Positions 1-62,912 of a DNA stretch of 62,912 nucleotides are shown here, piece by piece. The stretch's first letter is position 1. Each line of letters begins with the position of its first letter. Source of the DNA: an uncultured Aquitalea sp. (GTDB lineage Bacteria; Pseudomonadota; Gammaproteobacteria; Burkholderiales; Chromobacteriaceae); assembly GCF_945957525.1 (NCBI RefSeq), contig NZ_CAMFLA010000023.1, forward strand, positions 1 to 62,912, written 5' to 3'. The translations under genes were made by a program, and so were the position numbers. The notes beneath the pieces were generated by a model. The model saw only the letters and a program-made list of their open reading frames with translations, did not search any database and was not told the origin of the DNA.

Positions 1-634
1 CCGACCACAGCAATACGGGGAAGAAAAGCATGGGCGCGGGGAAAGGCCAGACGCGGCCGCTGCCGGTCATGCTGATCCACATGGCCAGCGCCACCAGCAT
101 GATCATGGCCAGTTCGATCAGACGTCGACGGTCAGGCCAGATGCCGGGCCGCGACAACGGCACCCAGCAGCACATGGCCAGTACGGTGCAGCCCCAGGCT
201 TCGGCGGCCCAGCGCAGCACATCCGGCAAGGCTTCGCGGAACAACATCAGGCTGCCCAGCAAAAACACCGGCGGCGCCGCCAGATACACCGAGGTTTCCA
301 GCAAGCGCCACAGTAGATAGGCAATGGAGGCGGGGTCGCCCTCCTCTCCCGCCAGCCGCATCAGCCGGACACCGGGCGCAACGGCGTACAAGGACAACAC
401 CAGACTGGCCAGCCAGGGCCAGGGCATCAGTTGAAAGGCGAGCGGAATAGCGGCAATCGGCCACCATGGCGCGAAACCGTCAAAGCCCCGGCGCAGCAGC
501 CACCAGGCATAAACAGCGTGCGGGAGGAATCCCGCCAGCGGCATGTCGCCCGGCGCAAGCCTGGGCCACAACAAAAGACTACTGGCAAAGCAGGCAAACG
601 CCAGCCAGGCCTCCAGCTTCCCCTTCTGTTTCAC
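1..634 (-). CDS. MASE1-like membrane sensor protein, N-terminal part (runs off left edge)
   Basis: On the minus strand an open frame begins with GTG at 634-632, with AAGGA upstream, and stays open for 211 codons to the window edge. It is rich in Leu, Trp, Ala and Pro and has several hydrophobic segments separated by short basic loops, for example GFLPHAVYAWWLLRRGF near the start and MLFFPVLLWS at the edge. The repeated hydrophobic pairs, a WAAEAWGCTVLAMCCWVPL segment and a final FPVLLWS resemble MASE1 sensory domains, which usually sit in front of GGDEF, EAL or kinase domains. The output domain is outside the window. That this is a real membrane protein follows from the sequence; MASE1 membership is inferred by eye. 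Confidence 0.55.
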   Translation of the reverse strand, partial: MKQKGKLEAWLAFACFASSLLLWPRLAPGDMPLAGFLPHAVYAWWLLRRGFDGFAPWWPIAAIPLAFQLMPWPWLASLVLSLYAVAPGVRLMRLAGEEGDPASIAYLLWRLLETSVYLAAPPVFLLGSLMLFREALPDVLRWAAEAWGCTVLAMCCWVPLSRPGIWPDRRRLIELAMIMLVALAMWISMTGSGRVWPFPAPMLFFPVLLWS

Positions 635-770
635 TCTCCCAGTTCCTTGTATGACCGCGACTTCCCCGGCTCCTTCTGGCGGGAGCATGGCGTGACGTAA
701 ATGGGGGAATTGCCGGGATGAAAGGCGTCGGACCCTGCGGGCCTCTTGTAAATGCAAGGCCCTGCCACCA

Positions 771-797
771 TTACGGTGCAAGGCCCGCTGGTATAAT
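771..797 (+). promoter_or_regulatory. Candidate mfd promoter
   Basis: A perfect TATAAT hexamer lies at 792-797, 18 bases before the mfd GTG. The best -35 match, TTACGG at 771-776, is weak and only 15 bases away. If this promoter is used, the mRNA leader is very short. Confidence 0.35.
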
Positions 798-815
798 ACC
801 CGCAGAACCACGAAT

Positions 816-3800
816 GTGAAAAAAATGTTGGAAAATCTCCCACGGATCGCCCCGGCCGGTCAAAAGACCCGCTGCGCCTACCTTCCCGACGGCCTGGATG
901 CCGCCGTGCTCGCCCGTCTCGCCGGGCAGGACAGACCCCTGCTGATCGTCACGGCGGACGCGCAATCCGCCCAACGACTGAAGGCCGAGCTGCCGTGGTT
1001 CGCGCCAGGGCTGAAAGTCGCCCTGCTGCCGGACTGGGAAACCCTGCCCTATGACCACTTCTCACCGCACGGCGAACTGGTGAGCGAACGGCTGGCCACG
1101 CTATGGCAAATCCATCGCGGCGAATGCGATGTGATCATCGCCCCGGTCAGCACCGCCATGACGCGACTGGCGCCGGTGGGTTATTTGCTGGGGCGCACGT
1201 TCTTCCTCAAGGCCGGCCAGCGGCTGGATGTGGACCAGCTGCGCAGCGACATGGTTACCGCCGGCTACCAGCATGTGACGCAAGTCATGGGTCCGGGCGA
1301 ATTCAGCATTCGTGGTGGCCTGGTGGACCTCTTCCCCATGGGCTCGGCGCTGCCCTACCGCATCGACCTGTTCGACGACGAAATCGAAACCCTGCGCACC
1401 TTCGACCCGGACACCCAGCGTACGCTGTATCCGGTGCCGGAAATCCGCCTGCTACCGGCGCGCGAATACCCGGCGGATGAAAGCGGCGTCACCGCTTTCC
1501 GCCAGCACTATCGCGAGCGCATGGAGGGCGATCCTTCCAAGAGCCGCATCTACAAGGATGTGTCGGCCAACCTCTTCCCCGCCGGCATCGAGTACTACCT
1601 GCCGCTGTTTTTCGACGACACCGCCACCCTGTTCGACTACCTGGGCGACAACACGCTGGTGGCGCTGCATCGCGATGTGCCCGGCGCGGTGGACACCTTC
1701 TGGAAAGACGTGCAATCGCGCTACGAGATGGCGCGCGGCGACAGCGAGCGCCCCGCCCTGCCGCCGGCCGATCTCTTCCTGCGTCCGGACGAGTTCATGG
1801 GCGGCGTCAAGCCGTTCTCGCGACTGGAGTTCAGCCACAACCCGGCCGAAGCCGAAGGCGCGCACACCCTGCCCGACCTGGCGGTGGAACGCCGCGCCGA
1901 CAATCCGCTGTTCAAGCTGGCGGCCTATCTCAAGGGCGGCGGCCGGCGCGTGCTGATCACGGCGGAAAGCCTGGGCCGGCGCGAAACCATGTACCAGTTC
2001 CTCGCCGAAAACGGTATCAAGCCCAAACCGATCGACCACTGGAGCGAGTTTGCCGAAGGCGACGCACCGCTGGCGCTGACCGTGGCCCCGCTGTACAGCG
2101 GTTTTGCGCTGGAGCAGCCCGCCGTCAGCGTCATCACCGAATCAGAGCTTTACCAGCACGTGGCGCGCAGCCATGCCCGTCGCCGTCACGTGCGCGCCAG
2201 CTCGGACTCCATGCTGCGCGATCTGGCCGAGGTGAAGGCCGGCGACCCGGTGGTGCACGAACAGCACGGTATCGGCCGCTACGTGGGCCTGGTGTCGATG
2301 GATCTGGGAGAAGGCCAGACCGAGCTGATGCAACTGGAGTACGCCGACAACGCCACACTGTACGTGCCGGTCAGCCAGCTGCACCTGATTTCCCGCTACG
2401 CCGGCGGCGCCGCCGATCAGGCCCCGCTGCACAAGCTCGGCAATCCCGCTTGGGAGAAAGCCAAGAAACGCGCGGCGGAAAAAGCGCGCGACACCGCCGC
2501 GGAGCTGCTCAATCTCTACGCCCAGCGCGCTGCGCGCGAGGGGCACAGCTTCACCCTGTCGCATCATGATTACGCCGCCTTCGCCGCCGGTTTCGGCTTC
2601 GAAGAAACGCCGGACCAGGCCAGCGCCATCGAGGCGGTGATCCACGACATGTGTTCGGGCAAACCGATGGACCGCCTGGTGTGCGGCGACGTGGGTTTCG
2701 GCAAAACCGAAGTCGCGCTGCGCGCCGCCTTCGTCGCCGTCATGGGCGGCAAGCAAGTAGCCTTGCTGGTGCCCACCACGCTGTTGGCCGAGCAGCATTA
2801 CCAGAACTTCGCCGACCGCTTCAGCGACTGGCCCATCCGCATCGCCGAGCTATCGCGCTTTCGCAGCGGCAAGGAAACCAAGGCCGCGCTGGCCGGGTTG
2901 GCCGAAGGCACGGTGGACATCGTCATCGGCACCCACAAGCTGGTGCAGCCTGATATCAGTTTCAAGAATCTGGGGCTGGTGATCATCGACGAAGAGCACC
3001 GCTTCGGCGTGCGTCAGAAAGAGCAGCTCAAGCGGCTGCGCGCCAATGTGGACGTGCTGACGCTGACCGCCACGCCGATTCCACGCACGCTGTCGATGGC
3101 GCTGGAAGGCCTGCGCGACTTCTCCGTCATCGCCACCGCGCCCAGCCGCCGGCTGGCGGTAAAAACCTTCATCAGCCCATTCAGCAACGGCGTGATCCGC
3201 GAAGCGGTGCTGCGCGAACTCAAGCGCGGCGGCCAGGTGTTCTTCCTGCACAACGAGGTGGACACCATCGAAAACATGCGCGAAAAGCTGACCGAGCTGC
3301 TGCCCGAAGCCCGCATCGGCGTGGCGCACGGTCAGTTGCGCGAGCGCGAGCTGGAACAGGTGATGCGCGACTTCATGCAGCAACGCTTCAACATCCTGCT
3401 GTGCTCCACCATCATCGAAACCGGCATCGACATCCCCAACGCCAACACCATTCTCATCAACCGCGCCGACAAGTTCGGTCTGGCACAATTGCACCAGCTG
3501 CGCGGCCGCGTGGGCCGCAGCCACCATCAGGCCTATGCCTATCTGCTGACGCCTGAAGGCATGACCAAGGACGCCGTCAAACGGCTGGAAGCCATCCAGA
3601 TGTCGGAAGAACTGGGCTCGGGCTTCTACCTCGCCATGCACGATCTGGAAATCCGCGGCGCGGGCGAAGTGCTGGGCGAAGGGCAGTCGGGTGAGATGCA
3701 GGAAGTGGGCTTTACGCTGTTTACCGAAATGCTCAAGCAGGCGGTGCGCGATCTCAAGAAGGGCCGCCAGCCTGATCTGGACGCGCCGCTGGGCGTCACC

Positions 3801-4226
3801 ACCGAAATCAATCTGCACAGCCCCGCCCTGCTGCCGGACGGCTACTGTCCGGACGTGCATGAACGGCTGGTGCTGTACAAGCGGCTGGCCACCTGCGAAA
3901 GCGAACAGGACATCGACGCCATTCACGAGGAGCTGATCGACCGCTTCGGCCTACCGCCGCAAAGCGTGAAAACGCTGATCGAAAGCCATCGTCTGCGTCT
4001 GATGGCCAAGCCTCTGGGCGTGCAGAAGCTGGACGCCAGCGAAGTGGCCATCCAGCTGCAGTTTGTGCCCAACCCGCCCATCGACCCGATGAAAATCATC
4101 CAGTTGATCCAGAGCAAGCGGCAGTACAAACTGGCCGGACAGGACAAACTGCGGGTAGAAACTCATATCGAAGAGGTGGGCCTGCGCGTGGTGCGGGTGA
4201 AGGAGCTGCTGAAAGAACTGGCCTGA
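816..4226 (+). CDS. mfd: Transcription-repair coupling factor Mfd
   Basis: Mfd removes RNA polymerase stalled at DNA lesions and recruits UvrA. The 1136-residue length is normal for the family. A UvrB-like N-terminal module comes first, then the CarD-like RNA-polymerase-binding domain (GDPVVHEQHGIGRYVGL, about residue 480). The RecG-like motor follows, with Walker A GDVGFGKTE near residue 630, the Walker B box DEEH near 730 and motif VI QLRGRVGR. The C-terminal TRCF domain is complete. The start is GTG at 816; an in-frame ATG three codons later at 825 is possible. A GGTTGGCCGAAG repeat lies inside the gene at 2896 and is read as Leu-Ala-Glu. The next gene starts 155 bases downstream. Confidence 0.97.
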   Translation: MKKMLENLPRIAPAGQKTRCAYLPDGLDAAVLARLAGQDRPLLIVTADAQSAQRLKAELPWFAPGLKVALLPDWETLPYDHFSPHGELVSERLATLWQIHRGECDVIIAPVSTAMTRLAPVGYLLGRTFFLKAGQRLDVDQLRSDMVTAGYQHVTQVMGPGEFSIRGGLVDLFPMGSALPYRIDLFDDEIETLRTFDPDTQRTLYPVPEIRLLPAREYPADESGVTAFRQHYRERMEGDPSKSRIYKDVSANLFPAGIEYYLPLFFDDTATLFDYLGDNTLVALHRDVPGAVDTFWKDVQSRYEMARGDSERPALPPADLFLRPDEFMGGVKPFSRLEFSHNPAEAEGAHTLPDLAVERRADNPLFKLAAYLKGGGRRVLITAESLGRRETMYQFLAENGIKPKPIDHWSEFAEGDAPLALTVAPLYSGFALEQPAVSVITESELYQHVARSHARRRHVRASSDSMLRDLAEVKAGDPVVHEQHGIGRYVGLVSMDLGEGQTELMQLEYADNATLYVPVSQLHLISRYAGGAADQAPLHKLGNPAWEKAKKRAAEKARDTAAELLNLYAQRAAREGHSFTLSHHDYAAFAAGFGFEETPDQASAIEAVIHDMCSGKPMDRLVCGDVGFGKTEVALRAAFVAVMGGKQVALLVPTTLLAEQHYQNFADRFSDWPIRIAELSRFRSGKETKAALAGLAEGTVDIVIGTHKLVQPDISFKNLGLVIIDEEHRFGVRQKEQLKRLRANVDVLTLTATPIPRTLSMALEGLRDFSVIATAPSRRLAVKTFISPFSNGVIREAVLRELKRGGQVFFLHNEVDTIENMREKLTELLPEARIGVAHGQLRERELEQVMRDFMQQRFNILLCSTIIETGIDIPNANTILINRADKFGLAQLHQLRGRVGRSHHQAYAYLLTPEGMTKDAVKRLEAIQMSEELGSGFYLAMHDLEIRGAGEVLGEGQSGEMQEVGFTLFTEMLKQAVRDLKKGRQPDLDAPLGVTTEINLHSPALLPDGYCPDVHERLVLYKRLATCESEQDIDAIHEELIDRFGLPPQSVKTLIESHRLRLMAKPLGVQKLDASEVAIQLQFVPNPPIDPMKIIQLIQSKRQYKLAGQDKLRVETHIEEVGLRVVRVKELLKELA
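2896..2907 (+). repeat. GGTTGGCCGAAG repeat, copy 1 (inside mfd)
   Basis: Perfect 12-mer in the mfd reading frame, read as G-L-A-E-G with the Leu encoded by TTG. Confidence 0.8.
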
Positions 4227-4233
4227 ACCCGCT

Positions 4234-4245
4234 CTTCGGCCAACC
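4234..4245 (-). repeat. GGTTGGCCGAAG repeat, copy 2 (intergenic)
   Basis: Perfect copy in inverse orientation, eight bases after the mfd stop codon. With its flank it matches the longer form AAGGTTGGCCGAAG. Confidence 0.85.
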
Positions 4246-4380
4246 TTGCCGGCCCTGATCGCCGGCATGGCGCTGCGCCCCTTTTCAGGACTAGCATCAG
4301 AGTGAATCGCTGTCGCGCCGTAACCCACACGGCGCCGGCGGCCAGCGAGAGAAGCGAAAACCACAACAAGGAGCAACGCT

Positions 4381-5061
4381 ATGACCCAGCCGCGCCAACC
4401 CCGCCTTGCCATCACCGACCCGGAAGACGACGACGACACCGCGCGCCAGCCCGCCTTCCGCCGCTACGAGTCCCAGGGCGTCATCCGCCAGATTTCCTTC
4501 TACCTGTCCGGCGAGATCGGCGACCCCATCAAGTACACCGATCTGCTGTACACCCTGCGCACCGCCAGTGAAACCGATCTGGTGTTCCTGCACCTGAATA
4601 CTCCGGGTGGCAATTTCGACACCGGCCTGCAGATCATCAACAACATCGCCGCCAGCCCGGCTCACGTCATCACCATTCTGGAGGCCCGCGCCTACTCCAT
4701 GGGCGCGCTGATCTTCCTCGCCGGCGACGAGCTGATTGTGCACGACACCTGCCAGCTGATGTTCCACAACTACTCATCGGCGCTGATTGGCAAGGGCAAT
4801 GAGCAGGCGGCGCAAGTGATGGCCAGCCGCAAGTGGTTCGACAAGGTGATGCGCAACGTCTGCCGCCCCTTCCTCAGCGATCATGAACTGGAACGCATCA
4901 GCAAGGGCGAGGACATCTGGCTGGACACCGACGACATCCGCCGTCGCCTGAGCCATATCCAGAAAGGCCAGCCCGCGGTGGCGGAAAAAAAGAAAACCGA
5001 CAAGCCGGCCAAAGAAGCCAAACCGCGCGTCAGCAAGACCAAACCAGCGGGCGAAGCCTGA
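4381..5061 (+). CDS. ClpP-like serine protease
   Basis: A 226-residue protein of the ClpP/crotonase fold. The Gly-rich LHLNTPGGNFDTG segment, the nucleophile context ARAYSMGAL (Ser about residue 103) and the histidine context QLMFHNYSS (about residue 127) match the ClpP catalytic Ser and His. The N-terminal 30 residues are acidic and unlike a ClpP propeptide. The last 40 residues are a Lys/Ala/Pro tail, likely disordered. No Clp ATPase gene is nearby, and housekeeping clpP normally sits beside clpX, so this is probably a specialised ClpP paralogue. AAGGAG lies eight bases before the ATG. Substrates and partner cannot be read from sequence. Confidence 0.8.
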   Translation: MTQPRQPRLAITDPEDDDDTARQPAFRRYESQGVIRQISFYLSGEIGDPIKYTDLLYTLRTASETDLVFLHLNTPGGNFDTGLQIINNIAASPAHVITILEARAYSMGALIFLAGDELIVHDTCQLMFHNYSSALIGKGNEQAAQVMASRKWFDKVMRNVCRPFLSDHELERISKGEDIWLDTDDIRRRLSHIQKGQPAVAEKKKTDKPAKEAKPRVSKTKPAGEA

Positions 5062-5147
5062 CAACAACGCAGGCATTCGCAAACCTGCCCAGTGCATTGC
5101 CCGCAAAACTGCATGCACAAAGGGGCTTGCCCAGGCACTCCCCCTCT

Positions 5148-5279
5148 GGCTGCTGACAACGCAATGGCCTGAAAGGGTGCGGGGCCCGGCAAGGCCGGGC
5201 CCTCAGACTACCCTGTTGATGTCGCAGCCATCCCGTTGGCCCCCATCCCATCCTCCTGCGCTTGCCCGGCCAGGGCGCC
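5148..5279. repeat. Dispersed intergenic repeat, copy A
   Basis: About 130 bases that align with 6784-6908. Both begin GGCTGCT(G/C)ACAA, carry a CCCGGCAA(G/A)GCCGGGCC hairpin, reach CGCAGCC after exactly 82 bases, and end in CTTGCCC...AGGG.GCC. In this copy the hairpin is a perfect 9-bp stem, GGGCCCGGC/GCCGGGCCC, at 5182-5202. The 432-base gap between the protease and the esterase-like gene (5062-5493) holds this element and no convincing gene. Confidence 0.6.
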
Positions 5280-5493
5280 TGGCGCTGTCGCCGAACGCGA
5301 GGGGGCGTTAGCCAGTCATCTGAGGCATGTTTCTGCGCGTGTCAGTGCCCGCGCTCAATACTCGGCAACACTTGCGCGCCATCGGGCAACACGCCGGCAA
5401 CAGCCGGGCGGCATGCTGGATATCCGCGGCCGCCTGGATCCCACAGCGGAATCGGTGCGTTCCCCGACAACCTTACGCATGGATGACCGTCCC

Positions 5494-6318
5494 ATGTTGC
5501 GCCTGATCGCCCTGCTGCTGTTTTCCTGCTTCATCCTGCTGCCCGTCGCCGAGGCCGACCCCTTGCGCGCCCATGAAGATACCGAAGCCCGCCCAAGCGA
5601 CAGCCTGTCGCAAGAGGAGGACCAGAGCGCCAGTAGCAGCTGGTTCCGCTACCCCGCCGCCTCGCAAGGACAACATGCCGAAGCGGCCGTGCTTATCGCC
5701 CTGCCGCCCGGCTATCAGGACGTGTCCTCCCGCCGCTTTCCGGTGCTGTACTGGCTGGGCCAGGACGCCCCGGCCGCCATGCGTCGCATGACCGCGGCCA
5801 TGCGCGCGGGCGATATGCCGCCCGTCATTCTGGCCATGCCACGCCTGGAACCCGCCGCCAGCGCCGAGCAGACCGCGCAAACCATCGCGCAGGATTTGCT
5901 GCCCTGGGTGGACCGGCACTTCCGCACGCTGACCACCGCCGGACATCGCGCCGTGGAGGGCGTGGCCGAGGGCGGCCTGCCCGCGCTGACGCTGGCCGTG
6001 CGCCAGCCGGAATTGTTCGGCGCGCTCTCCGCCATTGCGCCCAGGCTGCCGTCAGCCGGCGAGTCGGCGGCGCTGTGGCAACAAATCGACCATCAGGCGG
6101 ATGCGCTGTGGCGCGCCGAATCGCACATCCGGCTGGTGGCGGACGCCGGCAACCCAAGCGAGGCCCGCGCCGTCGCAGTGCTGGCCGACCACCTGCAAGC
6201 ACAAGGCATCGCCAATCAAGCCCAAGCGCTGAATCTGGGCGCTGTCGGCTTTGAGCGGGCGCTGGAAAGCATGGGAGCGGACTACTTCGGCTTCTGGCGC
6301 GAGGCGCTGCGCGTCTGA
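5494..6318 (+). CDS. Secreted esterase-like protein lacking the catalytic serine
   Basis: About 274 residues beginning with a clear signal peptide (MLRLIALLLFSCFILLPVAEA). The rest resembles the esterase-D/putative esterase alpha/beta-hydrolase family: a VLYWLGQD strand, a PPVILAMPRL strand, and the nucleophile-elbow region HRAVEGVAEGGLPALTLA. Where active members have G-x-S-x-G, this protein reads G-V-A-E-G, so the serine is alanine. The C-terminal region also shows no obvious catalytic histidine. It may bind a ligand or act as a structural protein rather than an esterase. The longer frame back to 5236 lacks a signal peptide. ATG 5479 is an alternative start; 5494 has a GGAT nine bases upstream. 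Confidence 0.7.
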   Translation: MLRLIALLLFSCFILLPVAEADPLRAHEDTEARPSDSLSQEEDQSASSSWFRYPAASQGQHAEAAVLIALPPGYQDVSSRRFPVLYWLGQDAPAAMRRMTAAMRAGDMPPVILAMPRLEPAASAEQTAQTIAQDLLPWVDRHFRTLTTAGHRAVEGVAEGGLPALTLAVRQPELFGALSAIAPRLPSAGESAALWQQIDHQADALWRAESHIRLVADAGNPSEARAVAVLADHLQAQGIANQAQALNLGAVGFERALESMGADYFGFWREALRV

Positions 6319-6336
6319 GCGTGCGCCCGGCTCAAC

Positions 6337-6666
6337 TCAGTCCACAATGAACAGCCGAGCGCCGGTGCGGGTGGCAGAGCGATGCGGCTCGGCGCCGTCT
6401 GCCACCTGATAGCTGACACCCGGCGTCAGCACAAAGCGACGGCCATCCGCCAGCTCGGTTTCCAGCTCACCCTCCAGACACAGCAGGATGTGGCCTTTTT
6501 CGCACCAGTGATCGGCGAGATAGCCCGGACTGTACTCCACCATGCGCACGCGGATATCGCCGAACTGGCATGTGCGCCATAGCGCCGCGCCGCTGACGCC
6601 AGGATGGCTGGTGGGTTCGATGTCAGCCCAGTTCGTCAGCCCGAAAGGCAGGTTGCTGATCTTCAT
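6337..6666 (-). CDS. DHCW-motif cupin protein
   Basis: A 109-residue single-domain cupin. It carries YSPGYLADHWCEKGHILLCLEG, which contains the histidines and acidic residue of cupin motif 1 and resembles the small family named for a DHCW motif, and a second motif GVSYQVADGAEPHRS. It probably binds one metal ion and is cytoplasmic. No substrate can be assigned. It reads in the same direction as adhE, with a 339-base gap full of hairpins between them, and converges on the esterase-like gene, 18 bases away. Confidence 0.75.
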   Translation of the reverse strand: MKISNLPFGLTNWADIEPTSHPGVSGAALWRTCQFGDIRVRMVEYSPGYLADHWCEKGHILLCLEGELETELADGRRFVLTPGVSYQVADGAEPHRSATRTGARLFIVD

Positions 6667-6739
6667 GCGGCTTCTCCTTCGCCAAGTGGGTAAATCCTGA
6701 TTGATGCCGGATTACCGACTTGCCGGCAAGACAGCGCGG

Positions 6740-7005
6740 CTTCGGCCAACAGGTAAAAAACAGCCCGGCCGAAGCCGGGCTCAGGCTGCTCACAAGTGAT
6801 TCGGATGAGATGATGCAGGACCCGGCAAAGCCGGGCCTGTCGACTGGCTTGGCAGTGCCGCAGCCTTCATGTTCATTCCCAATCCCCCCGCCCTTGCCCT
6901 GCAAGGGAGCCTCGCTTTCTGAGCAGAAAGCGAGAAGGGGCTTGTCAATAATCCGAGCCCGGCCGAAGCCGGGCTGTCTGTTGCGTCACGCTGGCGTCAG
7001 GCTGC
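6740..7005. other. adhE-cupin intergenic region with stacked hairpins
   Basis: No gene is visible in 6667-7005. There are three CCCGGC...GCCGGG hairpins (6762-6781, 6821-6835, 6956-6975). On the minus strand two of them have stem GCCCGGC and loop TTCG, the very stable UUCG tetraloop. A 10-bp perfect hairpin, CTCGCTTTCT/AGAAAGCGAG, lies at 6911-6934. The word AGGCTGCTCACA occurs at both 6783 and about 7000. These structures follow the adhE stop codon and could terminate or process its mRNA. A one-mismatch copy of the 12-mer repeat lies at 6740. Confidence 0.6.
6784..6908. repeat. Dispersed intergenic repeat, copy B
   Basis: Second copy of the element at 5148-5279, with the same spacing between conserved blocks over the first 82 bases and a 4-base length difference later. 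Its hairpin is CCCGGC-AAA-GCCGGG at 6821-6835. Confidence 0.6.
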
Positions 7006-9678
7006 TCACACTGCCTTGAGCTTGCCTTTGCTCTTTGCAGGCGCGGCCTGTTCGATACTGGCTTCGCTGTCGCGCTCCCAGGCTTCCTTGTAGGCGCGGC
7101 CATAGTAGCTATCCAGCAGCAGTTGCTTGAGTTCGCTGATCAGCGGGTAGCGCGGATTGGCGCCGGTGCACTGGTCGTCGAAAGCGTCTTCGGCCAACTG
7201 GTCTACCTTGGCGAGGAAGTCCGCCTCGCTCACGCCGGCGGCCTGGATGGACATCGGGATGTCCAGCGTCTTTTTCAGCGCATCCACCCAGTCGATCAGC
7301 TTTTGCACGCGATCGTGGTCGCGCGCGGCCTCCAGCCCCAGATGGCGCGCGATTTCGGCATAGCGGGCCACGCCCTTGGGCCGATCGTACTGGCTAAAAG
7401 CGGTCTGCTTGGTCGGGATGTCGGCGGCGTTGTAGCGGATCACGTTGCTGATCAGGAGCGCATTGGCCAAACCGTGGGCCAGGCCGAATTCCGCACCCAG
7501 CTTGTGCGCCATGGAGTGGCACACGCCGAGGAAGGCATTGGCGAAGGCGATGCCGGCGATGGTGGCAGCATTGTGCACTTGCTCGCGGGCTTTCGGATCG
7601 CGCGCGCCGTTGGCATAGGCCGAGGGCAGGTAGTCCTTCAGCAGCTTGAGCGCTTGCAAGGCCTGCGGATCGGAATACTCGTTGGCCATCACCGATACAT
7701 AGGCTTCCAGCGCATGAGTCACCGCGTCGATGCCGCCGAAAGCGGTCAAGGACTTGGGCATGTCCATGATCAGATTGGCGTCGACGATGGCCATGTGCGG
7801 GGTAAGTTCGTAATCGGCAATCGGGTATTTCACGCCGCTTACTTCATCGGTCACCACGGCAAACGGCGTCACTTCCGAACCGGTGCCCGAGGTGGTGGGC
7901 ACGGCCACCATCATGGCTTTGCGACCCAGCTTGGGGAATTGGTAGATACGCTTGCGGATGTCCATGAAGCGCAGCGCCAGATCGGCGAAATGCACTTCCG
8001 GATGCTCGTACATCACCCACATGATCTTGGCCGCGTCCATCGGCGAGCCGCCGCCCAGCGCCATGATCACATCCGGCTGGAAGGCATGGGCCAGTGCCGC
8101 GCCCTTGCGTACCACGGCCAGCGTGGGGTCGGCCGGCACTTCGAAGAACACTTCCACTTCCAGCCCCATTTTCTTCAGCAGGCGGATCGGTTCGTCGACA
8201 AAACCGTGCTCGAACAGATACTGGCCGGTCACAATCAGGCAACGCTTCTTATCGGCCAGGTCTTCCAGCGCTACCGGCAGGCAGCCGCGACGGAAGTAAA
8301 TGGATTTCGGCAGTTTGTGCCACAGCATGTTCTCTGCCCTCTTGGCCACGGTCTTCTTGTTGATCAAGTGTTTGGGGCCAACGTTTTCCGAGATGGAATT
8401 GCCGCCCCAGGAGCCACAACCCAGCGTCAGCGACGGGGCCAGGCTGAAGTTGTACAAGTCGCCGATGCCGCCATGCGAAGACGGGGTGTTGATCAGGATA
8501 CGGGCGGTTTTCATGCGGTCGCCGAAGTAACGGATGCGATCGGCCTGCAGATCCTGATCGGTATACAGCGCCGAGGTGTGGCCGATGCCGCCCAGCGCCA
8601 CCAGCGCTGCCGCCTTGTCGCAGGCGTCGACAAAATCAGCGGCGCGGTACATGGCCAGCGTCGGCGACAGCTTTTCGTGGGCGAAGGCTTCATCGTTGCT
8701 CAGATCGCTCACTTCGGCGATCAGCACCTTGGTGTCCGGCGGTACGGTCAGGCCGGCCATGGCGGCGATCTTCACCGCGCTCTGCCCCACGATGGCGGCA
8801 TTGAGGTTGCCGTTGTTGAGGATCACCTGGCGCACGGCTTCGGCCTCCTTGGCATTGAGCATATAGCCGCCATGACGGGAGAAACGCTCGCGCATGGCGT
8901 CGTACACGCTGTCCACCACGATGACGGACTGCTCGGAAGCGCACACCACGCCGTTGTCGAAGGTCTTAGACATCAGGATGGAAGCCACCGCGCGCTTGAT
9001 GTCGGCGGTTTCATCCACCACGGCGGGCGTGTTGCCGGCGCCCACGCCAATGGCGGGTTTGCCGGAAGAATAGGCAGCGCGCACCATGCCCGGGCCGCCG
9101 GTGGCCAGGATCAGGTTGACGTCCGGATGGTGCATCAAGGCATTGGACAGCTCAACGCTGGGCTCGTCGATCCAGCCGATGATGTCTTTGGGCGCACCGG
9201 CCGCCACAGCGGCGTCCAGCACCAGCCGGGCTGCTTCGCAGGTGGAGCGGCGCGCGCGCGGGTGCGGCGAAAAAATGACGGCGTTGCGGGTTTTCAGCGC
9301 GATAAGCGCCTTGAAGATGGCGGTGGAAGTAGGATTGGTGGTGGGCACGATGCCGCACAGGATACCTACCGGTTCGGCAATGGTGATGGTGCCAAAGCTG
9401 TCATCTTCGGACAGCACGCCGCAGGTCTTTTCATCTTTGTACTTGTTGTAGATGTATTCAGAGGCAAAGTGATTCTTGATCACCTTGTCTTCCATCACGC
9501 CCATGCCGGTTTCCTCCACCGCCATGCGGGCCAGCGGAATGCGGGCGTCGGCGGCGGCCAGCGCGGCATGGCGGAAGATGACGTCCACCTGCTCCTGGGT
9601 GAAAGTGGCGAATGCCGCTTGCGCTTTTTTGACGCGCGCCACCAGCTCGTTCAATTCAAGGATATTGGTAACCGACAT
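7006..9678 (-). CDS. adhE: Bifunctional acetaldehyde-CoA/alcohol dehydrogenase AdhE
   Basis: An 890-residue fusion. The N-terminal aldehyde dehydrogenase reduces acetyl-CoA to acetaldehyde (catalytic Cys in DNGVVCASEQS, about residue 246). The C-terminal iron-dependent alcohol dehydrogenase makes ethanol (GGGSPMDAAK for NAD, and the metal-binding His region HSMAHKLGAEFGLAHGLAN near 720). It allows NADH disposal in fermentation, and the enzyme usually forms spirosomes. Length and order are typical of the family. GGAG lies eight bases upstream of the ATG. The upstream region is AT-rich and holds a perfect inverted repeat, so the gene is probably controlled. ackA and a pta-like gene for acetate formation lie 35 kb away. 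Confidence 0.97.
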   Translation of the reverse strand: MSVTNILELNELVARVKKAQAAFATFTQEQVDVIFRHAALAAADARIPLARMAVEETGMGVMEDKVIKNHFASEYIYNKYKDEKTCGVLSEDDSFGTITIAEPVGILCGIVPTTNPTSTAIFKALIALKTRNAVIFSPHPRARRSTCEAARLVLDAAVAAGAPKDIIGWIDEPSVELSNALMHHPDVNLILATGGPGMVRAAYSSGKPAIGVGAGNTPAVVDETADIKRAVASILMSKTFDNGVVCASEQSVIVVDSVYDAMRERFSRHGGYMLNAKEAEAVRQVILNNGNLNAAIVGQSAVKIAAMAGLTVPPDTKVLIAEVSDLSNDEAFAHEKLSPTLAMYRAADFVDACDKAAALVALGGIGHTSALYTDQDLQADRIRYFGDRMKTARILINTPSSHGGIGDLYNFSLAPSLTLGCGSWGGNSISENVGPKHLINKKTVAKRAENMLWHKLPKSIYFRRGCLPVALEDLADKKRCLIVTGQYLFEHGFVDEPIRLLKKMGLEVEVFFEVPADPTLAVVRKGAALAHAFQPDVIMALGGGSPMDAAKIMWVMYEHPEVHFADLALRFMDIRKRIYQFPKLGRKAMMVAVPTTSGTGSEVTPFAVVTDEVSGVKYPIADYELTPHMAIVDANLIMDMPKSLTAFGGIDAVTHALEAYVSVMANEYSDPQALQALKLLKDYLPSAYANGARDPKAREQVHNAATIAGIAFANAFLGVCHSMAHKLGAEFGLAHGLANALLISNVIRYNAADIPTKQTAFSQYDRPKGVARYAEIARHLGLEAARDHDRVQKLIDWVDALKKTLDIPMSIQAAGVSEADFLAKVDQLAEDAFDDQCTGANPRYPLISELKQLLLDSYYGRAYKEAWERDSEASIEQAAPAKSKGKLKAV

Positions 9679-9742
9679 GATGATTCTCCAAATGGGATGA
9701 AATCTTTTGATTCCAGCGCCGGCAAATCAATATTCAGGCCAT

Positions 9743-9763
9743 TTGAATAAATCGCTTATTCAA
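9743..9763. promoter_or_regulatory. Perfect inverted repeat upstream of adhE
   Basis: TTGAATAA-N5-TTATTCAA, centred 75 bases before the adhE ATG in an AT-rich stretch (9679-9950) unlike the surrounding GC-rich DNA. The symmetry suits a dimeric repressor or activator. It does not match the FNR (TTGAT-N4-ATCAA) or Rex (TTGTGAA-N4-TTCACAA) consensus, so the regulator is unknown. The rest of the 389-base gap 9679-10067 holds two terminators and no gene. Confidence 0.5.
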
Positions 9764-9946
9764 CTAAGCCAAACCGGCGATGAAAAGCCGTTTTTGTAAT
9801 TAACCCGCTACAAAACCGGCTGCAACATTTAGGCAATGCACGACGAAAAGCCTTTGTTTTCCGTCTTTTTTTCATTTCCAGCCCAGATTACTCCAATATT
9901 CGATCCGTTGTTTTGCGCCATGCCAAGAGAGTGGCATTGATTCAAA

Positions 9947-9968
9947 TAAAAAAGGCAGCAGCGCTGCC
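9947..9968 (-). terminator. Rho-independent terminator (second, minus strand)
   Basis: GGCAGC/GCTGCC hairpin followed on the minus strand by seven T. It lies 45 bases past the first terminator and would further shield the adhE promoter from read-through. Confidence 0.6.
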
Positions 9969-10012
9969 AGACCCTCCTCGCCCCCTGTAATGGCCTGCTT
10001 ACACGCAGGCAT

Positions 10013-10044
10013 GAAAAAGGCCGCCGGGGTTGCCCGCGGCGGCC
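10013..10044 (-). terminator. Terminator of the carbonic-anhydrase-like gene
   Basis: GGCCGCC/GGCGGCC stem with a further GGG/CCC extension, followed on the minus strand by TTTTT, 23 bases after the stop codon. Confidence 0.8.
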
Positions 10045-10067
10045 AGGTCTATCGCACAGAACGATTG

Positions 10068-11147
10068 TCAGCGCATGAAAGCGTAATGGAAGTAATCGCC
10101 CTTCTGCATGATGCGTTTTATCGCCGCAGGTTGCGTCTCGCCATTGATGTTGGTCACCACCAGCTTGCCCTTGCCCCGCTTGAGATCGTTGTTTACATCG
10201 TAGTAAGCGCCGATCACCGCCAGACGCCCGGCTTCCACTTCGCCGGCGAAAGTGAGAATGGCGCCCTCTACCTGATTGTTGACGTTCAACAAGGCGCCAT
10301 TGGCCTCGCCGATACCCTTCGGCAAACCCATGTTGGCCGAAGCGGCACTGCCGCTTTCATCCACCATGGCGTCCAGCACGGTACGGCAACCCGGCGCGCC
10401 GACAATCATCAGCACCGGCGTACGCAGCTTGCGCACACCATACTCGATGGTGCCCTCGGCCGGCTCGATCTGATTGCCGGCGGTGCGCACCCTGTAGAGT
10501 CCGTTCTTGAAATCCTTGAAGCCGCCTTCGGCATGCGGGCTGTCTGCGCAACTCACCACCGTAGCGCGCGCGGCGCCAGCTTCCTTGAGATCGCCGAAAT
10601 AACCAGCGCCATGCGTGGCGAGATAACGCTGGCTGGCCTTGAGAATCACCGCCACCTGGGATTGCAGCTGAACCGTCTGGGCCGAGGCGGATTCGGCTGG
10701 CTTCTTATGCGCGCCGGCCGGCGCATGCGGTTTGGCATGCACCGCGCGCGGCTTGGCGGGGGCATTGTGCGCGACAACCTCGTGCGTCGGTTCGACGCGG
10801 GCCTTGGGCGGACGCAAACCATCGGGCGCGCGCACCTCGGGACTCAGCCCCACCGGCATCTTGATTTCCGGCGGCTTGCCTTGCTTCACCTCCGGCGCCA
10901 TCGCCTCTGGCGGCTTAGGCTTTTGCTGGGCGGCCATGCTGGCTGCCAGCTTGCCGGGCAATTTGATGGCGGGCCCAGCCTTCTCGCCCGATGCCGCCGC
11001 CGGCTTGGCGGCGGGCGCTTCGGTAGCCGGCTTGGCCGCTGCCGGTTTATTGAGCGTGGCCTCCGCGGGGTGCTCCTCAGCCAGCGCCGCGCCCGCGAGC
11101 ACGCTCATGCCTGCCAGCCACCCTAGTTTGCCGAACGCTTGCCTCAT
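10068..11147 (-). CDS. Secreted degenerate beta-carbonic-anhydrase-like protein
   Basis: 359 residues with three parts: a signal peptide (MRQAFGKLGWLAGMSVLAGAALAE), a 130-residue Ala/Pro/Lys linker, and a C-terminal domain that follows the beta-carbonic-anhydrase pattern. In that domain VVSCADSP stands where active enzymes read C-x-D-S-R, TIEYGVRKLRTPVLMIVG is the usual helix-strand, and GAPGCRTV stands where H-x-x-C is expected. One zinc histidine and the dyad arginine are therefore replaced (Ala and Pro), so CO2 hydration is unlikely by the standard mechanism. AAGGAGG lies six bases before the ATG, which fixes the start; the frame continues upstream into unrelated sequence. The linker suggests it extends from or into the envelope. 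Confidence 0.75.
   Translation of the reverse strand: MRQAFGKLGWLAGMSVLAGAALAEEHPAEATLNKPAAAKPATEAPAAKPAAASGEKAGPAIKLPGKLAASMAAQQKPKPPEAMAPEVKQGKPPEIKMPVGLSPEVRAPDGLRPPKARVEPTHEVVAHNAPAKPRAVHAKPHAPAGAHKKPAESASAQTVQLQSQVAVILKASQRYLATHGAGYFGDLKEAGAARATVVSCADSPHAEGGFKDFKNGLYRVRTAGNQIEPAEGTIEYGVRKLRTPVLMIVGAPGCRTVLDAMVDESGSAASANMGLPKGIGEANGALLNVNNQVEGAILTFAGEVEAGRLAVIGAYYDVNNDLKRGKGKLVVTNINGETQPAAIKRIMQKGDYFHYAFMR
10331..10342 (+). repeat. One-mismatch GGTTGGCCGAAG copy
   Basis: TGTTGGCCGAAG inside the carbonic-anhydrase-like gene; the first base differs. Similar single-mismatch copies occur at 22777, 7189 (end base) and 54719 (internal). Confidence 0.4.
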
Positions 11148-11326
11148 GCCCCCTCCTTGCCTCTTTACTGTTCTCGCGCCGCCATCCCGGCCATCCCTAC
11201 GTCTTTTGCAGCTTGCAGCGACGTGGTGTCCTGTTGTCCGCGACGCATCTTCACGGTTTTGTCGGCGGCCCTCATCGGCCCGCCACTGATCCATATCGGC
11301 CAAAACGGCCAAAGCTGTAGGCCGGC

Positions 11327-12196
11327 TCAGGTTTTTCCACTGCGCCACTGCCCGGCCAGCACGCCGCCGAACACCAGTGCGCAAGCCAGCCATTGGCCCC
11401 CGTTTAGCCGTTCTCCCAGAAACAAACTGGCCAGCGCCACGGTAAACACGGGAATGAGATTGATATAGGCCGAAGCGCGCGCCACGGGAACCTTGCTTAC
11501 CCCCCAGGTGTACAGACCATAAGCACCCAGCGTGATGCAGGCGCCCAGATACAGCACCCACAGGCTTGGCCCCAGCGGGTAATGCACCGGCCAGGCTGCC
11601 CAGGGCGTGGCCAGCGCCGCGCCAAACCACACACTGCCCAGTACGGTTTGCACACCGGTGAGCGCCAGCGCGGAATAGCGTGAGGAGAGACGCTTGGCGA
11701 TCAGTACATAGCCGCTGGCGCACAGCATGGCGATGAATTCCAGCAGATTGCCCAGCAGCGGGTCCGGCGCGGATGCGTCGGCCGTGCCGGTGGCCGTCAG
11801 CCACACCACGCCGGCAAAAGACAACAACAAGCCGCCCCAGGCGCGCAAGCTCATGGTTTCTTTCAGAAACAACATGGCGCCCAGCGAACACAGCAGCGGC
11901 AAAGTGGCGGTGATGACGGAGGCTTGCGACGCGCTGGTCTTGAGCAGCGCTTGCGCCTCAAAGAGGAAATACAGACAGGGTTCGGCCAGACCCATCGCCA
12001 ACAGCCAGCGCCAGTCGCCGCGCCGGTATTTCCAGTGGCCGCGCGCGCGCAGCAAGGGCAAGAGGCAGCAGGTGGCGATCACCATGCGGGCAAATAGCAC
12101 CGCAATAGGGTCGTAAATGGCAAAAACCAGCTTGAGGGCGATGAAGGAACTGGCCCACAGCAGCATGGCCGCCGTGAGCGCGACATAAGGCAGCAT
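11327..12196 (-). CDS. EamA-family (DMT superfamily) transporter
   Basis: 289 residues with about ten hydrophobic segments arranged as two EamA repeats. The first begins MLPYVALTAAMLLWASSFIALK and the second near LLEFIAMLCASGYVLIAK. The PxxxxFxR pattern of the first repeat appears as DPIAVLFARMV. Family members export amino acids, metabolites or drugs across the inner membrane; the substrate here is unknown. It follows the SDR gene in the same direction with a 91-base gap and could be co-transcribed with it. Confidence 0.85.
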   Translation of the reverse strand: MLPYVALTAAMLLWASSFIALKLVFAIYDPIAVLFARMVIATCCLLPLLRARGHWKYRRGDWRWLLAMGLAEPCLYFLFEAQALLKTSASQASVITATLPLLCSLGAMLFLKETMSLRAWGGLLLSFAGVVWLTATGTADASAPDPLLGNLLEFIAMLCASGYVLIAKRLSSRYSALALTGVQTVLGSVWFGAALATPWAAWPVHYPLGPSLWVLYLGACITLGAYGLYTWGVSKVPVARASAYINLIPVFTVALASLFLGERLNGGQWLACALVFGGVLAGQWRSGKT

Positions 12197-12287
12197 GCGG
12201 CGCGATCGGAATATTCTTGATGCGTCATTCTCCCAGAGCGCCGCCGTCCTGCCTACCCGCGCCCGGCAGCGCGGGAGGACTCAAGGA

Positions 12288-12899
12288 TCAGAGCGAGACT
12301 TCGGGGAACACTTCCATCACTTTGCCGGACACCGGCTGCTCCAGCGCGCGCTGGTAGGTAGCGGCCACGTCCTCGCGGGAGACGCGACGGAAGCCGGGGA
12401 AGTAATCCGCGTAACGTTCATCCTCAGCCACCGGGCCCGGGCTCACCAGATTGACGCGCGCCTTGCCCCACAACTCCGTACCGGCAGCGCGCACAAAGGC
12501 AGCCAGCGCACCGTTGACCATGCCGGCGCAAATCGCGCCGCCGATGAATTCCTTTTCCAGAATGCCAGAAGTCAACACAAACACCGCGCCCGACTTGAGC
12601 AGGCGAGCGCCCAGCTGTACCAGCCGCACCTGCCCCATCAACTTGTTGTTGAGACCACCGGCCCAGTCACTCTCGGTCAATTGATCCAGCGGCTTGAACG
12701 GCACGTGGCCCGCGGTGACGATCACCGCATCCAGATCCGGGTGCGCGCGATAGGCGGCTTCGATGCTGGCTGGCGATTCGATGTCGATCTTCACGTCGCC
12801 GCGCTGACGCCCCCCCACCAGCACTTCATGTTTTTGCGACAGGCGCTCCACAACAGCTTTCCCGATATGACCTGCGCCGCCGATAACCAGTACTTTCAT
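12288..12899 (-). CDS. Short-chain-dehydrogenase-like protein (atypical)
   Basis: 203 residues with an N-terminal Rossmann motif GGAGHIG, an Asp-containing DIESP turn and the strand VIVTAGHV. The usual YxxxK catalytic pair is absent: after the serine (LTSGIL) the region reads GAICAGMVNGALAAF. A subgroup of small SDR-like proteins shares this pattern, so it is probably a family trait rather than decay. Reaction unknown. It is divergent from a LysR regulator, the classic arrangement in which the LysR protein controls its neighbour. Confidence 0.75.
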   Translation of the reverse strand: MKVLVIGGAGHIGKAVVERLSQKHEVLVGGRQRGDVKIDIESPASIEAAYRAHPDLDAVIVTAGHVPFKPLDQLTESDWAGGLNNKLMGQVRLVQLGARLLKSGAVFVLTSGILEKEFIGGAICAGMVNGALAAFVRAAGTELWGKARVNLVSPGPVAEDERYADYFPGFRRVSREDVAATYQRALEQPVSGKVMEVFPEVSL

Positions 12900-12985
12900 G
12901 ATTTAGTCTCCGATAGTTCAATAAATTGCACAAAACCATCATAGACGCAGAGTCATCATGCGATAAATCGCTAATAACCAAAACA

Positions 12986-13005
12986 TTGTTCAAAAATAAG
13001 AACAA
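12986..13005. promoter_or_regulatory. Inverted repeat between SDR and LysR genes
   Basis: TTGTTC-N8-GAACAA in the AT-rich centre of the 359-base divergent gap (12900-13258), a plausible LysR-type operator. A smaller CGATAAATCG palindrome lies at 12961-12970. No gene fits in the gap. Confidence 0.4.
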
Positions 13006-13258
13006 CAGCGCTATTGAAACCACAACTCCCCCTTCTGCTTGTTCAGGGAATCGTACCAAATCAATACAGGATTGTTCCGAATACGATGACAACGCCGTGC
13101 TAAGATCAAACACGGTTCAGCACCAAGCCCGAGCGCGTCGGCAGTGCCGCCGCCCCGCAAAAACAAGCCGGTCAAACCGGCCTCCCAATCACGGGGCCAG
13201 GCAGCCGCCGGCCAGACTATCGCCTGTTGTCAGTCCTTGCCCTTACGCACAAAACGCC

Positions 13259-14197
13259 ATGAAACCCGCTTCGCCCCCCTCGCCCGACGCCCTGCTCGCC
13301 TTTGACGCGCTGGCGCGCATGGGCAGCTTCACAGCCGCAGCCGATGCGATCGGCTGCGCCAAAAGCCGCATCAGCCAGTTGGTCAAAGAACTGGAACGCG
13401 AGCTGGGCACCGTGCTGGTGCTGCGCAATACCCGTCGCGTGGCGCTGACCGAAAGCGGGCGACGGCTGGCCGAACACGCCCGCCGCATGCGCGAGGTGCT
13501 GGAAAAAGTGCGCCCGGACATCGAAGAAGCCCAGGGCCGTATCGAAGGACCGCTGCGCATCAGCGCCACCGCCTCGCTGGCGCAATACCTGCTGGCGCCG
13601 ATGTTGGCCGAACTGGCTGAGCAGCATCCCGAGCTGGAGCTGGAACTGTTGGCGGAAAACCGCCTGCAGGACCCCATCAACGACGGACTGGATTTCTGCC
13701 TGCGTTCGCGCAATGTGCACGACGACCGGCTGGTGGCCAAGCCACTGGGCTTTGTCTGGGAAGCGCCCTACGCCGCGCCGGCCTATCTGGAACGCGCACC
13801 GCGACTGGAAACCCCCGAAGATCTGGCTCATCACCGCATTCTGCTCAACAGCCACCATGTCTACGGCCGCGAATGGCGGCTGGAAAAAGACGGCGAGCTG
13901 CGCAGCATCACTACCCGCCCCATGCTGGTTTGCGACCAGTACGCGTCGCTCATTTCCGGTCTTATCGCCGGCCATGGCGTGGCGCTGTTGCCGCACTATG
14001 TCGCGCGCCTGTTCGTTGAAAGCGGCCATCTTCGCCGTGTGCTGCCCGGCTGGCACGGCGGCTGCTGGCCGGTGTATCTGGTATTTCCCTACCGCCAGCC
14101 CCTGCCGCGCAAATACGAAGCCCTTATCCAGTTCCTCACCCCGCGCTTGCGCGAGGTGCTGGAAGAAACCCCGCTTTACCCTGGAGACCCCGCATGA
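13259..14197 (+). CDS. LysR-family transcriptional regulator
   Basis: 312 residues. An N-terminal winged helix-turn-helix (LLAFDALARMGSFTAAADAIGCAKSRISQLV, split across residues 10-40) is followed by ELGTVLVLRNTRRVALTESG, the standard LysR hallmark. The remainder is a substrate-binding effector domain ending LIQFLTPRLREVLEE. ATG 13259 fits the usual LysR start, about ten residues before the first helix; the longer frame back to 12926 is non-coding promoter DNA. It probably regulates the divergent SDR gene and itself. A short secreted-peptide gene overlaps its stop codon. Confidence 0.9.
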   Translation: MKPASPPSPDALLAFDALARMGSFTAAADAIGCAKSRISQLVKELERELGTVLVLRNTRRVALTESGRRLAEHARRMREVLEKVRPDIEEAQGRIEGPLRISATASLAQYLLAPMLAELAEQHPELELELLAENRLQDPINDGLDFCLRSRNVHDDRLVAKPLGFVWEAPYAAPAYLERAPRLETPEDLAHHRILLNSHHVYGREWRLEKDGELRSITTRPMLVCDQYASLISGLIAGHGVALLPHYVARLFVESGHLRRVLPGWHGGCWPVYLVFPYRQPLPRKYEALIQFLTPRLREVLEETPLYPGDPA

Positions 14198-14409
14198 AAC
14201 GCCTCCTCTTAGCCGCGCTGCTGAGCACCGCCCTGCCCTCGCTGGCCGCCGTCACCCCGGCGTCCTCCTATCTGTCCATGCACAGCGAGCTTTACCACGC
14301 CGTACCGCCGGCCCGCCAAGATGCCCGGGCGGCGGAGAATACCCCGCAGGCGGCCCTGGCGCCGGCCGCCAGCACCACTCTTGATCCAGGCCAAGGTTCG
14401 CACGCCTGA
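14194..14409 (+). CDS. Small secreted protein of unknown function
   Basis: 71 residues starting at an ATGA overlap with the LysR gene. It has a clear signal peptide (MKRLLLAALLSTALPSLA) followed by about 50 Ala/Pro/Ser-rich residues with no recognisable domain. The translational coupling and codon use support expression. Not recognised. Confidence 0.55.
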   Translation: MKRLLLAALLSTALPSLAAVTPASSYLSMHSELYHAVPPARQDARAAENTPQAALAPAASTTLDPGQGSHA

Positions 14410-14493
14410 GCGCTGCCACAATCGCGCGTCATCTTATAAACGCGAATCAGCCTCAAATAGGCTGCTTTGCGTCCAACGCGGAGTGATCTGGGC

Positions 14494-15681
14494 ATGGAAC
14501 ACGTGGACGTACTGATTGTGGGCGGCGGCATGGTGGGCACAGCGCTGGCTTGCTCGCTGAGCGGTAAGGGCTTGAGCATCGCGGTGCTGGAACAGACCGC
14601 GCCGCCCGCCTTCGCCCCGGAGCAAGAACCCGATCTGCGCGTGTCCGCCATCAGCCCCGCCTCCGCCCGTTTACTGGACGGCATCGGCGCCTGGGAGCGC
14701 ATTCGCTCCATGCGCGCCGCCCCCTATCTGCGCATGCAGGTATGGGAAGACGACGAAGCTCACGGCACCCTGTTCACAGCCGAAGAAGCCGGCAACGATG
14801 TACTGGGCCATATCGTAGAGAACCGCATCATCCAGCTGGCCACCACCGAGTGTGTGCGCGAACGCGAAGACATTCGTTATCTTTGCCCGGCGCGCATCGC
14901 CCGCATCGACTACCAGCCCAAGGCCTCCCGCGTGACGCTGGAAGACGGCACGGTGTTCGTTGCCCGCCTGCTGGTGGCCGCCGACGGCGCCAGATCGGCC
15001 GTGCGCGACGCCGCCGGCATCGGCATCACCAGTTGGGACTACCCCATGCACGCCTTGGTCGCCAGCTGCGAAACGGCTTATGACCAACAGGACATCACCT
15101 GGCAGCGCTTCACCGCCACCGGCCCACAAGCCTTTCTGCCGCTGACGGGCGCGCACGCCTCTCTGGTCTGGTACAACACGCCCACCGAGGTCAAACGTCT
15201 GCTTGCGCTGAGCGACGAAGAGCTGACCGCGGCCTTCAGCGCCGCCTTCCCGCAAAAACTGGGCGGCATCCGCCGCCTGATCAGCCGCGGCAGCTTCGGC
15301 CTCACCCGCCGCCATGCCGCCAGCTACGCCAAAGACGGCGTGGTACTGGCCGGCGATGCCGCGCACACCATCCATCCGCTGGCCGGGCAAGGCGTCAATC
15401 TAGGTTACCAAGACGTGGCCGCGCTGGCAGACACCGTGCTGCAAGCGCATGCCGAGGGCAAGGATTTTGCCGACATCAGCGTGCTGCGCCGCTACGAGCG
15501 TCTGCGCAAGCCCGCCAACCTGGCCATGCAAACCGGCATGGATGCTTTTTGCTACGGCTTCGCCAATACCCTGCCGCCGTTGCGGGCTGCCCGCAAGCTG
15601 GGCATGAAACTGGCCGACAAGGCCGGCCCGTTCAAGCGAGGTGTGATTCGCTACGCGCTGGGTCTGCCCTTTCGCGGCTGA
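14494..15681 (+). CDS. UbiH/UbiF/COQ6-family FAD-dependent hydroxylase
   Basis: 395 residues with the three flavin-monooxygenase motifs: GGGMVGTALA near the start, the DG motif ADGARSAVRD near 160, and GDAAHTIHPLAGQGVNLGYQD near 285, which is the ubiquinone-hydroxylase signature. It probably hydroxylates the ring of a ubiquinone precursor; which carbon cannot be told from sequence alone. ATG 14494 has a GGAG about ten bases upstream. It converges on ppsA, with a shared terminator between them and a 12-mer repeat just after its stop codon. Confidence 0.88.
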   Translation: MEHVDVLIVGGGMVGTALACSLSGKGLSIAVLEQTAPPAFAPEQEPDLRVSAISPASARLLDGIGAWERIRSMRAAPYLRMQVWEDDEAHGTLFTAEEAGNDVLGHIVENRIIQLATTECVREREDIRYLCPARIARIDYQPKASRVTLEDGTVFVARLLVAADGARSAVRDAAGIGITSWDYPMHALVASCETAYDQQDITWQRFTATGPQAFLPLTGAHASLVWYNTPTEVKRLLALSDEELTAAFSAAFPQKLGGIRRLISRGSFGLTRRHAASYAKDGVVLAGDAAHTIHPLAGQGVNLGYQDVAALADTVLQAHAEGKDFADISVLRRYERLRKPANLAMQTGMDAFCYGFANTLPPLRAARKLGMKLADKAGPFKRGVIRYALGLPFRG

Positions 15682-15694
15682 CGCCCGGTCGCAA

Positions 15695-15706
15695 GGTTGG
15701 CCGAAG
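15695..15706 (+). repeat. GGTTGGCCGAAG repeat, copy 3 (intergenic)
   Basis: Perfect, with AA in front (AAGGTTGGCCGAAG), between the hydroxylase stop codon and its terminator. Confidence 0.85.
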
Positions 15707-15730
15707 GTCTGCGCCTGAGTGCAGGCGTAA

Positions 15731-15756
15731 AAAAACCGCCCCGAGGGGCGGTTTTT
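15731..15756. terminator. Bidirectional terminator between the hydroxylase gene and ppsA
   Basis: AAAAACCGCCC/GGGCGGTTTTT stem; T runs on both strands serve the two convergent genes. Confidence 0.9.
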
Positions 15757-15779
15757 CATGGCATGGAACTTTGGCCTTA

Positions 15780-18167
15780 TCAGGCGTTCAGTTCGCGCGC
15801 CAGGTAGAGCCAGGTTTCCACCACGGTGTCCGGGTTGAGGGACACGGTTTCGATGCCCTCTTCCACCAGCCACTTGGCAAAGTCCGGATGGTCGGACGGA
15901 CCCTGACCACAGATGCCCACATACTTGTCCGCCTTGCGGCAAGCCTGGATGGCCATGTGCAGCATGGCTTTCACGGCTTCGTTGCGCTCGTCGAAAGTAG
16001 AGGCGATCGGGCCGCCGGAATCGCGGTCCACGCCCAGCGTCAGCTGGGTCATGTCGTTGGAACCGATGGAGAAGCCGTCAAAATGCTGCAGGAACTTGTC
16101 GGCCAGTACGGCGTTGGTCGGCAGTTCGCACATCATGATCAGGCGCAGGCCGTTTTCACCGCGCTTCAGACCGTTGGCGCCGAGGATCTCGACGACCTTT
16201 TCCGCTTCAGCCAGGGTACGCACGAACGGAATCATCACTTCCACATTGGTCAGACCCATCACGTCGCGCACCTTCTTGATGGCGCGGCATTCCAGATCAA
16301 AACAATCGCGGAAGGACTCAGCCACGTAGCGGGCGGCGCCGCGGAAGCCGATCATCGGGTTTTCTTCATGCGGTTCGTACAACTGACCGCCGATCAGGTT
16401 GGCGTACTCGTTCGACTTGAAGTCGGACATGCGCACGATCACCTTCTTCGGGTAGAAAGCGGCGGCCAGCGTGGCCACGCCTTCAGCGATCTTGTCGACG
16501 TAGAAATCCACCGGGCTGGCGTAACCGGAGATACGGTCGCTGATGGTGGCTTTCAGGTCGGCTGGCAGGCTGTCGAATTCCAGCAAAGCCTTCGGGTGAA
16601 TGCCGATCTGACGGTTGATCACGAATTCCATGCGGGCCAGACCAACGCCCTCGTTCGGCAGCTGCGCGAAGTCGAAAGCCAGTTCCGGATTGCCCACGTT
16701 CATCATGATCTTCACAGGCGCGGCCGGCATCTTGTCCAGCTCGAGGTCGATCACTTCAACGTCCAGCAGGCCGTCATAGATATTACCGGTATCGCCTTCG
16801 GCGCAGGACACAGTTACCTGCATGCCCTCGGACAGCACGTCGGTAGCGTCGCCGCAACCCACCACCGCCGGGATGCCCAGCTCACGCGCGATAATGGCCG
16901 CGTGGCAGGTACGGCCGCCACGGTTGGTCACGATGGCGGCGGCGCGCTTCATCACCGGTTCCCAATCCGGGTCGGTCATGTCGGTTACCAGCACATCGCC
17001 AGCCTTGACGCGATCCATCTCGGAAGCGTCCTTGATGGTGCGCACGGTGCCCTGGCCAATCTTCTGACCAATGGCGCGGCCTTCGCACAGCACAGCGGAC
17101 TTGTTGTTCAGGCGATAGCGACGCAGGGTGTCCTTGCGGTCTTCTTGCGACTTAACGGTTTCCGGACGGGCTTGCAGGATGTACAGCTTGCCGTCGAGAC
17201 CGTCGCGGCCCCACTCGATGTCCATCGGGCGACCGTAGTGCTTCTCGATGATCAGCGCGTATTCGGCCAACTCGGCGACTTCGGCGTCGCTAATGGAGAA
17301 TTGCTTGCGCAGCGCCGGTTCCACATCGATGGTGCGCACGGAGCGGCCAGCCTGGGACGCGTCGGTGAACTCCATCTTGATCAGCTTGGAACCCATGTTC
17401 TTGCGCAGCACGGCCGGGCGGCCCGCCTTCAGGGTCGGCTTGTGCACGTAGAACTCGTCAGGGTTCACGGCACCTTGCACCACGGTTTCGCCCAGACCAT
17501 AGGAAGCAGTGATGAACACCACGTCTTCAAAGCCGGATTCGGTGTCGATGGTGAACATCACACCGGCGGCGCCACAGTCCGAACGCACCATGCGCTGCAC
17601 ACCGGCGGACAAGGCCACCACATCGTGGGCAAAGCCTTTGTGCACGCGGTAGGAGATGGCGCGGTCGTTATAGAGGGAGGCGAAAACGTGTTTCATGGCG
17701 TCTTTGACGTTGTCAAGGCCACGAATATTCAGGAAGGTTTCTTGCTGGCCTGCGAACGAGGCGTCGGGGAGGTCTTCGGCGGTAGCGGAGGAACGAACGG
17801 CAACGGAAATGTCTGCCCCCCCCGCGTCGGCCACCATCTTGTCCCAAGCTTCCTTGATGTCGGCGTCAAGCTTGGCCGGGAAGGGGGTGTCGATGATCCA
17901 TTGCCGGATTTCCTTGCCGATGCGAGCCAGTTCGGTCACATCATCGACATCCAGCTTGGCTAGCGCCGCGCTGATCTTGTCGGCAAGGCCGTTGTGCTGG
18001 AGGAAATCTCGGTAAGCTTGCGCCGTGGTTGCGAAACCGCCGGGAACCCGGACGCCGGAGCCTGCAAGTTGGCTGATCATTTCGCCGAGAGAGGCATTCT
18101 TGCCGCCTACTTCTTCAACGTCAGTCATGCGCAGCTTTTCGAACCAGATGACGTAGTTCTCTGCCAT
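15780..18167 (-). CDS. ppsA: Phosphoenolpyruvate synthase
   Basis: 795 residues. PpsA converts pyruvate, ATP and water to PEP, AMP and phosphate for gluconeogenesis. The ATP-grasp domain has [20 protein letters not shown]. The swivelling phosphohistidine domain has [15 protein letters not shown] (catalytic His about 420). The C-terminal PEP/pyruvate barrel includes [16 protein letters not shown] and [11 protein letters not shown] 18167 has AGGAAG eight bases upstream; the longer frame to 18356 has no support. A -10-like TAGAAT (minus strand, 18209-18214) precedes it. Its regulator ppsR is divergent across a 321-base gap (18168-18488) that holds promoters but no gene. Confidence 0.96.
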
Positions 18168-18488
18168 CACTTCACTTCCTGTGTTGGATTGGACGATAGA
18201 AAAGCCGCATTCTAGCCCATTCCAAGCGGTTTTGCGTAGCGTATTCTGCGCCGCACAACGCGAGGGTTTGCCCCATATCAAGGCGCTCCAGCCCTGTTCC
18301 TGCTCAGTATGAGGCGATTTTGTTGCCGGAACATGACCGTCATGTAGTGTCTCCACTACAACAAAAGCCGCTGCGCGACAGCTTCCGCCCCGTTTCAGGA
18401 CAGCGTCCTGCCGGCAGCCCGCCGCGCCCCGGCTGGGGTTATACTGTCAGGCATTCCGCAGCCATCCAAATACGCAACAGGTGACGAC

Positions 18489-19310
18489 ATGCCACATCAT
18501 CGCTCCGCCTTTTTCATCTCCGACCGCACCGGCATCACCGCCGAATCGCTGGGCCACACCCTGCTGACCCAGTTCGACACGCAGGAATTCAAGCGCGAAA
18601 CCATTCCCTTCATCGATACGGTGGAAAAAGCGCAAGTGGTGGTGGAGCACATCCGCGCCATCGCAGAGAAAGATCATCTCAAGCCGCTGGTTTTCACCAG
18701 CATCGTCAACCCGGAAGTGCGCGCCACCGTGCGCATCCAGGAAGCCGTAGTGCTGGACTTCTTTGAAACCTTCATCGGCCAGTTGGAAGAAGAAATCGGC
18801 GAGAAAGCTTCGCTGACCCTGGGCAAGGCGCATGGCGTGGTCAGCGAAGAGAAGTACGATCACCGCATTGAGGCGGTGAATTTCTCGCTCAACCACGACG
18901 ACGGTGTGAAACTGAAAGATCTGGCCGACGCCGACGTCATCCTGGTGGGCGTGTCGCGTTCGGGCAAAACGCCTACCTGTCTGTATCTGGCGCTGCAATA
19001 CGGCATCAAGGCCGCCAACTACCCACTGACGCCGGAAGACCTGGACAGCCCCACCTTGCCCAAGATGCTGATTCCCTACCGCAACAAGATGTTCGGCCTC
19101 ACCATTGATCCGGCCCGCCTGCACCATATCCGCTCCGAGCGCCGCCCGGACTCCAAATACGCCAGCCTGGACAACTGCCACTTTGAAGTGGGCGAAGCCG
19201 AGTCCATGTTCCGCTTCCACGGCGTGCCCTACATCAGCACCACCCACAAGTCGATCGAAGAGATTGCCACCACCATCATGCACAAGGCGGCGCTGTCCCG
19301 CCGCTTCTGA
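18489..19310 (+). CDS. ppsR: PEP synthase regulatory protein (kinase/pyrophosphorylase)
   Basis: 273 residues of the DUF299 family. These proteins inactivate PpsA by ADP-dependent phosphorylation and reactivate it by Pi-dependent removal of the phosphate. It has the P-loop [16 protein letters not shown] near residue 157, the N-terminal [13 protein letters not shown] and the C-terminal [26 protein letters not shown]. Its location, divergent from ppsA, supports the assignment. ATG 18489 follows GGTGACGAC. A strong terminator follows the stop. Confidence 0.95.
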
Positions 19311-19340
19311 GCATCCGCCCCCAGACGCGCGCCGTCATCA

Positions 19341-19366
19341 AAAGCCTCCTGCGGGAGGCTTTTTTT
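19341..19366 (+). terminator. ppsR terminator
   Basis: AAAGCCTCC-TGC-GGGAGGCTTT stem followed by a T run, 30 bases after the ppsR stop codon. Confidence 0.9.
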
Positions 19367-19473
19367 GCGACCAACACATTGCGTTCCTCCGGCAAGCGCC
19401 AAAATCTGCACAGCCCGATCGCATATCATCCTCATGATTTGAAACACAAATTCACAATTGAGGAAGAAACAAA

Positions 19474-19788
19474 ATGGTAGAAGATGCTCTCTATCAGCGT
19501 ATGAATATTCTTCCCATCTCCTACATTTACTCCTACGCGTCAGCAGGAATACGGACAAGCCTTAGCGTGGAGGGCATCTCCGGCAAACCGGATGCCCGCG
19601 GCATGAACGGTGAACTCCGCCGCGAAATGGACGAAACCACACAATGGCACGAGGCGGTAACCCGCCGCGCGGGAGAAGGCGCTTTTGATCTGGGCAGCGG
19701 CGGAGCCGCTCCGCAGGATCGCCGCGCCCGCGCTTATCTTGCCGTGGCCGCCGCCCCGCGCGCTCCACTCATCGACGTGGCGGCTTGA
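19474..19788 (+). CDS. Hypothetical protein, 104 residues
   Basis: Open frame with GAGGAAG eight bases before the ATG and an AT-rich upstream stretch after the ppsR terminator. The N-terminus has a Tyr-rich stretch (ILPISYIYSYASAGI); the rest is hydrophilic and Ala/Arg-rich. No family recognised. The last codons overlap the candidate -35 of the trp leader promoter. It could be a real small gene or a chance frame in the trpS upstream region. Confidence 0.4.
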   Translation: MVEDALYQRMNILPISYIYSYASAGIRTSLSVEGISGKPDARGMNGELRREMDETTQWHEAVTRRAGEGAFDLGSGGAAPQDRRARAYLAVAAAPRAPLIDVAA

Positions 19789-19814
19789 CGGCCCGCCCGC
19801 CGCTGTGGTTTTAT
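19785..19814 (+). promoter_or_regulatory. Candidate promoter of the trpS leader
   Basis: TTGACG (19785-19790), an 18-base spacer, and an extended -10, TGG-TTTTAT (19806-19814). A start about seven bases later falls at 19820-19822, that is, on the leader-peptide ATG. This would make the leader mRNA leaderless, which fits the lack of a Shine-Dalgarno sequence. Confidence 0.45.
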
Positions 19815-19820
19815 GAAACG

Positions 19821-19874
19821 ATGAATTCCGCAAACGCAACCGCATCCTTCTTTTGGTGGTGGCGCCTCTTCTGA
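19821..19874 (+). CDS. Tryptophan leader peptide (trpL-like)
   Basis: A 17-codon frame encoding MNSANATASFFWWWRLF. Three consecutive Trp codons lie at 19854-19862, only four codons before the stop. It sits directly upstream of a rho-independent terminator and trpS. A ribosome stalled at the Trp codons leaves the antiterminator sequence (from 19875) free, while one that reaches the stop covers it. There is no Shine-Dalgarno sequence. An overlapping ATGAAACGATGA frame of three codons precedes it. This is the hallmark of Trp-tRNA-sensing attenuation. Confidence 0.85.
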   Translation: MNSANATASFFWWWRLF

Positions 19875-19917
19875 GGTAGCCCCGGCGATTGCACGCGCAA
19901 ACAACCCGGACGCTGCC
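19875..19917 (+). promoter_or_regulatory. Antiterminator helix of the trpS attenuator
   Basis: GGTAGC-C-CCGG (19875-19885) can pair with CCGG-AC-GCTGCC (19906-19917). The second strand includes the 5' arm of the terminator, so the two helices exclude each other. The left strand starts at the base after the leader stop codon, the position expected for ribosome-controlled switching. Confidence 0.65.
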
Positions 19918-19943
19918 CACAGGCGGATCCGGGTTTCGTTTTT
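19903..19943 (+). terminator. trpS attenuator terminator
   Basis: AACCCGGA (19903-19910) pairs with TCCGGGTT (19928-19935), followed by TCGTTTTT. It lies before trpS rather than after a gene, so it acts as an attenuator. The truncated RNA would be about 120 nt. Confidence 0.88.
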
Positions 19944-19959
19944 CCAGCACTCCACCTGA

Positions 19960-21018
<1,059 letters not shown>

Positions 21019-21023
21019 TTTTT

Positions 21024-21052
21024 TTGGTACAAATGTTGTGAAATTATATATT
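21024..21052 (+). promoter_or_regulatory. Promoter of the amidotransferase-like gene
   Basis: TTGGTA (21024-21029), a 17-base spacer and TATATT (21047-21052), in a strikingly AT-rich 60-base island between trpS and the next gene. Confidence 0.65.
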
Positions 21053-21080
21053 TTGTAATTTTCAATACAAAGGAACAATC

Positions 21081-21776
21081 ATGCCGCGTATCGCACTGGT
21101 TGGCGACTACGACCCCGCAGTCCCCGCGCATCAGGCCATCCCGCTTGCCCTGCAACTAGCCGCCAAGGCCGAAAGCATGCAGGTGGAGATGGCATGGCTG
21201 GCTACCGACGCCATCAAGGATGCCGCCACGCTGCAGGGCTTTGACGCCATCTGGTGCGTGCCGGCCAGTCCATATCGCAGCATGAACGGCGCGCTGCTTG
21301 CCATCCGCCACGCGCGCGAACACGGCCTGCCCTTTCTAGGCACCTGCGGCGGTTTCCAGCATGCGGTGCTGGAGTACGCGCGCAACGCGCTGGGCTGGAC
21401 GGACGCCGAACATGCGGAAACCGCGCCGGATGCTGCGCGAGCAGTGATTGCCCCGCTGGCCTGCGCCCTAGTGGAAACCGAAGGCGAAGTACGTTTCAGC
21501 GCTGGCAGCAGGCTGGCCGCCGCCTATGCGCAAGCCGGCGCGCAGGAAGGCTACCGCTGCCGCTACGGACTGAACCCGGCTTTTGCCGAGGCGCTAACCC
21601 GTGGCCCCTTGCGCGCCACCGCCTTTGATGAAGAAGGCGAAGTACGCGGCGTCGAGCTGGACCATCATCCCTTTTTCGTCGCTACCCTCTTCCAGCCGGA
21701 ACGCGCCGCCCTGCGCGGCATCTGTCCCCCGCTGGCGCGTGCGCTGCTCTGCGCCGCTTCGGCCAACCTTGCCTGA
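21081..21776 (+). CDS. CTP-synthase C-terminal-domain-like glutamine amidotransferase protein
   Basis: 231 residues resembling the glutaminase half of CTP synthase. The nucleophile elbow GTCGGFQHAVLEYARN (Cys about residue 94) is intact. The catalytic-triad segment reads HPFFVATLFQPE, where CTP synthase has FHPE, so the histidine is glutamine. It matches the stand-alone family annotated as CTP synthase C-terminal-region-related (seleno)proteins; here the position carries an ordinary Cys. Function unknown. AAAGGAAC precedes the ATG. A 12-mer repeat is built into its last codons (A-S-A-N-L-A). The chorismate mutase gene follows 33 bases downstream. Confidence 0.75.
   Translation: MPRIALVGDYDPAVPAHQAIPLALQLAAKAESMQVEMAWLATDAIKDAATLQGFDAIWCVPASPYRSMNGALLAIRHAREHGLPFLGTCGGFQHAVLEYARNALGWTDAEHAETAPDAARAVIAPLACALVETEGEVRFSAGSRLAAAYAQAGAQEGYRCRYGLNPAFAEALTRGPLRATAFDEEGEVRGVELDHHPFFVATLFQPERAALRGICPPLARALLCAASANLA
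21757..21768 (-). repeat. GGTTGGCCGAAG repeat, copy 4
   Basis: Perfect, inverse orientation, in the last codons of the amidotransferase-like gene; extended form AAGGTTGGCCGAAG. Confidence 0.85.
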
Positions 21777-21809
21777 AACCAACCCGCAACCGACAGCAGG
21801 AGCCACACC

Positions 21810-22112
21810 ATGGATTTCATCTACCAATGCCAAAGTCTGGATGAAGTGCGAGCGCAGATTGATCGCATCGACCAGCAACTGGTGGCGCTAATCGCCGAGC
21901 GCGGGCTGTATGTGGAGCAAGCCGCCGGCTTCAAACGCAACGACGCCGAAGTAGAAGGCGGCAAGCGGGTGGATCAGGTCATCCGCCGCGTCACCCGGCT
22001 GGCCGGCGAGCTGGGCGCGGACCCGCAGCTGACCGCCGAGGTGTATCGCACCATGATCGGCCATTTCATCCGCAAAGAGATGGCGGTGTTTCACCAGCGG
22101 CAATCGTCCTGA
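21810..22112 (+). CDS. AroQ-type chorismate mutase / PchB-like
   Basis: A 100-residue all-helical protein. R14, R31 and K42 fall exactly at the positions of the catalytic residues of Pseudomonas PchB, with the typical RIDQQLVALIAER and RVDQVIRRV helices. It converts chorismate to prephenate, or possibly isochorismate to salicylate and pyruvate, since PchB-type enzymes do both poorly or well. There is no pchA-like isochorismate synthase in the window, so chorismate mutase is the safer call. Cytoplasmic and dimeric in the family. AGGAG precedes the ATG at moderate distance. Confidence 0.85.
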   Translation: MDFIYQCQSLDEVRAQIDRIDQQLVALIAERGLYVEQAAGFKRNDAEVEGGKRVDQVIRRVTRLAGELGADPQLTAEVYRTMIGHFIRKEMAVFHQRQSS

Positions 22113-22163
22113 ACCACAACAGCCGCTACACTGGCGGTTGTTCCTGTCGCCGAGACCCGCATC

Positions 22164-22625
22164 ATGATCCGATCGTTTGCCGCCGCGCTGCTGCTGTTTG
22201 CCGCCACCGCCCATGCCGAGGAAATCGGCAAGGTATCCACCACCTTCCATCTGCTCAGTCCCAACGACAAAGTGCTGGTGGAAGCCTTTGACGACCCCTC
22301 GGTGCAAGGCGTGGCATGCTATGTGTCGCGCGCCCAGACCGGCGGCTACGGAGGTGCGCTGGGCCTGGTGAAAGACCCGTCCCGCTTCTCGGTGGCCTGC
22401 CGGCAGGTGGGCGATCTCGCGTTCGGCAAACCGCTGCCCAGAGAGGAGGAGGTGTTCAAGGAAAGCGCCTCTTTCATCTTCAAACACGTTCGCGTAGTGC
22501 GGTTGGTGGACCCCAAACGCAACACACTGGTTTACCTCACCTATTCCGACAAACTGGTGGACGGCAGTCCTGACAATGCCGTCACCGCCGTGCCGGTCAG
22601 CGGCCAGCGTATCCCGCTCAAATGA
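22164..22625 (+). CDS. creA: CreA family protein
   Basis: 153 residues with a short signal peptide (MIRSFAAALLLFAATAHA). It contains the conserved CreA core: VLVEAFDDPSVQGVACYVS, SVACRQVGDL and LVYLTYSDKLVDGSP. CreA is a conserved periplasmic protein of unknown function, with two cysteines that could form a disulfide. The downstream ydcF-like gene overlaps by four bases (ATGA), so the two are probably translationally coupled. Confidence 0.9.
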   Translation: MIRSFAAALLLFAATAHAEEIGKVSTTFHLLSPNDKVLVEAFDDPSVQGVACYVSRAQTGGYGGALGLVKDPSRFSVACRQVGDLAFGKPLPREEEVFKESASFIFKHVRVVRLVDPKRNTLVYLTYSDKLVDGSPDNAVTAVPVSGQRIPLK

Positions 22626-23308
22626 GCGCCGGCGCCTGCCCTCCCCTGACGCCCACGCTGCAGCGCGCCGCGCTGCTGTGGGACTATCTGTCCTCCGGCC
22701 GCAGCCGCGCGCCCTGCGATGTGATGGTGCTGTGCGGCTCCTACGACCTGCGCGTGGTGGACTACGCTTGCGGCCTGTTGGCCGAAGCTTATGCGCCGAA
22801 GCTGCTGATCAGCGGCGATCGTGGCCGCTGGACGCGCGAGCTGTGGACGCGACCGGAAGCGGAAATCTTCGCCGAGCGGGCTCTGGCGCTGGGCGTGCCG
22901 GCAGAAAATATCCTGCTGGAACCCAGAGCCGCCAATTTCGCCGAAAACCTGCGTTTCGCCCGCGAACTCTGCCCTGACGCCCGCAGCGTGCTGCTGGTCA
23001 CCAAGCCGCAATCGCTGCGTCGCGTGCTGCATACCCAGCCCCTGTGCTGGCCGGAGATTGTTTGTCATGTGGATGCGCCGGACTGGCGTTTTCCGGAGGA
23101 TGCTTCGCCGGTGGTGGGAATATTCGGCTGGATAGAAGAGATGGTGGGCGATCTGCATCGCATGCTGCGCTATCCGCGACTGGGCCTGCAAACACCGGCC
23201 AAAGTACCGCCAGCGGTGCTGGAGGCCTGGCAAGGGCTGGTCGCCCAAGGCTACAACCGGCAGCTGCTGCCAGGCAGCGCGCTGGATGATCTGCCGCGCC
23301 CTGACTGA
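22622..23308 (+). CDS. YdcF-like (DUF218) protein
   Basis: 228 residues with a DUF218 core: CDVMVLCGSYDLRV, LLISGDRG, ILLEPRAANFAENL and VLLVTKPQSLRR. This fold binds nucleotides (SAM for E. coli YdcF) but its reaction is not established. No membrane anchor, unlike the SanA/ElyC branch. It is coupled to creA and converges on the MBL gene, 21 bases away, with no visible terminator. Confidence 0.8.
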   Translation: MSAGACPPLTPTLQRAALLWDYLSSGRSRAPCDVMVLCGSYDLRVVDYACGLLAEAYAPKLLISGDRGRWTRELWTRPEAEIFAERALALGVPAENILLEPRAANFAENLRFARELCPDARSVLLVTKPQSLRRVLHTQPLCWPEIVCHVDAPDWRFPEDASPVVGIFGWIEEMVGDLHRMLRYPRLGLQTPAKVPPAVLEAWQGLVAQGYNRQLLPGSALDDLPRPD

Positions 23309-23329
23309 TACGGCGCGACCAAGCGGCGC

Positions 23330-24097
23330 TCAGAACGTCACTTGCAGACCGTCATGCGCCACTTCCACGCCAGCCGGGCACAGGCGGCTCAGTTCACCAT
23401 ACTCAAGCCGGTGAATCATGTGGATCAGAACCGTACGGCGCGCGCCGATACGGGCCGCCCATGCCAGCGACTGGTGAAAACCCAGATGCGAGGGGTAACC
23501 GTCCATGTTCAGGCAATCCAGAAACAAGGTATCCACCCCGGCCAGCAGGGCCAGGCTTTCGTCCGGAATATGGGACAGATCCGTCAGCCAGGCCACCTTG
23601 CCCAGGCGCCAGCCTAGGCAAGGCCAGCTGCCGTGTTGCAGGGGGATGGGGGTGATGCGCAAACCGTCGTAATCGAAAGCGCCGCCCACCTCCTCCGTCA
23701 GCAATACCGGCTTGTCCCATACCGCCGAGGGCGCTTGCATCGCATAGCCGAAACGACTGCGGATGTTGTCCAGGGTGAAAGCGTTGCCGTACAGAGTGAT
23801 CGGCCCCTTTTTCACATAGCAGAAAGCGCGCAGATCATCGATGCCGTTGAGGTGATCGGCATGCGGATGGGTGTAAAGCACCGCATCCACATGGCGGATG
23901 CCTTCGCGCAGCGCCTGCTGGCGCAGGTCCGGCGAGGTATCGATCAACAAGCCGCCCTGCGGCGTCTTCAACCACGCACTGCAGCGGGTGCGGCGATTGC
24001 GCGGGTTGTCGGACGTGCAAGTGGGGCAATCGCAACCGATGGCCGGCGTTCCGGAGCTGGAACCGCAGCCGAGCACGGTCAGTTGGTACTGGCTCAA
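23330..24097 (-). CDS. MBL-fold metallo-hydrolase (PhnP-like)
   Basis: 255 residues. The metal-binding motif is THPHADH (about residue 76), preceded by the N-terminal GCGSSSGTPAIGCDCPTC with a cysteine cluster like the structural zinc site of PhnP. Further ligands are seen at DLSH and HMIH. PhnP-type enzymes are phosphodiesterases acting on cyclic phosphates, and PqqB/RNase Z-like relatives also exist. No phosphonate genes are near, so the substrate is uncertain. It is the last gene on the minus strand after tatD, with a 179-base gap. Confidence 0.82.
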   Translation of the reverse strand: MSQYQLTVLGCGSSSGTPAIGCDCPTCTSDNPRNRRTRCSAWLKTPQGGLLIDTSPDLRQQALREGIRHVDAVLYTHPHADHLNGIDDLRAFCYVKKGPITLYGNAFTLDNIRSRFGYAMQAPSAVWDKPVLLTEEVGGAFDYDGLRITPIPLQHGSWPCLGWRLGKVAWLTDLSHIPDESLALLAGVDTLFLDCLNMDGYPSHLGFHQSLAWAARIGARRTVLIHMIHRLEYGELSRLCPAGVEVAHDGLQVTF

Positions 24098-24276
24098 CGC
24101 TCTCTCCTCGCGGGGCCGTCAATGCGGCGCCCTGTTAGCTTGCCGGCGCGACCTGTTTACGATCTGCTGCGCAGTGACGATGCAGCGTTGAAACCGGCTT
24201 GATCATGCTCGCGCGCCTTGCGCGCATCCGGCGGCGCCATCGCCCCGCCCGGGCTAGCCCGATCGGCTGCGCGCCG

Positions 24277-25050
24277 TCAGGGCCGGACAATCTTGCCGAA
24301 CAGCCGATAGAAATTGTCCGTAGTGGCACGCGCCACTTCGTCGAAACTGATGCCGCGCAGTTCGGCGATATGCTCGGCCACATGCTTGACGTAGGCCGGC
24401 TCGTTAAGCTTGCCGCGGTACGGCACCGGGGCCAGATAGGGGGAGTCGGTTTCCACCAGCATGCGTTCCAGCGGCATTTTCTGCGCCACTTCCTTGATCT
24501 GCGCCGCGCTCTTGAAGGTGACGATGCCGGAGAAGGAAATATAGAAGCCCATCTCCATCGCCGCCTGGGCAACGTCCCAGTTTTCCGTGAAGCAATGCAT
24601 GACGCCGCCGCACTCGCCGGCGTTTTCCTCGCGCATGATGCGCAAGGTGTCTTCGGCCGACTCGCGGGTATGGATCACCAGCGGCAGCCCCGTGCGGCGC
24701 GCGGCGCGGATGTGAGTGCGGAAACGCTCATGCTGCCAGGCTAGATCGCCCTTGCACCAGTGATAGTCCAGCCCGGTTTCGCCGATGCCCACCACGCGCG
24801 GATGAGCGGCTTGCGCCACCAGCTCGTCCTCGCTGTACTCTTCCGCCTCCGGATCGTCCGGATGCACGCCCACCGTGGCGTAAAGGTGCGGATGCCCCTC
24901 AGCCAAGTCCAGCACCTCGGGAAAGCGCGGTCGGGAGACACCGATCACCAAGGCTGTTTCCACCTGGTTGGCCTGCATATTGGCCAGCACTTCCGGCAGA
25001 CGGCTGGCGAGGTCGGGAAAATTGATGTGGCAGTGAGAATCGACAAGCAT
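24277..25050 (-). CDS. TatD-family metal-dependent hydrolase
   Basis: 257 residues. Metal ligands are seen in MLVDSHCHINF (HxH), GIGETGLDYHW, VIHTRES, MHCFTE and VETDSPYLAP. Family members are Mg2+-dependent 3'-5' DNases or deacylases. The E. coli relative ycfH lies in the same tmk-holB context. The ATG at 25050 directly precedes the conserved VDSHCH, so the longer frame to 25290 is not coding. Belongs to the mltG-tmk-holB-pilZ-tatD block. Confidence 0.92.
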   Translation of the reverse strand: MLVDSHCHINFPDLASRLPEVLANMQANQVETALVIGVSRPRFPEVLDLAEGHPHLYATVGVHPDDPEAEEYSEDELVAQAAHPRVVGIGETGLDYHWCKGDLAWQHERFRTHIRAARRTGLPLVIHTRESAEDTLRIMREENAGECGGVMHCFTENWDVAQAAMEMGFYISFSGIVTFKSAAQIKEVAQKMPLERMLVETDSPYLAPVPYRGKLNEPAYVKHVAEHIAELRGISFDEVARATTDNFYRLFGKIVRP

Positions 25051-25139
25051 GGGGCAATCGCTGAAAGCACAGGCCGCGCGCGGCGGCCCGTCAAGTTGCT
25101 GAAAACTGCGCAGCCCGGCGGCGGGGCTGACAACCGGTA

Positions 25140-25505
25140 TTACATGGTGTGCGTGGGCCGGCTGGAGTTCAGTACGCCGCCCAACAGGGTCTCGATCTTG
25201 GTCTTGGCCTGATAGCCCGCCTCGCCGGCGACGAACTCCACGCCGATGCCCTGCACCCGGCTGTTGTTGGCGCCGGCCGGAGTGATCCACACCACTTTGG
25301 CTTGCACGGCAATTTTCTGCGGGTCGTCCATCAGGGTAAGCAGCAAAAACACCTCCTCACCCAGCTTCATGTCCTTGTTGGTGGGAATGAAGATGCCGCC
25401 ATTCTTGACGAAAGGCATGAAGGCGGCGAACAGGGCGCTGCGCTCCTTGATATGCAGGGAGAGAACGCCTGGGCGGGCCAGATCGGGACGGGGCGGATTA
25501 TCCAT
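25140..25505 (-). CDS. pilZ: Type IV pilus assembly protein PilZ
   Basis: 121 residues. The barrel has the pattern of the original PilZ (NGGIFIPTNKDMKLGEEVFLLLTL, VVWITPAG, GIGVEF). It lacks the RxxxR and (D/N)xSxxG motifs that bind c-di-GMP, as is usual for the pilus-assembly branch. It is required for type IV pilus formation in Pseudomonas and Neisseria, working with PilB and FimX-type partners. Its place between holB and tatD is conserved across beta- and gammaproteobacteria. It implies type IV pili, the usual DNA-uptake machine, in this organism. Confidence 0.92.
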   Translation of the reverse strand: MDNPPRPDLARPGVLSLHIKERSALFAAFMPFVKNGGIFIPTNKDMKLGEEVFLLLTLMDDPQKIAVQAKVVWITPAGANNSRVQGIGVEFVAGEAGYQAKTKIETLLGGVLNSSRPTHTM

Positions 25506-25560
25506 TGACGCACATTCCTGTTGCGATACTTAAGGTAATAGCAGAACGGCAGCGCCGCGT

Positions 25561-26568
25561 TCAGCCCTGCCGGGCCGAGGCGGCGAAAATCTTGAGATAG
25601 TCCATCAGCAGCGCTTCCAGCTGCAAGCGGGTGTTGAGCGTGTGCTGCCCATAGGGCGACAAACGGTACAGGCTGTCCATGCATTGCATCAACGCTGTGT
25701 TATCGGCACGGGCGGCCAACTCCTGCAGAGCCTGACGCTTGTCGGGATGATAACGGACAAGCCCGGTCAAGCTCAAACCGGCAAGATCGTGCAGCCACTT
25801 CATCAGCCAGGACAAGGGTACGGCCAGCGGCAGCTTCTGTTTATCCACCATCTCGGCTAGGCTCAACACGCTGGCGAAACCGGGCCGCGCCAGCCCTTCG
25901 GCAAACTGCCGGCGCAAGGCCGACAAGGCCGGGTCGTGATCGAACAGCGGCGCGCCGCCGTGCCAGGCCAGCTCGGTGGCTGCATCGGCCACGCCTTGGC
26001 CGGCCAGCCAGGCCAGCGCCTCGTCATGGCTGGGTGCGGACAGGGGAAACTGCCGGCAGCGGCTGCGGATGGTGGGCAGCAAGCGTTGCGCGGCCTGCGC
26101 CACCAGCAAGAACAACACGTCCGCCGGCGGCTCTTCCAGAATCTTGAGCAAGGCATTGGCGGCCGCCGGATTAAGGTTCTCCGCCGGCTCCACCACGATG
26201 ACGCGACGACCGGCGCGGTGGGCGGTGAGGTGGGCGAAATCGATCACTTCGCGCACAGCCTCGATCTTGATCAGCGGCAGCTTGCGGGTAGTCTTGGCGC
26301 CTTCCTTGCCTTCTTCGTCGTCATCGGTCAGCGGTGAGAGGCGGCGGAAGTCCGGGTGCGTGCCGTGCAGAAACCAACGACAAGCCTCGCACTGGCCGCA
26401 GGGCTCGTGGTCGGCAGCCGGGGCTTCGCACAGCAGCGACTGCGCCAGATGCAGGGCGAACTCCAGCTTGCCGGTGCCGGCAGGGCCGATGAACAGCCAG
26501 GCGTTCGGCAAACGTTCCCGCTCGCCGTTCAGCCGGCGCCAGTCGTTCTGTTGCCAGGGAAACAGCAT
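25561..26568 (-). CDS. holB: DNA polymerase III subunit delta prime
   Basis: 335 residues; clamp-loader subunit. Walker-type GPAGTGKLEF near residue 32, the zinc module C-G-Q-C-E-A-C near 60, and the sensor region VVEPAENLNPAAANALLKILEEPP. An acidic insertion (DDDEEGKEG) follows the zinc module. It starts at the ATGA overlap with the tmk stop. Acts in the cytoplasm at the replication fork with HolA and DnaX. Confidence 0.95.
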   Translation of the reverse strand: MLFPWQQNDWRRLNGERERLPNAWLFIGPAGTGKLEFALHLAQSLLCEAPAADHEPCGQCEACRWFLHGTHPDFRRLSPLTDDDEEGKEGAKTTRKLPLIKIEAVREVIDFAHLTAHRAGRRVIVVEPAENLNPAAANALLKILEEPPADVLFLLVAQAAQRLLPTIRSRCRQFPLSAPSHDEALAWLAGQGVADAATELAWHGGAPLFDHDPALSALRRQFAEGLARPGFASVLSLAEMVDKQKLPLAVPLSWLMKWLHDLAGLSLTGLVRYHPDKRQALQELAARADNTALMQCMDSLYRLSPYGQHTLNTRLQLEALLMDYLKIFAASARQG

Positions 26569-27188
26569 CAGCCTCGCTCCGCCAGCTGCGCCAGGTGCGC
26601 GGCGATGTCCAGTTGCAATTGGGCGATGCTGCGGGTGGCGTCCAGCACCACAAAACGCGGATCAGCGGCGGCGCGGCGCAGATAGGCGTCGCGCACGCGC
26701 TGATGAAAATCGGCCTTCTCCTGCTCGAAACGGTCCAGCTGGCGATTACCCGCCATGCGCTGCTTGGCCACGTCCAGCGGCACATCGAACAGCAAGGTGA
26801 GATCCGGCTGCAAGCCTTGTTGCACCCAGCGCTCCAGCTCGGCGATGCGCGCTTCCGGCACGCCGCGCCCACCGCCCTGAAAGGCGAAGGTGGAATCGGT
26901 AAAGCGGTCGGACACCACCCAGCGGCCGGCATCCAGCGCCGGGCGGATCAGGCTGCTTACCAGCTCCTGACGGGAAGCGAACATCAACAGCGTTTCCGCC
27001 TCCAGCGAGGCTTTGGTATCCACCGACAACATCAGCTCGCGGATGCGCTCGCCCAGCGGAGTGCCGCCAGGTTCGCGAGTGAATTCAGCAGCAATGTCGC
27101 GGCTGGCCAGCCAGTCACGGATAAAACCCAGATGGGTGCTCTTGCCCGCGCCGTCTATGCCTTCCAGCGTGATGAAACGGCCTGTCAT
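26568..27188 (-). CDS. tmk: Thymidylate kinase
   Basis: 206 residues; phosphorylates dTMP to dTDP. P-loop LEGIDGAGKSTH at residue 8, the DR motif VVSDRFTDSTFAFQGGGRG and a Gly/Arg-rich lid. The start codon overlaps the mltG stop (TAATG) and its end overlaps holB, indicating one operon. Confidence 0.96.
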   Translation of the reverse strand: MTGRFITLEGIDGAGKSTHLGFIRDWLASRDIAAEFTREPGGTPLGERIRELMLSVDTKASLEAETLLMFASRQELVSSLIRPALDAGRWVVSDRFTDSTFAFQGGGRGVPEARIAELERWVQQGLQPDLTLLFDVPLDVAKQRMAGNRQLDRFEQEKADFHQRVRDAYLRRAAADPRFVVLDATRSIAQLQLDIAAHLAQLAERG

Positions 27189-28204
27189 TAGCCGCCTTTC
27201 TTCAGTATGTATTTGCGAACCGCCTGGTTGTGTTCATCCAGCGTTTCGGAGAAATAAGATGTGCCGTCGCCGCGCGCCACAAAATACAGGGCGCGCGAAT
27301 CGGCCGGATTGGCCGCTGCCAGCAGCGAGGCCTTGCCCGGCAGAGCGATCGGCGTTGGCGGCATGCCGCCTCGGGTATAAGTGTTGTACGGCGTATCGCG
27401 GCGCAAATCCGCCTTGCTGATATTACCCTTGTAGGCCGCGCCCATGCCGTAGATGACCGATGGGTCTGTCTGCAGGCGCATGCCGGTTTTCAGGCGGTTG
27501 ACGAACACTGCCGCCACCAGTGGCCGGTCGGCGTCCAGCGAGGTTTCCTTCTCGATCAGGCTGGCCATGATCAACAGCTCATAGGGCGTGCGATAGGGCA
27601 GATCCGCCTTGCGGGCGGCCCAAGCCGCGTCAAGCTGCTGTTTCATGGTGTCGAAGGCGCGGCGATACAGCTCCATGTCGCTGGAGCCCGGCGTAAACAG
27701 ATAGGTGCTTGGGAAGAACAGGCCCTCGGCCGAGGCACCCTCCAGCCCCAGCTGCTGCAGGATCTGCGCATCGCTCATTTCACGGGCGCCGTGCTCAATG
27801 TCCTGGCTCTTGTCCACCGCCTGGCGGAACTGGCGGAAGGTCCAACCTTCGATAGCGGTGAGGCTGGCCTCGTCCGGCCGGCCTTCGGCCAACCTTTGCA
27901 GAATATTCCACATCGAGACGGATTCATTGAACTGGTAGAGGCCGGCCTTGATGCGGCGGTCTATGCCCTGCGCGCGCGCCAGCAGGATCATTACCTGCCG
28001 GTTGCGGATGACGCCCTCCTCGGACAGGTTGCGCGCCACCTGCCCCAGCGTACGGTTGGGGCCCACCGTCAGCTTGTAGGGCGTTTGCGGCGGCGTCACG
28101 GGCAACAGCACCACCCAGCACAACCACGCGGCGGCGGCCAGCACAGCCAGCAGCAGAATGCGCGGCCAGAGGGCGGGGGATTTTCGTCTGGGTTTGGCGG
28201 GCAC
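27188..28204 (-). CDS. mltG: Endolytic transglycosylase MltG
   Basis: About 338 residues. An N-terminal membrane anchor (ALWPRILLLAVLAAAAWLCW) is followed by a LysM-like region and the YceG catalytic domain with MASLIEKETS (catalytic Glu), LQTDPSVIYG and YNTYTRGGMPPTPI. It cleaves nascent glycan strands to stop their growth. The start is uncertain: GTG 28204 best matches family length, while the frame stays open to a TTG at 28330, and neither has a good Shine-Dalgarno sequence. First gene of the mltG-tmk-holB-pilZ-tatD block. A GGTTGGCCGAAG copy lies inside it. Confidence 0.92.
   Translation of the reverse strand: MPAKPRRKSPALWPRILLLAVLAAAAWLCWVVLLPVTPPQTPYKLTVGPNRTLGQVARNLSEEGVIRNRQVMILLARAQGIDRRIKAGLYQFNESVSMWNILQRLAEGRPDEASLTAIEGWTFRQFRQAVDKSQDIEHGAREMSDAQILQQLGLEGASAEGLFFPSTYLFTPGSSDMELYRRAFDTMKQQLDAAWAARKADLPYRTPYELLIMASLIEKETSLDADRPLVAAVFVNRLKTGMRLQTDPSVIYGMGAAYKGNISKADLRRDTPYNTYTRGGMPPTPIALPGKASLLAAANPADSRALYFVARGDGTSYFSETLDEHNQAVRKYILKKGG
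27883..27894 (-). repeat. GGTTGGCCGAAG repeat, copy 5 (inside mltG)
   Basis: Perfect and in the gene's reading frame (R-L-A-E-G); extended AAGGTTGGCCGAAG. Confidence 0.85.
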
Positions 28205-28448
28205 GGCGGGTATCGGCGACAGGGTGATTGACCAAGGGTGAGATGATACCAGCAAGCACCGCGCCTGACATGCCGCAAGGGCGGGATTGAGGCCCGCCAA
28301 GCCGTCGCCGGCAGACTTGCGTCGCGACAAAACATCACTACGTCATAAGGGCTATAGTAAGCTCTGTCTTATGCGGCCCATAGAAAGGGGGAACTCTTGA
28401 CCAAGAGTCTTCTCCCACGCTGCGCACCCCATACCGGAGACATCTGCA

Positions 28449-29123
28449 ATGAAACCGTTTTTCCGCCTTGCTTGCGCCGTCATCGCCATGAGCGCGCTCA
28501 GCCACGCCGCGATGGCCGAAGAAAATCAGGAGCACTTGTTCAACCTGCCGCCGGAAGCTTTCCAGCCCAATCCCAAAGTGCCGGGGCAGATGATCTACCT
28601 CAAGCCGGGCGTGGACCTCAAACAGTACCACGCCGTGATTCTGGAACCGCTGTCCTTTCTGGAACGCCAGACCGACGGCAACTGGCAGCTGCTGGTTTCC
28701 GGGGAGAAGAACAAGATCGACAGCTACTACCGCATGAGCATGGAAACCGCGCTGCGCAAGGAAAAGATCAAGGTGGTCACCGAGCCGGGCCCGGGCGTGG
28801 CCCGTCTGCGCGTGGCGGTTACCGGATTCCAGCAAGACAAGCCGGGCTTGTCAGTCACCGACATTTTGCCGATCAAGGCCGCCTTTAATCTGGCGCGCTT
28901 CGCCACCGGCACCGACCCCTATCTGCTGAAGGTGTCCACCATGGGTCAGCTGGACGATTCGCAGGACGGCACCTTGCTGGCCGGCGGCGTCAATATGGTT
29001 GAAAGCCCGAACAGCAAAACCAAGGACGAACCCATTACCGCGGAGTTGCTGAAAAAGATGATCAATGACTGGAGCGCCAAAAACGCCCGTCAGCTGGCTC
29101 GGGCACTGTCGCCGGCCAAGTGA
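28449..29123 (+). CDS. DUF3313-type secreted protein
   Basis: 224 residues with a signal peptide (MKPFFRLACAVIAMSALSHAAMA). The body follows the DUF3313 pattern: a tyrosine-centred strand (KQYHAVILEPLSFL), an amphipathic helix (YRMSMETALRKE), ARLRVAVTGF, and a C-terminal helix KKMINDWSAKNARQLAR. Many DUF3313 proteins are lipoproteins, but no lipobox is seen here, so this one is probably periplasmic. A TATAGT -10-like hexamer lies at 28353-28358. Divergent from mltG. Confidence 0.7.
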   Translation: MKPFFRLACAVIAMSALSHAAMAEENQEHLFNLPPEAFQPNPKVPGQMIYLKPGVDLKQYHAVILEPLSFLERQTDGNWQLLVSGEKNKIDSYYRMSMETALRKEKIKVVTEPGPGVARLRVAVTGFQQDKPGLSVTDILPIKAAFNLARFATGTDPYLLKVSTMGQLDDSQDGTLLAGGVNMVESPNSKTKDEPITAELLKKMINDWSAKNARQLARALSPAK

Positions 29124-29141
29124 TCGTTTAGAGAACAAACT

Positions 29142-29175
29142 TTGACAAGCGCTGTAACAATCCGTAATGGATAAT
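29142..29175 (+). promoter_or_regulatory. psiF upstream promoter region
   Basis: TTGACA (29142-29147) is followed 17 bases later by TAATGG and 22 bases later by GATAAT. CTTTGAC and CTGTAAC in this stretch loosely resemble the CTGTCAT units of a Pho box. The match is weak and offered only because psiF is phosphate-controlled in E. coli. Confidence 0.3.
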
Positions 29176-29280
29176 TTTTGTCATGTGTTTTATGGTAGTT
29201 TGCACAAAGCCGGTTTTTCACACTCGCACCGGCCTGATAGCCGGGAATGTCTCCCGGTCATTGAGATAAAGGATAACCCC

Positions 29281-29550
29281 ATGCGCAAATACGTGATGAT
29301 GGCCCTCCTGAGCCTGGCCGCCGCCAATGTTGCTTTCGCCGACGCCACTTGCGACGCCAAGGCCGCCGAGAAGAAACTGGCCGGCGCCGCCAAGTCCAGC
29401 TTCCTGAAGAAGTGTGAAAAAGACGCCTCCGCCAAAACGGCGCAGACCACTTGCGAAGGCAAGGCCGCCGACAAGAAACTGGCCGGCGCCGCCAAGAACA
29501 GCTTCGTCAAGAAGTGCGTGAAGGACTCGGCCGCTTCCGCCGCCAAGTAA
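29281..29550 (+). CDS. psiF: PsiF repeat protein
   Basis: 89 residues: a signal peptide (MRKYVMMALLSLAAANVAFA) and two PsiF repeats, CDAKAAEKKLAGAAKSSFLK and CEGKAADKKLAGAAKNSFVK, each with two cysteines. PsiF is phosphate-starvation-inducible in E. coli; its role is unknown, and a periplasmic location is expected. AAAGGATAACCCC precedes ATG 29281; the longer frame from 29167 covers promoter DNA. A strong terminator follows. Confidence 0.9.
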   Translation: MRKYVMMALLSLAAANVAFADATCDAKAAEKKLAGAAKSSFLKKCEKDASAKTAQTTCEGKAADKKLAGAAKNSFVKKCVKDSAASAAK

Positions 29551-29561
29551 TACCGTTGCGC

Positions 29562-29596
29562 ACAAGGGCGGGCTCTGGCCCGCCCTTGTTGTTTTT
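29562..29596 (+). terminator. psiF terminator
   Basis: ACAAGGGCGGGC/GCCCGCCCTTGT stem followed by TGTTTTT. Confidence 0.9.
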
Positions 29597-29710
29597 CCGC
29601 TTGCCGTCGCCCGTATCCGGCTGCCGCCCCTCCCCTCGCTCAGCACCTTCCCCTTCCTGCATGACTGCCCATGAAAACAGCGCTTTTCCTTGCGAGGCCA
29701 AGCCTGCTAC

Positions 29711-29725
29711 AATCATCGGATGATT
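29711..29725. promoter_or_regulatory. Candidate GntR operator
   Basis: Perfect 15-bp palindrome AATCATCGGATGATT, 20 bases before the GntR start codon and overlapping the end of a -10-like TACAAT (29708-29713). Length and symmetry fit a GntR dimer site, which would give autorepression. Confidence 0.55.
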
Positions 29726-29745
29726 GGATGAATTTAGGAGGCATC

Positions 29746-30438
29746 ATGATCGCACCGTTACCCGCCAAGCGTTCGTTGGTGGACATCGCCGTTGAAGCCA
29801 TCGGCGACAGGTTGGCCGAAGGCGTCTGGCCGGTGGGCAGCCGTATTCCCACCGAGCCCGAGCTGGCGGAACTGCTGGGCATCAGCCGCAACACGGTGCG
29901 CGAGGCGGTACGGGTATTGCTGTTTGCCGGCTTGCTGGAGGTGCGTCAGGGTGATGGCACTTATGTGCGCGCCCGAGTCAGCCCGGCCGACGCCATGCGT
30001 GCCATCAGCCGCGCCAGCTTGCGCGATCAGCTGGAGGTGCGCGCCATGCTGGAAGAAAACTGCGCCCGGCTGGCGGCGCGTCACGCCTCACCCGCCGATC
30101 TGGACGCCATCCGGCACACCTTGCGCGAGCGCGGCGACTGGCGGCCGGACGAGCCGCTGGAAGCTTTCGTCCTGCGCGACATGGCCTTCCATCTGGCAGT
30201 GGCCGATGCCAGCGGCAATGCCGCCCTGGCCGAGCTGTACCGTTATTTCTCCCGCTCGGTGGAGTGCAGCATCCATCACTCCATCCGCGACGACAGCCTG
30301 CCCGACCCTGATCTGGCGGCTCATGCCGCTATTGCCGACGCCATCGCCCGCGGCGACGAAGAGGCGGCGGGACGCGCAGCCGCCGCCATTGCCGGGCCGG
30401 TACTGGAGGCGCTGGAAGCGCAACACGGCACGGCCTGA
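29746..30438 (+). CDS. GntR-family regulator, FCD (FadR) subfamily
   Basis: 230 residues. The N-terminal winged helix carries RIPTEPELAELLGISRNTVREAVRVL, and the C-terminal FCD domain carries the metal-site histidines (DMAFHLAVADASGN, SIHHSIRDD, HAAIADAI). The effector is usually an organic acid. TTAGGAGG lies seven bases before ATG 29746, and the longer frame from 29671 runs through the operator palindrome, so this start is firm. It probably controls the MFS gene 40 bases downstream, and itself. Confidence 0.9.
   Translation: MIAPLPAKRSLVDIAVEAIGDRLAEGVWPVGSRIPTEPELAELLGISRNTVREAVRVLLFAGLLEVRQGDGTYVRARVSPADAMRAISRASLRDQLEVRAMLEENCARLAARHASPADLDAIRHTLRERGDWRPDEPLEAFVLRDMAFHLAVADASGNAALAELYRYFSRSVECSIHHSIRDDSLPDPDLAAHAAIADAIARGDEEAAGRAAAAIAGPVLEALEAQHGTA
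29810..29821 (+). repeat. GGTTGGCCGAAG repeat, copy 6 (inside the GntR gene)
   Basis: Perfect and in frame (R-L-A-E-G). Confidence 0.8.
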
Positions 30439-30478
30439 GAACGGCTGCGCCAGAAAACAACATCAAGATGGAAAAAGC

Positions 30479-31750
30479 ATGACACAACACACACGACCCG
30501 ACCCCACGCTGGCCGACGAGCTACTGATCGACGCTGAAATCGACGACGCCGGCGTGCAGGCCACGCCCCCGCCGGCACGTTTCCGCTGGCTATTGCTGCT
30601 GGGGTTGGTGCTGATCGGCATCAATCTGCGCCCCGCGCTGTCCAGCCTGTCGCCGGTACTGGGCCAGATCAAGACTGAAACCGGCTTGAGCGGCGCGTTG
30701 GCCGGCCTGCTCACCACGCTGCCGGTACTGTGCCTGGGCGTCTTCGGCCCGCTTGCACCCCGTCTCGCTCTGCGCTTCGGCAGCGAGAAAGCCATTGCCG
30801 GCGTGCTGGTGCTGCTGGCGGCCGGCGTAGCGCTGCGCAGCCAGCTGGGCTGGCTAGGCCTGTTTGCCGGCAGCCTGATGGCCGGCGCCGGCATTGGCAT
30901 CATCGGCGTGTTGCTGCCCGGCATCGTCAAGCGCGACTTCCCGCGTCAGGCCAGTCTGATGACCGGGGTGTACACCATGGCGCTGTGCCTGGGCGCTGCG
31001 CTGGCTGCCGGCGCTACCGTGCCGCTGGCCACCGCCTTCGGCGGGCACTGGCAGCCTGCTCTGGCGTTCTGGGCGCTGCCAGCGCTGCTGGCGCTGGCGG
31101 TATGGTGGCCGCAAATGAAACAGTCCGGCTCGGCGCACCAGGTCCGCTGGCAAGTAAGCGGGCTGTGGCGCGACAAGCTGGCCTGGCAGGTAACCGGCTT
31201 CATGGGCCTGCAATCGTCGCTGTCCTACATCGTATTCGGCTGGCTGCCGTCCATCCTGGCCGATCGCGGCCTGACGCCGCTGGCCGCCGGCCTGATGCTG
31301 TCGCTGTCCACCATGGTGCAAGTGGCCGCCGCGCTGGCTGTGCCGGTACTGGCGCAACGTTTTGCCGACCAGCGCATCCCCATCGCGGTGGTGGTGTCGA
31401 TGACGCTGGCCGGCTTGCTGGGCATGCTGTACGCGCCGCTGGATCAGCTATGGCTGTGGGCGGTGGTTCTGGGCTTGGGACAAGGCGGCACGTTCAGCAT
31501 GGCCTTGAGCCTGCTGGTGCTGCGCTCGCCGGATAGTCATGTCGCCGCGCACTTGTCCGGCATGGCGCAGGGGGTGGGTTACACGCTGGCCTCTTGCGGG
31601 CCTCTGGCGGCCGGCATCATCCATGATCGCACCGGCGGCTGGTCGGCGCTGGGCGTGCTGTTCACTCTGGTGGCTTTGTCCGCGCTGGCGCTGGGGTGGC
31701 AGGGCGGGCGCAATCAGCTGGTGAGTGCGCGCGCCGTACCGCTGAATTAA
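30479..31750 (+). CDS. MFS transporter, CynX/NimT family
   Basis: 423 residues with twelve hydrophobic segments. The CynX/NimT hallmark GINLRPALSSLSPVLGQI follows the first segment, and the MFS loop motif appears at APRLALRFGSEKA. E. coli relatives transport cyanate (CynX) or export 2-nitroimidazole (NimT/YeaN). Substrate unknown here; the GntR partner upstream suggests an organic anion or a xenobiotic. A 35-residue acidic N-terminal extension precedes the first segment. GGAAAAAGC before the ATG is a weak ribosome site. Confidence 0.88.
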   Translation: MTQHTRPDPTLADELLIDAEIDDAGVQATPPPARFRWLLLLGLVLIGINLRPALSSLSPVLGQIKTETGLSGALAGLLTTLPVLCLGVFGPLAPRLALRFGSEKAIAGVLVLLAAGVALRSQLGWLGLFAGSLMAGAGIGIIGVLLPGIVKRDFPRQASLMTGVYTMALCLGAALAAGATVPLATAFGGHWQPALAFWALPALLALAVWWPQMKQSGSAHQVRWQVSGLWRDKLAWQVTGFMGLQSSLSYIVFGWLPSILADRGLTPLAAGLMLSLSTMVQVAAALAVPVLAQRFADQRIPIAVVVSMTLAGLLGMLYAPLDQLWLWAVVLGLGQGGTFSMALSLLVLRSPDSHVAAHLSGMAQGVGYTLASCGPLAAGIIHDRTGGWSALGVLFTLVALSALALGWQGGRNQLVSARAVPLN

Positions 31751-31756
31751 ATGAAA

Positions 31757-31776
31757 CGCCGCGCCGGGAGGCGCGG
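31757..31776 (+). terminator. Hairpin after the MFS gene
   Basis: GCCGCGCC-GGGA-GGCGCGGC, a perfect 8-bp stem six bases after the stop codon. There is no T run, so termination is only possible. Confidence 0.4.
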
Positions 31777-31840
31777 CTATGCGGCATTTCGCCTGCGAAA
31801 TCCGTACAGCGGCAAAACGGACAGGGCGACAAGACGATGC

Positions 31841-32911
31841 TCAAGCCTCCGGCCCGGTAGCGGCATGTTTGGCCCGGTACATGTCGGCGTCCGCCTGCCG
31901 GATCAGCTCTTCCGGGCTGAGGTACTGCTTGGGGCCGGTATGGGCGATGCCGATGCTCAGCGTCAGCCCGTCGTGCCTTTCGGCCAACCTCTCCAGCAGC
32001 CGCTGCACATAGAGCTCCACCGCCTGGGCTTCTTCACAGTTGTGCAGGATGACGCAGAATTCATCTCCGCCATAGCGAAAGCACAAATCCTCCGCCCGCG
32101 ACACCGAGCACAAGATCAGGCCGATATCGCGCAGCACACTGTCGCCGTAGATATGGCCGTGCTGATCGTTCAACTGCTTGAAACCGTTCACGTCCATGTA
32201 CACCAGACACACGGTTTCATCGCGCCGTTCCGCGCGGCGCAGGCTGCGACTGAGTTCTTCGTCGAGAAAACGGCGGTTCAGCAAACCGGTAAGGGAGTCT
32301 ATGCGGGTGAGGTATTCCAGTTGCTGGGTGCGTTCACGCACTTTTTCTTCCAGCGAGCGGGCGTAGCTGTCGGACTTTTCCTTGGCGATGCCGATCTCGC
32401 TCACCAGGCTGCGGATATAGGTTTCGAACACCAGCGTGATGTCGAACAGCATCAGCTTGTCCAGCGATTGCAGGGCCTGGCGCAACTGCACAGGGTCCAC
32501 CAGTTGCTGCTCCAGTGTTTCCACCAGCAATTGCTTGAGGGTTTGCACGCCGGCCAGATACAACTTGGGTTCAACGCCGATGCGCTTGTGCACCAGGCCG
32601 ATGCGCAGGCGGTTGTTGACGTAATCCATGTCGTAAACGCCGCCAAACAGATCCAGCACATAGCGGCGCTGCGCGGTGCGCAAGCGATGCAAGGTATCGG
32701 CGTCGCCGATCAGCAGCGCGATTTCGGCAATACTGGTTTGCTGCTGATAGAAACGGGACACCAGATCGTCAATGCCGGCTTCAATGGCCGGACGGCACTG
32801 CAACAAGACCTGGATATCGGCGCTGCCGAAAGACAGCATGCGCTGCCTTTGCTCCACATCCAGCTCGGTAATGCGCATTTGCTCCTGGAGGGTTTGCTCC
32901 GTTGTCCGCAT
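31841..32911 (-). CDS. Globin-coupled diguanylate cyclase
   Basis: 356 residues. The N-terminal ~170 residues form a globin-type sensor with the proximal histidine in IGLVHKRIGVEPKLYLAGV, binding haem and sensing O2 as in DosC and GReg proteins. A coiled coil (YARSLEEKVRERTQQLEYL) leads to a GGDEF domain with DSLTGLLNRR, YMDVNGFKQLND, the active site RYGGDEF and an inhibitory I-site RAED just upstream. It makes c-di-GMP in response to oxygen. A one-mismatch 12-mer repeat lies inside (L-A-E). Stand-alone gene. Confidence 0.92.
   Translation of the reverse strand: MRTTEQTLQEQMRITELDVEQRQRMLSFGSADIQVLLQCRPAIEAGIDDLVSRFYQQQTSIAEIALLIGDADTLHRLRTAQRRYVLDLFGGVYDMDYVNNRLRIGLVHKRIGVEPKLYLAGVQTLKQLLVETLEQQLVDPVQLRQALQSLDKLMLFDITLVFETYIRSLVSEIGIAKEKSDSYARSLEEKVRERTQQLEYLTRIDSLTGLLNRRFLDEELSRSLRRAERRDETVCLVYMDVNGFKQLNDQHGHIYGDSVLRDIGLILCSVSRAEDLCFRYGGDEFCVILHNCEEAQAVELYVQRLLERLAERHDGLTLSIGIAHTGPKQYLSPEELIRQADADMYRAKHAATGPEA
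31979..31989 (-). repeat. GTTGGCCGAA-core repeat (one end mismatch)
   Basis: GGTTGGCCGAA is perfect and the twelfth base is A. In frame as R-L-A-E-R in the globin-coupled cyclase. Confidence 0.7.
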
Positions 32912-32986
32912 ACAGGCCCCGCCCTATTACTTTGTCATTGATTTGATGACTTGAGGATAGTTGGCGGCTTACAGCGGCGTCCAGTT

Positions 32987-33550
32987 TTAAATTGGCAAAG
33001 ACGCGCGAGACGGCGCCTCGCCGCCTTCCGCCTTGGGCGTGGCGACCACGCCATATCGGCGTTGCAAGTCGGCCAGAGGCATCACGGTGAGCGGCAAGGC
33101 GTGATCAGACAAGGCCAGCGCCGGCGGCGGCAGGGCGAGATCGCCGTCCCATGCCGGTGCCCCCTCTTCCAGCACCGCTGCCAGATCCCGGTCATCCACC
33201 ACGGCCAGTTCGCCGCCGATCTCGATCAGCAGCAGGCCTTCCGGTGTGAGAAAGGCGGCTCGCGCCGGCAGCCCCTCGTCGCACGGCAAGGTAGCCCAGC
33301 CGGCGGCCGTGCGTCTGGCCGCCAGCGGGGCCGCATCCAGCGTCACGTACACTTTTTGCGGACCGTTTTGCACATAGGCGCGGCCATGAGCGTCGCGGCT
33401 GTAATTGCGGGCAAAAAAGGCTGCCATGCCCTCATGCTGCAAGCGCTGCTCGCGAATCCACCACTGACCGCGCGCATCCAGTCTCAGCCAGCCGAATACG
33501 GCAGGCACATTCGGCCATTTGGCCAGCGCGGCAATCACCGCTGCATCCAT
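32987..33550 (-). CDS. Conserved-looking hypothetical protein (DUF2946-like size class, unassigned)
   Basis: 187 residues without signal peptide or membrane segment. N-terminal region PNVPAVFGWLRLDARGQWWIREQRLQHEGMAAFFARNY (Trp/Arg-rich) and a central QKVYVTLDAAPLA strand, then ALPLTVMPLADLQRRYGVV near the end. The pattern looks like a compact cytoplasmic domain. I do not recognise the family with confidence. It is 21 bases downstream of... rather, it starts 22 bases before the end of the FtsX-like permease gene on the same strand and may be the last gene of that operon. Confidence 0.6.
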   Translation of the reverse strand: MDAAVIAALAKWPNVPAVFGWLRLDARGQWWIREQRLQHEGMAAFFARNYSRDAHGRAYVQNGPQKVYVTLDAAPLAARRTAAGWATLPCDEGLPARAAFLTPEGLLLIEIGGELAVVDDRDLAAVLEEGAPAWDGDLALPPPALALSDHALPLTVMPLADLQRRYGVVATPKAEGGEAPSRASLPI

Positions 33551-33571
33551 GTGTATTTCCTCAATCCTGTC

Positions 33572-36052
33572 TCAGCGGCTGCCCAGCACCGCCATCGGCG
33601 GCGTGCGGGTGACCTTGCCCACCAGCGGCCAGCCGGCGACGGTCACGACCAGCACACCGGACAGCACGCCGATGGGCAGCAGCATGTAATTGATCTCGAA
33701 CGGCAGATTGAACAGTCTGTTGGCCGCCAGCGCGCCTACCGCCATGGCGCCCACTGCGGCCAGCAAACCGGTGAACGCGCCCAGCCACACCAGCTCGGCC
33801 AGCACCACGGCGCGCACTTGCCGGTGCGACGCGCCCAAGGCGCGCATCAGGCTGGCGTCAAACAGGCGCTCATCGCGCGTGGCCGCCAGCGTGGCCCACA
33901 ACACCAGCACACCGGCCGCCAGCGCCAGCACGAACATGGCCTCGATGGCGCGGGTGAGTTTGTCCACCACGGAGCGCACCTCGTTCAGAATAGCCCCGAC
34001 ATCAATCACGGTGATATTGGGAAAACGCGCTACCAGCGTATTGATGAAGGCCTCGTCCGTCGCTGGCAGGCGGAAGCTGGTGATATAGCTGCCCGGCTGT
34101 TTGCCCAACAGCGACTCCGGCGCAATGACGAAGAAATTCACGCGAAAACTGTCCCAGGCCACGGCGCGCAGGCTGGTGACCCTGGCGCGATAGGTGGAGC
34201 CGGCAATATCAAAGGCCAGTGTATCGCCCAGCCGGATACCCAGCGTCTCAGCCAGCCCGCGCTCTACCGAAAACTGCGGTTTGGCGCGGCTCTCCCACCA
34301 CTTGCCGCTGACTACCTGATTGCCCTCGGGCAGGCTGTCGCGCCAGGAAAGGTTGAACTCTCTTTCGGCCAACCTGCGTGCGCGCTCGTCGCTCAGGGCA
34401 GACGGACGCAAAGGCTTGTCGTTGATGCTGAGCAGCCGCCCGCGGATCATCGGCGACAGTTCGGGCGGCTTCTCGCCCGCCATGGCGAAGGCGTTGCGCA
34501 GATCGTCGCGCTGACCGGGCTGGATATTGATGACGAAATGATTGGGCGCGTCGGCCGGCACACTCTGGCGCCAGGCGGCAATCAGGTCGTCGCGCACCAC
34601 GGTCAGCGTCAGCAACGCCATGAGCCCGATGGACAGCGAGGCAATCTGGATTACCGCCAGCCAGGGCCGGCGGGCAGCGTTGGCGACGCCAAAGCGCCAG
34701 CCAAAGCCGGCGGACGGCAGCTTGCGTAAGGCCCACACCGCCGCGCCCGCCATCGCGCCCACCAGCAAAAGGAAACCGGCCAGACCGGCCAGCAGCCAGG
34801 CCGCCAGTGCGGGATCGCCCATTTGCCAGGCCGCCAGCGACAGCAGCACGCCGATGGCCAGCGCGGGCGCCGCCAGACTGCGACGCATCACCGGCATGTC
34901 GTCGCGCAATACGGCCAGCGGCGATACCTGCCGGATGGCCAGCAAGGGAGGCAGCGCCAGTCCCGCCAGCAACACCAGCGCGGCGAAGGGCCCGGCCAGC
35001 CAGGTGGCGATGCCCGGCTCGGGCAACAATTCGCCCACAAAGCCGGACGCCAGCCGCATCATGCCGGTTTGCACCCCATAGCCGGCCACGGTACCGATCA
35101 GCCCGCAAAACAGCCCCAACAGCGCAAACAGCGATACAAACAGCCAGCCCACCTCGCTAGAGGTCAGCCCCAGGCAACGCAGCACCGCCACCGGCTGCCA
35201 GTGGCGAGCCAGATAGCGACGCACCGCCAGCACCACGGCGGCGGCGGCCAGCGCTACAGTCAGCATGGCGGTCAGCCCCAGAAAGCGCCGCGCACGCTCC
35301 AGCGCGGTGCGGATTTCCGGCCGCGCCTCTTCCACGTTTTCCAGTCGCGCTCCCGCCGGCAGGCGTTGCGACAGCCACTGGCGGTAGTCGCTGACGGCGC
35401 GATCGTCCCCCGCCACCATCAAGCGCCAGCGCGCGCGGCTGCCTTCCTGCATCAGACCGGTGCCCGGCAGATCGGCGGCGTTGAACATCAAGCGGGGAAT
35501 GAAGTTGTAGAGATCCATCGCGCCATCGGGCTCGCGCACGATTTCGCCGCCCAGTTTCAGCGAAAGATTGCCCACATTGAGCCTATCGCCGGCTTTCAGC
35601 CCCAGCTTGCGCGCCAGCCGCGCGTCCACCCAGGCCTCGCCGGGCGCAGGGCGCAGGGCGCCGCTCTGCTCGCCGCCGGCGCGTCGTACCGTTACCTCGC
35701 CGCGCAGCGGGTAGCGAGCGCCCACTGCCTTGTAGGTGGCCAACGCGGCCTGCCCGTTGGCAAACACCATGGAGGGGAAGCTGATATTGTCGGTGATGGC
35801 CAGCCCGCGGCGTTCGGCTTCTTGCCGCAAGGCGGGCGGTACCGGCGCATTGGCGTTGAGCACCAGATCGGCGGCCAGCAGCTGGGTGGCCTGCGTGGTC
35901 AGCGCCCGCTCTACCCGATCGGAAAAGAAACCCACGCTGGTCATGGCAACTACCGCCACCGCCAGCGCGAGGCCCAGAATGGTGAGTTCGCCGGACACCA
36001 GTTCGCGGCGCGCAAACCGCAGCGCCAGCATCAGTCTGCCAAAAAAGCTCAT
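33572..36052 (-). CDS. FtsX-like ABC transporter permease (YbbP-like)
   Basis: 826 residues with ten predicted membrane segments and large periplasmic domains, the layout of E. coli YbbP: N-terminal segment LTILGLALAVAVVAMTSVGFF, paired FtsX domains around residues 260-400 and 700-820, and ARRPWLAVIQIASLSIGLMALLTL in the middle. The start overlaps the ATPase stop (ATGA), so they form one transporter. Such systems act as mechanotransmitters or extract molecules from the membrane. The neighbouring divergent tesA recalls the ybbA-ybbP/tesA group of E. coli. A one-mismatch 12-mer repeat lies at 34364. Confidence 0.9.
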   Translation of the reverse strand: MSFFGRLMLALRFARRELVSGELTILGLALAVAVVAMTSVGFFSDRVERALTTQATQLLAADLVLNANAPVPPALRQEAERRGLAITDNISFPSMVFANGQAALATYKAVGARYPLRGEVTVRRAGGEQSGALRPAPGEAWVDARLARKLGLKAGDRLNVGNLSLKLGGEIVREPDGAMDLYNFIPRLMFNAADLPGTGLMQEGSRARWRLMVAGDDRAVSDYRQWLSQRLPAGARLENVEEARPEIRTALERARRFLGLTAMLTVALAAAAVVLAVRRYLARHWQPVAVLRCLGLTSSEVGWLFVSLFALLGLFCGLIGTVAGYGVQTGMMRLASGFVGELLPEPGIATWLAGPFAALVLLAGLALPPLLAIRQVSPLAVLRDDMPVMRRSLAAPALAIGVLLSLAAWQMGDPALAAWLLAGLAGFLLLVGAMAGAAVWALRKLPSAGFGWRFGVANAARRPWLAVIQIASLSIGLMALLTLTVVRDDLIAAWRQSVPADAPNHFVINIQPGQRDDLRNAFAMAGEKPPELSPMIRGRLLSINDKPLRPSALSDERARRLAEREFNLSWRDSLPEGNQVVSGKWWESRAKPQFSVERGLAETLGIRLGDTLAFDIAGSTYRARVTSLRAVAWDSFRVNFFVIAPESLLGKQPGSYITSFRLPATDEAFINTLVARFPNITVIDVGAILNEVRSVVDKLTRAIEAMFVLALAAGVLVLWATLAATRDERLFDASLMRALGASHRQVRAVVLAELVWLGAFTGLLAAVGAMAVGALAANRLFNLPFEINYMLLPIGVLSGVLVVTVAGWPLVGKVTRTPPMAVLGSR
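34364..34374 (-). repeat. GTTGGCCGAA-core repeat (one end mismatch)
   Basis: GGTTGGCCGAA followed by A; in frame as R-L-A-E-R in the permease gene. Confidence 0.7.
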
Positions 36053-36741
36053 GCGCGCGCCCCGGTCAACTCCCCATCCATCAGCCGGTAGATGGCGTCG
36101 CAACGGCTGGCCAGTTCGTTGTCGTGCGTTACCAGTACCAGCGAGGTGTGTTGTTCGGCATTCAGGCGGAACAGCAGGTCGATGATCTGGCGGCCGGTGG
36201 CGGGATCGAGATTGCCGGTGGGCTCATCGGCGAACAGGATGCCCGGATGAATGACGAAAGCCCGTGCCAGCGCCACGCGTTGCTGCTCGCCTCCGGACAA
36301 ATGCCGAGGGTAGTGCCCTACCCGGTGCCCCAAGCCGACATGTTCCAGCATGTCCAGCGCACTGTCGCGCGCATCCTTGCGGCCGGACAGTTCCAGCGGC
36401 AACATCACGTTTTCCAGCGCGGTCAGTTGTGGCATCAGCTGGAAATTCTGGAAGACGAACCCCACCTTGTCCCGGCGCAGGAGCGCGCGGCCGTCCTCGT
36501 CCAGTCCGGACAAAGGTTGGCCGAAGAGCGCCACCTCGCCCGACGACGGCCGATCCAGCCCCGCCAGCAAGGACAGCAAGGTAGACTTGCCGGAGCCGGA
36601 AGCGCCGACGATGGCCACGCTCTCTCCCGCCTGCAGCCGCAGGCTGGCCGAATGCAGGATGGAGAGCGGCTGGCCATGAAAAGACACCTGCTTGGCCACT
36701 TCGCTGGCAAGCAGCACGGTTTTGCTATCGATTGGAGTCAT
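36049..36741 (-). CDS. ABC transporter ATP-binding protein (YbbA-like)
   Basis: 230 residues. Walker A GASGSGKSTLLS, Q-loop VFQNFQLMP, signature LSGGEQQRVALARA and Walker B ILFADEPTGNLD, all of the LolD/MacB type. It powers the FtsX-like permease encoded next. Its ATG (36739-36741) directly abuts the tesA ATG on the other strand, and there is no Shine-Dalgarno sequence; a GTG at the ninth codon is an alternative start. Confidence 0.93.
   Translation of the reverse strand: MTPIDSKTVLLASEVAKQVSFHGQPLSILHSASLRLQAGESVAIVGASGSGKSTLLSLLAGLDRPSSGEVALFGQPLSGLDEDGRALLRRDKVGFVFQNFQLMPQLTALENVMLPLELSGRKDARDSALDMLEHVGLGHRVGHYPRHLSGGEQQRVALARAFVIHPGILFADEPTGNLDPATGRQIIDLLFRLNAEQHTSLVLVTHDNELASRCDAIYRLMDGELTGARA
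36515..36526 (+). repeat. GGTTGGCCGAAG repeat, copy 7
   Basis: Perfect, opposite in direction to the ATPase gene, where it reads F-G-Q-P; extended AAGGTTGGCCGAAG. Confidence 0.85.
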
Positions 36742-37338
36742 ATGCGTTTTGTCAGTCTCAAAGTGCTGCTGTGCTTGCTGGCGCTATCCGCCCTGCCCGT
36801 GCAGGCCGCCACCATTCTGGTGATGGGCGACAGCCTGTCGGCCGGATACGGCCTCTCGCCCGGTCAGGGCTGGGTGTCGCTGCTCTCCCATGAGCTTGGG
36901 GCGAAGCACCGCGTCGTCAATGCCAGCGTGTCCGGTGAAACCACCGACGGCGGCCTGTCGCGCCTGCCCGACGCGCTGTCTCGCCACAAACCGGACATCG
37001 TGGTGCTGGAGCTGGGCGCCAACGACGGCCTGCGCGGTCTGCCGCTGGCAAACATGCAGGCCAACCTGCAAAAGATGGTGGATCTGTCGCGCAAGGCCGG
37101 CGCCAAGGTAACTCTGGTGGGCATGGCGCTGCCCAGCAACTATGGCCCGCGCTATACCTCGGAGTTCCGGGCCGCCTACGATACGATCGCGCAGCGCAAC
37201 AAATTGCCCTATGTTCCCTTGCTGGTGGCGGGCTTCGCCACCGATTTGAGCAAGTTTCAGGCTGACGGCCTGCACCCGGTGGCATCCGTGCAACCCACCA
37301 TGATGCGCACGGTACTGGCCAAGCTGCCGCTGCGTTAG
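36742..37338 (+). CDS. tesA: Arylesterase / multifunctional acyl-CoA thioesterase I
   Basis: 198 residues: a signal peptide (MRFVSLKVLLCLLALSALPVQA), then an SGNH hydrolase with block I GDSLSAGYGLSPGQGW (catalytic Ser), block II Gly in VSGETTDGG, block III GANDGLRGL and block V DGLHPV (Asp and His). A periplasmic esterase/lysophospholipase. GGAG eight bases upstream lies inside the ABC gene's coding region because the two divergent start codons touch (CATATG). The longer frame to 36124 is antisense to the ATPase gene. Confidence 0.93.
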   Translation: MRFVSLKVLLCLLALSALPVQAATILVMGDSLSAGYGLSPGQGWVSLLSHELGAKHRVVNASVSGETTDGGLSRLPDALSRHKPDIVVLELGANDGLRGLPLANMQANLQKMVDLSRKAGAKVTLVGMALPSNYGPRYTSEFRAAYDTIAQRNKLPYVPLLVAGFATDLSKFQADGLHPVASVQPTMMRTVLAKLPLR

Positions 37339-37454
37339 CCAAAGAGCCGGCGTTTGCTGTTCCGCGCGGAACCGGGCAAGGCGCAGGCGGTTGGAAAAGG
37401 CATGCCCATGCCGAAACCGCATTCAAGCCACACGCGCAGATCGCAAACCGTCTC

Positions 37455-38696
37455 TCACTCCTTGGGCATCATGCCCAGCGTACTGGCCAGGCACACCCGG
37501 TTGCGGCCCAACCGCTTGGCCATGTAAAGCGCGTCGTCAGCCTGCTTCAAGCACTGCTTTACCGGATCGCCGGGCCGACAGGCGGTAACGCCGGCCGACA
37601 GCGTCACCGGGTAATCCGCCGGTACGCCCGGCCAGACATGCTGCGCCGCCGCCTGGCGGATTTCCGACATCTGCCCGGCCAGTTGTTGCTCGCTCAAGCC
37701 GGGGGCCAACACGACAAACTCCTCGCCGCCGTAACGGAACAAGCTGCATCCTGGCGGCAGCAATGAAGACAGGAACTCGACCAGCTCCCGCAGCACCTCG
37801 TCGCCCGCCTGATGGCCGAAGGCATCGTTTACTCGTTTGAAGTGGTCCAGGTCGAACATCGCCAGCGACCAGCGCGCGCCGGCGCTCAGACTGTGCGCGG
37901 CCGCCTCATCCAGCCGGCGGCGCAAAGCACGCTGGTTGTAGCAACCGGTGAGCGCGTCACACTCAAGCAAACGTTGCTGCCGCTCCAGCGCTGCAGTCAG
38001 CGCCACACGCATGGTTTCCAGCTCCTCGCGTTTGATGGCGGCCTGCACGTGCATGTCCACCAGCTCGTCCATCATGCCCTGATTGAGCTGCTTGAGCCGC
38101 ACGGTATCGAACAGGATGCCCCGGTAACGCTCGACAAAGCGCCACTGCGACAGCACGAACAGCCCCAGCCCCAACAGCACCATCTGATCGAGCCGGTCCG
38201 GCGAGGTCATCAACGCCAGCAAGGGGTAGCTCCAGTAGGCGAGGAAAAACGGTCGGTGCAGTTCGCGACAGGGGGCCAGGATCAGGCAACTGAGCGAGAA
38301 TGCTCCCGCCAGCCACGCCACCAGCAAGATCCGGTACGGATCGCTGGCCTGACTGGGGTACAGGAACCACATGGCGCCGCCCCAAGCGAGACCGCACGCC
38401 AGCATCAGGGTGCGCACGTCCGGGTAATGCTTGAACACGTCCAGCGGCGTGACGCATTCGCGCTGACTGCGCAGCACGCGGCGATACAGCAGGCACTCGA
38501 TGACAAGAAACAGCGCCACCCAGCTCCAGACTCGCCAGCCCTCGGCGTGTCCCGTCATCATCAACGCCAGCAAGGGCAGAAACAGCACTGCCGGGGGAAC
38601 AGACTGCTGCGCCACCGTCATGAAATGGCGCGCCAGATCCGCCTCTTCGCGCGGGAAGCGGCTATGCGCGGGCCACGGCAACCGCTCCGGGTTCAT
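37455..38696 (-). CDS. Membrane-bound diguanylate cyclase (copy 1 of a tandem pair)
   Basis: 413 residues. Six or so membrane helices in the first ~190 residues, a coiled coil, then GGDEF with DALTGCYNQRALRRRL, FDLDHFKRVND and active site RYGGEEF. No RxxD I-site is seen (PPGC at that position), so product inhibition may be absent. ATG 38696 overlaps the stop of the next GGDEF gene (ATGA), so it is the second gene of a two-gene operon. Confidence 0.9.
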   Translation of the reverse strand: MNPERLPWPAHSRFPREEADLARHFMTVAQQSVPPAVLFLPLLALMMTGHAEGWRVWSWVALFLVIECLLYRRVLRSQRECVTPLDVFKHYPDVRTLMLACGLAWGGAMWFLYPSQASDPYRILLVAWLAGAFSLSCLILAPCRELHRPFFLAYWSYPLLALMTSPDRLDQMVLLGLGLFVLSQWRFVERYRGILFDTVRLKQLNQGMMDELVDMHVQAAIKREELETMRVALTAALERQQRLLECDALTGCYNQRALRRRLDEAAAHSLSAGARWSLAMFDLDHFKRVNDAFGHQAGDEVLRELVEFLSSLLPPGCSLFRYGGEEFVVLAPGLSEQQLAGQMSEIRQAAAQHVWPGVPADYPVTLSAGVTACRPGDPVKQCLKQADDALYMAKRLGRNRVCLASTLGMMPKE

Positions 38697-39943
38697 GCCG
38701 CCTCCCCCGCGCCGGCGCGCAGACTGCCGTACGCTACCTGATTGCGGCCATTGCGCTTGGCCTGATACAACAGCTCGTCGGCGCGACGCACCAGCGCCGG
38801 CCAGTCGCCACCGGGACAGGCAACCACCACGCCGATGGATACCGTTACCGGCCCGCCCTCCACCCAGTTGCTCCAGTCGTGGCCGGCAACGCACCGGCAC
38901 AAGTCCTCCATGCGACGCGCGGCCTCGTCAAGCTCCAGGCCTTCGGCCAACCAGAGAAACTCCTCGCCGCCGTAGCGGCCGAACAGGTCGCCTTGTCGCA
39001 ATTGCGCGCTAACCAGCCGGCAGAACTGCGTCAGCACCTCGTCGCCCACCAGATGGCCGCCGTTGTCATTGATGCGCTTGAAGTGGTCCAGATCCAGCAT
39101 GGCCAGGGCCAGCGGCCGGCCCGACGCCTGGCTGACCAGCGCCTCGCCATGCTGCATCAGCGCGCGCCGGCTCAATACGCCGGTAAGCGGATCATGCGAC
39201 ACCATGTCTTCAATACTGGCCAAAGCGGTGTCCAGCTCCAGGTTTTGCTCTTCCAGCTGCCGGTTGTAGACATCCAGCCGCTGCTTTTGCTCGGTCAGGT
39301 CGCCAATCAGCCGGGCGTTTTCTTCACGAATGGAAAACCCGGCGCGGATATAGGCGTGCAAAGGGCGCGACATGTAGGCCAGCGCCAGAATGAACATGCC
39401 GATGGTGAGCAGCGCGCCCTGGATCAGCAAGGAAGGAATGAGCAGGAGCCGGACGGTGACTACCGTCCACAAGCCCAGAATGCAGCTGAACATCAGCAGC
39501 CGCACGCCTGCAAAATAGGCAGCAAAGGAGGACGACACCGCCGTCAACCACATCAACACCACCAGCAGATAGAGCAGGTCATTGTCGCCCACCAGCCACC
39601 ACACCGCGCTGCCCCACATGATGTTGACCAATGTGGCGGCGCAGGCAAACAGACTAAAACGCACATTGGTCGGCTGGCCGCGCTCAACGAAGCGCGTAAT
39701 GACGCGAAACAGCAATTGCGCCGAAGTCAGGCTGCCCCACCAAGCGGCAACCATGGGCAAGGGTCTGTGCGAGGCCATCAGCACGGCCAGCAGCAAAGCC
39801 CCCGCCATGGAGAAGGGCTGAACCTCCATGATGGTATGCATGACATGCCGTCGGATCGCGGCTTCGGTTCGCTGTGGCAGTTCAGTCCCCGGAAAATTCT
39901 GACGATGTCGTCTGATTGTGGAACAGGGCGACCGGCTTGTCAT
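38693..39943 (-). CDS. Membrane-bound diguanylate cyclase (copy 2 of a tandem pair)
   Basis: 416 residues with six membrane helices (from MAGALLLAVLMASHRP to LLTIGMFILALAYMS), a coiled coil (EQKQRLDVYNRQLEEQNLEL), then GGDEF with HDPLTGVLSRRAL, LDLDHFKRIND, active site RYGGEEF and an intact I-site RQGD. Architecture parallels the overlapping downstream gene, suggesting duplication followed by loss of feedback control in the other copy. The start is uncertain; an internal ATG at residue 35 would remove a soluble N-terminal stretch. Confidence 0.9.
   Translation of the reverse strand: MTSRSPCSTIRRHRQNFPGTELPQRTEAAIRRHVMHTIMEVQPFSMAGALLLAVLMASHRPLPMVAAWWGSLTSAQLLFRVITRFVERGQPTNVRFSLFACAATLVNIMWGSAVWWLVGDNDLLYLLVVLMWLTAVSSSFAAYFAGVRLLMFSCILGLWTVVTVRLLLIPSLLIQGALLTIGMFILALAYMSRPLHAYIRAGFSIREENARLIGDLTEQKQRLDVYNRQLEEQNLELDTALASIEDMVSHDPLTGVLSRRALMQHGEALVSQASGRPLALAMLDLDHFKRINDNGGHLVGDEVLTQFCRLVSAQLRQGDLFGRYGGEEFLWLAEGLELDEAARRMEDLCRCVAGHDWSNWVEGGPVTVSIGVVVACPGGDWPALVRRADELLYQAKRNGRNQVAYGSLRAGAGEAA
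38941..38952 (-). repeat. GGTTGGCCGAAG repeat, copy 8
   Basis: Perfect and in frame (W-L-A-E-G) in the second tandem cyclase gene. Confidence 0.8.
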
Positions 39944-39957
39944 CGGTCATGAAACAA

Positions 39958-39982
39958 CAAAGCCCCGCAGAGCGGGGCTTTG
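39958..39982 (-). terminator. ahpC terminator
   Basis: CAAAGCCCCGC-AGA-GCGGGGCTTTG stem, T-rich on the minus strand after the hairpin. Confidence 0.85.
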
Positions 39983-40001
39983 TGGGCGAAAAGAACCGGA
40001 A

Positions 40002-40616
40002 TTACAGTTCTTTGGCGTTTTCGGCCAGGTAGGAAGCCACGCCTTCAGCGCTCGGCTTCATGCCCTTCTTGCCCTTGGACCAACCAGCCGGGCACACTTC
40101 GCCGTGCTCTTCGGTGAACTGCAGCGCGTCAACCATGCGCAGCATTTCGTCCACGTTGCGGCCCAGCGGCAGGTTGTTCACCACTTGGTGCTGCACCACG
40201 CCGGACTTGTCGATCAGGAAAGAACCGCGGAAAGCCACGCCGCCATCGGCTTCAACGTCGAAAGCCTTGCACAGGTCGTGCTGGATGTCGGCCACCAGGG
40301 TGTAACCCACTTCGCCGATACCGCCCTTGTCCACCGGCGTGTTGCGCCAGGCGGCGTGGGTGAACTGGCTGTCGATGGACACGCCGATCACTTCCACATT
40401 GCGCTTCTTGAACTCTTCCAGACGATGATCGAAAGCGATCAGTTCGGACGGGCACACGAAGGTGAAGTCCAGCGGGTAGAAGAACACCACGGCGTATTTG
40501 CCGGCGGCGGCTTCCTTGAAGGAGTAGTTGTCAACGATCTGACCATCGCCCAGAACAGCGGAGAAGGTCTTCTCACCAGCAAAGAACGGGGCTTGTTTAC
40601 CAACGAGTACAGCCAT
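40002..40616 (-). CDS. ahpC: Typical 2-Cys peroxiredoxin (AhpC/Prx)
   Basis: 204 residues. Peroxidatic Cys in DFTFVCPSE (about residue 56), resolving Cys in HGEVCPAGW (about 176), with an FYPLDF strand. It reduces H2O2 and organic peroxides. The tail continues past the resolving cysteine, so it is the long Prx1/AhpC type rather than a 1-Cys form. No ahpF or ahpD next to it, so it may be reduced by thioredoxin. A candidate promoter lies 75-105 bases upstream. AAGGAG precedes the ATG. Confidence 0.93.
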   Translation of the reverse strand: MAVLVGKQAPFFAGEKTFSAVLGDGQIVDNYSFKEAAAGKYAVVFFYPLDFTFVCPSELIAFDHRLEEFKKRNVEVIGVSIDSQFTHAAWRNTPVDKGGIGEVGYTLVADIQHDLCKAFDVEADGGVAFRGSFLIDKSGVVQHQVVNNLPLGRNVDEMLRMVDALQFTEEHGEVCPAGWSKGKKGMKPSAEGVASYLAENAKEL

Positions 40617-40691
40617 GTGGATCTCCTTATAGGTCTTGACATGACAACGCTTCCTTTATCGGGCATAGGGAAACGTCGCGAAATGCGAGGC

Positions 40692-40721
40692 TTTATAAAT
40701 CAGCCGGCCGGACTGGCGCAA
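40692..40721 (-). promoter_or_regulatory. Candidate ahpC promoter
   Basis: On the minus strand TTGCGC (40721-40716), an 18-base spacer and TATAAA (40697-40692). Confidence 0.5.
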
Positions 40722-40834
40722 ATTGTAAATCCATATCATGACGATAAAGTTTTGCAATCATGGTCGCCCGACAGCCGTAGCGGCCATCAAGAACAGATGG
40801 CGCCCCAGTCCGCGATTTTCAAGCCCGCGCCAGC

Positions 40835-41101
40835 TTAGCGGTCGCGCAGGCGATGGCTGTGACTGGCGTCCAGATCCAGACCGTACACTTCCTTTAGCTG
40901 GCGAATGCGCGCCAGCGACTCTTCGCCAAACGGCGTCTTGCCGTCAAAGGCGTGCAACACAATGCCTTCCAGCAAATCGCCCAGCGAAATGTCATGGTAT
41001 TCCGCCATGCCCTTGAGCACCTTGAGCAGACGCTTTTCAATTTTCACGCCGGTTTGCACGCGCTCCACCAACACCTCTTGCTTGTCGTTTTCTTGCGCCA
41101 T
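40835..41101 (-). CDS. Small conserved-looking protein, possibly ribbon-helix-helix type
   Basis: 88 residues: an acidic start, then VQTGVKIEKRLLKVLKGMAEYHDISLGDLLEGIVLHAF, which has the strand-helix-helix spacing of small DNA-binding proteins, and a C-terminal helix ESLARIRQLKEVYGLDLD. GGGAG seven bases before ATG 41101 favours that start over ATG 41125. An AT-rich promoter region with a TACATATGTA palindrome lies upstream. Role unknown; a transcriptional function is a guess. Confidence 0.65.
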   Translation of the reverse strand: MAQENDKQEVLVERVQTGVKIEKRLLKVLKGMAEYHDISLGDLLEGIVLHAFDGKTPFGEESLARIRQLKEVYGLDLDASHSHRLRDR

Positions 41102-41172
41102 CTCGCTCTCCCAATTCAATTTCAAAGTGAGATACTATTTTACATATGTACATAGATAAATATCAAGATGAA

Positions 41173-41199
41173 AAAACGGGCGCTGCTTGCGCCCGTTTT
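41173..41199 (-). terminator. aspS terminator
   Basis: AAAACGGGCGC/GCGCCCGTTTT stem, T-rich on both sides, 20 bases after the aspS stop. Confidence 0.9.
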
Positions 41200-41218
41200 C
41201 TGTACTGCCGCTTCAGCT

Positions 41219-43021
41219 TCAGGCGGCCGGTTCGGCCTTCTGACGCAGGCGCAGGTTCAGCTCGCGCAGTTGCTTGTCGTCCACGGCGTTCGGCGCATTG
41301 GTCAGCAGGCACTGGGCGCGCTGGGTCTTCGGGAAGGCAATGACGTCGCGAATGGATTCGGCGCCGGCCATCAGGGTAACCAGACGGTCCAGACCAAAAG
41401 CCAGGCCGCCATGCGGAGGCGCGCCAAACTTCAAGTTGTCCAACAGGAAGCCGAACTTGTTCTGCTGCTCTTCCGGGGTGATCTTCAGCGCGGCGAATAC
41501 CTTCTCTTGCACATCCGCACGGTGGATACGCACGGAACCACCGCCGATCTCCCAACCGTTCAGCACCATGTCGTAGGCGCGTGCCAGGCAAGCGCCCGGA
41601 TCGGTGTCCATCAGGTCTTCATGGCCGGGCTTCGGGCTGGTGAACGGATGGTGGCAGGCAGTCCAGCGATCGGCCTCTTCGTCGTGTTCGAACATCGGGA
41701 AGTCCACCACCCACAGCGGACGCCATTCGCGCACGAAGTAGCCGTCCTTCTCGCCACGCTCGTGACCGATCTTGATACGCAGCGCGCCGATGGCTTCGTT
41801 AACCACCTTGGCCTTGTCGGCGCCGAAGAAGATGATGTCGCCGTTGTCGGCGCCGGTACGCGCCATGATTTCTTCCAGCGCGGCAACGGACAGGAACTTG
41901 ACGATGGGCGACTGCAGGCCGCTGGTTTCGTCATTGGTGATCTTGCTCTTGTCGTTGACCTTGATGTAGGCCAGACCCTTGGCGCCGTAGATGCCGACAA
42001 ATTGGGTGTACTCGTCGATTTCCTTGCGGGAAATGGCCGCGCCGCCGGGTACGCGCAGGGCCACGACACGGCCGTTGGCCATGTCGGCGGCACCGCGGAA
42101 TACCTTGAATTCCTCGGTCTTCATCAGGTCGGTCAGTTCGGTGAACTTGAGCGACACGCGCAGGTCCGGCTTGTCCGAGCCGTAGTAGAACATGGCGTCG
42201 TTGTAAGTCATGCGCGGGAACTTGCCCAGCTCGACATTCATCACGTCGCGGAAGATTTCCTGCGCCATGTTTTCCGTGATGTCCATGATCTCGTCTTCGT
42301 TCAGGAACGAAGTCTCGATATCGATCTGGGTGAATTCGGGCTGACGGTCGGCGCGCAGGTCTTCGTCGCGGAAGCACTTGGTAATCTGGTAGTAGCGATC
42401 AAAGCCGGCCACCATCAACAGCTGCTTGAACAGCTGCGGCGATTGCGGCAGGGCGAAGAATTCACCCGGATGCACGCGGGAGGGCACCAGGTAGTCTCGG
42501 GCGCCTTCCGGGGTGGAGCGGGTCAGCATCGGGGTTTCGATGTCGATGAAGCCCTGCTTGTCCAGATGGTTGCGCACGCCCATGGCCACGCGGTAGCGCA
42601 GGCGCAGGTTCTTTTGCATCGGCGCGCGACGCAGGTCGATCACGCGATTCAGCAGACGCACGTTTTCCGAGATGTTTTCGTCGTCAATCTGGAAGGGCGG
42701 CGTAGCGGCGCTGTTGAGGATTTCGATTTCCTTGGCCAGGATTTCGATCTCGCCGGAAATCATCTTGCTATTGGCGGTGCCGGCCGGGCGTTCGCGCACG
42801 ATGCCGGTGATGGCCAGCACGAATTCATTGCGGCTGCTGTCGGCCAGCTTGAAAGCTTCCGGGGTATCCGGGTCGATCACCACCTGCACCAGGCCTTCGC
42901 GGTCGCGCAGATCGATGAAGATCACGCCGCCGTGGTCGCGGCGACGGTGCGCCCAGCCTTTTACGGTCACGGTCTGACCGAGGTATTTCTTGTCAATAAG
43001 TCCGCAATAATCGGTACGCAT
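41219..43021 (-). CDS. aspS: Aspartyl-tRNA synthetase
   Basis: 600 residues; class IIb synthetase. An N-terminal OB-fold anticodon domain ([23 protein letters not shown]), catalytic motifs [25 protein letters not shown], the flipping loop and [29 protein letters not shown], the bacterial insertion domain, and motif 3 [10 protein letters not shown]. Betaproteobacterial AspRS is often non-discriminating, which cannot be decided here. Third gene of the fmdB-DUF502-aspS operon. Confidence 0.97.
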
Positions 43022-43105
43022 CGGGTAACCCTTGTCTTTGTATGCTTGTATGTCTGGAAATCAGGAATCTGGAGAGTACGCCAAGCTTTGCCGGCTAGGC
43101 TGCAC

Positions 43106-43777
43106 TCAGAGCCTGGCCTCGCTATTGTGCTCGTCGTTCAGACGTTGGCGCTGGGCTGCGGGCGGCGGATTAGGCACCACCACCCCCATGGAAATCACGT
43201 ATTTCAGCGCATCGTCCACACTCATGGACAACTCGCGCGTGTCGCGGCGCGGCACGATGATGAAGTAGCCGGACGTCGGGTTCGGCGTGGTGGGCACATA
43301 GACGCTGACAAACTCTTCATCGTCCATCACAGCCTTCACTTGCGAGGCCGGCGCGCCGGTCTGGAACGCCACGGTCCAGGCATCCTGATGCGGCCAGCGC
43401 ACCAGCAAGGCCTTTTTGAAGGCCTGGCCCGAGTCGGACAGCAACGTGTCGCTCACTTGCTTCACGCTGTTGTAGATGGACTTGACGAAGGGGGTGCGCG
43501 ACAGCAAACCGTGCCAGAAATCCAGCAAGCGCTGGCCCAGCACATTGGCCGCCAGCATGCCGGTGCCCAGCAGCATCAGGAAGGCGAACAGCACCCCGAG
43601 GCCCGGGATGTTGAAGCCGAACAGATGCGAAGGCTGCCATTGGTCCGGCAGCAGATTCAGCGTCTGGTCCAGCGTGCCGACGATGAGGTTCAGCACCCAG
43701 GCGGTTACCGCCAGGGGTAGCCAGATCAGCAGACCGGCCACCAGGTAACCACGCAGGGTCATCTTGATTTGTTTCAT
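43106..43777 (-). CDS. DUF502 membrane protein
   Basis: 223 residues. Two membrane helices (YLVAGLLIWLPLAVTAWVLNLIV and IPGLGVLFAFLMLLGTGMLAANVLG), then TPFVKSIYNSVKQVSD and a soluble C-terminal domain with VYVPTTPNPTSGYFIIVPRRD, the family signature. Function unknown; the place between fmdB and aspS is conserved in betaproteobacteria. ATG 43777 lies eight bases after the fmdB stop, so the two are co-transcribed. Confidence 0.9.
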   Translation of the reverse strand: MKQIKMTLRGYLVAGLLIWLPLAVTAWVLNLIVGTLDQTLNLLPDQWQPSHLFGFNIPGLGVLFAFLMLLGTGMLAANVLGQRLLDFWHGLLSRTPFVKSIYNSVKQVSDTLLSDSGQAFKKALLVRWPHQDAWTVAFQTGAPASQVKAVMDDEEFVSVYVPTTPNPTSGYFIIVPRRDTRELSMSVDDALKYVISMGVVVPNPPPAAQRQRLNDEHNSEARL

Positions 43778-43784
43778 GTCGGGG

Positions 43785-44030
43785 TCAGGCGCACCCGCCG
43801 CCGCAGGAACCATTGCCGCAGCTGTGACCGCCGCCGCTGCCGGAACCGCCGTTCTTGAAGTCGGTGGCGTACCAGCCGGAGCCCTTCAGCTGGAAGCCGG
43901 CGGCCGACAGCTGCTTGTGGTAATCGGCGCTGCCGCAATCGGGGCACTGCGCCACCGGCGCGTCGCTCAGTTTTTGCAGGTGTTCTTTGGCGGTGCCGCA
44001 GGCGGCACAGCGATATTCGTAAATCGGCAT
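43785..44030 (-). CDS. FmdB-family zinc-ribbon protein
   Basis: 81 residues: MPIYEYRCAACGTAKEHLQK with CxxC, then CPDCGS, forming one zinc ribbon, followed by a Gly/Ser/Cys tail (GGGHSCGNGSCGGGC). FmdB proteins are putative regulators of unknown target. First gene of the operon; GGAG eight bases before the ATG. The paired 15-bp direct repeats lie 43-79 bases upstream. Confidence 0.9.
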   Translation of the reverse strand: MPIYEYRCAACGTAKEHLQKLSDAPVAQCPDCGSADYHKQLSAAGFQLKGSGWYATDFKNGGSGSGGGHSCGNGSCGGGCA

Positions 44031-44072
44031 GACATCACTCCAACCATATTGACAATGGCATGTACAGACTGA

Positions 44073-44109
44073 TTTTGCTACAGTGCAGCATGCGTTTTGC
44101 TACAGTGCA
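44073..44109. promoter_or_regulatory. Tandem 15-bp direct repeats between fmdB and fabI operons
   Basis: TTTTGCTACAGTGCA occurs at 44073-44087 and again at 44095-44109, exactly 22 bases apart (two helical turns). Each contains TGC-N6-GCA dyad symmetry. They sit close to the fmdB start and about 200 bases before fabI in the divergent gap 44031-44302. Two phased identical sites suggest cooperative binding by a regulator. Confidence 0.6.
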
Positions 44110-44302
44110 CAATAAGCGCGCGGCAAGCCGCATGCAACAGGATGTGCGGCCGTTTCCCGTCGAAATCAAGTCTGCCGACCGCAAACGGCAGATTATATCC
44201 CACTGACGGGGCAATAGAAAAATCGCGTTTCTTCACGCAGCCGCAACATCGCAATGCAACGATGCAGACCCGGAGATCAACATGGTTTTTCAAGAGGCTG
44301 AT

Positions 44303-45079
44303 ATGGATAGCATTCGCAACATCATCGGTGGCAAAAAGGGCCTGATCGTCGGCATCGCCAACGAAAACAGCATCGCTTACGGCTGCGCCAGCGTGCTCAA
44401 GCAGCTGGGCGCAGAGTTCGCCGTCACCTACCTGAACGAAAAGGCGGAAAAATACGTGCGCCCGCTGGCCGACCAGCTGGAAGCTCCCATCGTCATGCCT
44501 CTGGACGTGGAAAAGCCGGGCCAGCTGCAAGCCGTGTTCGACGCCATCTCCCAGCAATGGGGCAAGCTGGACTTCGTCATCCACTCCATCGCCTTCTGCC
44601 CGATGGACGACCTGCACGGCCGGGTGGTGGATTGCTCGCTGGAAGGCTTTCAGCAAGCCATGCACGTTTCCTGCTTTTCTTTCGTGGAAATGGCGCGTCT
44701 GGCCGAACCGCTGATGAAAGACGGCGGCACCCTCATCACCATGAGCTACTACGGCGCGGACAAAGTGGTGGAAAACTACAACATCATGGGCCCGGTAAAG
44801 GCGGCGCTGGAAAGCGTTTCCCGTTACATGGCCAATGAACTTGGCCCCAAGGGCATTCGCGTGCACGCCGTGTCGCCCGGCCCGCTGCGCACCCGCGCCG
44901 CTTCCGGCATCGCCCACTTCGACGCGCTGATCAGCGACGCGATTGCCCGCGCCCCGCAAAACCGCTTGGTGGACATCGAAGACGTAGGCATGACCTGCGC
45001 CTTTCTGATCTCCGACGCCGCGCGCGGCCTGACCGGCCAGACCGTGTACGTTGACGGCGGCCATCACATCATGGCCTGA
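44303..45079 (+). CDS. fabI: FabI-like enoyl-ACP reductase
   Basis: 258 residues. The Rossmann start GLIVGIANENSIAYGCA, the strand DFVIHSIAF, the active-site pattern SYYGADKVVENYNIMGPVKAAL (Tyr-x6-Lys) and the SPGPLRTRAASGI loop are FabI features. FabI reduces enoyl-ACP with NADH in fatty-acid synthesis. Its genome context with a phosphotransacetylase and ackA is unusual for a housekeeping FabI and suggests a second, specialised copy. ATG 44303 (AGAGG upstream) gives the normal length; ATG 44282 with GGAGATC upstream is also possible. Confidence 0.88.
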   Translation: MDSIRNIIGGKKGLIVGIANENSIAYGCASVLKQLGAEFAVTYLNEKAEKYVRPLADQLEAPIVMPLDVEKPGQLQAVFDAISQQWGKLDFVIHSIAFCPMDDLHGRVVDCSLEGFQQAMHVSCFSFVEMARLAEPLMKDGGTLITMSYYGADKVVENYNIMGPVKAALESVSRYMANELGPKGIRVHAVSPGPLRTRAASGIAHFDALISDAIARAPQNRLVDIEDVGMTCAFLISDAARGLTGQTVYVDGGHHIMA

Positions 45080-45093
45080 GCGGAGGACCCGAC

Positions 45094-46026
45094 ATGACCA
45101 AGGACGACAAGGCCTTCGACGACATTCTGCAACAAGCGCAGGCGTTGGGCCCGCTGCCGATGGCGGTGGCTCACCCCTGCAGCCGCGAGGCGCTGCTGGG
45201 CGCCACGGAGGCGGCCGAACACGGCATCGCCACCCCCATCCTGGTAGGGCCGCGCGCCAAGCTGGCCAAGTTAGCCGAAGAGCTGGACATCGATCTCGGC
45301 CGCTACGAGGTGGTGGACACGCCGCACAGCCACGCCTCGGCCGAGCAGGCCGTATCGCTGGTGCGCGACGGCTACGCCGACATCCTGATGAAGGGCAGCC
45401 TGCACACGGACGAATTCATGAGCGAAGTACTGGCGCGCGGCACGGGCATCCGCACCGACCGTCGCATCAGCCACGTCTTCATCATGAAAGTGGAAAGCTA
45501 CCCGCGTTATCTCTTCATCACTGATGCCGCCATCAGCATCGCGCCCGATCTGATGACCAAGAAGGACATCTGCCAGAACGCCATCGACCTCACCCACGCG
45601 CTGGGCATAAGCCGGCCCAAGGTAGCCATTCTGGCGGCGGTGGAAACCATCAATCCGGCCATGACCGCCACGCTGGATGCTGCCGCGCTGTGCAAGATGG
45701 CCGATCGCGGCCAGATCACCGGCGCCATCCTCGACGGGCCGCTGGCCTTCGACAACGCCATCTCGCACGAGGCCGCGGACACCAAGGGCATCGTGTCGCA
45801 GGTGGCAGGCGATCCCGACATCCTGCTGGTGCCGGATCTGGAATCGGGCAATATGCTGGCCAAGCAGCTCACCTATCTGGCTGCGGCCTCCTCCGCCGGC
45901 GTGGTGATGGGCGCGCGCGCGCCCATCGTGCTTACCAGCCGTGCCGAAGACGCGCACGGACGCCTTGCCAGCGCCGCCGTGGCCAACCTGCTGGCGCACA
46001 AGCGCCGGGCCGGGATGGCCGCATGA
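45094..46026 (+). CDS. Phosphate acetyl/butyryltransferase
   Basis: 310 residues of the PTA/PTB family: MAVAHPCSREALLGATEAAE, ADILMKGSLHTDEFMSEVL, and a C-terminal LLVPDLESGNMLAKQLTYLAAASSAGVVMGARAPIVLTSRAE, the family signature. It exchanges acyl-CoA and acyl phosphate. It lacks the N-terminal MaoC domain of the bifunctional hydratase form. Substrate length (acetyl or longer) is open. It starts 14 bases after fabI and overlaps ackA by four bases, so the trio is one operon. Confidence 0.9.
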   Translation: MTKDDKAFDDILQQAQALGPLPMAVAHPCSREALLGATEAAEHGIATPILVGPRAKLAKLAEELDIDLGRYEVVDTPHSHASAEQAVSLVRDGYADILMKGSLHTDEFMSEVLARGTGIRTDRRISHVFIMKVESYPRYLFITDAAISIAPDLMTKKDICQNAIDLTHALGISRPKVAILAAVETINPAMTATLDAAALCKMADRGQITGAILDGPLAFDNAISHEAADTKGIVSQVAGDPDILLVPDLESGNMLAKQLTYLAAASSAGVVMGARAPIVLTSRAEDAHGRLASAAVANLLAHKRRAGMAA

Positions 46027-47180
46027 TCCGCGCCCTGCTTGCCGTCAATGCCGGTTCGGCCACGCTCAAGTTTCGCGCTTACGCACTGGACGAGGCCGGC
46101 ACGCCCCTCTTGATGCGCGGCATGATCGACCGCTTCGGTCAGGCCGGCGCTTTGCTGCAGCTGGCCGACGCCCAGGGCAAGCCGCTGGAAGACCGCAAGT
46201 TGGCCGAAGACGGACGCGAGGCCGCCATTGCCGCCATGATCAACACCCTGGCGGATCACGGCCTTGCCGCCGGCAAGGTGGTGCACCGCGTTGTGCACGG
46301 CGGCGGGCGCTTCACGGCTTGCACACCACTGAATGAGGCGGCCTGCGCCGAGCTGGCAGAGTTCATCCCGCTGGCGCCGCTGCATCAGCCGGTCAGCCTG
46401 CATGTGATTGAAGCCTTCCGCGCGGTGGACCCAGGCCTGCCCCAACTGGCCTGCTTCGATACCGCCTTTCACGCCGACCAGCCCGAAGTGGCCACCCGCT
46501 TCGGCATCGCCCGCCACTGGCACCAGGAAGGCGTGCGCCGCTACGGCTTTCACGGCCTGTCCTACGCCTCCATCAGCCGCAAGCTGCCGGCGCTGGGCCT
46601 TGCCGATGCGCGGGTAGTGGTTTGCCACCTGGGCAGCGGCGCTAGCGCCTGCGCCATCCAGCAAGGCCGCAGCGTGGCCTCCAGCATGGGTTTCTCCGCT
46701 GTGGACGGGCTGATGATGGGCACCCGCCCCGGCTACCTGGATCCTGAAGTGGTGCTGTACTGGATGGAACACGAAGGCATGGGCGTGGCGGACGTGCGCC
46801 GCGAGCTGTACAAGAATTCCGGGCTGCTGGGCGTTTCCGGCGGCATCAGTTCGGACATGCGGGACCTGCTGGCCAGCCCGCTGCCGGCCGCGCGCGAAGC
46901 GGTTGAACTGTTCTGCTATCGCACCACGCGGGAAATAGCCAGCCTGGCGGCGGCGATGAAAGGGCTGGATGCAGTGGTGTTCACCGCCGGCGTTGGCGAG
47001 CATTCAGCGGAAGTGCGCGGGAGAGTGTTGTCCCAACTGGGCTGGCTGGGATTCGAACTGGATCACGTGGCCAATCTGTCGCATTACAGGCAACTGACCA
47101 CCGCCGCCAGCCAGCGCCACGCCTATGTGCTGGCCACCGATGAAGAAGGCGAAATGGCTCGCCAGGCATTGGCAGGCTAA
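46023..47180 (+). CDS. ackA: Acetate kinase
   Basis: 385 residues. AVNAGSATLKFRAY at the N-terminus (N-x-G-S-x-T), VHRVVHGGGRF, the catalytic region HGLSYASISRKLP, the CHLGSGASACAI and MGFSAVDGLMMGTRPGYLDPE motifs, and C-terminal FTAGVGEHSAEVR. With the pta-like enzyme it makes acetate and ATP, or activates acetate. ATG overlaps the upstream stop (ATGA). Its TAA stop abuts an inverted-repeat element. An in-frame GTTGGCCGAAG copy lies at 46199. Confidence 0.95.
   Translation: MIRALLAVNAGSATLKFRAYALDEAGTPLLMRGMIDRFGQAGALLQLADAQGKPLEDRKLAEDGREAAIAAMINTLADHGLAAGKVVHRVVHGGGRFTACTPLNEAACAELAEFIPLAPLHQPVSLHVIEAFRAVDPGLPQLACFDTAFHADQPEVATRFGIARHWHQEGVRRYGFHGLSYASISRKLPALGLADARVVVCHLGSGASACAIQQGRSVASSMGFSAVDGLMMGTRPGYLDPEVVLYWMEHEGMGVADVRRELYKNSGLLGVSGGISSDMRDLLASPLPAAREAVELFCYRTTREIASLAAAMKGLDAVVFTAGVGEHSAEVRGRVLSQLGWLGFELDHVANLSHYRQLTTAASQRHAYVLATDEEGEMARQALAG
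46199..46209 (+). repeat. GTTGGCCGAAG repeat (one end mismatch)
   Basis: Eleven of twelve bases; in frame as K-L-A-E-D in ackA. Confidence 0.7.
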
Positions 47181-47290
47181 GAGCGGCTAACAAAAATCAG
47201 TATCACGGCAGAGGCAAGGCGCGCCGACGCAGTCAGTACTTGAGTACGGCAAGGAGGAGCAACGCAGCATCAGGGATTTGTTAGTCGCTC
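47181..47290. mobile_element. MITE-like inverted-repeat element after ackA
   Basis: 110 bases with near-identical inverted ends, GAGCGGCTAACAAA (47181-47194) and the complement of TTTGTTAGTCGCTC (47277-47290), one mismatch in 14. A central GTACT-TG-AGTAC hairpin lies at 47236-47247. TAA flanks it on both sides, and the left TAA is the ackA stop codon, consistent with a 3-bp target duplication. It encodes nothing. The remaining gap to 47420 holds a GGCAGCGC/GCGCTGCC hairpin (47366-47387) and no gene. Confidence 0.6.
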
Positions 47291-47420
47291 TAAACACGCC
47301 GCGCCGGGAGGCTGCCGCTCCGAACCCATACGCCACAACACCAGCCCCGCAACGGGACAACACCGGCAGCGCCCACAGCGCTGCCGCCCCTTCCTGCCGA
47401 CCAAGCAGCTCGGCCCCGCC

Positions 47421-48482
47421 TCAGTTGGCCAGCCAGTCGTTGAGCATCAGGCCCACCCCCACCGCCTGCGTGCGGTAGTTGTAGTCGATCAGGCTTTCGC
47501 CATAACCGTTGAAATACTGTACATAGCCGCGCAGCCTGTGAAACACCGGGAAGGTCCAGTCCAACTGCAGCGCGCCCTTGCCACTGCCGGCATTGAGCCG
47601 CCCCAGTGCGGCAAACGTGTGCGAACCCGTGCTGTACACCGCCTGCACATCGCCATAGCCCATGTATTTGCTGATGTCCGGATTGTCGTCATTGCCGGCG
47701 CTCTCCGAAAGTCGCCGCCACACGCGCGCATTGACCGTCCAGGGACCGCGCTCGGCGGAGGCCGTCAGATAAACGCGGTTCCAGCTGCGCGACAGCGGGT
47801 CGGACTGGCCATTGGACTGATGCACCAGCCCCGCGCCCAGCATGCGCACATCCCAGCCCAGCGCATGCCACGACACCGGCAGCGTGGCGACCAGCTCCGG
47901 CTCGTAGTCGGTTTCGCGGAACGGCGACGATTGTTCCTTGTTGTACAGCTGCCAGTGCGATTGCTGGGTATAGCCGAACCACAGGTCGGCCGGACTGCCT
48001 AGCAGGTTTTCCCACAGCTTGGTCTTGAAGGAAATCTGGAACTTGGCTTCGGTATGGTCCAGTACCCGGTCGAACAGGTCGGCGGAGCCGCGACTGGGCG
48101 TCTGCGGCGTGCGGTTGGGGTGCTGCAGATACCAGACCGGCATCATGTAAGTGGGTTTGTGGGCGCGCAAGACGAAGATGCCGCGCTTGTCGTCCTCGTC
48201 CAGATCCCACTGCCGCGCCAAGGGCGTATGCAGGGCTGGCGAGCCTTCCGCCAGCACGGCGGTCGGCGCAGGCGGCTCCGCTCCCTCTGCAGGTTGGGGC
48301 GCGACGGCAGCCACGGCCGGGCTGGCCGAAGCGGCAAGATCGAAACAGGCCAGTCGTTCCGTGGCCTGAGCCACGTTAGCGCAACGCCCCATGGCCTCGG
48401 CGGCCGTTTCGGCCAAGGCGGCGCCGGACAACCCCGCAAGGACAAGCGGCCACAGCCGCCGGACAGGCATGATGATGCTCAT
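47421..48482 (-). CDS. pldA: Outer-membrane phospholipase A
   Basis: 353 residues. A signal peptide (MPVRRLWPLVLAGLSGAALA) is followed by an unusual ~85-residue N-terminal region, then the OMPLA barrel with the active-site block GLVHQSNGQSDPLSRSWNR, which holds His, Ser and Asn of the catalytic triad. It is a dormant outer-membrane lipase activated by dimerisation and Ca2+ when the membrane is disturbed. C-terminal LMLNDWLAN is a poor outer-membrane signature because it ends in Asn rather than Phe. ATG 48482 follows GGAG; the longer frame to 48566 overlaps the rpsT terminator. Confidence 0.92.
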   Translation of the reverse strand: MSIIMPVRRLWPLVLAGLSGAALAETAAEAMGRCANVAQATERLACFDLAASASPAVAAVAPQPAEGAEPPAPTAVLAEGSPALHTPLARQWDLDEDDKRGIFVLRAHKPTYMMPVWYLQHPNRTPQTPSRGSADLFDRVLDHTEAKFQISFKTKLWENLLGSPADLWFGYTQQSHWQLYNKEQSSPFRETDYEPELVATLPVSWHALGWDVRMLGAGLVHQSNGQSDPLSRSWNRVYLTASAERGPWTVNARVWRRLSESAGNDDNPDISKYMGYGDVQAVYSTGSHTFAALGRLNAGSGKGALQLDWTFPVFHRLRGYVQYFNGYGESLIDYNYRTQAVGVGLMLNDWLAN

Positions 48483-48529
48483 GTGCTCTCCTTCAACCAA
48501 TGCGGGCCGACCGGCGCGCCGCAAAAAAC

Positions 48530-48555
48530 AAAAGGCCCCGCAAGCGGGGCCTTTT
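48530..48555 (-). terminator. rpsT terminator
   Basis: AAAAGGCCCCGC/GCGGGGCCTTTT stem with T runs on both strands, between rpsT and pldA. Confidence 0.9.
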
Positions 48556-48583
48556 CGTATCAGCACAGTGCTGGTCCGTTGAA

Positions 48584-48847
48584 TCAGGCCATGGCCTTGA
48601 TCTGAGCGGACAGACGGCTCTTGTGACGAGCAGCCTTGTTCTTGTGGAACACGCCCTTGTCAGCGATACGGTCGATGACTTTGGTGGAAGTCTGGAATAC
48701 CAACTTGGCGGCGGCCTTGTCACCAGCTTCGATTGCCTTGATTACTTTCTTAACTGCAGTGCGGAATGCAGTACGCAGGCTGGCGTTATGCGCGCGCTGC
48801 TTCAGGGCGGTACGTGCGCGCTTGCGAGCTTGTGCGCTGTTAGCCAT
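48584..48847 (-). CDS. rpsT: Small ribosomal subunit protein bS20
   Basis: 87 residues, Lys/Arg/Ala-rich: [20 protein letters not shown] at the N-terminus, and the C-terminal [19 protein letters not shown] is diagnostic of S20. It binds 16S rRNA. AGGAG lies nine bases before ATG 48847. A strong promoter (TTGCAA-17-TAGAAT) lies just upstream and divergent from murJ. Confidence 0.97.
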
Positions 48848-48884
48848 GAATCTTTCTCCTGATGAGCGGAATCTGAAACCCGCG

Positions 48885-48936
48885 ATTCTAATCCGCATCC
48901 ACAGGTTTTGCAACAATAAACCCTCCGGCGTAAACT
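48885..48936. promoter_or_regulatory. Divergent rpsT/murJ promoters sharing one -35 hexamer
   Basis: TTGCAA at 48908-48913 is its own reverse complement. Toward rpsT a 17-base spacer leads to TAGAAT (48890-48885, minus strand). Toward murJ a 17-base spacer leads to TAAACT (48931-48936). RNA polymerases could not occupy both at once. Confidence 0.55.
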
Positions 48937-48974
48937 AGCGGGCCTTCACTCATTGCCTCGACACAACAATATTC

Positions 48975-50510
48975 ATGAACCTGCTCAAGGCGCTGGCGGC
49001 AGTCAGCAGCATGACCATGGTCTCGCGCGTGCTGGGTCTTGCCCGCGACACCATCATCGCCCGCACATTCGGCGCGGGCATGTCCGCCGACGCATTCAAC
49101 GCGGCGTTCAAGATTCCCAACATGCTGCGCAGACTGTTTGCCGAAGGCGCTTTCTCGCAGGCTTTTGTACCGATTCTGGGCGAATACAAGAACCAGCGCA
49201 GCCATGAAGAAACGCGCCTGTTTGTCGCCAAGGTTACCGGCGTGCTGGGCTCGGTGCTGTTGCTGGTCACCGCGCTGGGCATGCTGGCCGCGCCGCTCAT
49301 CATGTGGATTTCCGCGCCCGGCTTTTATCGCGAGCCGGCCAAGGCCCAGCTGTTCGCCGACATCCTGCGCGTTTCCTTTCCCTATATCTTCTTCATTTCG
49401 CTGTCGTCCATGACCGGCAGCGTGCTCAATAGCTGGGGCAGGTTCTCGGTGCCGGCTTTCACGCCCACCTTCCTCAATCTCAGCTTCATTGTCTTTGCGC
49501 TGTTCACCACGCATTACTTCCATCCGCCCATCATGGCGCTGGCCTGGGCGGTGTTTGTCGGCGGCCTGATCCAGCTGGTTTGGCAGTTGCCCTTCCTCAA
49601 GCAGATCGGCATGCTGGCGCGCCCCGTCTTCGACTTCAAGGACCCGGCGGTATGGCGCGTGATCCGCCAGATGGGTCCGGCCATTTTCGGCGTGTCGGTG
49701 GCGCAGATTTCCCTGCTGATCAACTCCACCTTCGCCTCCTTCCTGCCCACCGGCAGCGTGTCGTGGATGTATTACGCCGACCGGCTGATGGAATTCCCCT
49801 CCGGTGTGCTGGGCGTGGCGCTGGGCACCATCCTGCTGCCTTCGCTCTCCAAACACGCGGCCAGCAAGTCCGAAGGCGAGTTCAGCGTGCTGCTGGACTG
49901 GGGCATCCGCCTGTCGCTGTTGCTGGCGGTACCGGCCACCGTGGGCCTGGGCATCCTGTCCGGCCCGCTACTGTCCACGCTGTTCATGTACGGCCGTTTC
50001 ACCGCCCACGATGCGCTGATGTCACAACAGGCGGTGATTGCCTACTCCTTCGGTTTGCTGGGCCTGATTCTGGTGAAAGTGCTGGCGCCGGGCTTTTATG
50101 CGCGCCAGGACATCAAGACGCCGGTACGCATCGCCCTGATGACGCTGCTGGCCACCCAGCTGATGAATCTGGCCTTTGTGTTCCCGCTCAAGCATGCCGG
50201 CCTCGCGCTTTCCATCGGCCTAGCCTCCTGCATCAATGCCTCACTGCTGCTGCGCACCTTGCTCAAGCGCGGCATTTACCGGCCGCAGCCGGGCTGGAAG
50301 CCCTTCCTTGCCCGCATGGCGCTGGCCATCGCGGCCATGTCGGCGGTGCTGGTGCTGCTGCAGTGGCTGCTGCCCATCCGCTGGGATGGGCATGCCTGGC
50401 AACGCGTGCTGTGGCTGGTGCTGCTGGTGACGGCCGGCGCGGTGGCGTATTTCGCCGCGCTGCTGGGCATGGGCTTCCGTCCGCGCGATTTCATGCGCAA
50501 GGAGGTCTGA
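48975..50510 (+). CDS. murJ: Lipid II flippase MurJ
   Basis: 511 residues with 14 membrane segments. [47 protein letters not shown] and PEGNFSVLL-like [20 protein letters not shown] match MurJ/MviN, including the essential arginines of the central cavity. It moves lipid II across the inner membrane for peptidoglycan synthesis. No clear ribosome site before the ATG. The next gene starts five bases after its stop. Confidence 0.95.
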
Positions 50511-50514
50511 GCCC

Positions 50515-51276
50515 TTGCGCGTCGCCGCCCTCCTGCCAAGGGCAGACCGGCAAGCCGCCGCCATCCTGTTGGTGTGCAGCCTGTGCCTGACTCTGCTCTA
50601 TTACCCGACCAACCGTTATTGGATGCTGGGTTGGCTGCAGGAGGCCCTGCCCGCGCTGGCGCCGGCTTTTGAGCGCGCGGTGGTGCGCAACCCGGACACC
50701 CAGCTCTACCGCTCCCTGTTCTGGGCGCTGGCCAGCATCGTCAGCTACTGCCTGCTGCCGCTGCTGCACATCAAGTTGGCGCTGCGCCAGCCGCTGGCGG
50801 ATTTTGGCCTGGGCCTGCCCGACCGGCGCACGCTGCTGACCGATCTCAAGCTGTTTCCGCTGTTTTACGCAGTAATGCTGCCGCTGGTCTGGTGGGCATC
50901 GGCGCAACCGGGCTTTCTCAAGGTGTATCCGTTTTTCCGCCTTGGCCCGCAAGAAACCCTGTGGCCCCACTGGGCCCTGTGGGAGCTGCTCTATTTCGCG
51001 CAATTCGCCGCGCTGGAGTTTTTCTTCCGCGGCTATATGGTGCACGGTCTCAAGCCGCGCTTCGGGGTGTCCGCCATCTTTGTGATGGTGCTGCCCTATT
51101 GCATGATTCACTTTGAAAAGCCGGTGCTGGAAAGCCTGGCGGCCATCATCGCCGGCGTGGCGCTGGGCGCGCTCAGCTACCGCTACCGCTCCATCTGGCT
51201 CGGCATCGCTCTACACTGCAGTGTGGCGCTGACCATGGACCTGATGGCCCTGTGGCGCAAAGGCCTGCTTTTCTGA
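50515..51276 (+). CDS. CPBP-family intramembrane protease
   Basis: 253 residues with about seven membrane segments. The catalytic motif region reads [17 protein letters not shown] (E-x3-R) with the second-motif histidine in CMIHFEKP, as in CAAX-protease/bacteriocin-processing proteins; the usual first EE is LE here, so the first of the paired glutamates is lost. The start is TTG 50515, supported by AAGGAGG eight bases upstream inside the end of murJ. Its coupling to murJ suggests an envelope role, but the substrate is unknown. Confidence 0.82.
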
Positions 51277-51320
51277 GTCGGGTGGCATCCCCGGCTCGCC
51301 TCTTTCACGGAACGCATCAC

Positions 51321-52160
51321 ATGACCATTCCTCACCAAACGCCCGAGCTGTCGCCGCTGGGCAAAACCGTCAGCTATCAGGACCACTACGACCCCAGCCT
51401 GCTATTTCCCATCGCCCGTCAGCAAAAACGCGATGAAATCGGCGTGGACGGTCGGGCCCTGCCGTTTCACGGCGTGGATATCTGGACCGGCTTCGAACTG
51501 TCCTGGCTCAACCCGCGCGGCAAACCGCAAGTGGGCATCGCCACCTTCCGCATTCCGGCGGACAGCCCCTGCCTGATCGAATCCAAATCGTTCAAGCTCT
51601 ATCTCAACAGCTTCAACCAGACTCGCGTCGACAGCCTTGCCGCGCTGGAAGCCATGCTGGCGGCCGACCTTTCCCAGGCCGCCGGCGGCGCGGTAGCCGT
51701 GAGCGTGGCGCTGCCGCAGGCCTTCGCCGCCGAAGCCATCCGCGAACTGGACGGCGACTATATCGACGACCTGGATATCGATGTCAGCCAGTACGCGCCC
51801 TGCCCGGAAGCCCTGCGCGCCGACACCGGCGACATCGTCAGCGAAACGCTGTGCAGCAATCTGCTGAAATCCAACTGCCTGGTCACCGGCCAGCCGGATT
51901 GGGGCAGCGTACAAATCCGCTACACCGGTCCGCGCATCGACCGCGAAAGCCTGCTGCGCTACCTCATCGGTTTCCGCCAGCACAATGAATTCCATGAGCA
52001 ATGCGTGGAGCGCATCTTCAGCGATCTGAGCCGCCGCTGCGCGCCGCTGCGCCTTACCGTCTACGCGCGCTACACCCGCCGCGGCGGGCTGGACATCAAC
52101 CCCTGGCGCAGCAACGCCGACGACGCGCCGCAAGACAATATCCGCACCGCGCGGCAGTAA
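51321..52160 (+). CDS. queF: NADPH-dependent preQ0 reductase QueF
   Basis: 279 residues; reduces 7-cyano-7-deazaguanine to 7-aminomethyl-7-deazaguanine in queuosine synthesis. It is the two-domain (long) type. The NADPH/substrate motif [16 protein letters not shown] lies in the N-terminal half, and the catalytic region is [16 protein letters not shown] (Cys nucleophile and Asp). Homodimer in the cytoplasm. ATG 51321 follows the CPBP gene by 44 bases; no preQ1 riboswitch fits in that gap. Its terminator is built from two facing 12-mer repeats. Confidence 0.95.
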
Positions 52161-52185
52161 ACGCCGCTTTCTGCAGGCACAAAAA

Positions 52186-52197
52186 GGTTGGCCGAAG
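52186..52197 (+). repeat. GGTTGGCCGAAG repeat, copy 9
   Basis: Left arm of the queF terminator. Confidence 0.9.
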
Positions 52198-52205
52198 CAG
52201 CGTCG

Positions 52206-52217
52206 CTTCGGCCAACC
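52206..52217 (-). repeat. GGTTGGCCGAAG repeat, copy 10
   Basis: Right arm of the queF terminator, inverse orientation. Confidence 0.9.
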
Positions 52218-52242
52218 TTTTGTTTTCTGTACGACGCCGCCA

Positions 52243-52923
52243 TCAAAACGGCACGGGGGCCTCGAACTCCATCTCTTCAAACGTCACCGGATGGCGCAAC
52301 ACCAGCCGCGAAGCGTGCAGCAGCAAGCGATCGGCCTTGGCCAGCACTTCCGGCGGCGCATAAATGTCGTCGCCCAGAATCGGGTGGCCGCCATCCAGAT
52401 GCAGCATATGCATGCGCAACTGGTGGGCGCGCCCGGTCTGCGGGTCCAGCTCCATCCGCGTCACCTGCCGCGCGCCGTCGCGCAACAGTACCCGGTAGTG
52501 GGTGATGGCTTCCTTGCCCTCCTGATAGTCCACCTTCTGCCGCGGCCGGTTCGGCCAGTCGATGATCAGCGGCAGGTCCACCGTGCCGCTATTGTTCTCC
52601 ACAATACCGTCCACCACCGCCACGTAGCGCTTCTTCACCTTGCGATCCATGAAGGCGATGGACAAGGCGCGCTGCATGGCCGCGCCGCGACCAAACACCA
52701 CCAGCCCGGAAGTGGCCATGTCCAGCCGGTGCACGGTCAGCGCATCCGGATACACCTTCTGCACCCGGCTTACCAGGCAGTCGTCCTTGCCTTCGCCGCG
52801 ACCCGGCACGGACAGCAGGCCCGAGGGCTTGTCCACTACCAGCAGGCATTCGTCGGCAAAGATCACCGATAGGCCGGTATCCGGCGGCGGATTGTAGATT
52901 TCCAGATTATGGCTTTGACTCAT
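52243..52923 (-). CDS. rluA: RluA-type pseudouridine synthase
   Basis: 226 residues very like E. coli RluA, which modifies 23S rRNA U746 and tRNA U32: YNPPPDTGLSVIF, VVDKPSGLLSVPGR, catalytic HRLDMATSGL (Asp), LPLIIDWPNRPRQKV, TGRAHQLRMHML and GHPILGDDIYA. No S4 domain, as in RluA proper. ATG 52923 matches the E. coli start; the longer frame to 53004 crosses a 12-mer repeat. The gene converges on queF. Confidence 0.93.
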   Translation of the reverse strand: MSQSHNLEIYNPPPDTGLSVIFADECLLVVDKPSGLLSVPGRGEGKDDCLVSRVQKVYPDALTVHRLDMATSGLVVFGRGAAMQRALSIAFMDRKVKKRYVAVVDGIVENNSGTVDLPLIIDWPNRPRQKVDYQEGKEAITHYRVLLRDGARQVTRMELDPQTGRAHQLRMHMLHLDGGHPILGDDIYAPPEVLAKADRLLLHASRLVLRHPVTFEEMEFEAPVPF

Positions 52924-52932
52924 GGCGACACG

Positions 52933-52944
52933 CTTCGGCCAACC
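52933..52944 (-). repeat. GGTTGGCCGAAG repeat, copy 11
   Basis: Perfect; nine bases upstream of the rluA start codon, in the presumed 5' leader. Confidence 0.85.
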
Positions 52945-53100
52945 CTGCGATTGGCGAGGAAAACAGAAAGACGGGCGATTATCGTCCCCCGCGCGCGCGG
53001 CCACAAGCTGTCACCCCGTATTTGCCGGGTTGCTGCTACTTGAAATGCCGCGCCGACGCCATCACCCTGTCATGATTCACCCCTGATGCAAGGAGCTGTC

Positions 53101-53811
53101 ATGCCGGAGCGTTTTTATCTCGACCCCTACCAAACCACACTGGATACCCGCGTCCTGCGGCATGACGAGGCCGGACTCGTGCTGGAAGACACGCTGTGCT
53201 ATCCGCTGGGCGGCGGCCAGCCGGGCGACACCGCCACGCTAACGCTGGCCGACGGCACGGCGCTGGCCATTGCCGATACCCGCCGCCAGCGGGAAACCCG
53301 CGAGATCCTGCACCTCGTCGCCGCCGACACCCCCCGCCTTGCGCCCGGCACGGCGGTCACGCTGACGCTGGACTGGCAGCGCCGCCACCGCCACATGCGC
53401 GTGCACACCGGCCTGCATCTTTTGTCCGTCGTCATCAAGGCCGGTGTCACCGGCGGCAACCTCACCGCCGAATCCGGTCGACTGGATTTCGACCTGCCGG
53501 AAGGTATGGAGCTGGACAAGGACGAGATCGAGCGCGGCCTCAACGCGCTGGTGGCGCAAGATTTGCCGGTAAGCATACAAATGACCAGCGGCGAAGCGCT
53601 GCGGGCCCGCCCCGAGCTGATCAAGACCATGTCGGTAACGCCGCCGCTGGATCTGCCGGAAATCCGCCTGATCGAGATCGCCGGGGTGGACCTGCAACCC
53701 TGTGGCGGCACGCATGTGCGCAGCACCGGCGAAATCGGTCGCATGGTAGTGAAGAAAATTGAAAGCAAGGGCGCGCGCAACAAGCGCGTGGTGGTGGCGC
53801 TGGCCGACTGA
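53101..53811 (+). CDS. Alanyl-tRNA editing protein AlaX
   Basis: 236 residues; a free-standing AlaRS editing domain that deacylates Ser- or Gly-tRNA-Ala. TLCYPLGGGQPGDTA near the start, the zinc motif HMRVHTGLHLLS (HxxxH) near 100 and the second zinc motif LQPCGGTHVRSTGEIG near 205 are intact. AAGGAG eight bases before ATG 53101 fixes the start. Single gene. Confidence 0.92.
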   Translation: MPERFYLDPYQTTLDTRVLRHDEAGLVLEDTLCYPLGGGQPGDTATLTLADGTALAIADTRRQRETREILHLVAADTPRLAPGTAVTLTLDWQRRHRHMRVHTGLHLLSVVIKAGVTGGNLTAESGRLDFDLPEGMELDKDEIERGLNALVAQDLPVSIQMTSGEALRARPELIKTMSVTPPLDLPEIRLIEIAGVDLQPCGGTHVRSTGEIGRMVVKKIESKGARNKRVVVALAD

Positions 53812-53933
53812 ACCCGTCATACGCAGAGGCCTCCCGCCAACCGGGCATTATTGCCATTGTCATCAAGCAGTGCTAGCGTGGCCCCATTGCGGGCGCGCTG
53901 CGCCTTGTTTTCATTGTTTACGGGAGTCTCGTC

Positions 53934-54632
53934 ATGTCTCTGGAACCCTCTTACGCCGGCGTCGGACCAAGCCAGCTGGCGGACCGCGCCACTTTCATCC
54001 GCCGCACCTATCTGCATCTGGCCGCCGCGCTGGGCGCCTTCATCGTGCTGTGCGGCGGCTTTGTCGTGTCCGGCCTCGGCGCGGCCATGATCCAGGTACT
54101 GGCCAAAACCTCCTACAGCTGGCTGGTGGTGCTAGGCGCCTTCATGCTGGTGGCGCGCATGGCCACCCACCTGTCGGAAAACAGCGAATCCAACCGTACC
54201 CAGCAAGCCGGGCTGGCGCTGTACGTGCTGGCCGAGGCGCTGATCTTCGCGCCGCTGCTGACCATCGCCACGATAATTGATCCGGTGATCGTCCCCACCG
54301 CCGGTCTGCTGACCCTGCTGCTGGTGGGCGGCCTCACTTACACCGCCTTCAGCACCAAGGCCGACTTTTCCTTCCTCGGCCCCATCCTCGCCATCGCCAG
54401 CCTGGTGGCGCTGGGTGTGATCATCTGCAGCGTGCTGTTCGGCTTCACGCTGGGCATCGTCTTCTCCGGACTCATGGTGCTGCTGGCCGGCGGCATGATC
54501 CTGTTCGATACCTCGCGCATCATCAACGACTACCCCACCGATCGTCCGGCTGGCGCGGCGCTGCATCTGTTCGCCTCCATCGCCCTGCTGTTCTGGTATG
54601 TGGTGCGCATCCTCATGGCGCTGCGTCGCTGA
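53934..54632 (+). CDS. Bax inhibitor-1 / YccA-type membrane protein
   Basis: 232 residues with seven membrane segments. RRTYLHLAAALGAFIVLCGG, SYSWLVVLG-like helices, YTAFSTKADFSFLGPIL, and LFDTSRIINDYPTDRPAGAALHLFASIALLFWYVVRI, the BI-1 C-terminal signature with its Asp pair. Family members leak Ca2+ or protons and interact with FtsH. GGGAG before the ATG. Confidence 0.92.
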   Translation: MSLEPSYAGVGPSQLADRATFIRRTYLHLAAALGAFIVLCGGFVVSGLGAAMIQVLAKTSYSWLVVLGAFMLVARMATHLSENSESNRTQQAGLALYVLAEALIFAPLLTIATIIDPVIVPTAGLLTLLLVGGLTYTAFSTKADFSFLGPILAIASLVALGVIICSVLFGFTLGIVFSGLMVLLAGGMILFDTSRIINDYPTDRPAGAALHLFASIALLFWYVVRILMALRR

Positions 54633-54679
54633 ACCGGACGCTCTGGCTGCAGGCTTCGACCAGCACTGGCATCGCCAAC

Positions 54680-54707
54680 AAAAACGGGACCCGAAGGTCC
54701 CGTTTTT
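54680..54707. terminator. Bidirectional terminator between BI-1 gene and parE
   Basis: AAAAACGGGACC-CGAA-GGTCCCGTTTTT, T runs on both strands. Confidence 0.92.
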
Positions 54708-54733
54708 CATGCCGACAAGGTTTGCCGAAGGCG

Positions 54734-56698
<1,965 letters not shown>

Positions 56699-56795
56699 GT
56701 CTTCACGTTGCCCGAAGAGGAAGGCCGCGCGCTCGCCGCGCGGCGGGGAAATCAAACGTCAACCGGCCCCAACAGGGGCCGGCGCGGTCAATGGC

Positions 56796-57347
56796 TCAAT
56801 TGTGGCCGGGCGGTTCGCCGCCCGGCGCCGCCAGCGCCTTGTTCTGGCGGGCGATATAGCTGTCGTAACTTTCCATGCCCTTGAGGAAGCGCGTCAGTTC
56901 GGCCAGCGCGCGGATGTACACGTCGCGCTTGAACTCGATGACAGCGTCCACCGGCGCCCAGTAATCGTTCCAGCGCCAGCCGTCGAATTCCGGATGGCTG
57001 CTGGCGCGCAGGCAGACATCGCAATCGCGGCCGGTCAGCCGCAACAGGAACCAGATCTGCTTCTGCCCCTTGTAACTGCCGCGCCACTCGCGCCGCACCC
57101 AGTTGGTGGGCACGTCGTAACGCAGCCAGTCGCGCGTGCGACCGAGGATCTTCACGTGCTGCGGCAGCAGCCCCACTTCTTCCAGCAACTCGCGATACAT
57201 GGCCGCTTCCGGGCTTTCGCCCGGCTTGATGCCTCCTTGCGGAAACTGCCACGAATGCTCGCGCACACGCTTGCCCCAGAACACCTCATTTTTGCCATTG
57301 ATGAGGATGATTCCGACATTGGGGCGATATCCGTCCCGGTCCAGCAT
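56796..57347 (-). CDS. rppH: RNA pyrophosphohydrolase RppH
   Basis: 183 residues. [17 protein letters not shown] is the RppH N-terminus; the Nudix box [23 protein letters not shown] is split here as [17 protein letters not shown] and LEEVGL. It removes pyrophosphate from 5'-triphosphate RNA and so starts mRNA decay. ATG 57347 is clearly right, because the frame upstream is unrelated. The 394-base gap to the next gene (57348-57741) holds a CCCCGC/GCGGGG hairpin, a 12-mer repeat and no convincing gene. Confidence 0.95.
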
Positions 57348-57692
57348 GAAAAAAACCTGCAATATGTCTAGTTGACCGAATTTTTGCACATTTCGCTTAC
57401 TCGTGCCATGCGGGCGCAGAATCCGGGGCATGACGTTTCCACCACAGCGGCATGCCCGCCCGTTGAAAAAAATTGACGCATGCCCACTCCTGCGTATAAA
57501 AATCTTCAACGTCATCACCCGCCCAGCCCGATATCGCCATGTCCAGCACCGCTCGCCGCCATCACGCATCCCGCCCCGCAGGGCAGGACAAGGCGCGCGC
57601 CTGGGCTTTCCCACAGGCCTTGTCGCTGGGCTTCTTCATTCAGCCTTTCACTGCTGTCGGTCACCGCTGACCGGCCCCGCCCTGCGCGGGGT

Positions 57693-57704
57693 CTTCGGCC
57701 AACC
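57693..57704 (-). repeat. GGTTGGCCGAAG repeat, copy 12 (intergenic)
   Basis: Perfect, extended AAGGTTGGCCGAAG, 38 bases before the puuA-like start and next to a CCCCGC/GCGGGG hairpin. Confidence 0.85.
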
Positions 57705-57741
57705 TTTGTCCACTTTTTAAACGACCGACAGGACTTCAACC

Positions 57742-59070
57742 ATGAACCAGATTGGTGAATGGCTGCACCAGCATGGCGTCCGCCATGTGGAGTGCCTTTT
57801 TTCCGACCTCACCGGCAGCGCGCGCGGCAAGCTGTTGCCAACCGACACCCTGATCGCCACCGGCGAGTTGCGCTTTTCGCAAGTAGCGCTGGTGCAATCC
57901 GTAACTGGCGACTGCCTGCAAGAACTGGTGCCCGAGCTTGATCCCGACATGCGCCTGGTAGCGGATGCCGCCAGCCTGCGCATGCTGCCCTGGACGCGCG
58001 AACCCACCGCGCTGTTGATCCACGACTGCCTCTATGAAGACGGCACGCCGGTCCCCTTCTCCCCGCGCAATGTGCTCAAGCGGGTACTGGCTCGCTATAC
58101 CGAACTGGGCCTGCGCCCGGTGGTTGCGCCCGAAATGGAGTTCTACCTGTTTGCCCCGCGTGAGCGCGCCGATCAGCCGCCAATGCCGCCTCGCAGCCCG
58201 CAAGGCATGAGTGAGCGCGTGCGCCAGCCTTATTCGCTGGACAGGCTGCAAGAACAGTCGCCCGCCATGGACGCCGTACTGGCCGGCTGCCAAACCATGG
58301 GGCTGCGCGCCGACACCCTGCTGCACGAAGTGGGCAATGGCCAGCTGGAAATCAACCTTTTGCACGGCGATGCGCTGGAGTTGGCCGACCAGGCCTTCCT
58401 GTTCAAGCGCCTGGTGCGACAAACCGCCAACGAGCACGGGCTGCAAGCCTGCTTCATGGCCAAACCTCTGGCGGACGACGCAGGCAGCGCCATGCACATC
58501 CACCAAAGCCTGGTCTGGGCCGACAGCGGCCGCAATGCCTTCTCGCAGGAGGACGGCGCGGAGGCGCCCCGCTTCGGCCATTACATCGCCGGCCTGCAGC
58601 GCTATCTGCCGGAGGCCTTGCTGCTGCTGGCGCCCTACGTCAACTCCTACCGCCGGCTGGCCCCCTTCACCGCAGCCCCCATCAATGTGGAATGGGGATA
58701 CGACAACCGTACCTGCGGCCTGCGCATCCCGCACTGCAATGCCCATTCCCGCCGCGTGGAAAACCGGCTGCCGGGCGTGGACGTCAACCCTTACCTTGCC
58801 ATGGCCGCCACCCTGGCCTGCGGTTTGCTAGGTCTTACCGAAGAAAGACAGCCCTCCGCGCCCCTGTCCGGCAGCGCTTACGGTCGCCCCTACGCTTTCC
58901 CGCGCACTCAGCTGGAAGCGATTGAGCGACTGCAAGCCTGCCAGCCGCTGATCAACCTGCTGGGCACGGAGTTTGTCGGCACCTACAGCCAGCTGAAACA
59001 GAGCGAATGGCGCGAATTCAACCGGCAAGTCACCGCCTGGGAACACCGCTATCTGCTCGATAACGTCTAG
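57742..59070 (+). CDS. puuA: Glutamine-synthetase family protein, gamma-glutamylputrescine synthetase-like
   Basis: 442 residues with glutamine-synthetase motifs: APEMEFYLF, EVGNGQLEINLLHG, GSAMHIHQSL, and the C-terminal NRTCGLRIP. It lacks the adenylylation site of GlnA-I. It most resembles PuuA-type enzymes that join glutamate to polyamines. The next gene, eight bases downstream, encodes a PuuB-type oxidase, which supports a putrescine-degradation role. Other puu genes are not in the window. Related GlnA-like enzymes for other amines cannot be excluded. Confidence 0.82.
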   Translation: MNQIGEWLHQHGVRHVECLFSDLTGSARGKLLPTDTLIATGELRFSQVALVQSVTGDCLQELVPELDPDMRLVADAASLRMLPWTREPTALLIHDCLYEDGTPVPFSPRNVLKRVLARYTELGLRPVVAPEMEFYLFAPRERADQPPMPPRSPQGMSERVRQPYSLDRLQEQSPAMDAVLAGCQTMGLRADTLLHEVGNGQLEINLLHGDALELADQAFLFKRLVRQTANEHGLQACFMAKPLADDAGSAMHIHQSLVWADSGRNAFSQEDGAEAPRFGHYIAGLQRYLPEALLLLAPYVNSYRRLAPFTAAPINVEWGYDNRTCGLRIPHCNAHSRRVENRLPGVDVNPYLAMAATLACGLLGLTEERQPSAPLSGSAYGRPYAFPRTQLEAIERLQACQPLINLLGTEFVGTYSQLKQSEWREFNRQVTAWEHRYLLDNV

Positions 59071-59078
59071 GACGCAGG

Positions 59079-60395
59079 ATGAACAGACACGTCGCCCCTC
59101 ACCTGAGCCAGTTCGACGGCCATCACGTCGACTCCTGGTACGCCGCCAGCGCCCCGCAGCAGGAGCGGTATCCTGCGCTGGAGGGCGTGGTGAAGTGCGA
59201 CGTCTGCGTGGCCGGCGGCGGCTTTACCGGGCTGTCCGCCGCACTGGCGCTGGCGGAAAAAGGACTGAGCGTGGCGCTGCTGGAAGGCGCCCTGATCGGC
59301 TTCGGAGCCTCTGGTCGCAACGGCGGTCAGGTGCTGCACGGCTTCGCCTCGCCCATGCGCCTGTTCGAACAGCAACTGGGCGGCCGCGCCGCCCGGCAGT
59401 GCTGGGACGTATCGCTGGAAGGCGTGGCGCTGATCGCCAACCGCGCCCATCGTCATGGCATCGATTGCGATCTGCACTGGGGCTTTCTCTCCACGGCCCG
59501 CAACAAGCAGCAACGCCAGGCGCTAACCGCCAGGCAAGCCCAACTGGAACGCTATGGTTATCACGACAGCCAATGGCTGGATCAGGCAGCCTTGCGTGAG
59601 CACATCGACTCGCCCCGTTATAACGCAGCGCTGTACGACACGGGCTGCGGGCACCTGCATCCACTCAAGTATGTCCAAGGCCTCGCGCGTGCCGCGCATG
59701 CGGCCGGCGTACGCATGTTCGAGCGCACCGCCGTCGCCTCGGTGGATGAGGACCGTCAGGGCCTGCAGATCGGCACCAGCAACGGCTGGGTGCGTGCCGA
59801 CAAGCTGGTACTGGCCTGCAATGTGGACAATGGCGGCATCCTGCCCGCCCTGCGCCGCACCATCCTGCCGGTAACATCGCACATCATCGCTACCGAACCG
59901 CTGCCGGAAGCGCTGGCCAGCAAGCTGCTTCCCACCGGTGCGGCGGTATGCGACAGCGATCGCGTCCTGGATTACTTCCGTCTGAGCGCAGACCGCCGCC
60001 TGCTGTTTGGCGGCCGGGTAAAACACGACAACAGCAACCCGAATCAGCTCGTCGACGAGCGCCGCGCCAAACTCGCGCGCGTGTTTCCGCAACTTGCCAA
60101 CTGTCGCATTGATTACGCGTGGGGCGGTCATGTGGATATGGGCCTCAACAAGCTGCCGCAGTTCGGCCGTCACAGTTCGCGTATTTATTATGCCCAAGGC
60201 TTTGCCGGCCACGGCGTAGCGCTCACCGGCATGGCCGGTCAACTGATGGCCGATGCCATCGCCGGCGACATCGGCCGTTTTGACGTGTTTGCCAGGCTGC
60301 GCCACCGGCAGGTACCCGTACCCGCCTCGATGGAAGAAAGCCTGATCCGCCTGGGCGTGATGTATCACCGCGTGCGGGATGCGCTGGGGCTGTAA
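59079..60395 (+). CDS. puuB: FAD-dependent amine oxidoreductase, PuuB-like
   Basis: 438 residues of the DAO family. Dinucleotide motif VCVAGGGFTGLSAALALAEKG, GFGASGRNGGQVLHGF (typical of gamma-glutamylputrescine oxidase) and the C-terminal FAD contact YAQGFAGHGVALTGMAGQLMADAI. It would oxidise gamma-glutamylputrescine to the aldehyde, producing H2O2. Probably co-transcribed with the puuA-like gene. Confidence 0.85.
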   Translation: MNRHVAPHLSQFDGHHVDSWYAASAPQQERYPALEGVVKCDVCVAGGGFTGLSAALALAEKGLSVALLEGALIGFGASGRNGGQVLHGFASPMRLFEQQLGGRAARQCWDVSLEGVALIANRAHRHGIDCDLHWGFLSTARNKQQRQALTARQAQLERYGYHDSQWLDQAALREHIDSPRYNAALYDTGCGHLHPLKYVQGLARAAHAAGVRMFERTAVASVDEDRQGLQIGTSNGWVRADKLVLACNVDNGGILPALRRTILPVTSHIIATEPLPEALASKLLPTGAAVCDSDRVLDYFRLSADRRLLFGGRVKHDNSNPNQLVDERRAKLARVFPQLANCRIDYAWGGHVDMGLNKLPQFGRHSSRIYYAQGFAGHGVALTGMAGQLMADAIAGDIGRFDVFARLRHRQVPVPASMEESLIRLGVMYHRVRDALGL

Positions 60396-60497
60396 GCTGC
60401 AACGCTTTGTCCCAGGCCAAGGCCTGTCCTCGCCACACCCCCAAAGCCGACAAACAGTGCTAGCATTCGTCGTTTAATCGTATTCTGATGGTTGCTC

Positions 60498-61829
60498 ATG
60501 GCGCTACTTCCCCGCCGGAATCCCGTCCGGCAACTTCCCCGCATCGGCATCAACGCCGAAGACTTCACCACTCTGCTCTCCACGGCGGACTTTCGGCAAA
60601 CCTTGCTGGACCGCATCGCCACGGCCCAGCGGCGCATCTATATCGCCGCGCTGTATCTGGAACAGGACGAAGCCGGCCGGGAAGTGATGGCGGCGCTGCA
60701 GGAGGCCCGCCGCGCCAGACCCGAGCTGGACATCCGCATCATGGTGGACTGGCATCGCGCCCAGCGCGGCCGTATCGGCGAAGCCGCCGGTGATTGCAAC
60801 GCCGCCTGGTACCGCCAAGCCTGTGCTGAACAGGATATTCCCGTTTATGGCATCCCCGTGCAAACGCGCGAACTGTTCGGCGTATTGCACCTCAAGGGCT
60901 TCGTCATCGACGAGACGGTAATCTACAGCGGCGCCAGCCTCAACAACGTCTACCTGCACAAGCTGGACAAATACCGCTTCGACCGCTACCACCTGATTCA
61001 CAGCAAGGCGCTGGCGGACACCATGACTTCCTTCATGGAACGCTATTTTTTCAACGACCCGGCAGTCTTCCGCCTCGACAAGCCGGTGCCGTCCTCACGC
61101 AGCATCCGCAAGGAAATCCGCGCCTTCCGCGCCCGGCTGGAAAAAGCCAGATACATTCCCTCCGGCCTGCAAAACCGCTCCGGTCTGGGCGTCACCCCGG
61201 TGGCAGGCCTTGGCAAGGGCAACCCGCTCAATAAGCTGATCCTGCAATTGCTGGATCTGAGCCAGCACAAGCTGGTGATCTGCACGCCCTACTTCAACTT
61301 CCCCACTCCCGTGGTGCGCGCGCTCAACCGCGCGCTGCGCCGCGGCGTGCGCATCGACATCATCATCGGCGACAAAACCGCCAACGATTTTTATATCCCA
61401 GACAGCGAACCGTTCAAACTGATCGGCGCACTGCCCTACCTGTACGAGATGAATCTGCGTCGCTTCGCCAAACGCCATCAGAGCCAGCTGCTCAGCGGCC
61501 AGCTCAACCTGCACTTGTGGAAGGACAACGACAATACCTACCACCTCAAGGGCTTGTGGTGCGATGACGAACATCTGCTCATCACTGGCAACAACATGAA
61601 TCCGCGCGCCTTCCGGCTGGATCTGGAAAACGCGCTACTGGTGCACGACCCGGACCACAAACTGGCAGGGCAAAGCCATATGGAACAAACATCCATCCTG
61701 CACCACACCCACAAGCTGGCTGACTATCACGAACTGGACAGCGTGCGTCACTACCCGGAGAAAGTGCGAAAGATCCTGACTCGCCTCAGTCGGGTGCGCA
61801 TCGATCGCATGCTCAATCTCATGCTCTGA
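60498..61829 (+). CDS. pssA: CDP-diacylglycerol-serine O-phosphatidyltransferase (PssA, PLD type)
   Basis: 443 residues; makes phosphatidylserine, the precursor of phosphatidylethanolamine. Two HKD motifs: HLKGFVIDETVIYSGASLNN (about 130) and HLKGLWCDDEHLLITGNNMN (about 350), as in the E. coli enzyme. Weakly membrane-associated. ATG 60498 is chosen over an in-frame TTG at 60492; no strong ribosome site. Ends with a strong bidirectional terminator. Confidence 0.95.
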   Translation: MALLPRRNPVRQLPRIGINAEDFTTLLSTADFRQTLLDRIATAQRRIYIAALYLEQDEAGREVMAALQEARRARPELDIRIMVDWHRAQRGRIGEAAGDCNAAWYRQACAEQDIPVYGIPVQTRELFGVLHLKGFVIDETVIYSGASLNNVYLHKLDKYRFDRYHLIHSKALADTMTSFMERYFFNDPAVFRLDKPVPSSRSIRKEIRAFRARLEKARYIPSGLQNRSGLGVTPVAGLGKGNPLNKLILQLLDLSQHKLVICTPYFNFPTPVVRALNRALRRGVRIDIIIGDKTANDFYIPDSEPFKLIGALPYLYEMNLRRFAKRHQSQLLSGQLNLHLWKDNDNTYHLKGLWCDDEHLLITGNNMNPRAFRLDLENALLVHDPDHKLAGQSHMEQTSILHHTHKLADYHELDSVRHYPEKVRKILTRLSRVRIDRMLNLML

Positions 61830-61845
61830 CACTGCCGCATCATGC

Positions 61846-61871
61846 AAAAAGCCGCCCCAAGGCGGCTTTTT
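61846..61871. terminator. Bidirectional terminator after pssA
   Basis: AAAAAGCCGCC-CCAA-GGCGGCTTTTT, serving pssA and the convergent secreted-protein gene. Confidence 0.92.
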
Positions 61872-61894
61872 CACAATCCTCCATACCGCCGGGC

Positions 61895-62746
61895 TCAGCG
61901 GGACGAACTGAACCAGCCCGTCGGCGTGCAACGTGTCCACTGTACGCCGGGTCGATAGAACAAGGCCGACTGCCCGCGCGACAGCTGCAGAAACGATGGC
62001 TGCTGCAACATGCTGATGCGGCCCTGCTGCACCAGAAAGTCCACGGAATACTTGGGATAGGCCATCACCAGATCATCACCCAAGAAGTTCACATCCTGCG
62101 GCCGCAAGATCCCTGCCAGCTTGCCCTCCTCGTCGCCAGGCTCCACGGTGCCCAAGGCAGCAATCAAAGCATCCTCGCGCTGCTTGTCTTTCATGTCCTC
62201 CCTGGTGCGATTGAGCGTCTTCACCACGTTCAGAGGATTGGTGCCCATATCGATCAGCGACTTGAGCTGCCCAACCATGGGATTGTCCACAATCGACTTG
62301 ATGCTCTGCGTAGTGGACTTGCCGCTGAATACCAACTCCACCGCCCCGGCGGGCTTCATCTGCGCCAGCAAACTGTCAGCCCACTCCGCGGCATCCTTGC
62401 CCCAGTAGCGTTGATTGGCAGTGGCAAAGCCACGGCAAGAATAAAAAGCCTCCGCCTGCCGCCGGGTCAGCGTACCCGCCAGGCGGCCGTCAACAAACAC
62501 CACACCGCCCACCTCGCCCTCCGTCAGACCCACATAAGCCACCTGCCGGCCCTTCTCGTCCTTCATCACAAAGCGCTCCATTGCCGCTTCGGCAGGAATC
62601 GCGCGCAGCACATCGCGTCCAGCGCTCTTCTCATCGATAGCCAGCTTGCCTGCGCCAGTTACCGAATCCGGCAAGGCCGCCGCCAAAGCGGAGCCCCCCG
62701 CCAACACCCACATCGCAACCAGACCAATACGACTCATTGCACGCAT
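61895..62746 (-). CDS. Secreted protein of unknown function, 283 residues
   Basis: Signal peptide (MSRIGLVAMWVLAGGSALAA), then a hydrophilic body with no membrane segment. Features seen are AYVGLTEGEVGGVVFVDGRLAGTLTRRQAEAF, one SCRGF cysteine, a polar helix (NPLNVVKTLNRTREDMKDKQRED) and a C-terminal FYRPGVQWTRCTPTGWFSSS with a second cysteine. I do not recognise the family. AAGGAGAG seven bases before ATG 62746 fixes the start. Confidence 0.7.
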   Translation of the reverse strand: MRAMSRIGLVAMWVLAGGSALAAALPDSVTGAGKLAIDEKSAGRDVLRAIPAEAAMERFVMKDEKGRQVAYVGLTEGEVGGVVFVDGRLAGTLTRRQAEAFYSCRGFATANQRYWGKDAAEWADSLLAQMKPAGAVELVFSGKSTTQSIKSIVDNPMVGQLKSLIDMGTNPLNVVKTLNRTREDMKDKQREDALIAALGTVEPGDEEGKLAGILRPQDVNFLGDDLVMAYPKYSVDFLVQQGRISMLQQPSFLQLSRGQSALFYRPGVQWTRCTPTGWFSSSR

Positions 62747-62859
62747 GCAACTCTCCTTCCTGACAAGCAAATATGGCAAAACGGCTACGCTACTCGCACC
62801 TGCATGACAAAGCAATGCAGCGCGTCAAACCTTGTGATCACGCGTCGTAAATGACTGAA

Positions 62860-62912
62860 TCACACACGTTTGCCGAAGAGTCTGGCAAGGAGGCCAAAGA
62901 CCCGATGGGGAG
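62860..62912 (-). CDS. Possible C-terminal end of a gene running off the right edge
   Basis: On the minus strand one frame ends PHRVFGLLARLFGKRV and a stop at 62862-62860, a basic amphipathic tail of the kind found at protein ends. Only 17 codons are visible, so this is weak. No other gene can be read in 62747-62912 except the promoter region of the secreted-protein gene. Confidence 0.25.
   Translation of the reverse strand, partial: PHRVFGLLARLFGKRV

Follow-up and report, generated by a model that had tools for sequence, protein, structure and literature searches.

The trpS gene of the DNA analysed here, a stretch of 62,912 nucleotides from an uncultured Aquitalea sp. (the window), is very probably controlled by an attenuator based on Trp codons in a short leader ORF, as judged by comparison with relatives. 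The leader ORF with its codons, the promoter spacing, both helices of the attenuator, and a further segment, called region 5, can all be read in the sequence, as can their conservation. Region 5, which pairs with the 5' half of the terminator ahead of the trpS ribosome-binding site, is absent from the initial annotation of this DNA.

All the elements lie on the forward strand. A -35 element, TTGACG (19785..19790), starts 36 nt before the leader AUG and is followed, after an 18-nt spacer, by a -10 element, TTTTAT (19809..19814), preceded by TG and separated from the AUG by 6 nt. The leader ORF, MNSANATASFFWWWRLF (19821..19874), has 17 codons and a conserved core, ends with a TGA stop codon at 19872-19874, and contains three Trp codons, at 19854, 19857, and 19860. 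It is followed by region 2, the 5' strand of the antiterminator (19875..19885), a small hairpin within the antiterminator (19889..19900), and the antiterminator 3' strand (19906..19917), the hairpin being located by folding and the two strands by folding and pair counts. The 3' strand overlaps the 5' arm of an intrinsic terminator (19903..19943), with a stem of 19903-19910/19928-19935, a U-rich tract to 19943, and a fold energy of -20.0 kcal/mol. The terminator 5' arm and loop constitute region 3 (19908..19927), the partner of region 5 (19951..19970); both were delimited by the pairing between them in comparison with shuffled sequences, and region 5 also by a swap test. Region 5 is overlapped by an anti-Shine-Dalgarno arm, CGTTCTCC (19966..19973), which in the folds pairs with GGAGAACG (19986..19993), the segment containing the trpS Shine-Dalgarno sequence, and trpS itself, coding for a 340-aa enzyme of the TrpRS-II type, occupies positions 19996..21018. 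Downstream of trpS, a CTP-synthase C-terminal-like protein (21081-21776, over the cut-off of NF004836) and a chorismate-mutase-like protein (21810-22112, below the cut-offs of all families listed) are encoded.

The initial annotation had placed the leader ORF, the terminator, and the antiterminator in these positions, in agreement with the sequence and the folds, and had described a TTGACG-18-TTTTAT promoter and a missing Shine-Dalgarno sequence, both of which were found on reading the sequence, with no Shine-Dalgarno motif upstream of the leader AUG. A simple scanner missed the promoter, its rule requiring an A at position 2 of the -10 element, and also the terminator, whose loop exceeds the length set by the rule. 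Taken by itself, the window leader has an unremarkable fold (z -1.64, 14 of 200 shuffles equally stable). The sequence shows the structural parts of a trp-type attenuator: a short translatable ORF with tandem regulatory codons ahead of the gene, an intrinsic terminator between this ORF and the gene, and, in silico, an antiterminator, mutually exclusive with the terminator, that a ribosome at the stop codon masks and one stalled at Trp codons leaves free.

In the folds of the window leader, a ribosome placed at the stop codon hides region 2, and the remaining free RNA adopts the terminator (-23.1 kcal/mol). If the ribosome instead stands at one of the three Trp codons, whichever it is, while the polymerase has reached 19925, the most stable structure is the antiterminator (-19.0 to -21.4 kcal/mol), left free as the initial annotation had proposed. 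Once the full terminator has been transcribed, it becomes the minimum-energy fold despite the stalled ribosome (-25.0 kcal/mol). Since the terminator beats the antiterminator at equilibrium, the switch must be kinetic, with the antiterminator winning by forming first. We infer the following course of events. Transcription would begin on the AUG of the leader ORF. When charged tRNA-Trp is ample, the ribosome would reach the stop codon and cover region 2, and the terminator would form, releasing an RNA of ca. 120 nt. When charged tRNA-Trp is scarce, owing to hunger for tryptophan or to a blocked housekeeping TrpRS, the ribosome would stall on the tandem Trp codons and leave region 2 free to capture the terminator 5' arm before the 3' arm exists; with the antiterminator formed, RNA polymerase would continue into trpS. 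In the read-through mRNA, region 5 could then capture the terminator 5' arm and loop.

The conservation of the leader was followed in a set of TrpRS-II loci comprising 10 from the genus and the best 80 of a longer list, taken from named genomes, from which two duplicates (L034 and L035) were dropped to give 88. A leader was defined as an ORF of 10-27 aa with a WW[RHSL] or WRR core, no more than 420 nt upstream of the gene. It is present in 78 of these 88 distinct loci, among the matches listed, while such a core occurs in 32 of 4,400 dinucleotide shuffles and in 33 of 2,338 other pieces of the same loci; this conservation of the core excludes chance. Leader-bearing groups include Burkholderia, Paraburkholderia, Cupriavidus, Massilia, Herbaspirillum, Janthinobacterium, Vogesella, Silvimonas, and Crenobacter. 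The ten loci without a leader belong to Collimonas (five), Methylophilaceae (three), Noviherbaspirillum, and Undibacterium (one each); in Methylophilaceae the upstream sequence resembles, by eye, the end of a guaA-like gene. Spurious picks in Collimonas and Methylophilus (L057, L058, L067, and L108) were scored as no leader, and for L101 the nearer, WWHC leader was taken.

As the 88 loci are the most similar part of the longer list, an even draw of 120 genomes of the order was added, in which TrpRS-II was found at E<=1e-100 in 18 genomes (19 loci). A leader precedes 11 of these 19, the window among them, seven have none, and one has a single-Trp variant (L236, read by eye). Outside the order, no WWR leader was found in 17 more distant relatives chosen from the class search matches listed; three further loci fetched in that search (L217-L219) proved to be in-order paralogs, two of them with leaders. 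All these relatives are non-independent samples. Within the genus, the WWR leader is absent upstream of all ten housekeeping trpS genes examined, nine of which are preceded by reading frames with at least two scattered Trp codons and no WW, and an RNA model of the leader gave nothing better than E 0.6 on these upstream sequences. No Rfam family, Trp_leader and T-box included, matched the window between 19300 and 21200 at E<=1, by which a known Rfam RNA family or T-box is ruled out; over eight related loci there was one chance-level Rfam match, far from the leader.

The promoter is placed in the relatives much as in the window. In 53 of the 78 leaders TTGAC begins 34-37 nt ahead of the AUG (36 nt in the window); the 120-nt sequences preceding the 78 AUGs contain only four other occurrences of it. 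A rule for the -10 element (TTGACA-16..19-NANNNT, searched 3-29 nt upstream) could score 59 of the 78 leaders, and in 55 of these the element ends 6 nt (29 leaders) or 7 nt (26 leaders) before the AUG. Among the 19 unscored leaders are the window and 15 other Neisseriales, left out because their -10 element has no A at position 2; all 16 have TTGAC. Most of the 25 leaders without TTGAC have, by eye, TATACT 6-8 nt before the AUG. Since the sequence ahead of the leader AUG is thus taken up by a promoter, there is no room for a Shine-Dalgarno sequence, and this spacing points to a conserved leaderless start, with the transcript beginning at the AUG and, in the window, predicted to begin on its A at 19821. 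Neither trpS nor tryptophan occurs in the main text of the Burkholderia cenocepacia dRNA-seq paper (PMC4603805).

The antiterminator was examined in alignment A1, containing 53 of 71 prepared leaders (53 of the 78 in all). Of its 313 cells, 95.8% pair, and six are changed on both strands, a number reached by none of 500 shuffles (mean 1.0), but these double changes derive from few events and the covariation is thin. Further pair types are not above shuffles (4 vs 4.6), the RNAalifold consensus was weak (-4.7 kcal/mol), and when one strand was slid by -3 columns the covariation rose from 0.109 in register to 0.124, yet with only 70% of cells paired. The helix reads GAGCAG/CTGCTC in Silvimonas vs GGCGGC/GCCGCC elsewhere, and a swap test between lineages separated them poorly. 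A script that penalises 3:5 pairing, otherwise taken for the hairpin in Aquitalea, located a hairpin with a T-rich tail in each of the 78 leaders, though at the wrong place in a few. The misplaced cases, Janthinobacterium loci L066, L087, L096, and L105, were all kept in the region 5 counts. In these four loci and in L056 and L062 of the same genus, the leader ORF runs through the antiterminator strand (e.g. WWSRSLRAAT..), so masking of region 2 does not depend on the stop codon there. Taken over the relatives, the leader, the promoter spacing, and the helices are kept, and with them the proposal of the initial annotation, an attenuator working through a leaderless leader ORF with Trp codons, whose conservation it had held decisive, gains comparative support.

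Region 5 adds a third partner for region 3. In the window the 3:5 pairing amounts to -30.0 kcal/mol, where shuffles average -16.2 and none of 200 is as good; the complementarity is significant at p<=0.05 for 44 of the 78 leaders, and at p<=0.01 for 31. The sequences of regions 3 and 5 vary by lineage and the partners compensate, own partners outscoring both swapped-partner medians in 60 of the 78. In two swap tests with one value for each of 16 groups, drawn by hand from names and leader ends, this gave p=6e-5 and 5e-4. The weak group is Massilia and its kin (33 loci), where a foreign region 3 performs as well as the own one. On the strength of these comparisons the 3:5 pairing is likely to be functional in some way.

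What region 5 does is less clear-cut. In the window it overlaps CGTTCTCC, which would otherwise close the ribosome-binding site in GGAGAACG, and this suggests a second, translational gate. The site was folded in 66 of the 78 leaders, those with a recognisable site and a spacing of 20-180 nt. As a mean of 18 Neisseriales, openness of the site is 12% under a forced terminator and 51% under forced 3:5 pairing; among the 66 loci, forcing 3:5 makes the site more open in 31 and more closed in 14, with no change in the other 21 (Wilcoxon p=0.019). The window site is 0% open, none of 60 shuffles being as closed, and sites more closed than shuffles (p<=0.05) are found in 6 of the 18 Neisseriales, including the window, and in 9 of the 48 other loci. 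The 3:5 fold is lower in energy than the terminator fold in 12 of the 66 loci; the window is not one of them, its forced states being -33.2 kcal/mol (3:5) vs -35.9 kcal/mol (terminator), a gap of 2.7. These models would suit a translational gate in the Neisseriales and in some Burkholderia; Massilia and its kin do not conform to it. In Neisseriales the 3:5 pairing would disrupt the hairpin covering the trpS ribosome-binding site, so that the signal for transcriptional read-through would also open translation. That region 5 opens trpS translation is, on this modelling, a tentative proposal. An equally tentative scheme is that of a five-part switch, in which region 3 would choose between the 2:3 antiterminator, the 3:4 terminator, and the 3:5 pairing opening the ribosome-binding site, a leaderless attenuator thereby gating transcription and translation from one stall, and in which the released RNA may bind region 5 in trans. 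If region 5 works as proposed, a single stall would gate both processes; we know of no peptide attenuator doing so from one stalling event.

It is also possible, though we would not call it probable, that the attenuator holds and region 5 is no translational gate, the 3:5 pairing setting mRNA stability or processing or binding the released leader RNA in trans. The complementarity occurs also where the ribosome-binding site does not open, and the released RNA includes region 3, which makes trans pairing possible by sequence; the predicted effect on the site, however, follows the direction expected of a gate in the mean of the 18 Neisseriales and in several Burkholderia. Another alternative, in which the hairpin merely terminates the upstream gene and the presence of the Trp codons is accidental, is extremely improbable: leader cores of this kind do arise by chance, in less than 2% of comparable pieces, but the leader, the promoter spacing, and the helices are conserved across several families.

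A different question is what the attenuator responds to in practice. The leader might above all be an alarm for drugs blocking the housekeeping TrpRS, with TrpRS-II as an inducible back-up enzyme as in Streptomyces, a view we consider rather doubtful. TrpRS-II stands beside another TrpRS in 26 of 36 chosen genomes, and a Gln (LADAQALT) replaces the His of the genus's housekeeping enzyme (VADWHALT) at a position which we take to be important for indolmycin binding; as in the Streptomyces-type auxiliary TrpRS, there is a second, attenuated TrpRS gene with the active-site His replaced. On the other hand, in 7 of the 36 genomes no TrpRS other than TrpRS-II was found, and four of these seven keep the leader, so TrpRS-II is not always a back-up. 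Two Collimonas genomes and one Noviherbaspirillum genome have both enzymes and no leader; the notion that the leader occurs only where TrpRS-II is a back-up is ruled out by these three together with the four. A drug alarm and the control by tryptophan starvation described above are compatible, because both would act via uncharged tRNA-Trp.

The gene had been named trpS in the initial annotation, which holds (TIGR00233 over its cut-off) with the qualification that it is not the sole trpS of the cell but a second copy, of the TrpRS-II type: the genome also carries a 403-aa open frame for a TrpRS, the housekeeping copy, on contig C8. The PDB chains closest to the window's enzyme are 1yi8 and 2a4m, the latter bearing the name TrpRS II (418 bits, the next chain scoring 235 bits), both presumably from Deinococcus radiodurans. 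Besides this nearest homology to TrpRS II, the enzyme keeps two motifs which we take to be the class I signature motifs. The D. radiodurans TrpRS II, the closest solved structure, acts with a nitric oxide synthase, according to part of PMC9437257. That partner (PF02898) was found in none of 13 genomes, the control search finding it in 2 of 14 control genomes, and a partnership of the Deinococcus kind is thereby ruled out for those 13.

Similar leaders are found ahead of other genes. A model built from the leader alignment matched, under strict filters, 41 places in 34 of 300 genomes of the order, of which 37 were fetched and sorted by eye: 21 lie ahead of TrpRS-II or a close paralog, two ahead of a transporter (L119, the one scanned, belongs to PF00209, SNF), two ahead of a TrpRS-like protein that has lost both catalytic motifs, and six ahead of an unnamed protein of ca. 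170-207 aa, represented by L127, L138, and L139 in a mutual alignment. The remaining six look like chance. The motif-less TrpRS-like proteins (L129 in genome G470 and L133 in G619) stand behind a WYR leader attenuator, and in G619 the gene is convergent to an intact TrpRS-II gene. The sodium:neurotransmitter-symporter-like genes (L114 in G590 and L119 in G502) follow a GWWRA or GYWRA leader and a terminator, and are candidate tryptophan importers under the same control.

The window's genome contains another leader, YFYWYR (MVTFSVVYNVYFYWYRSSGGAKGC, G000:C20:48225-48373, locus L152), ahead of a gene for one of the unnamed proteins, ca. 200 aa long. Relatives of this protein occur in 60 of 61 genomes of the family, and a YW[YF]R leader precedes the gene in 29 of 30 fetched loci. 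By eye, these leaders also have a -10-like box ca. 7 nt before the AUG. Judging by these features, the YFYWYR leader at L152 and L171-L200 is apparently a second leaderless attenuator. Region 5 was not seen in this family (4 of 29 leaders at p<=0.05). The two copies of the protein scanned matched no Pfam family over its cut-off, and a profile comparison with TrpRS, at a probability of 1.3%, gave no support for descent from it.

The arrangement had been thought rare or undescribed for trpS in Proteobacteria; it turns out to be widespread in Betaproteobacteria, and attenuation of an auxiliary trpS is known in Streptomyces. For betaproteobacterial trpS, nothing on attenuation was found in the literature searched, among the matches listed; a comparative study of proteobacterial attenuators, reportedly by Vitreschak and colleagues in 2004, might mention it. 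In the trp attenuator of E. coli and in pheM-pheST, stalling at regulatory codons decides between antiterminator and terminator, and we know of no pairing just ahead of the ribosome-binding site of the structural gene in either. The E. coli trp and pheM leader ORFs have a Shine-Dalgarno sequence, whereas the window leader has none; pheST resembles the window in being a synthetase operon in which codon stalling chooses between the two structures. In the trp leader of Bacillus subtilis, the TRAP protein acts as the sensor, governing both the choice of terminator and a hairpin over the ribosome-binding site in the read-through mRNA. Terminator choice combined with such a hairpin is what it shares with the window; its sensor, unlike the one proposed for the window, is a protein and not the ribosome, and its sequence is unrelated.

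The trpL attenuator of Sinorhizobium meliloti reportedly has a leaderless leader ORF and is said to stand ahead of trp biosynthesis genes, not of a synthetase; no region 5 is known to us there. It is like the window's predicted leader in its leaderless Trp leader ORF and in the release of leader RNA and peptide. An auxiliary trpS, reportedly that studied by Vecchione and Sello, is found in Streptomyces. It shares with the window a second TrpRS gene, a leader peptide with Trp codons, and a transcriptional attenuator, and differs in belonging to another phylum and in its drug resistance, which for the betaproteobacterial enzyme is only putative. Release of the trpL leader RNA and peptide is described in part of PMC7298713, control of pheST by attenuation and predicted trpS attenuators of Streptomyces in part of PMC1262725, and ribosome-mediated attenuation of an auxiliary antibiotic-resistant trpS in Vecchione and Sello (2010), as it appears among the references of PMC4787780.

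The comparison leaves an attenuated auxiliary TrpRS as already known; new are the host group, a conserved, putatively leaderless start ahead of a synthetase, and region 5. A duplicated TrpRS would here be linked to a sensor of uncharged tRNA-Trp, with several families available for comparing and testing a leaderless attenuator, and the Betaproteobacteria would have a tRNA synthetase controlled through sensing by the ribosome, the counterpart of T-box control in Gram-positives.
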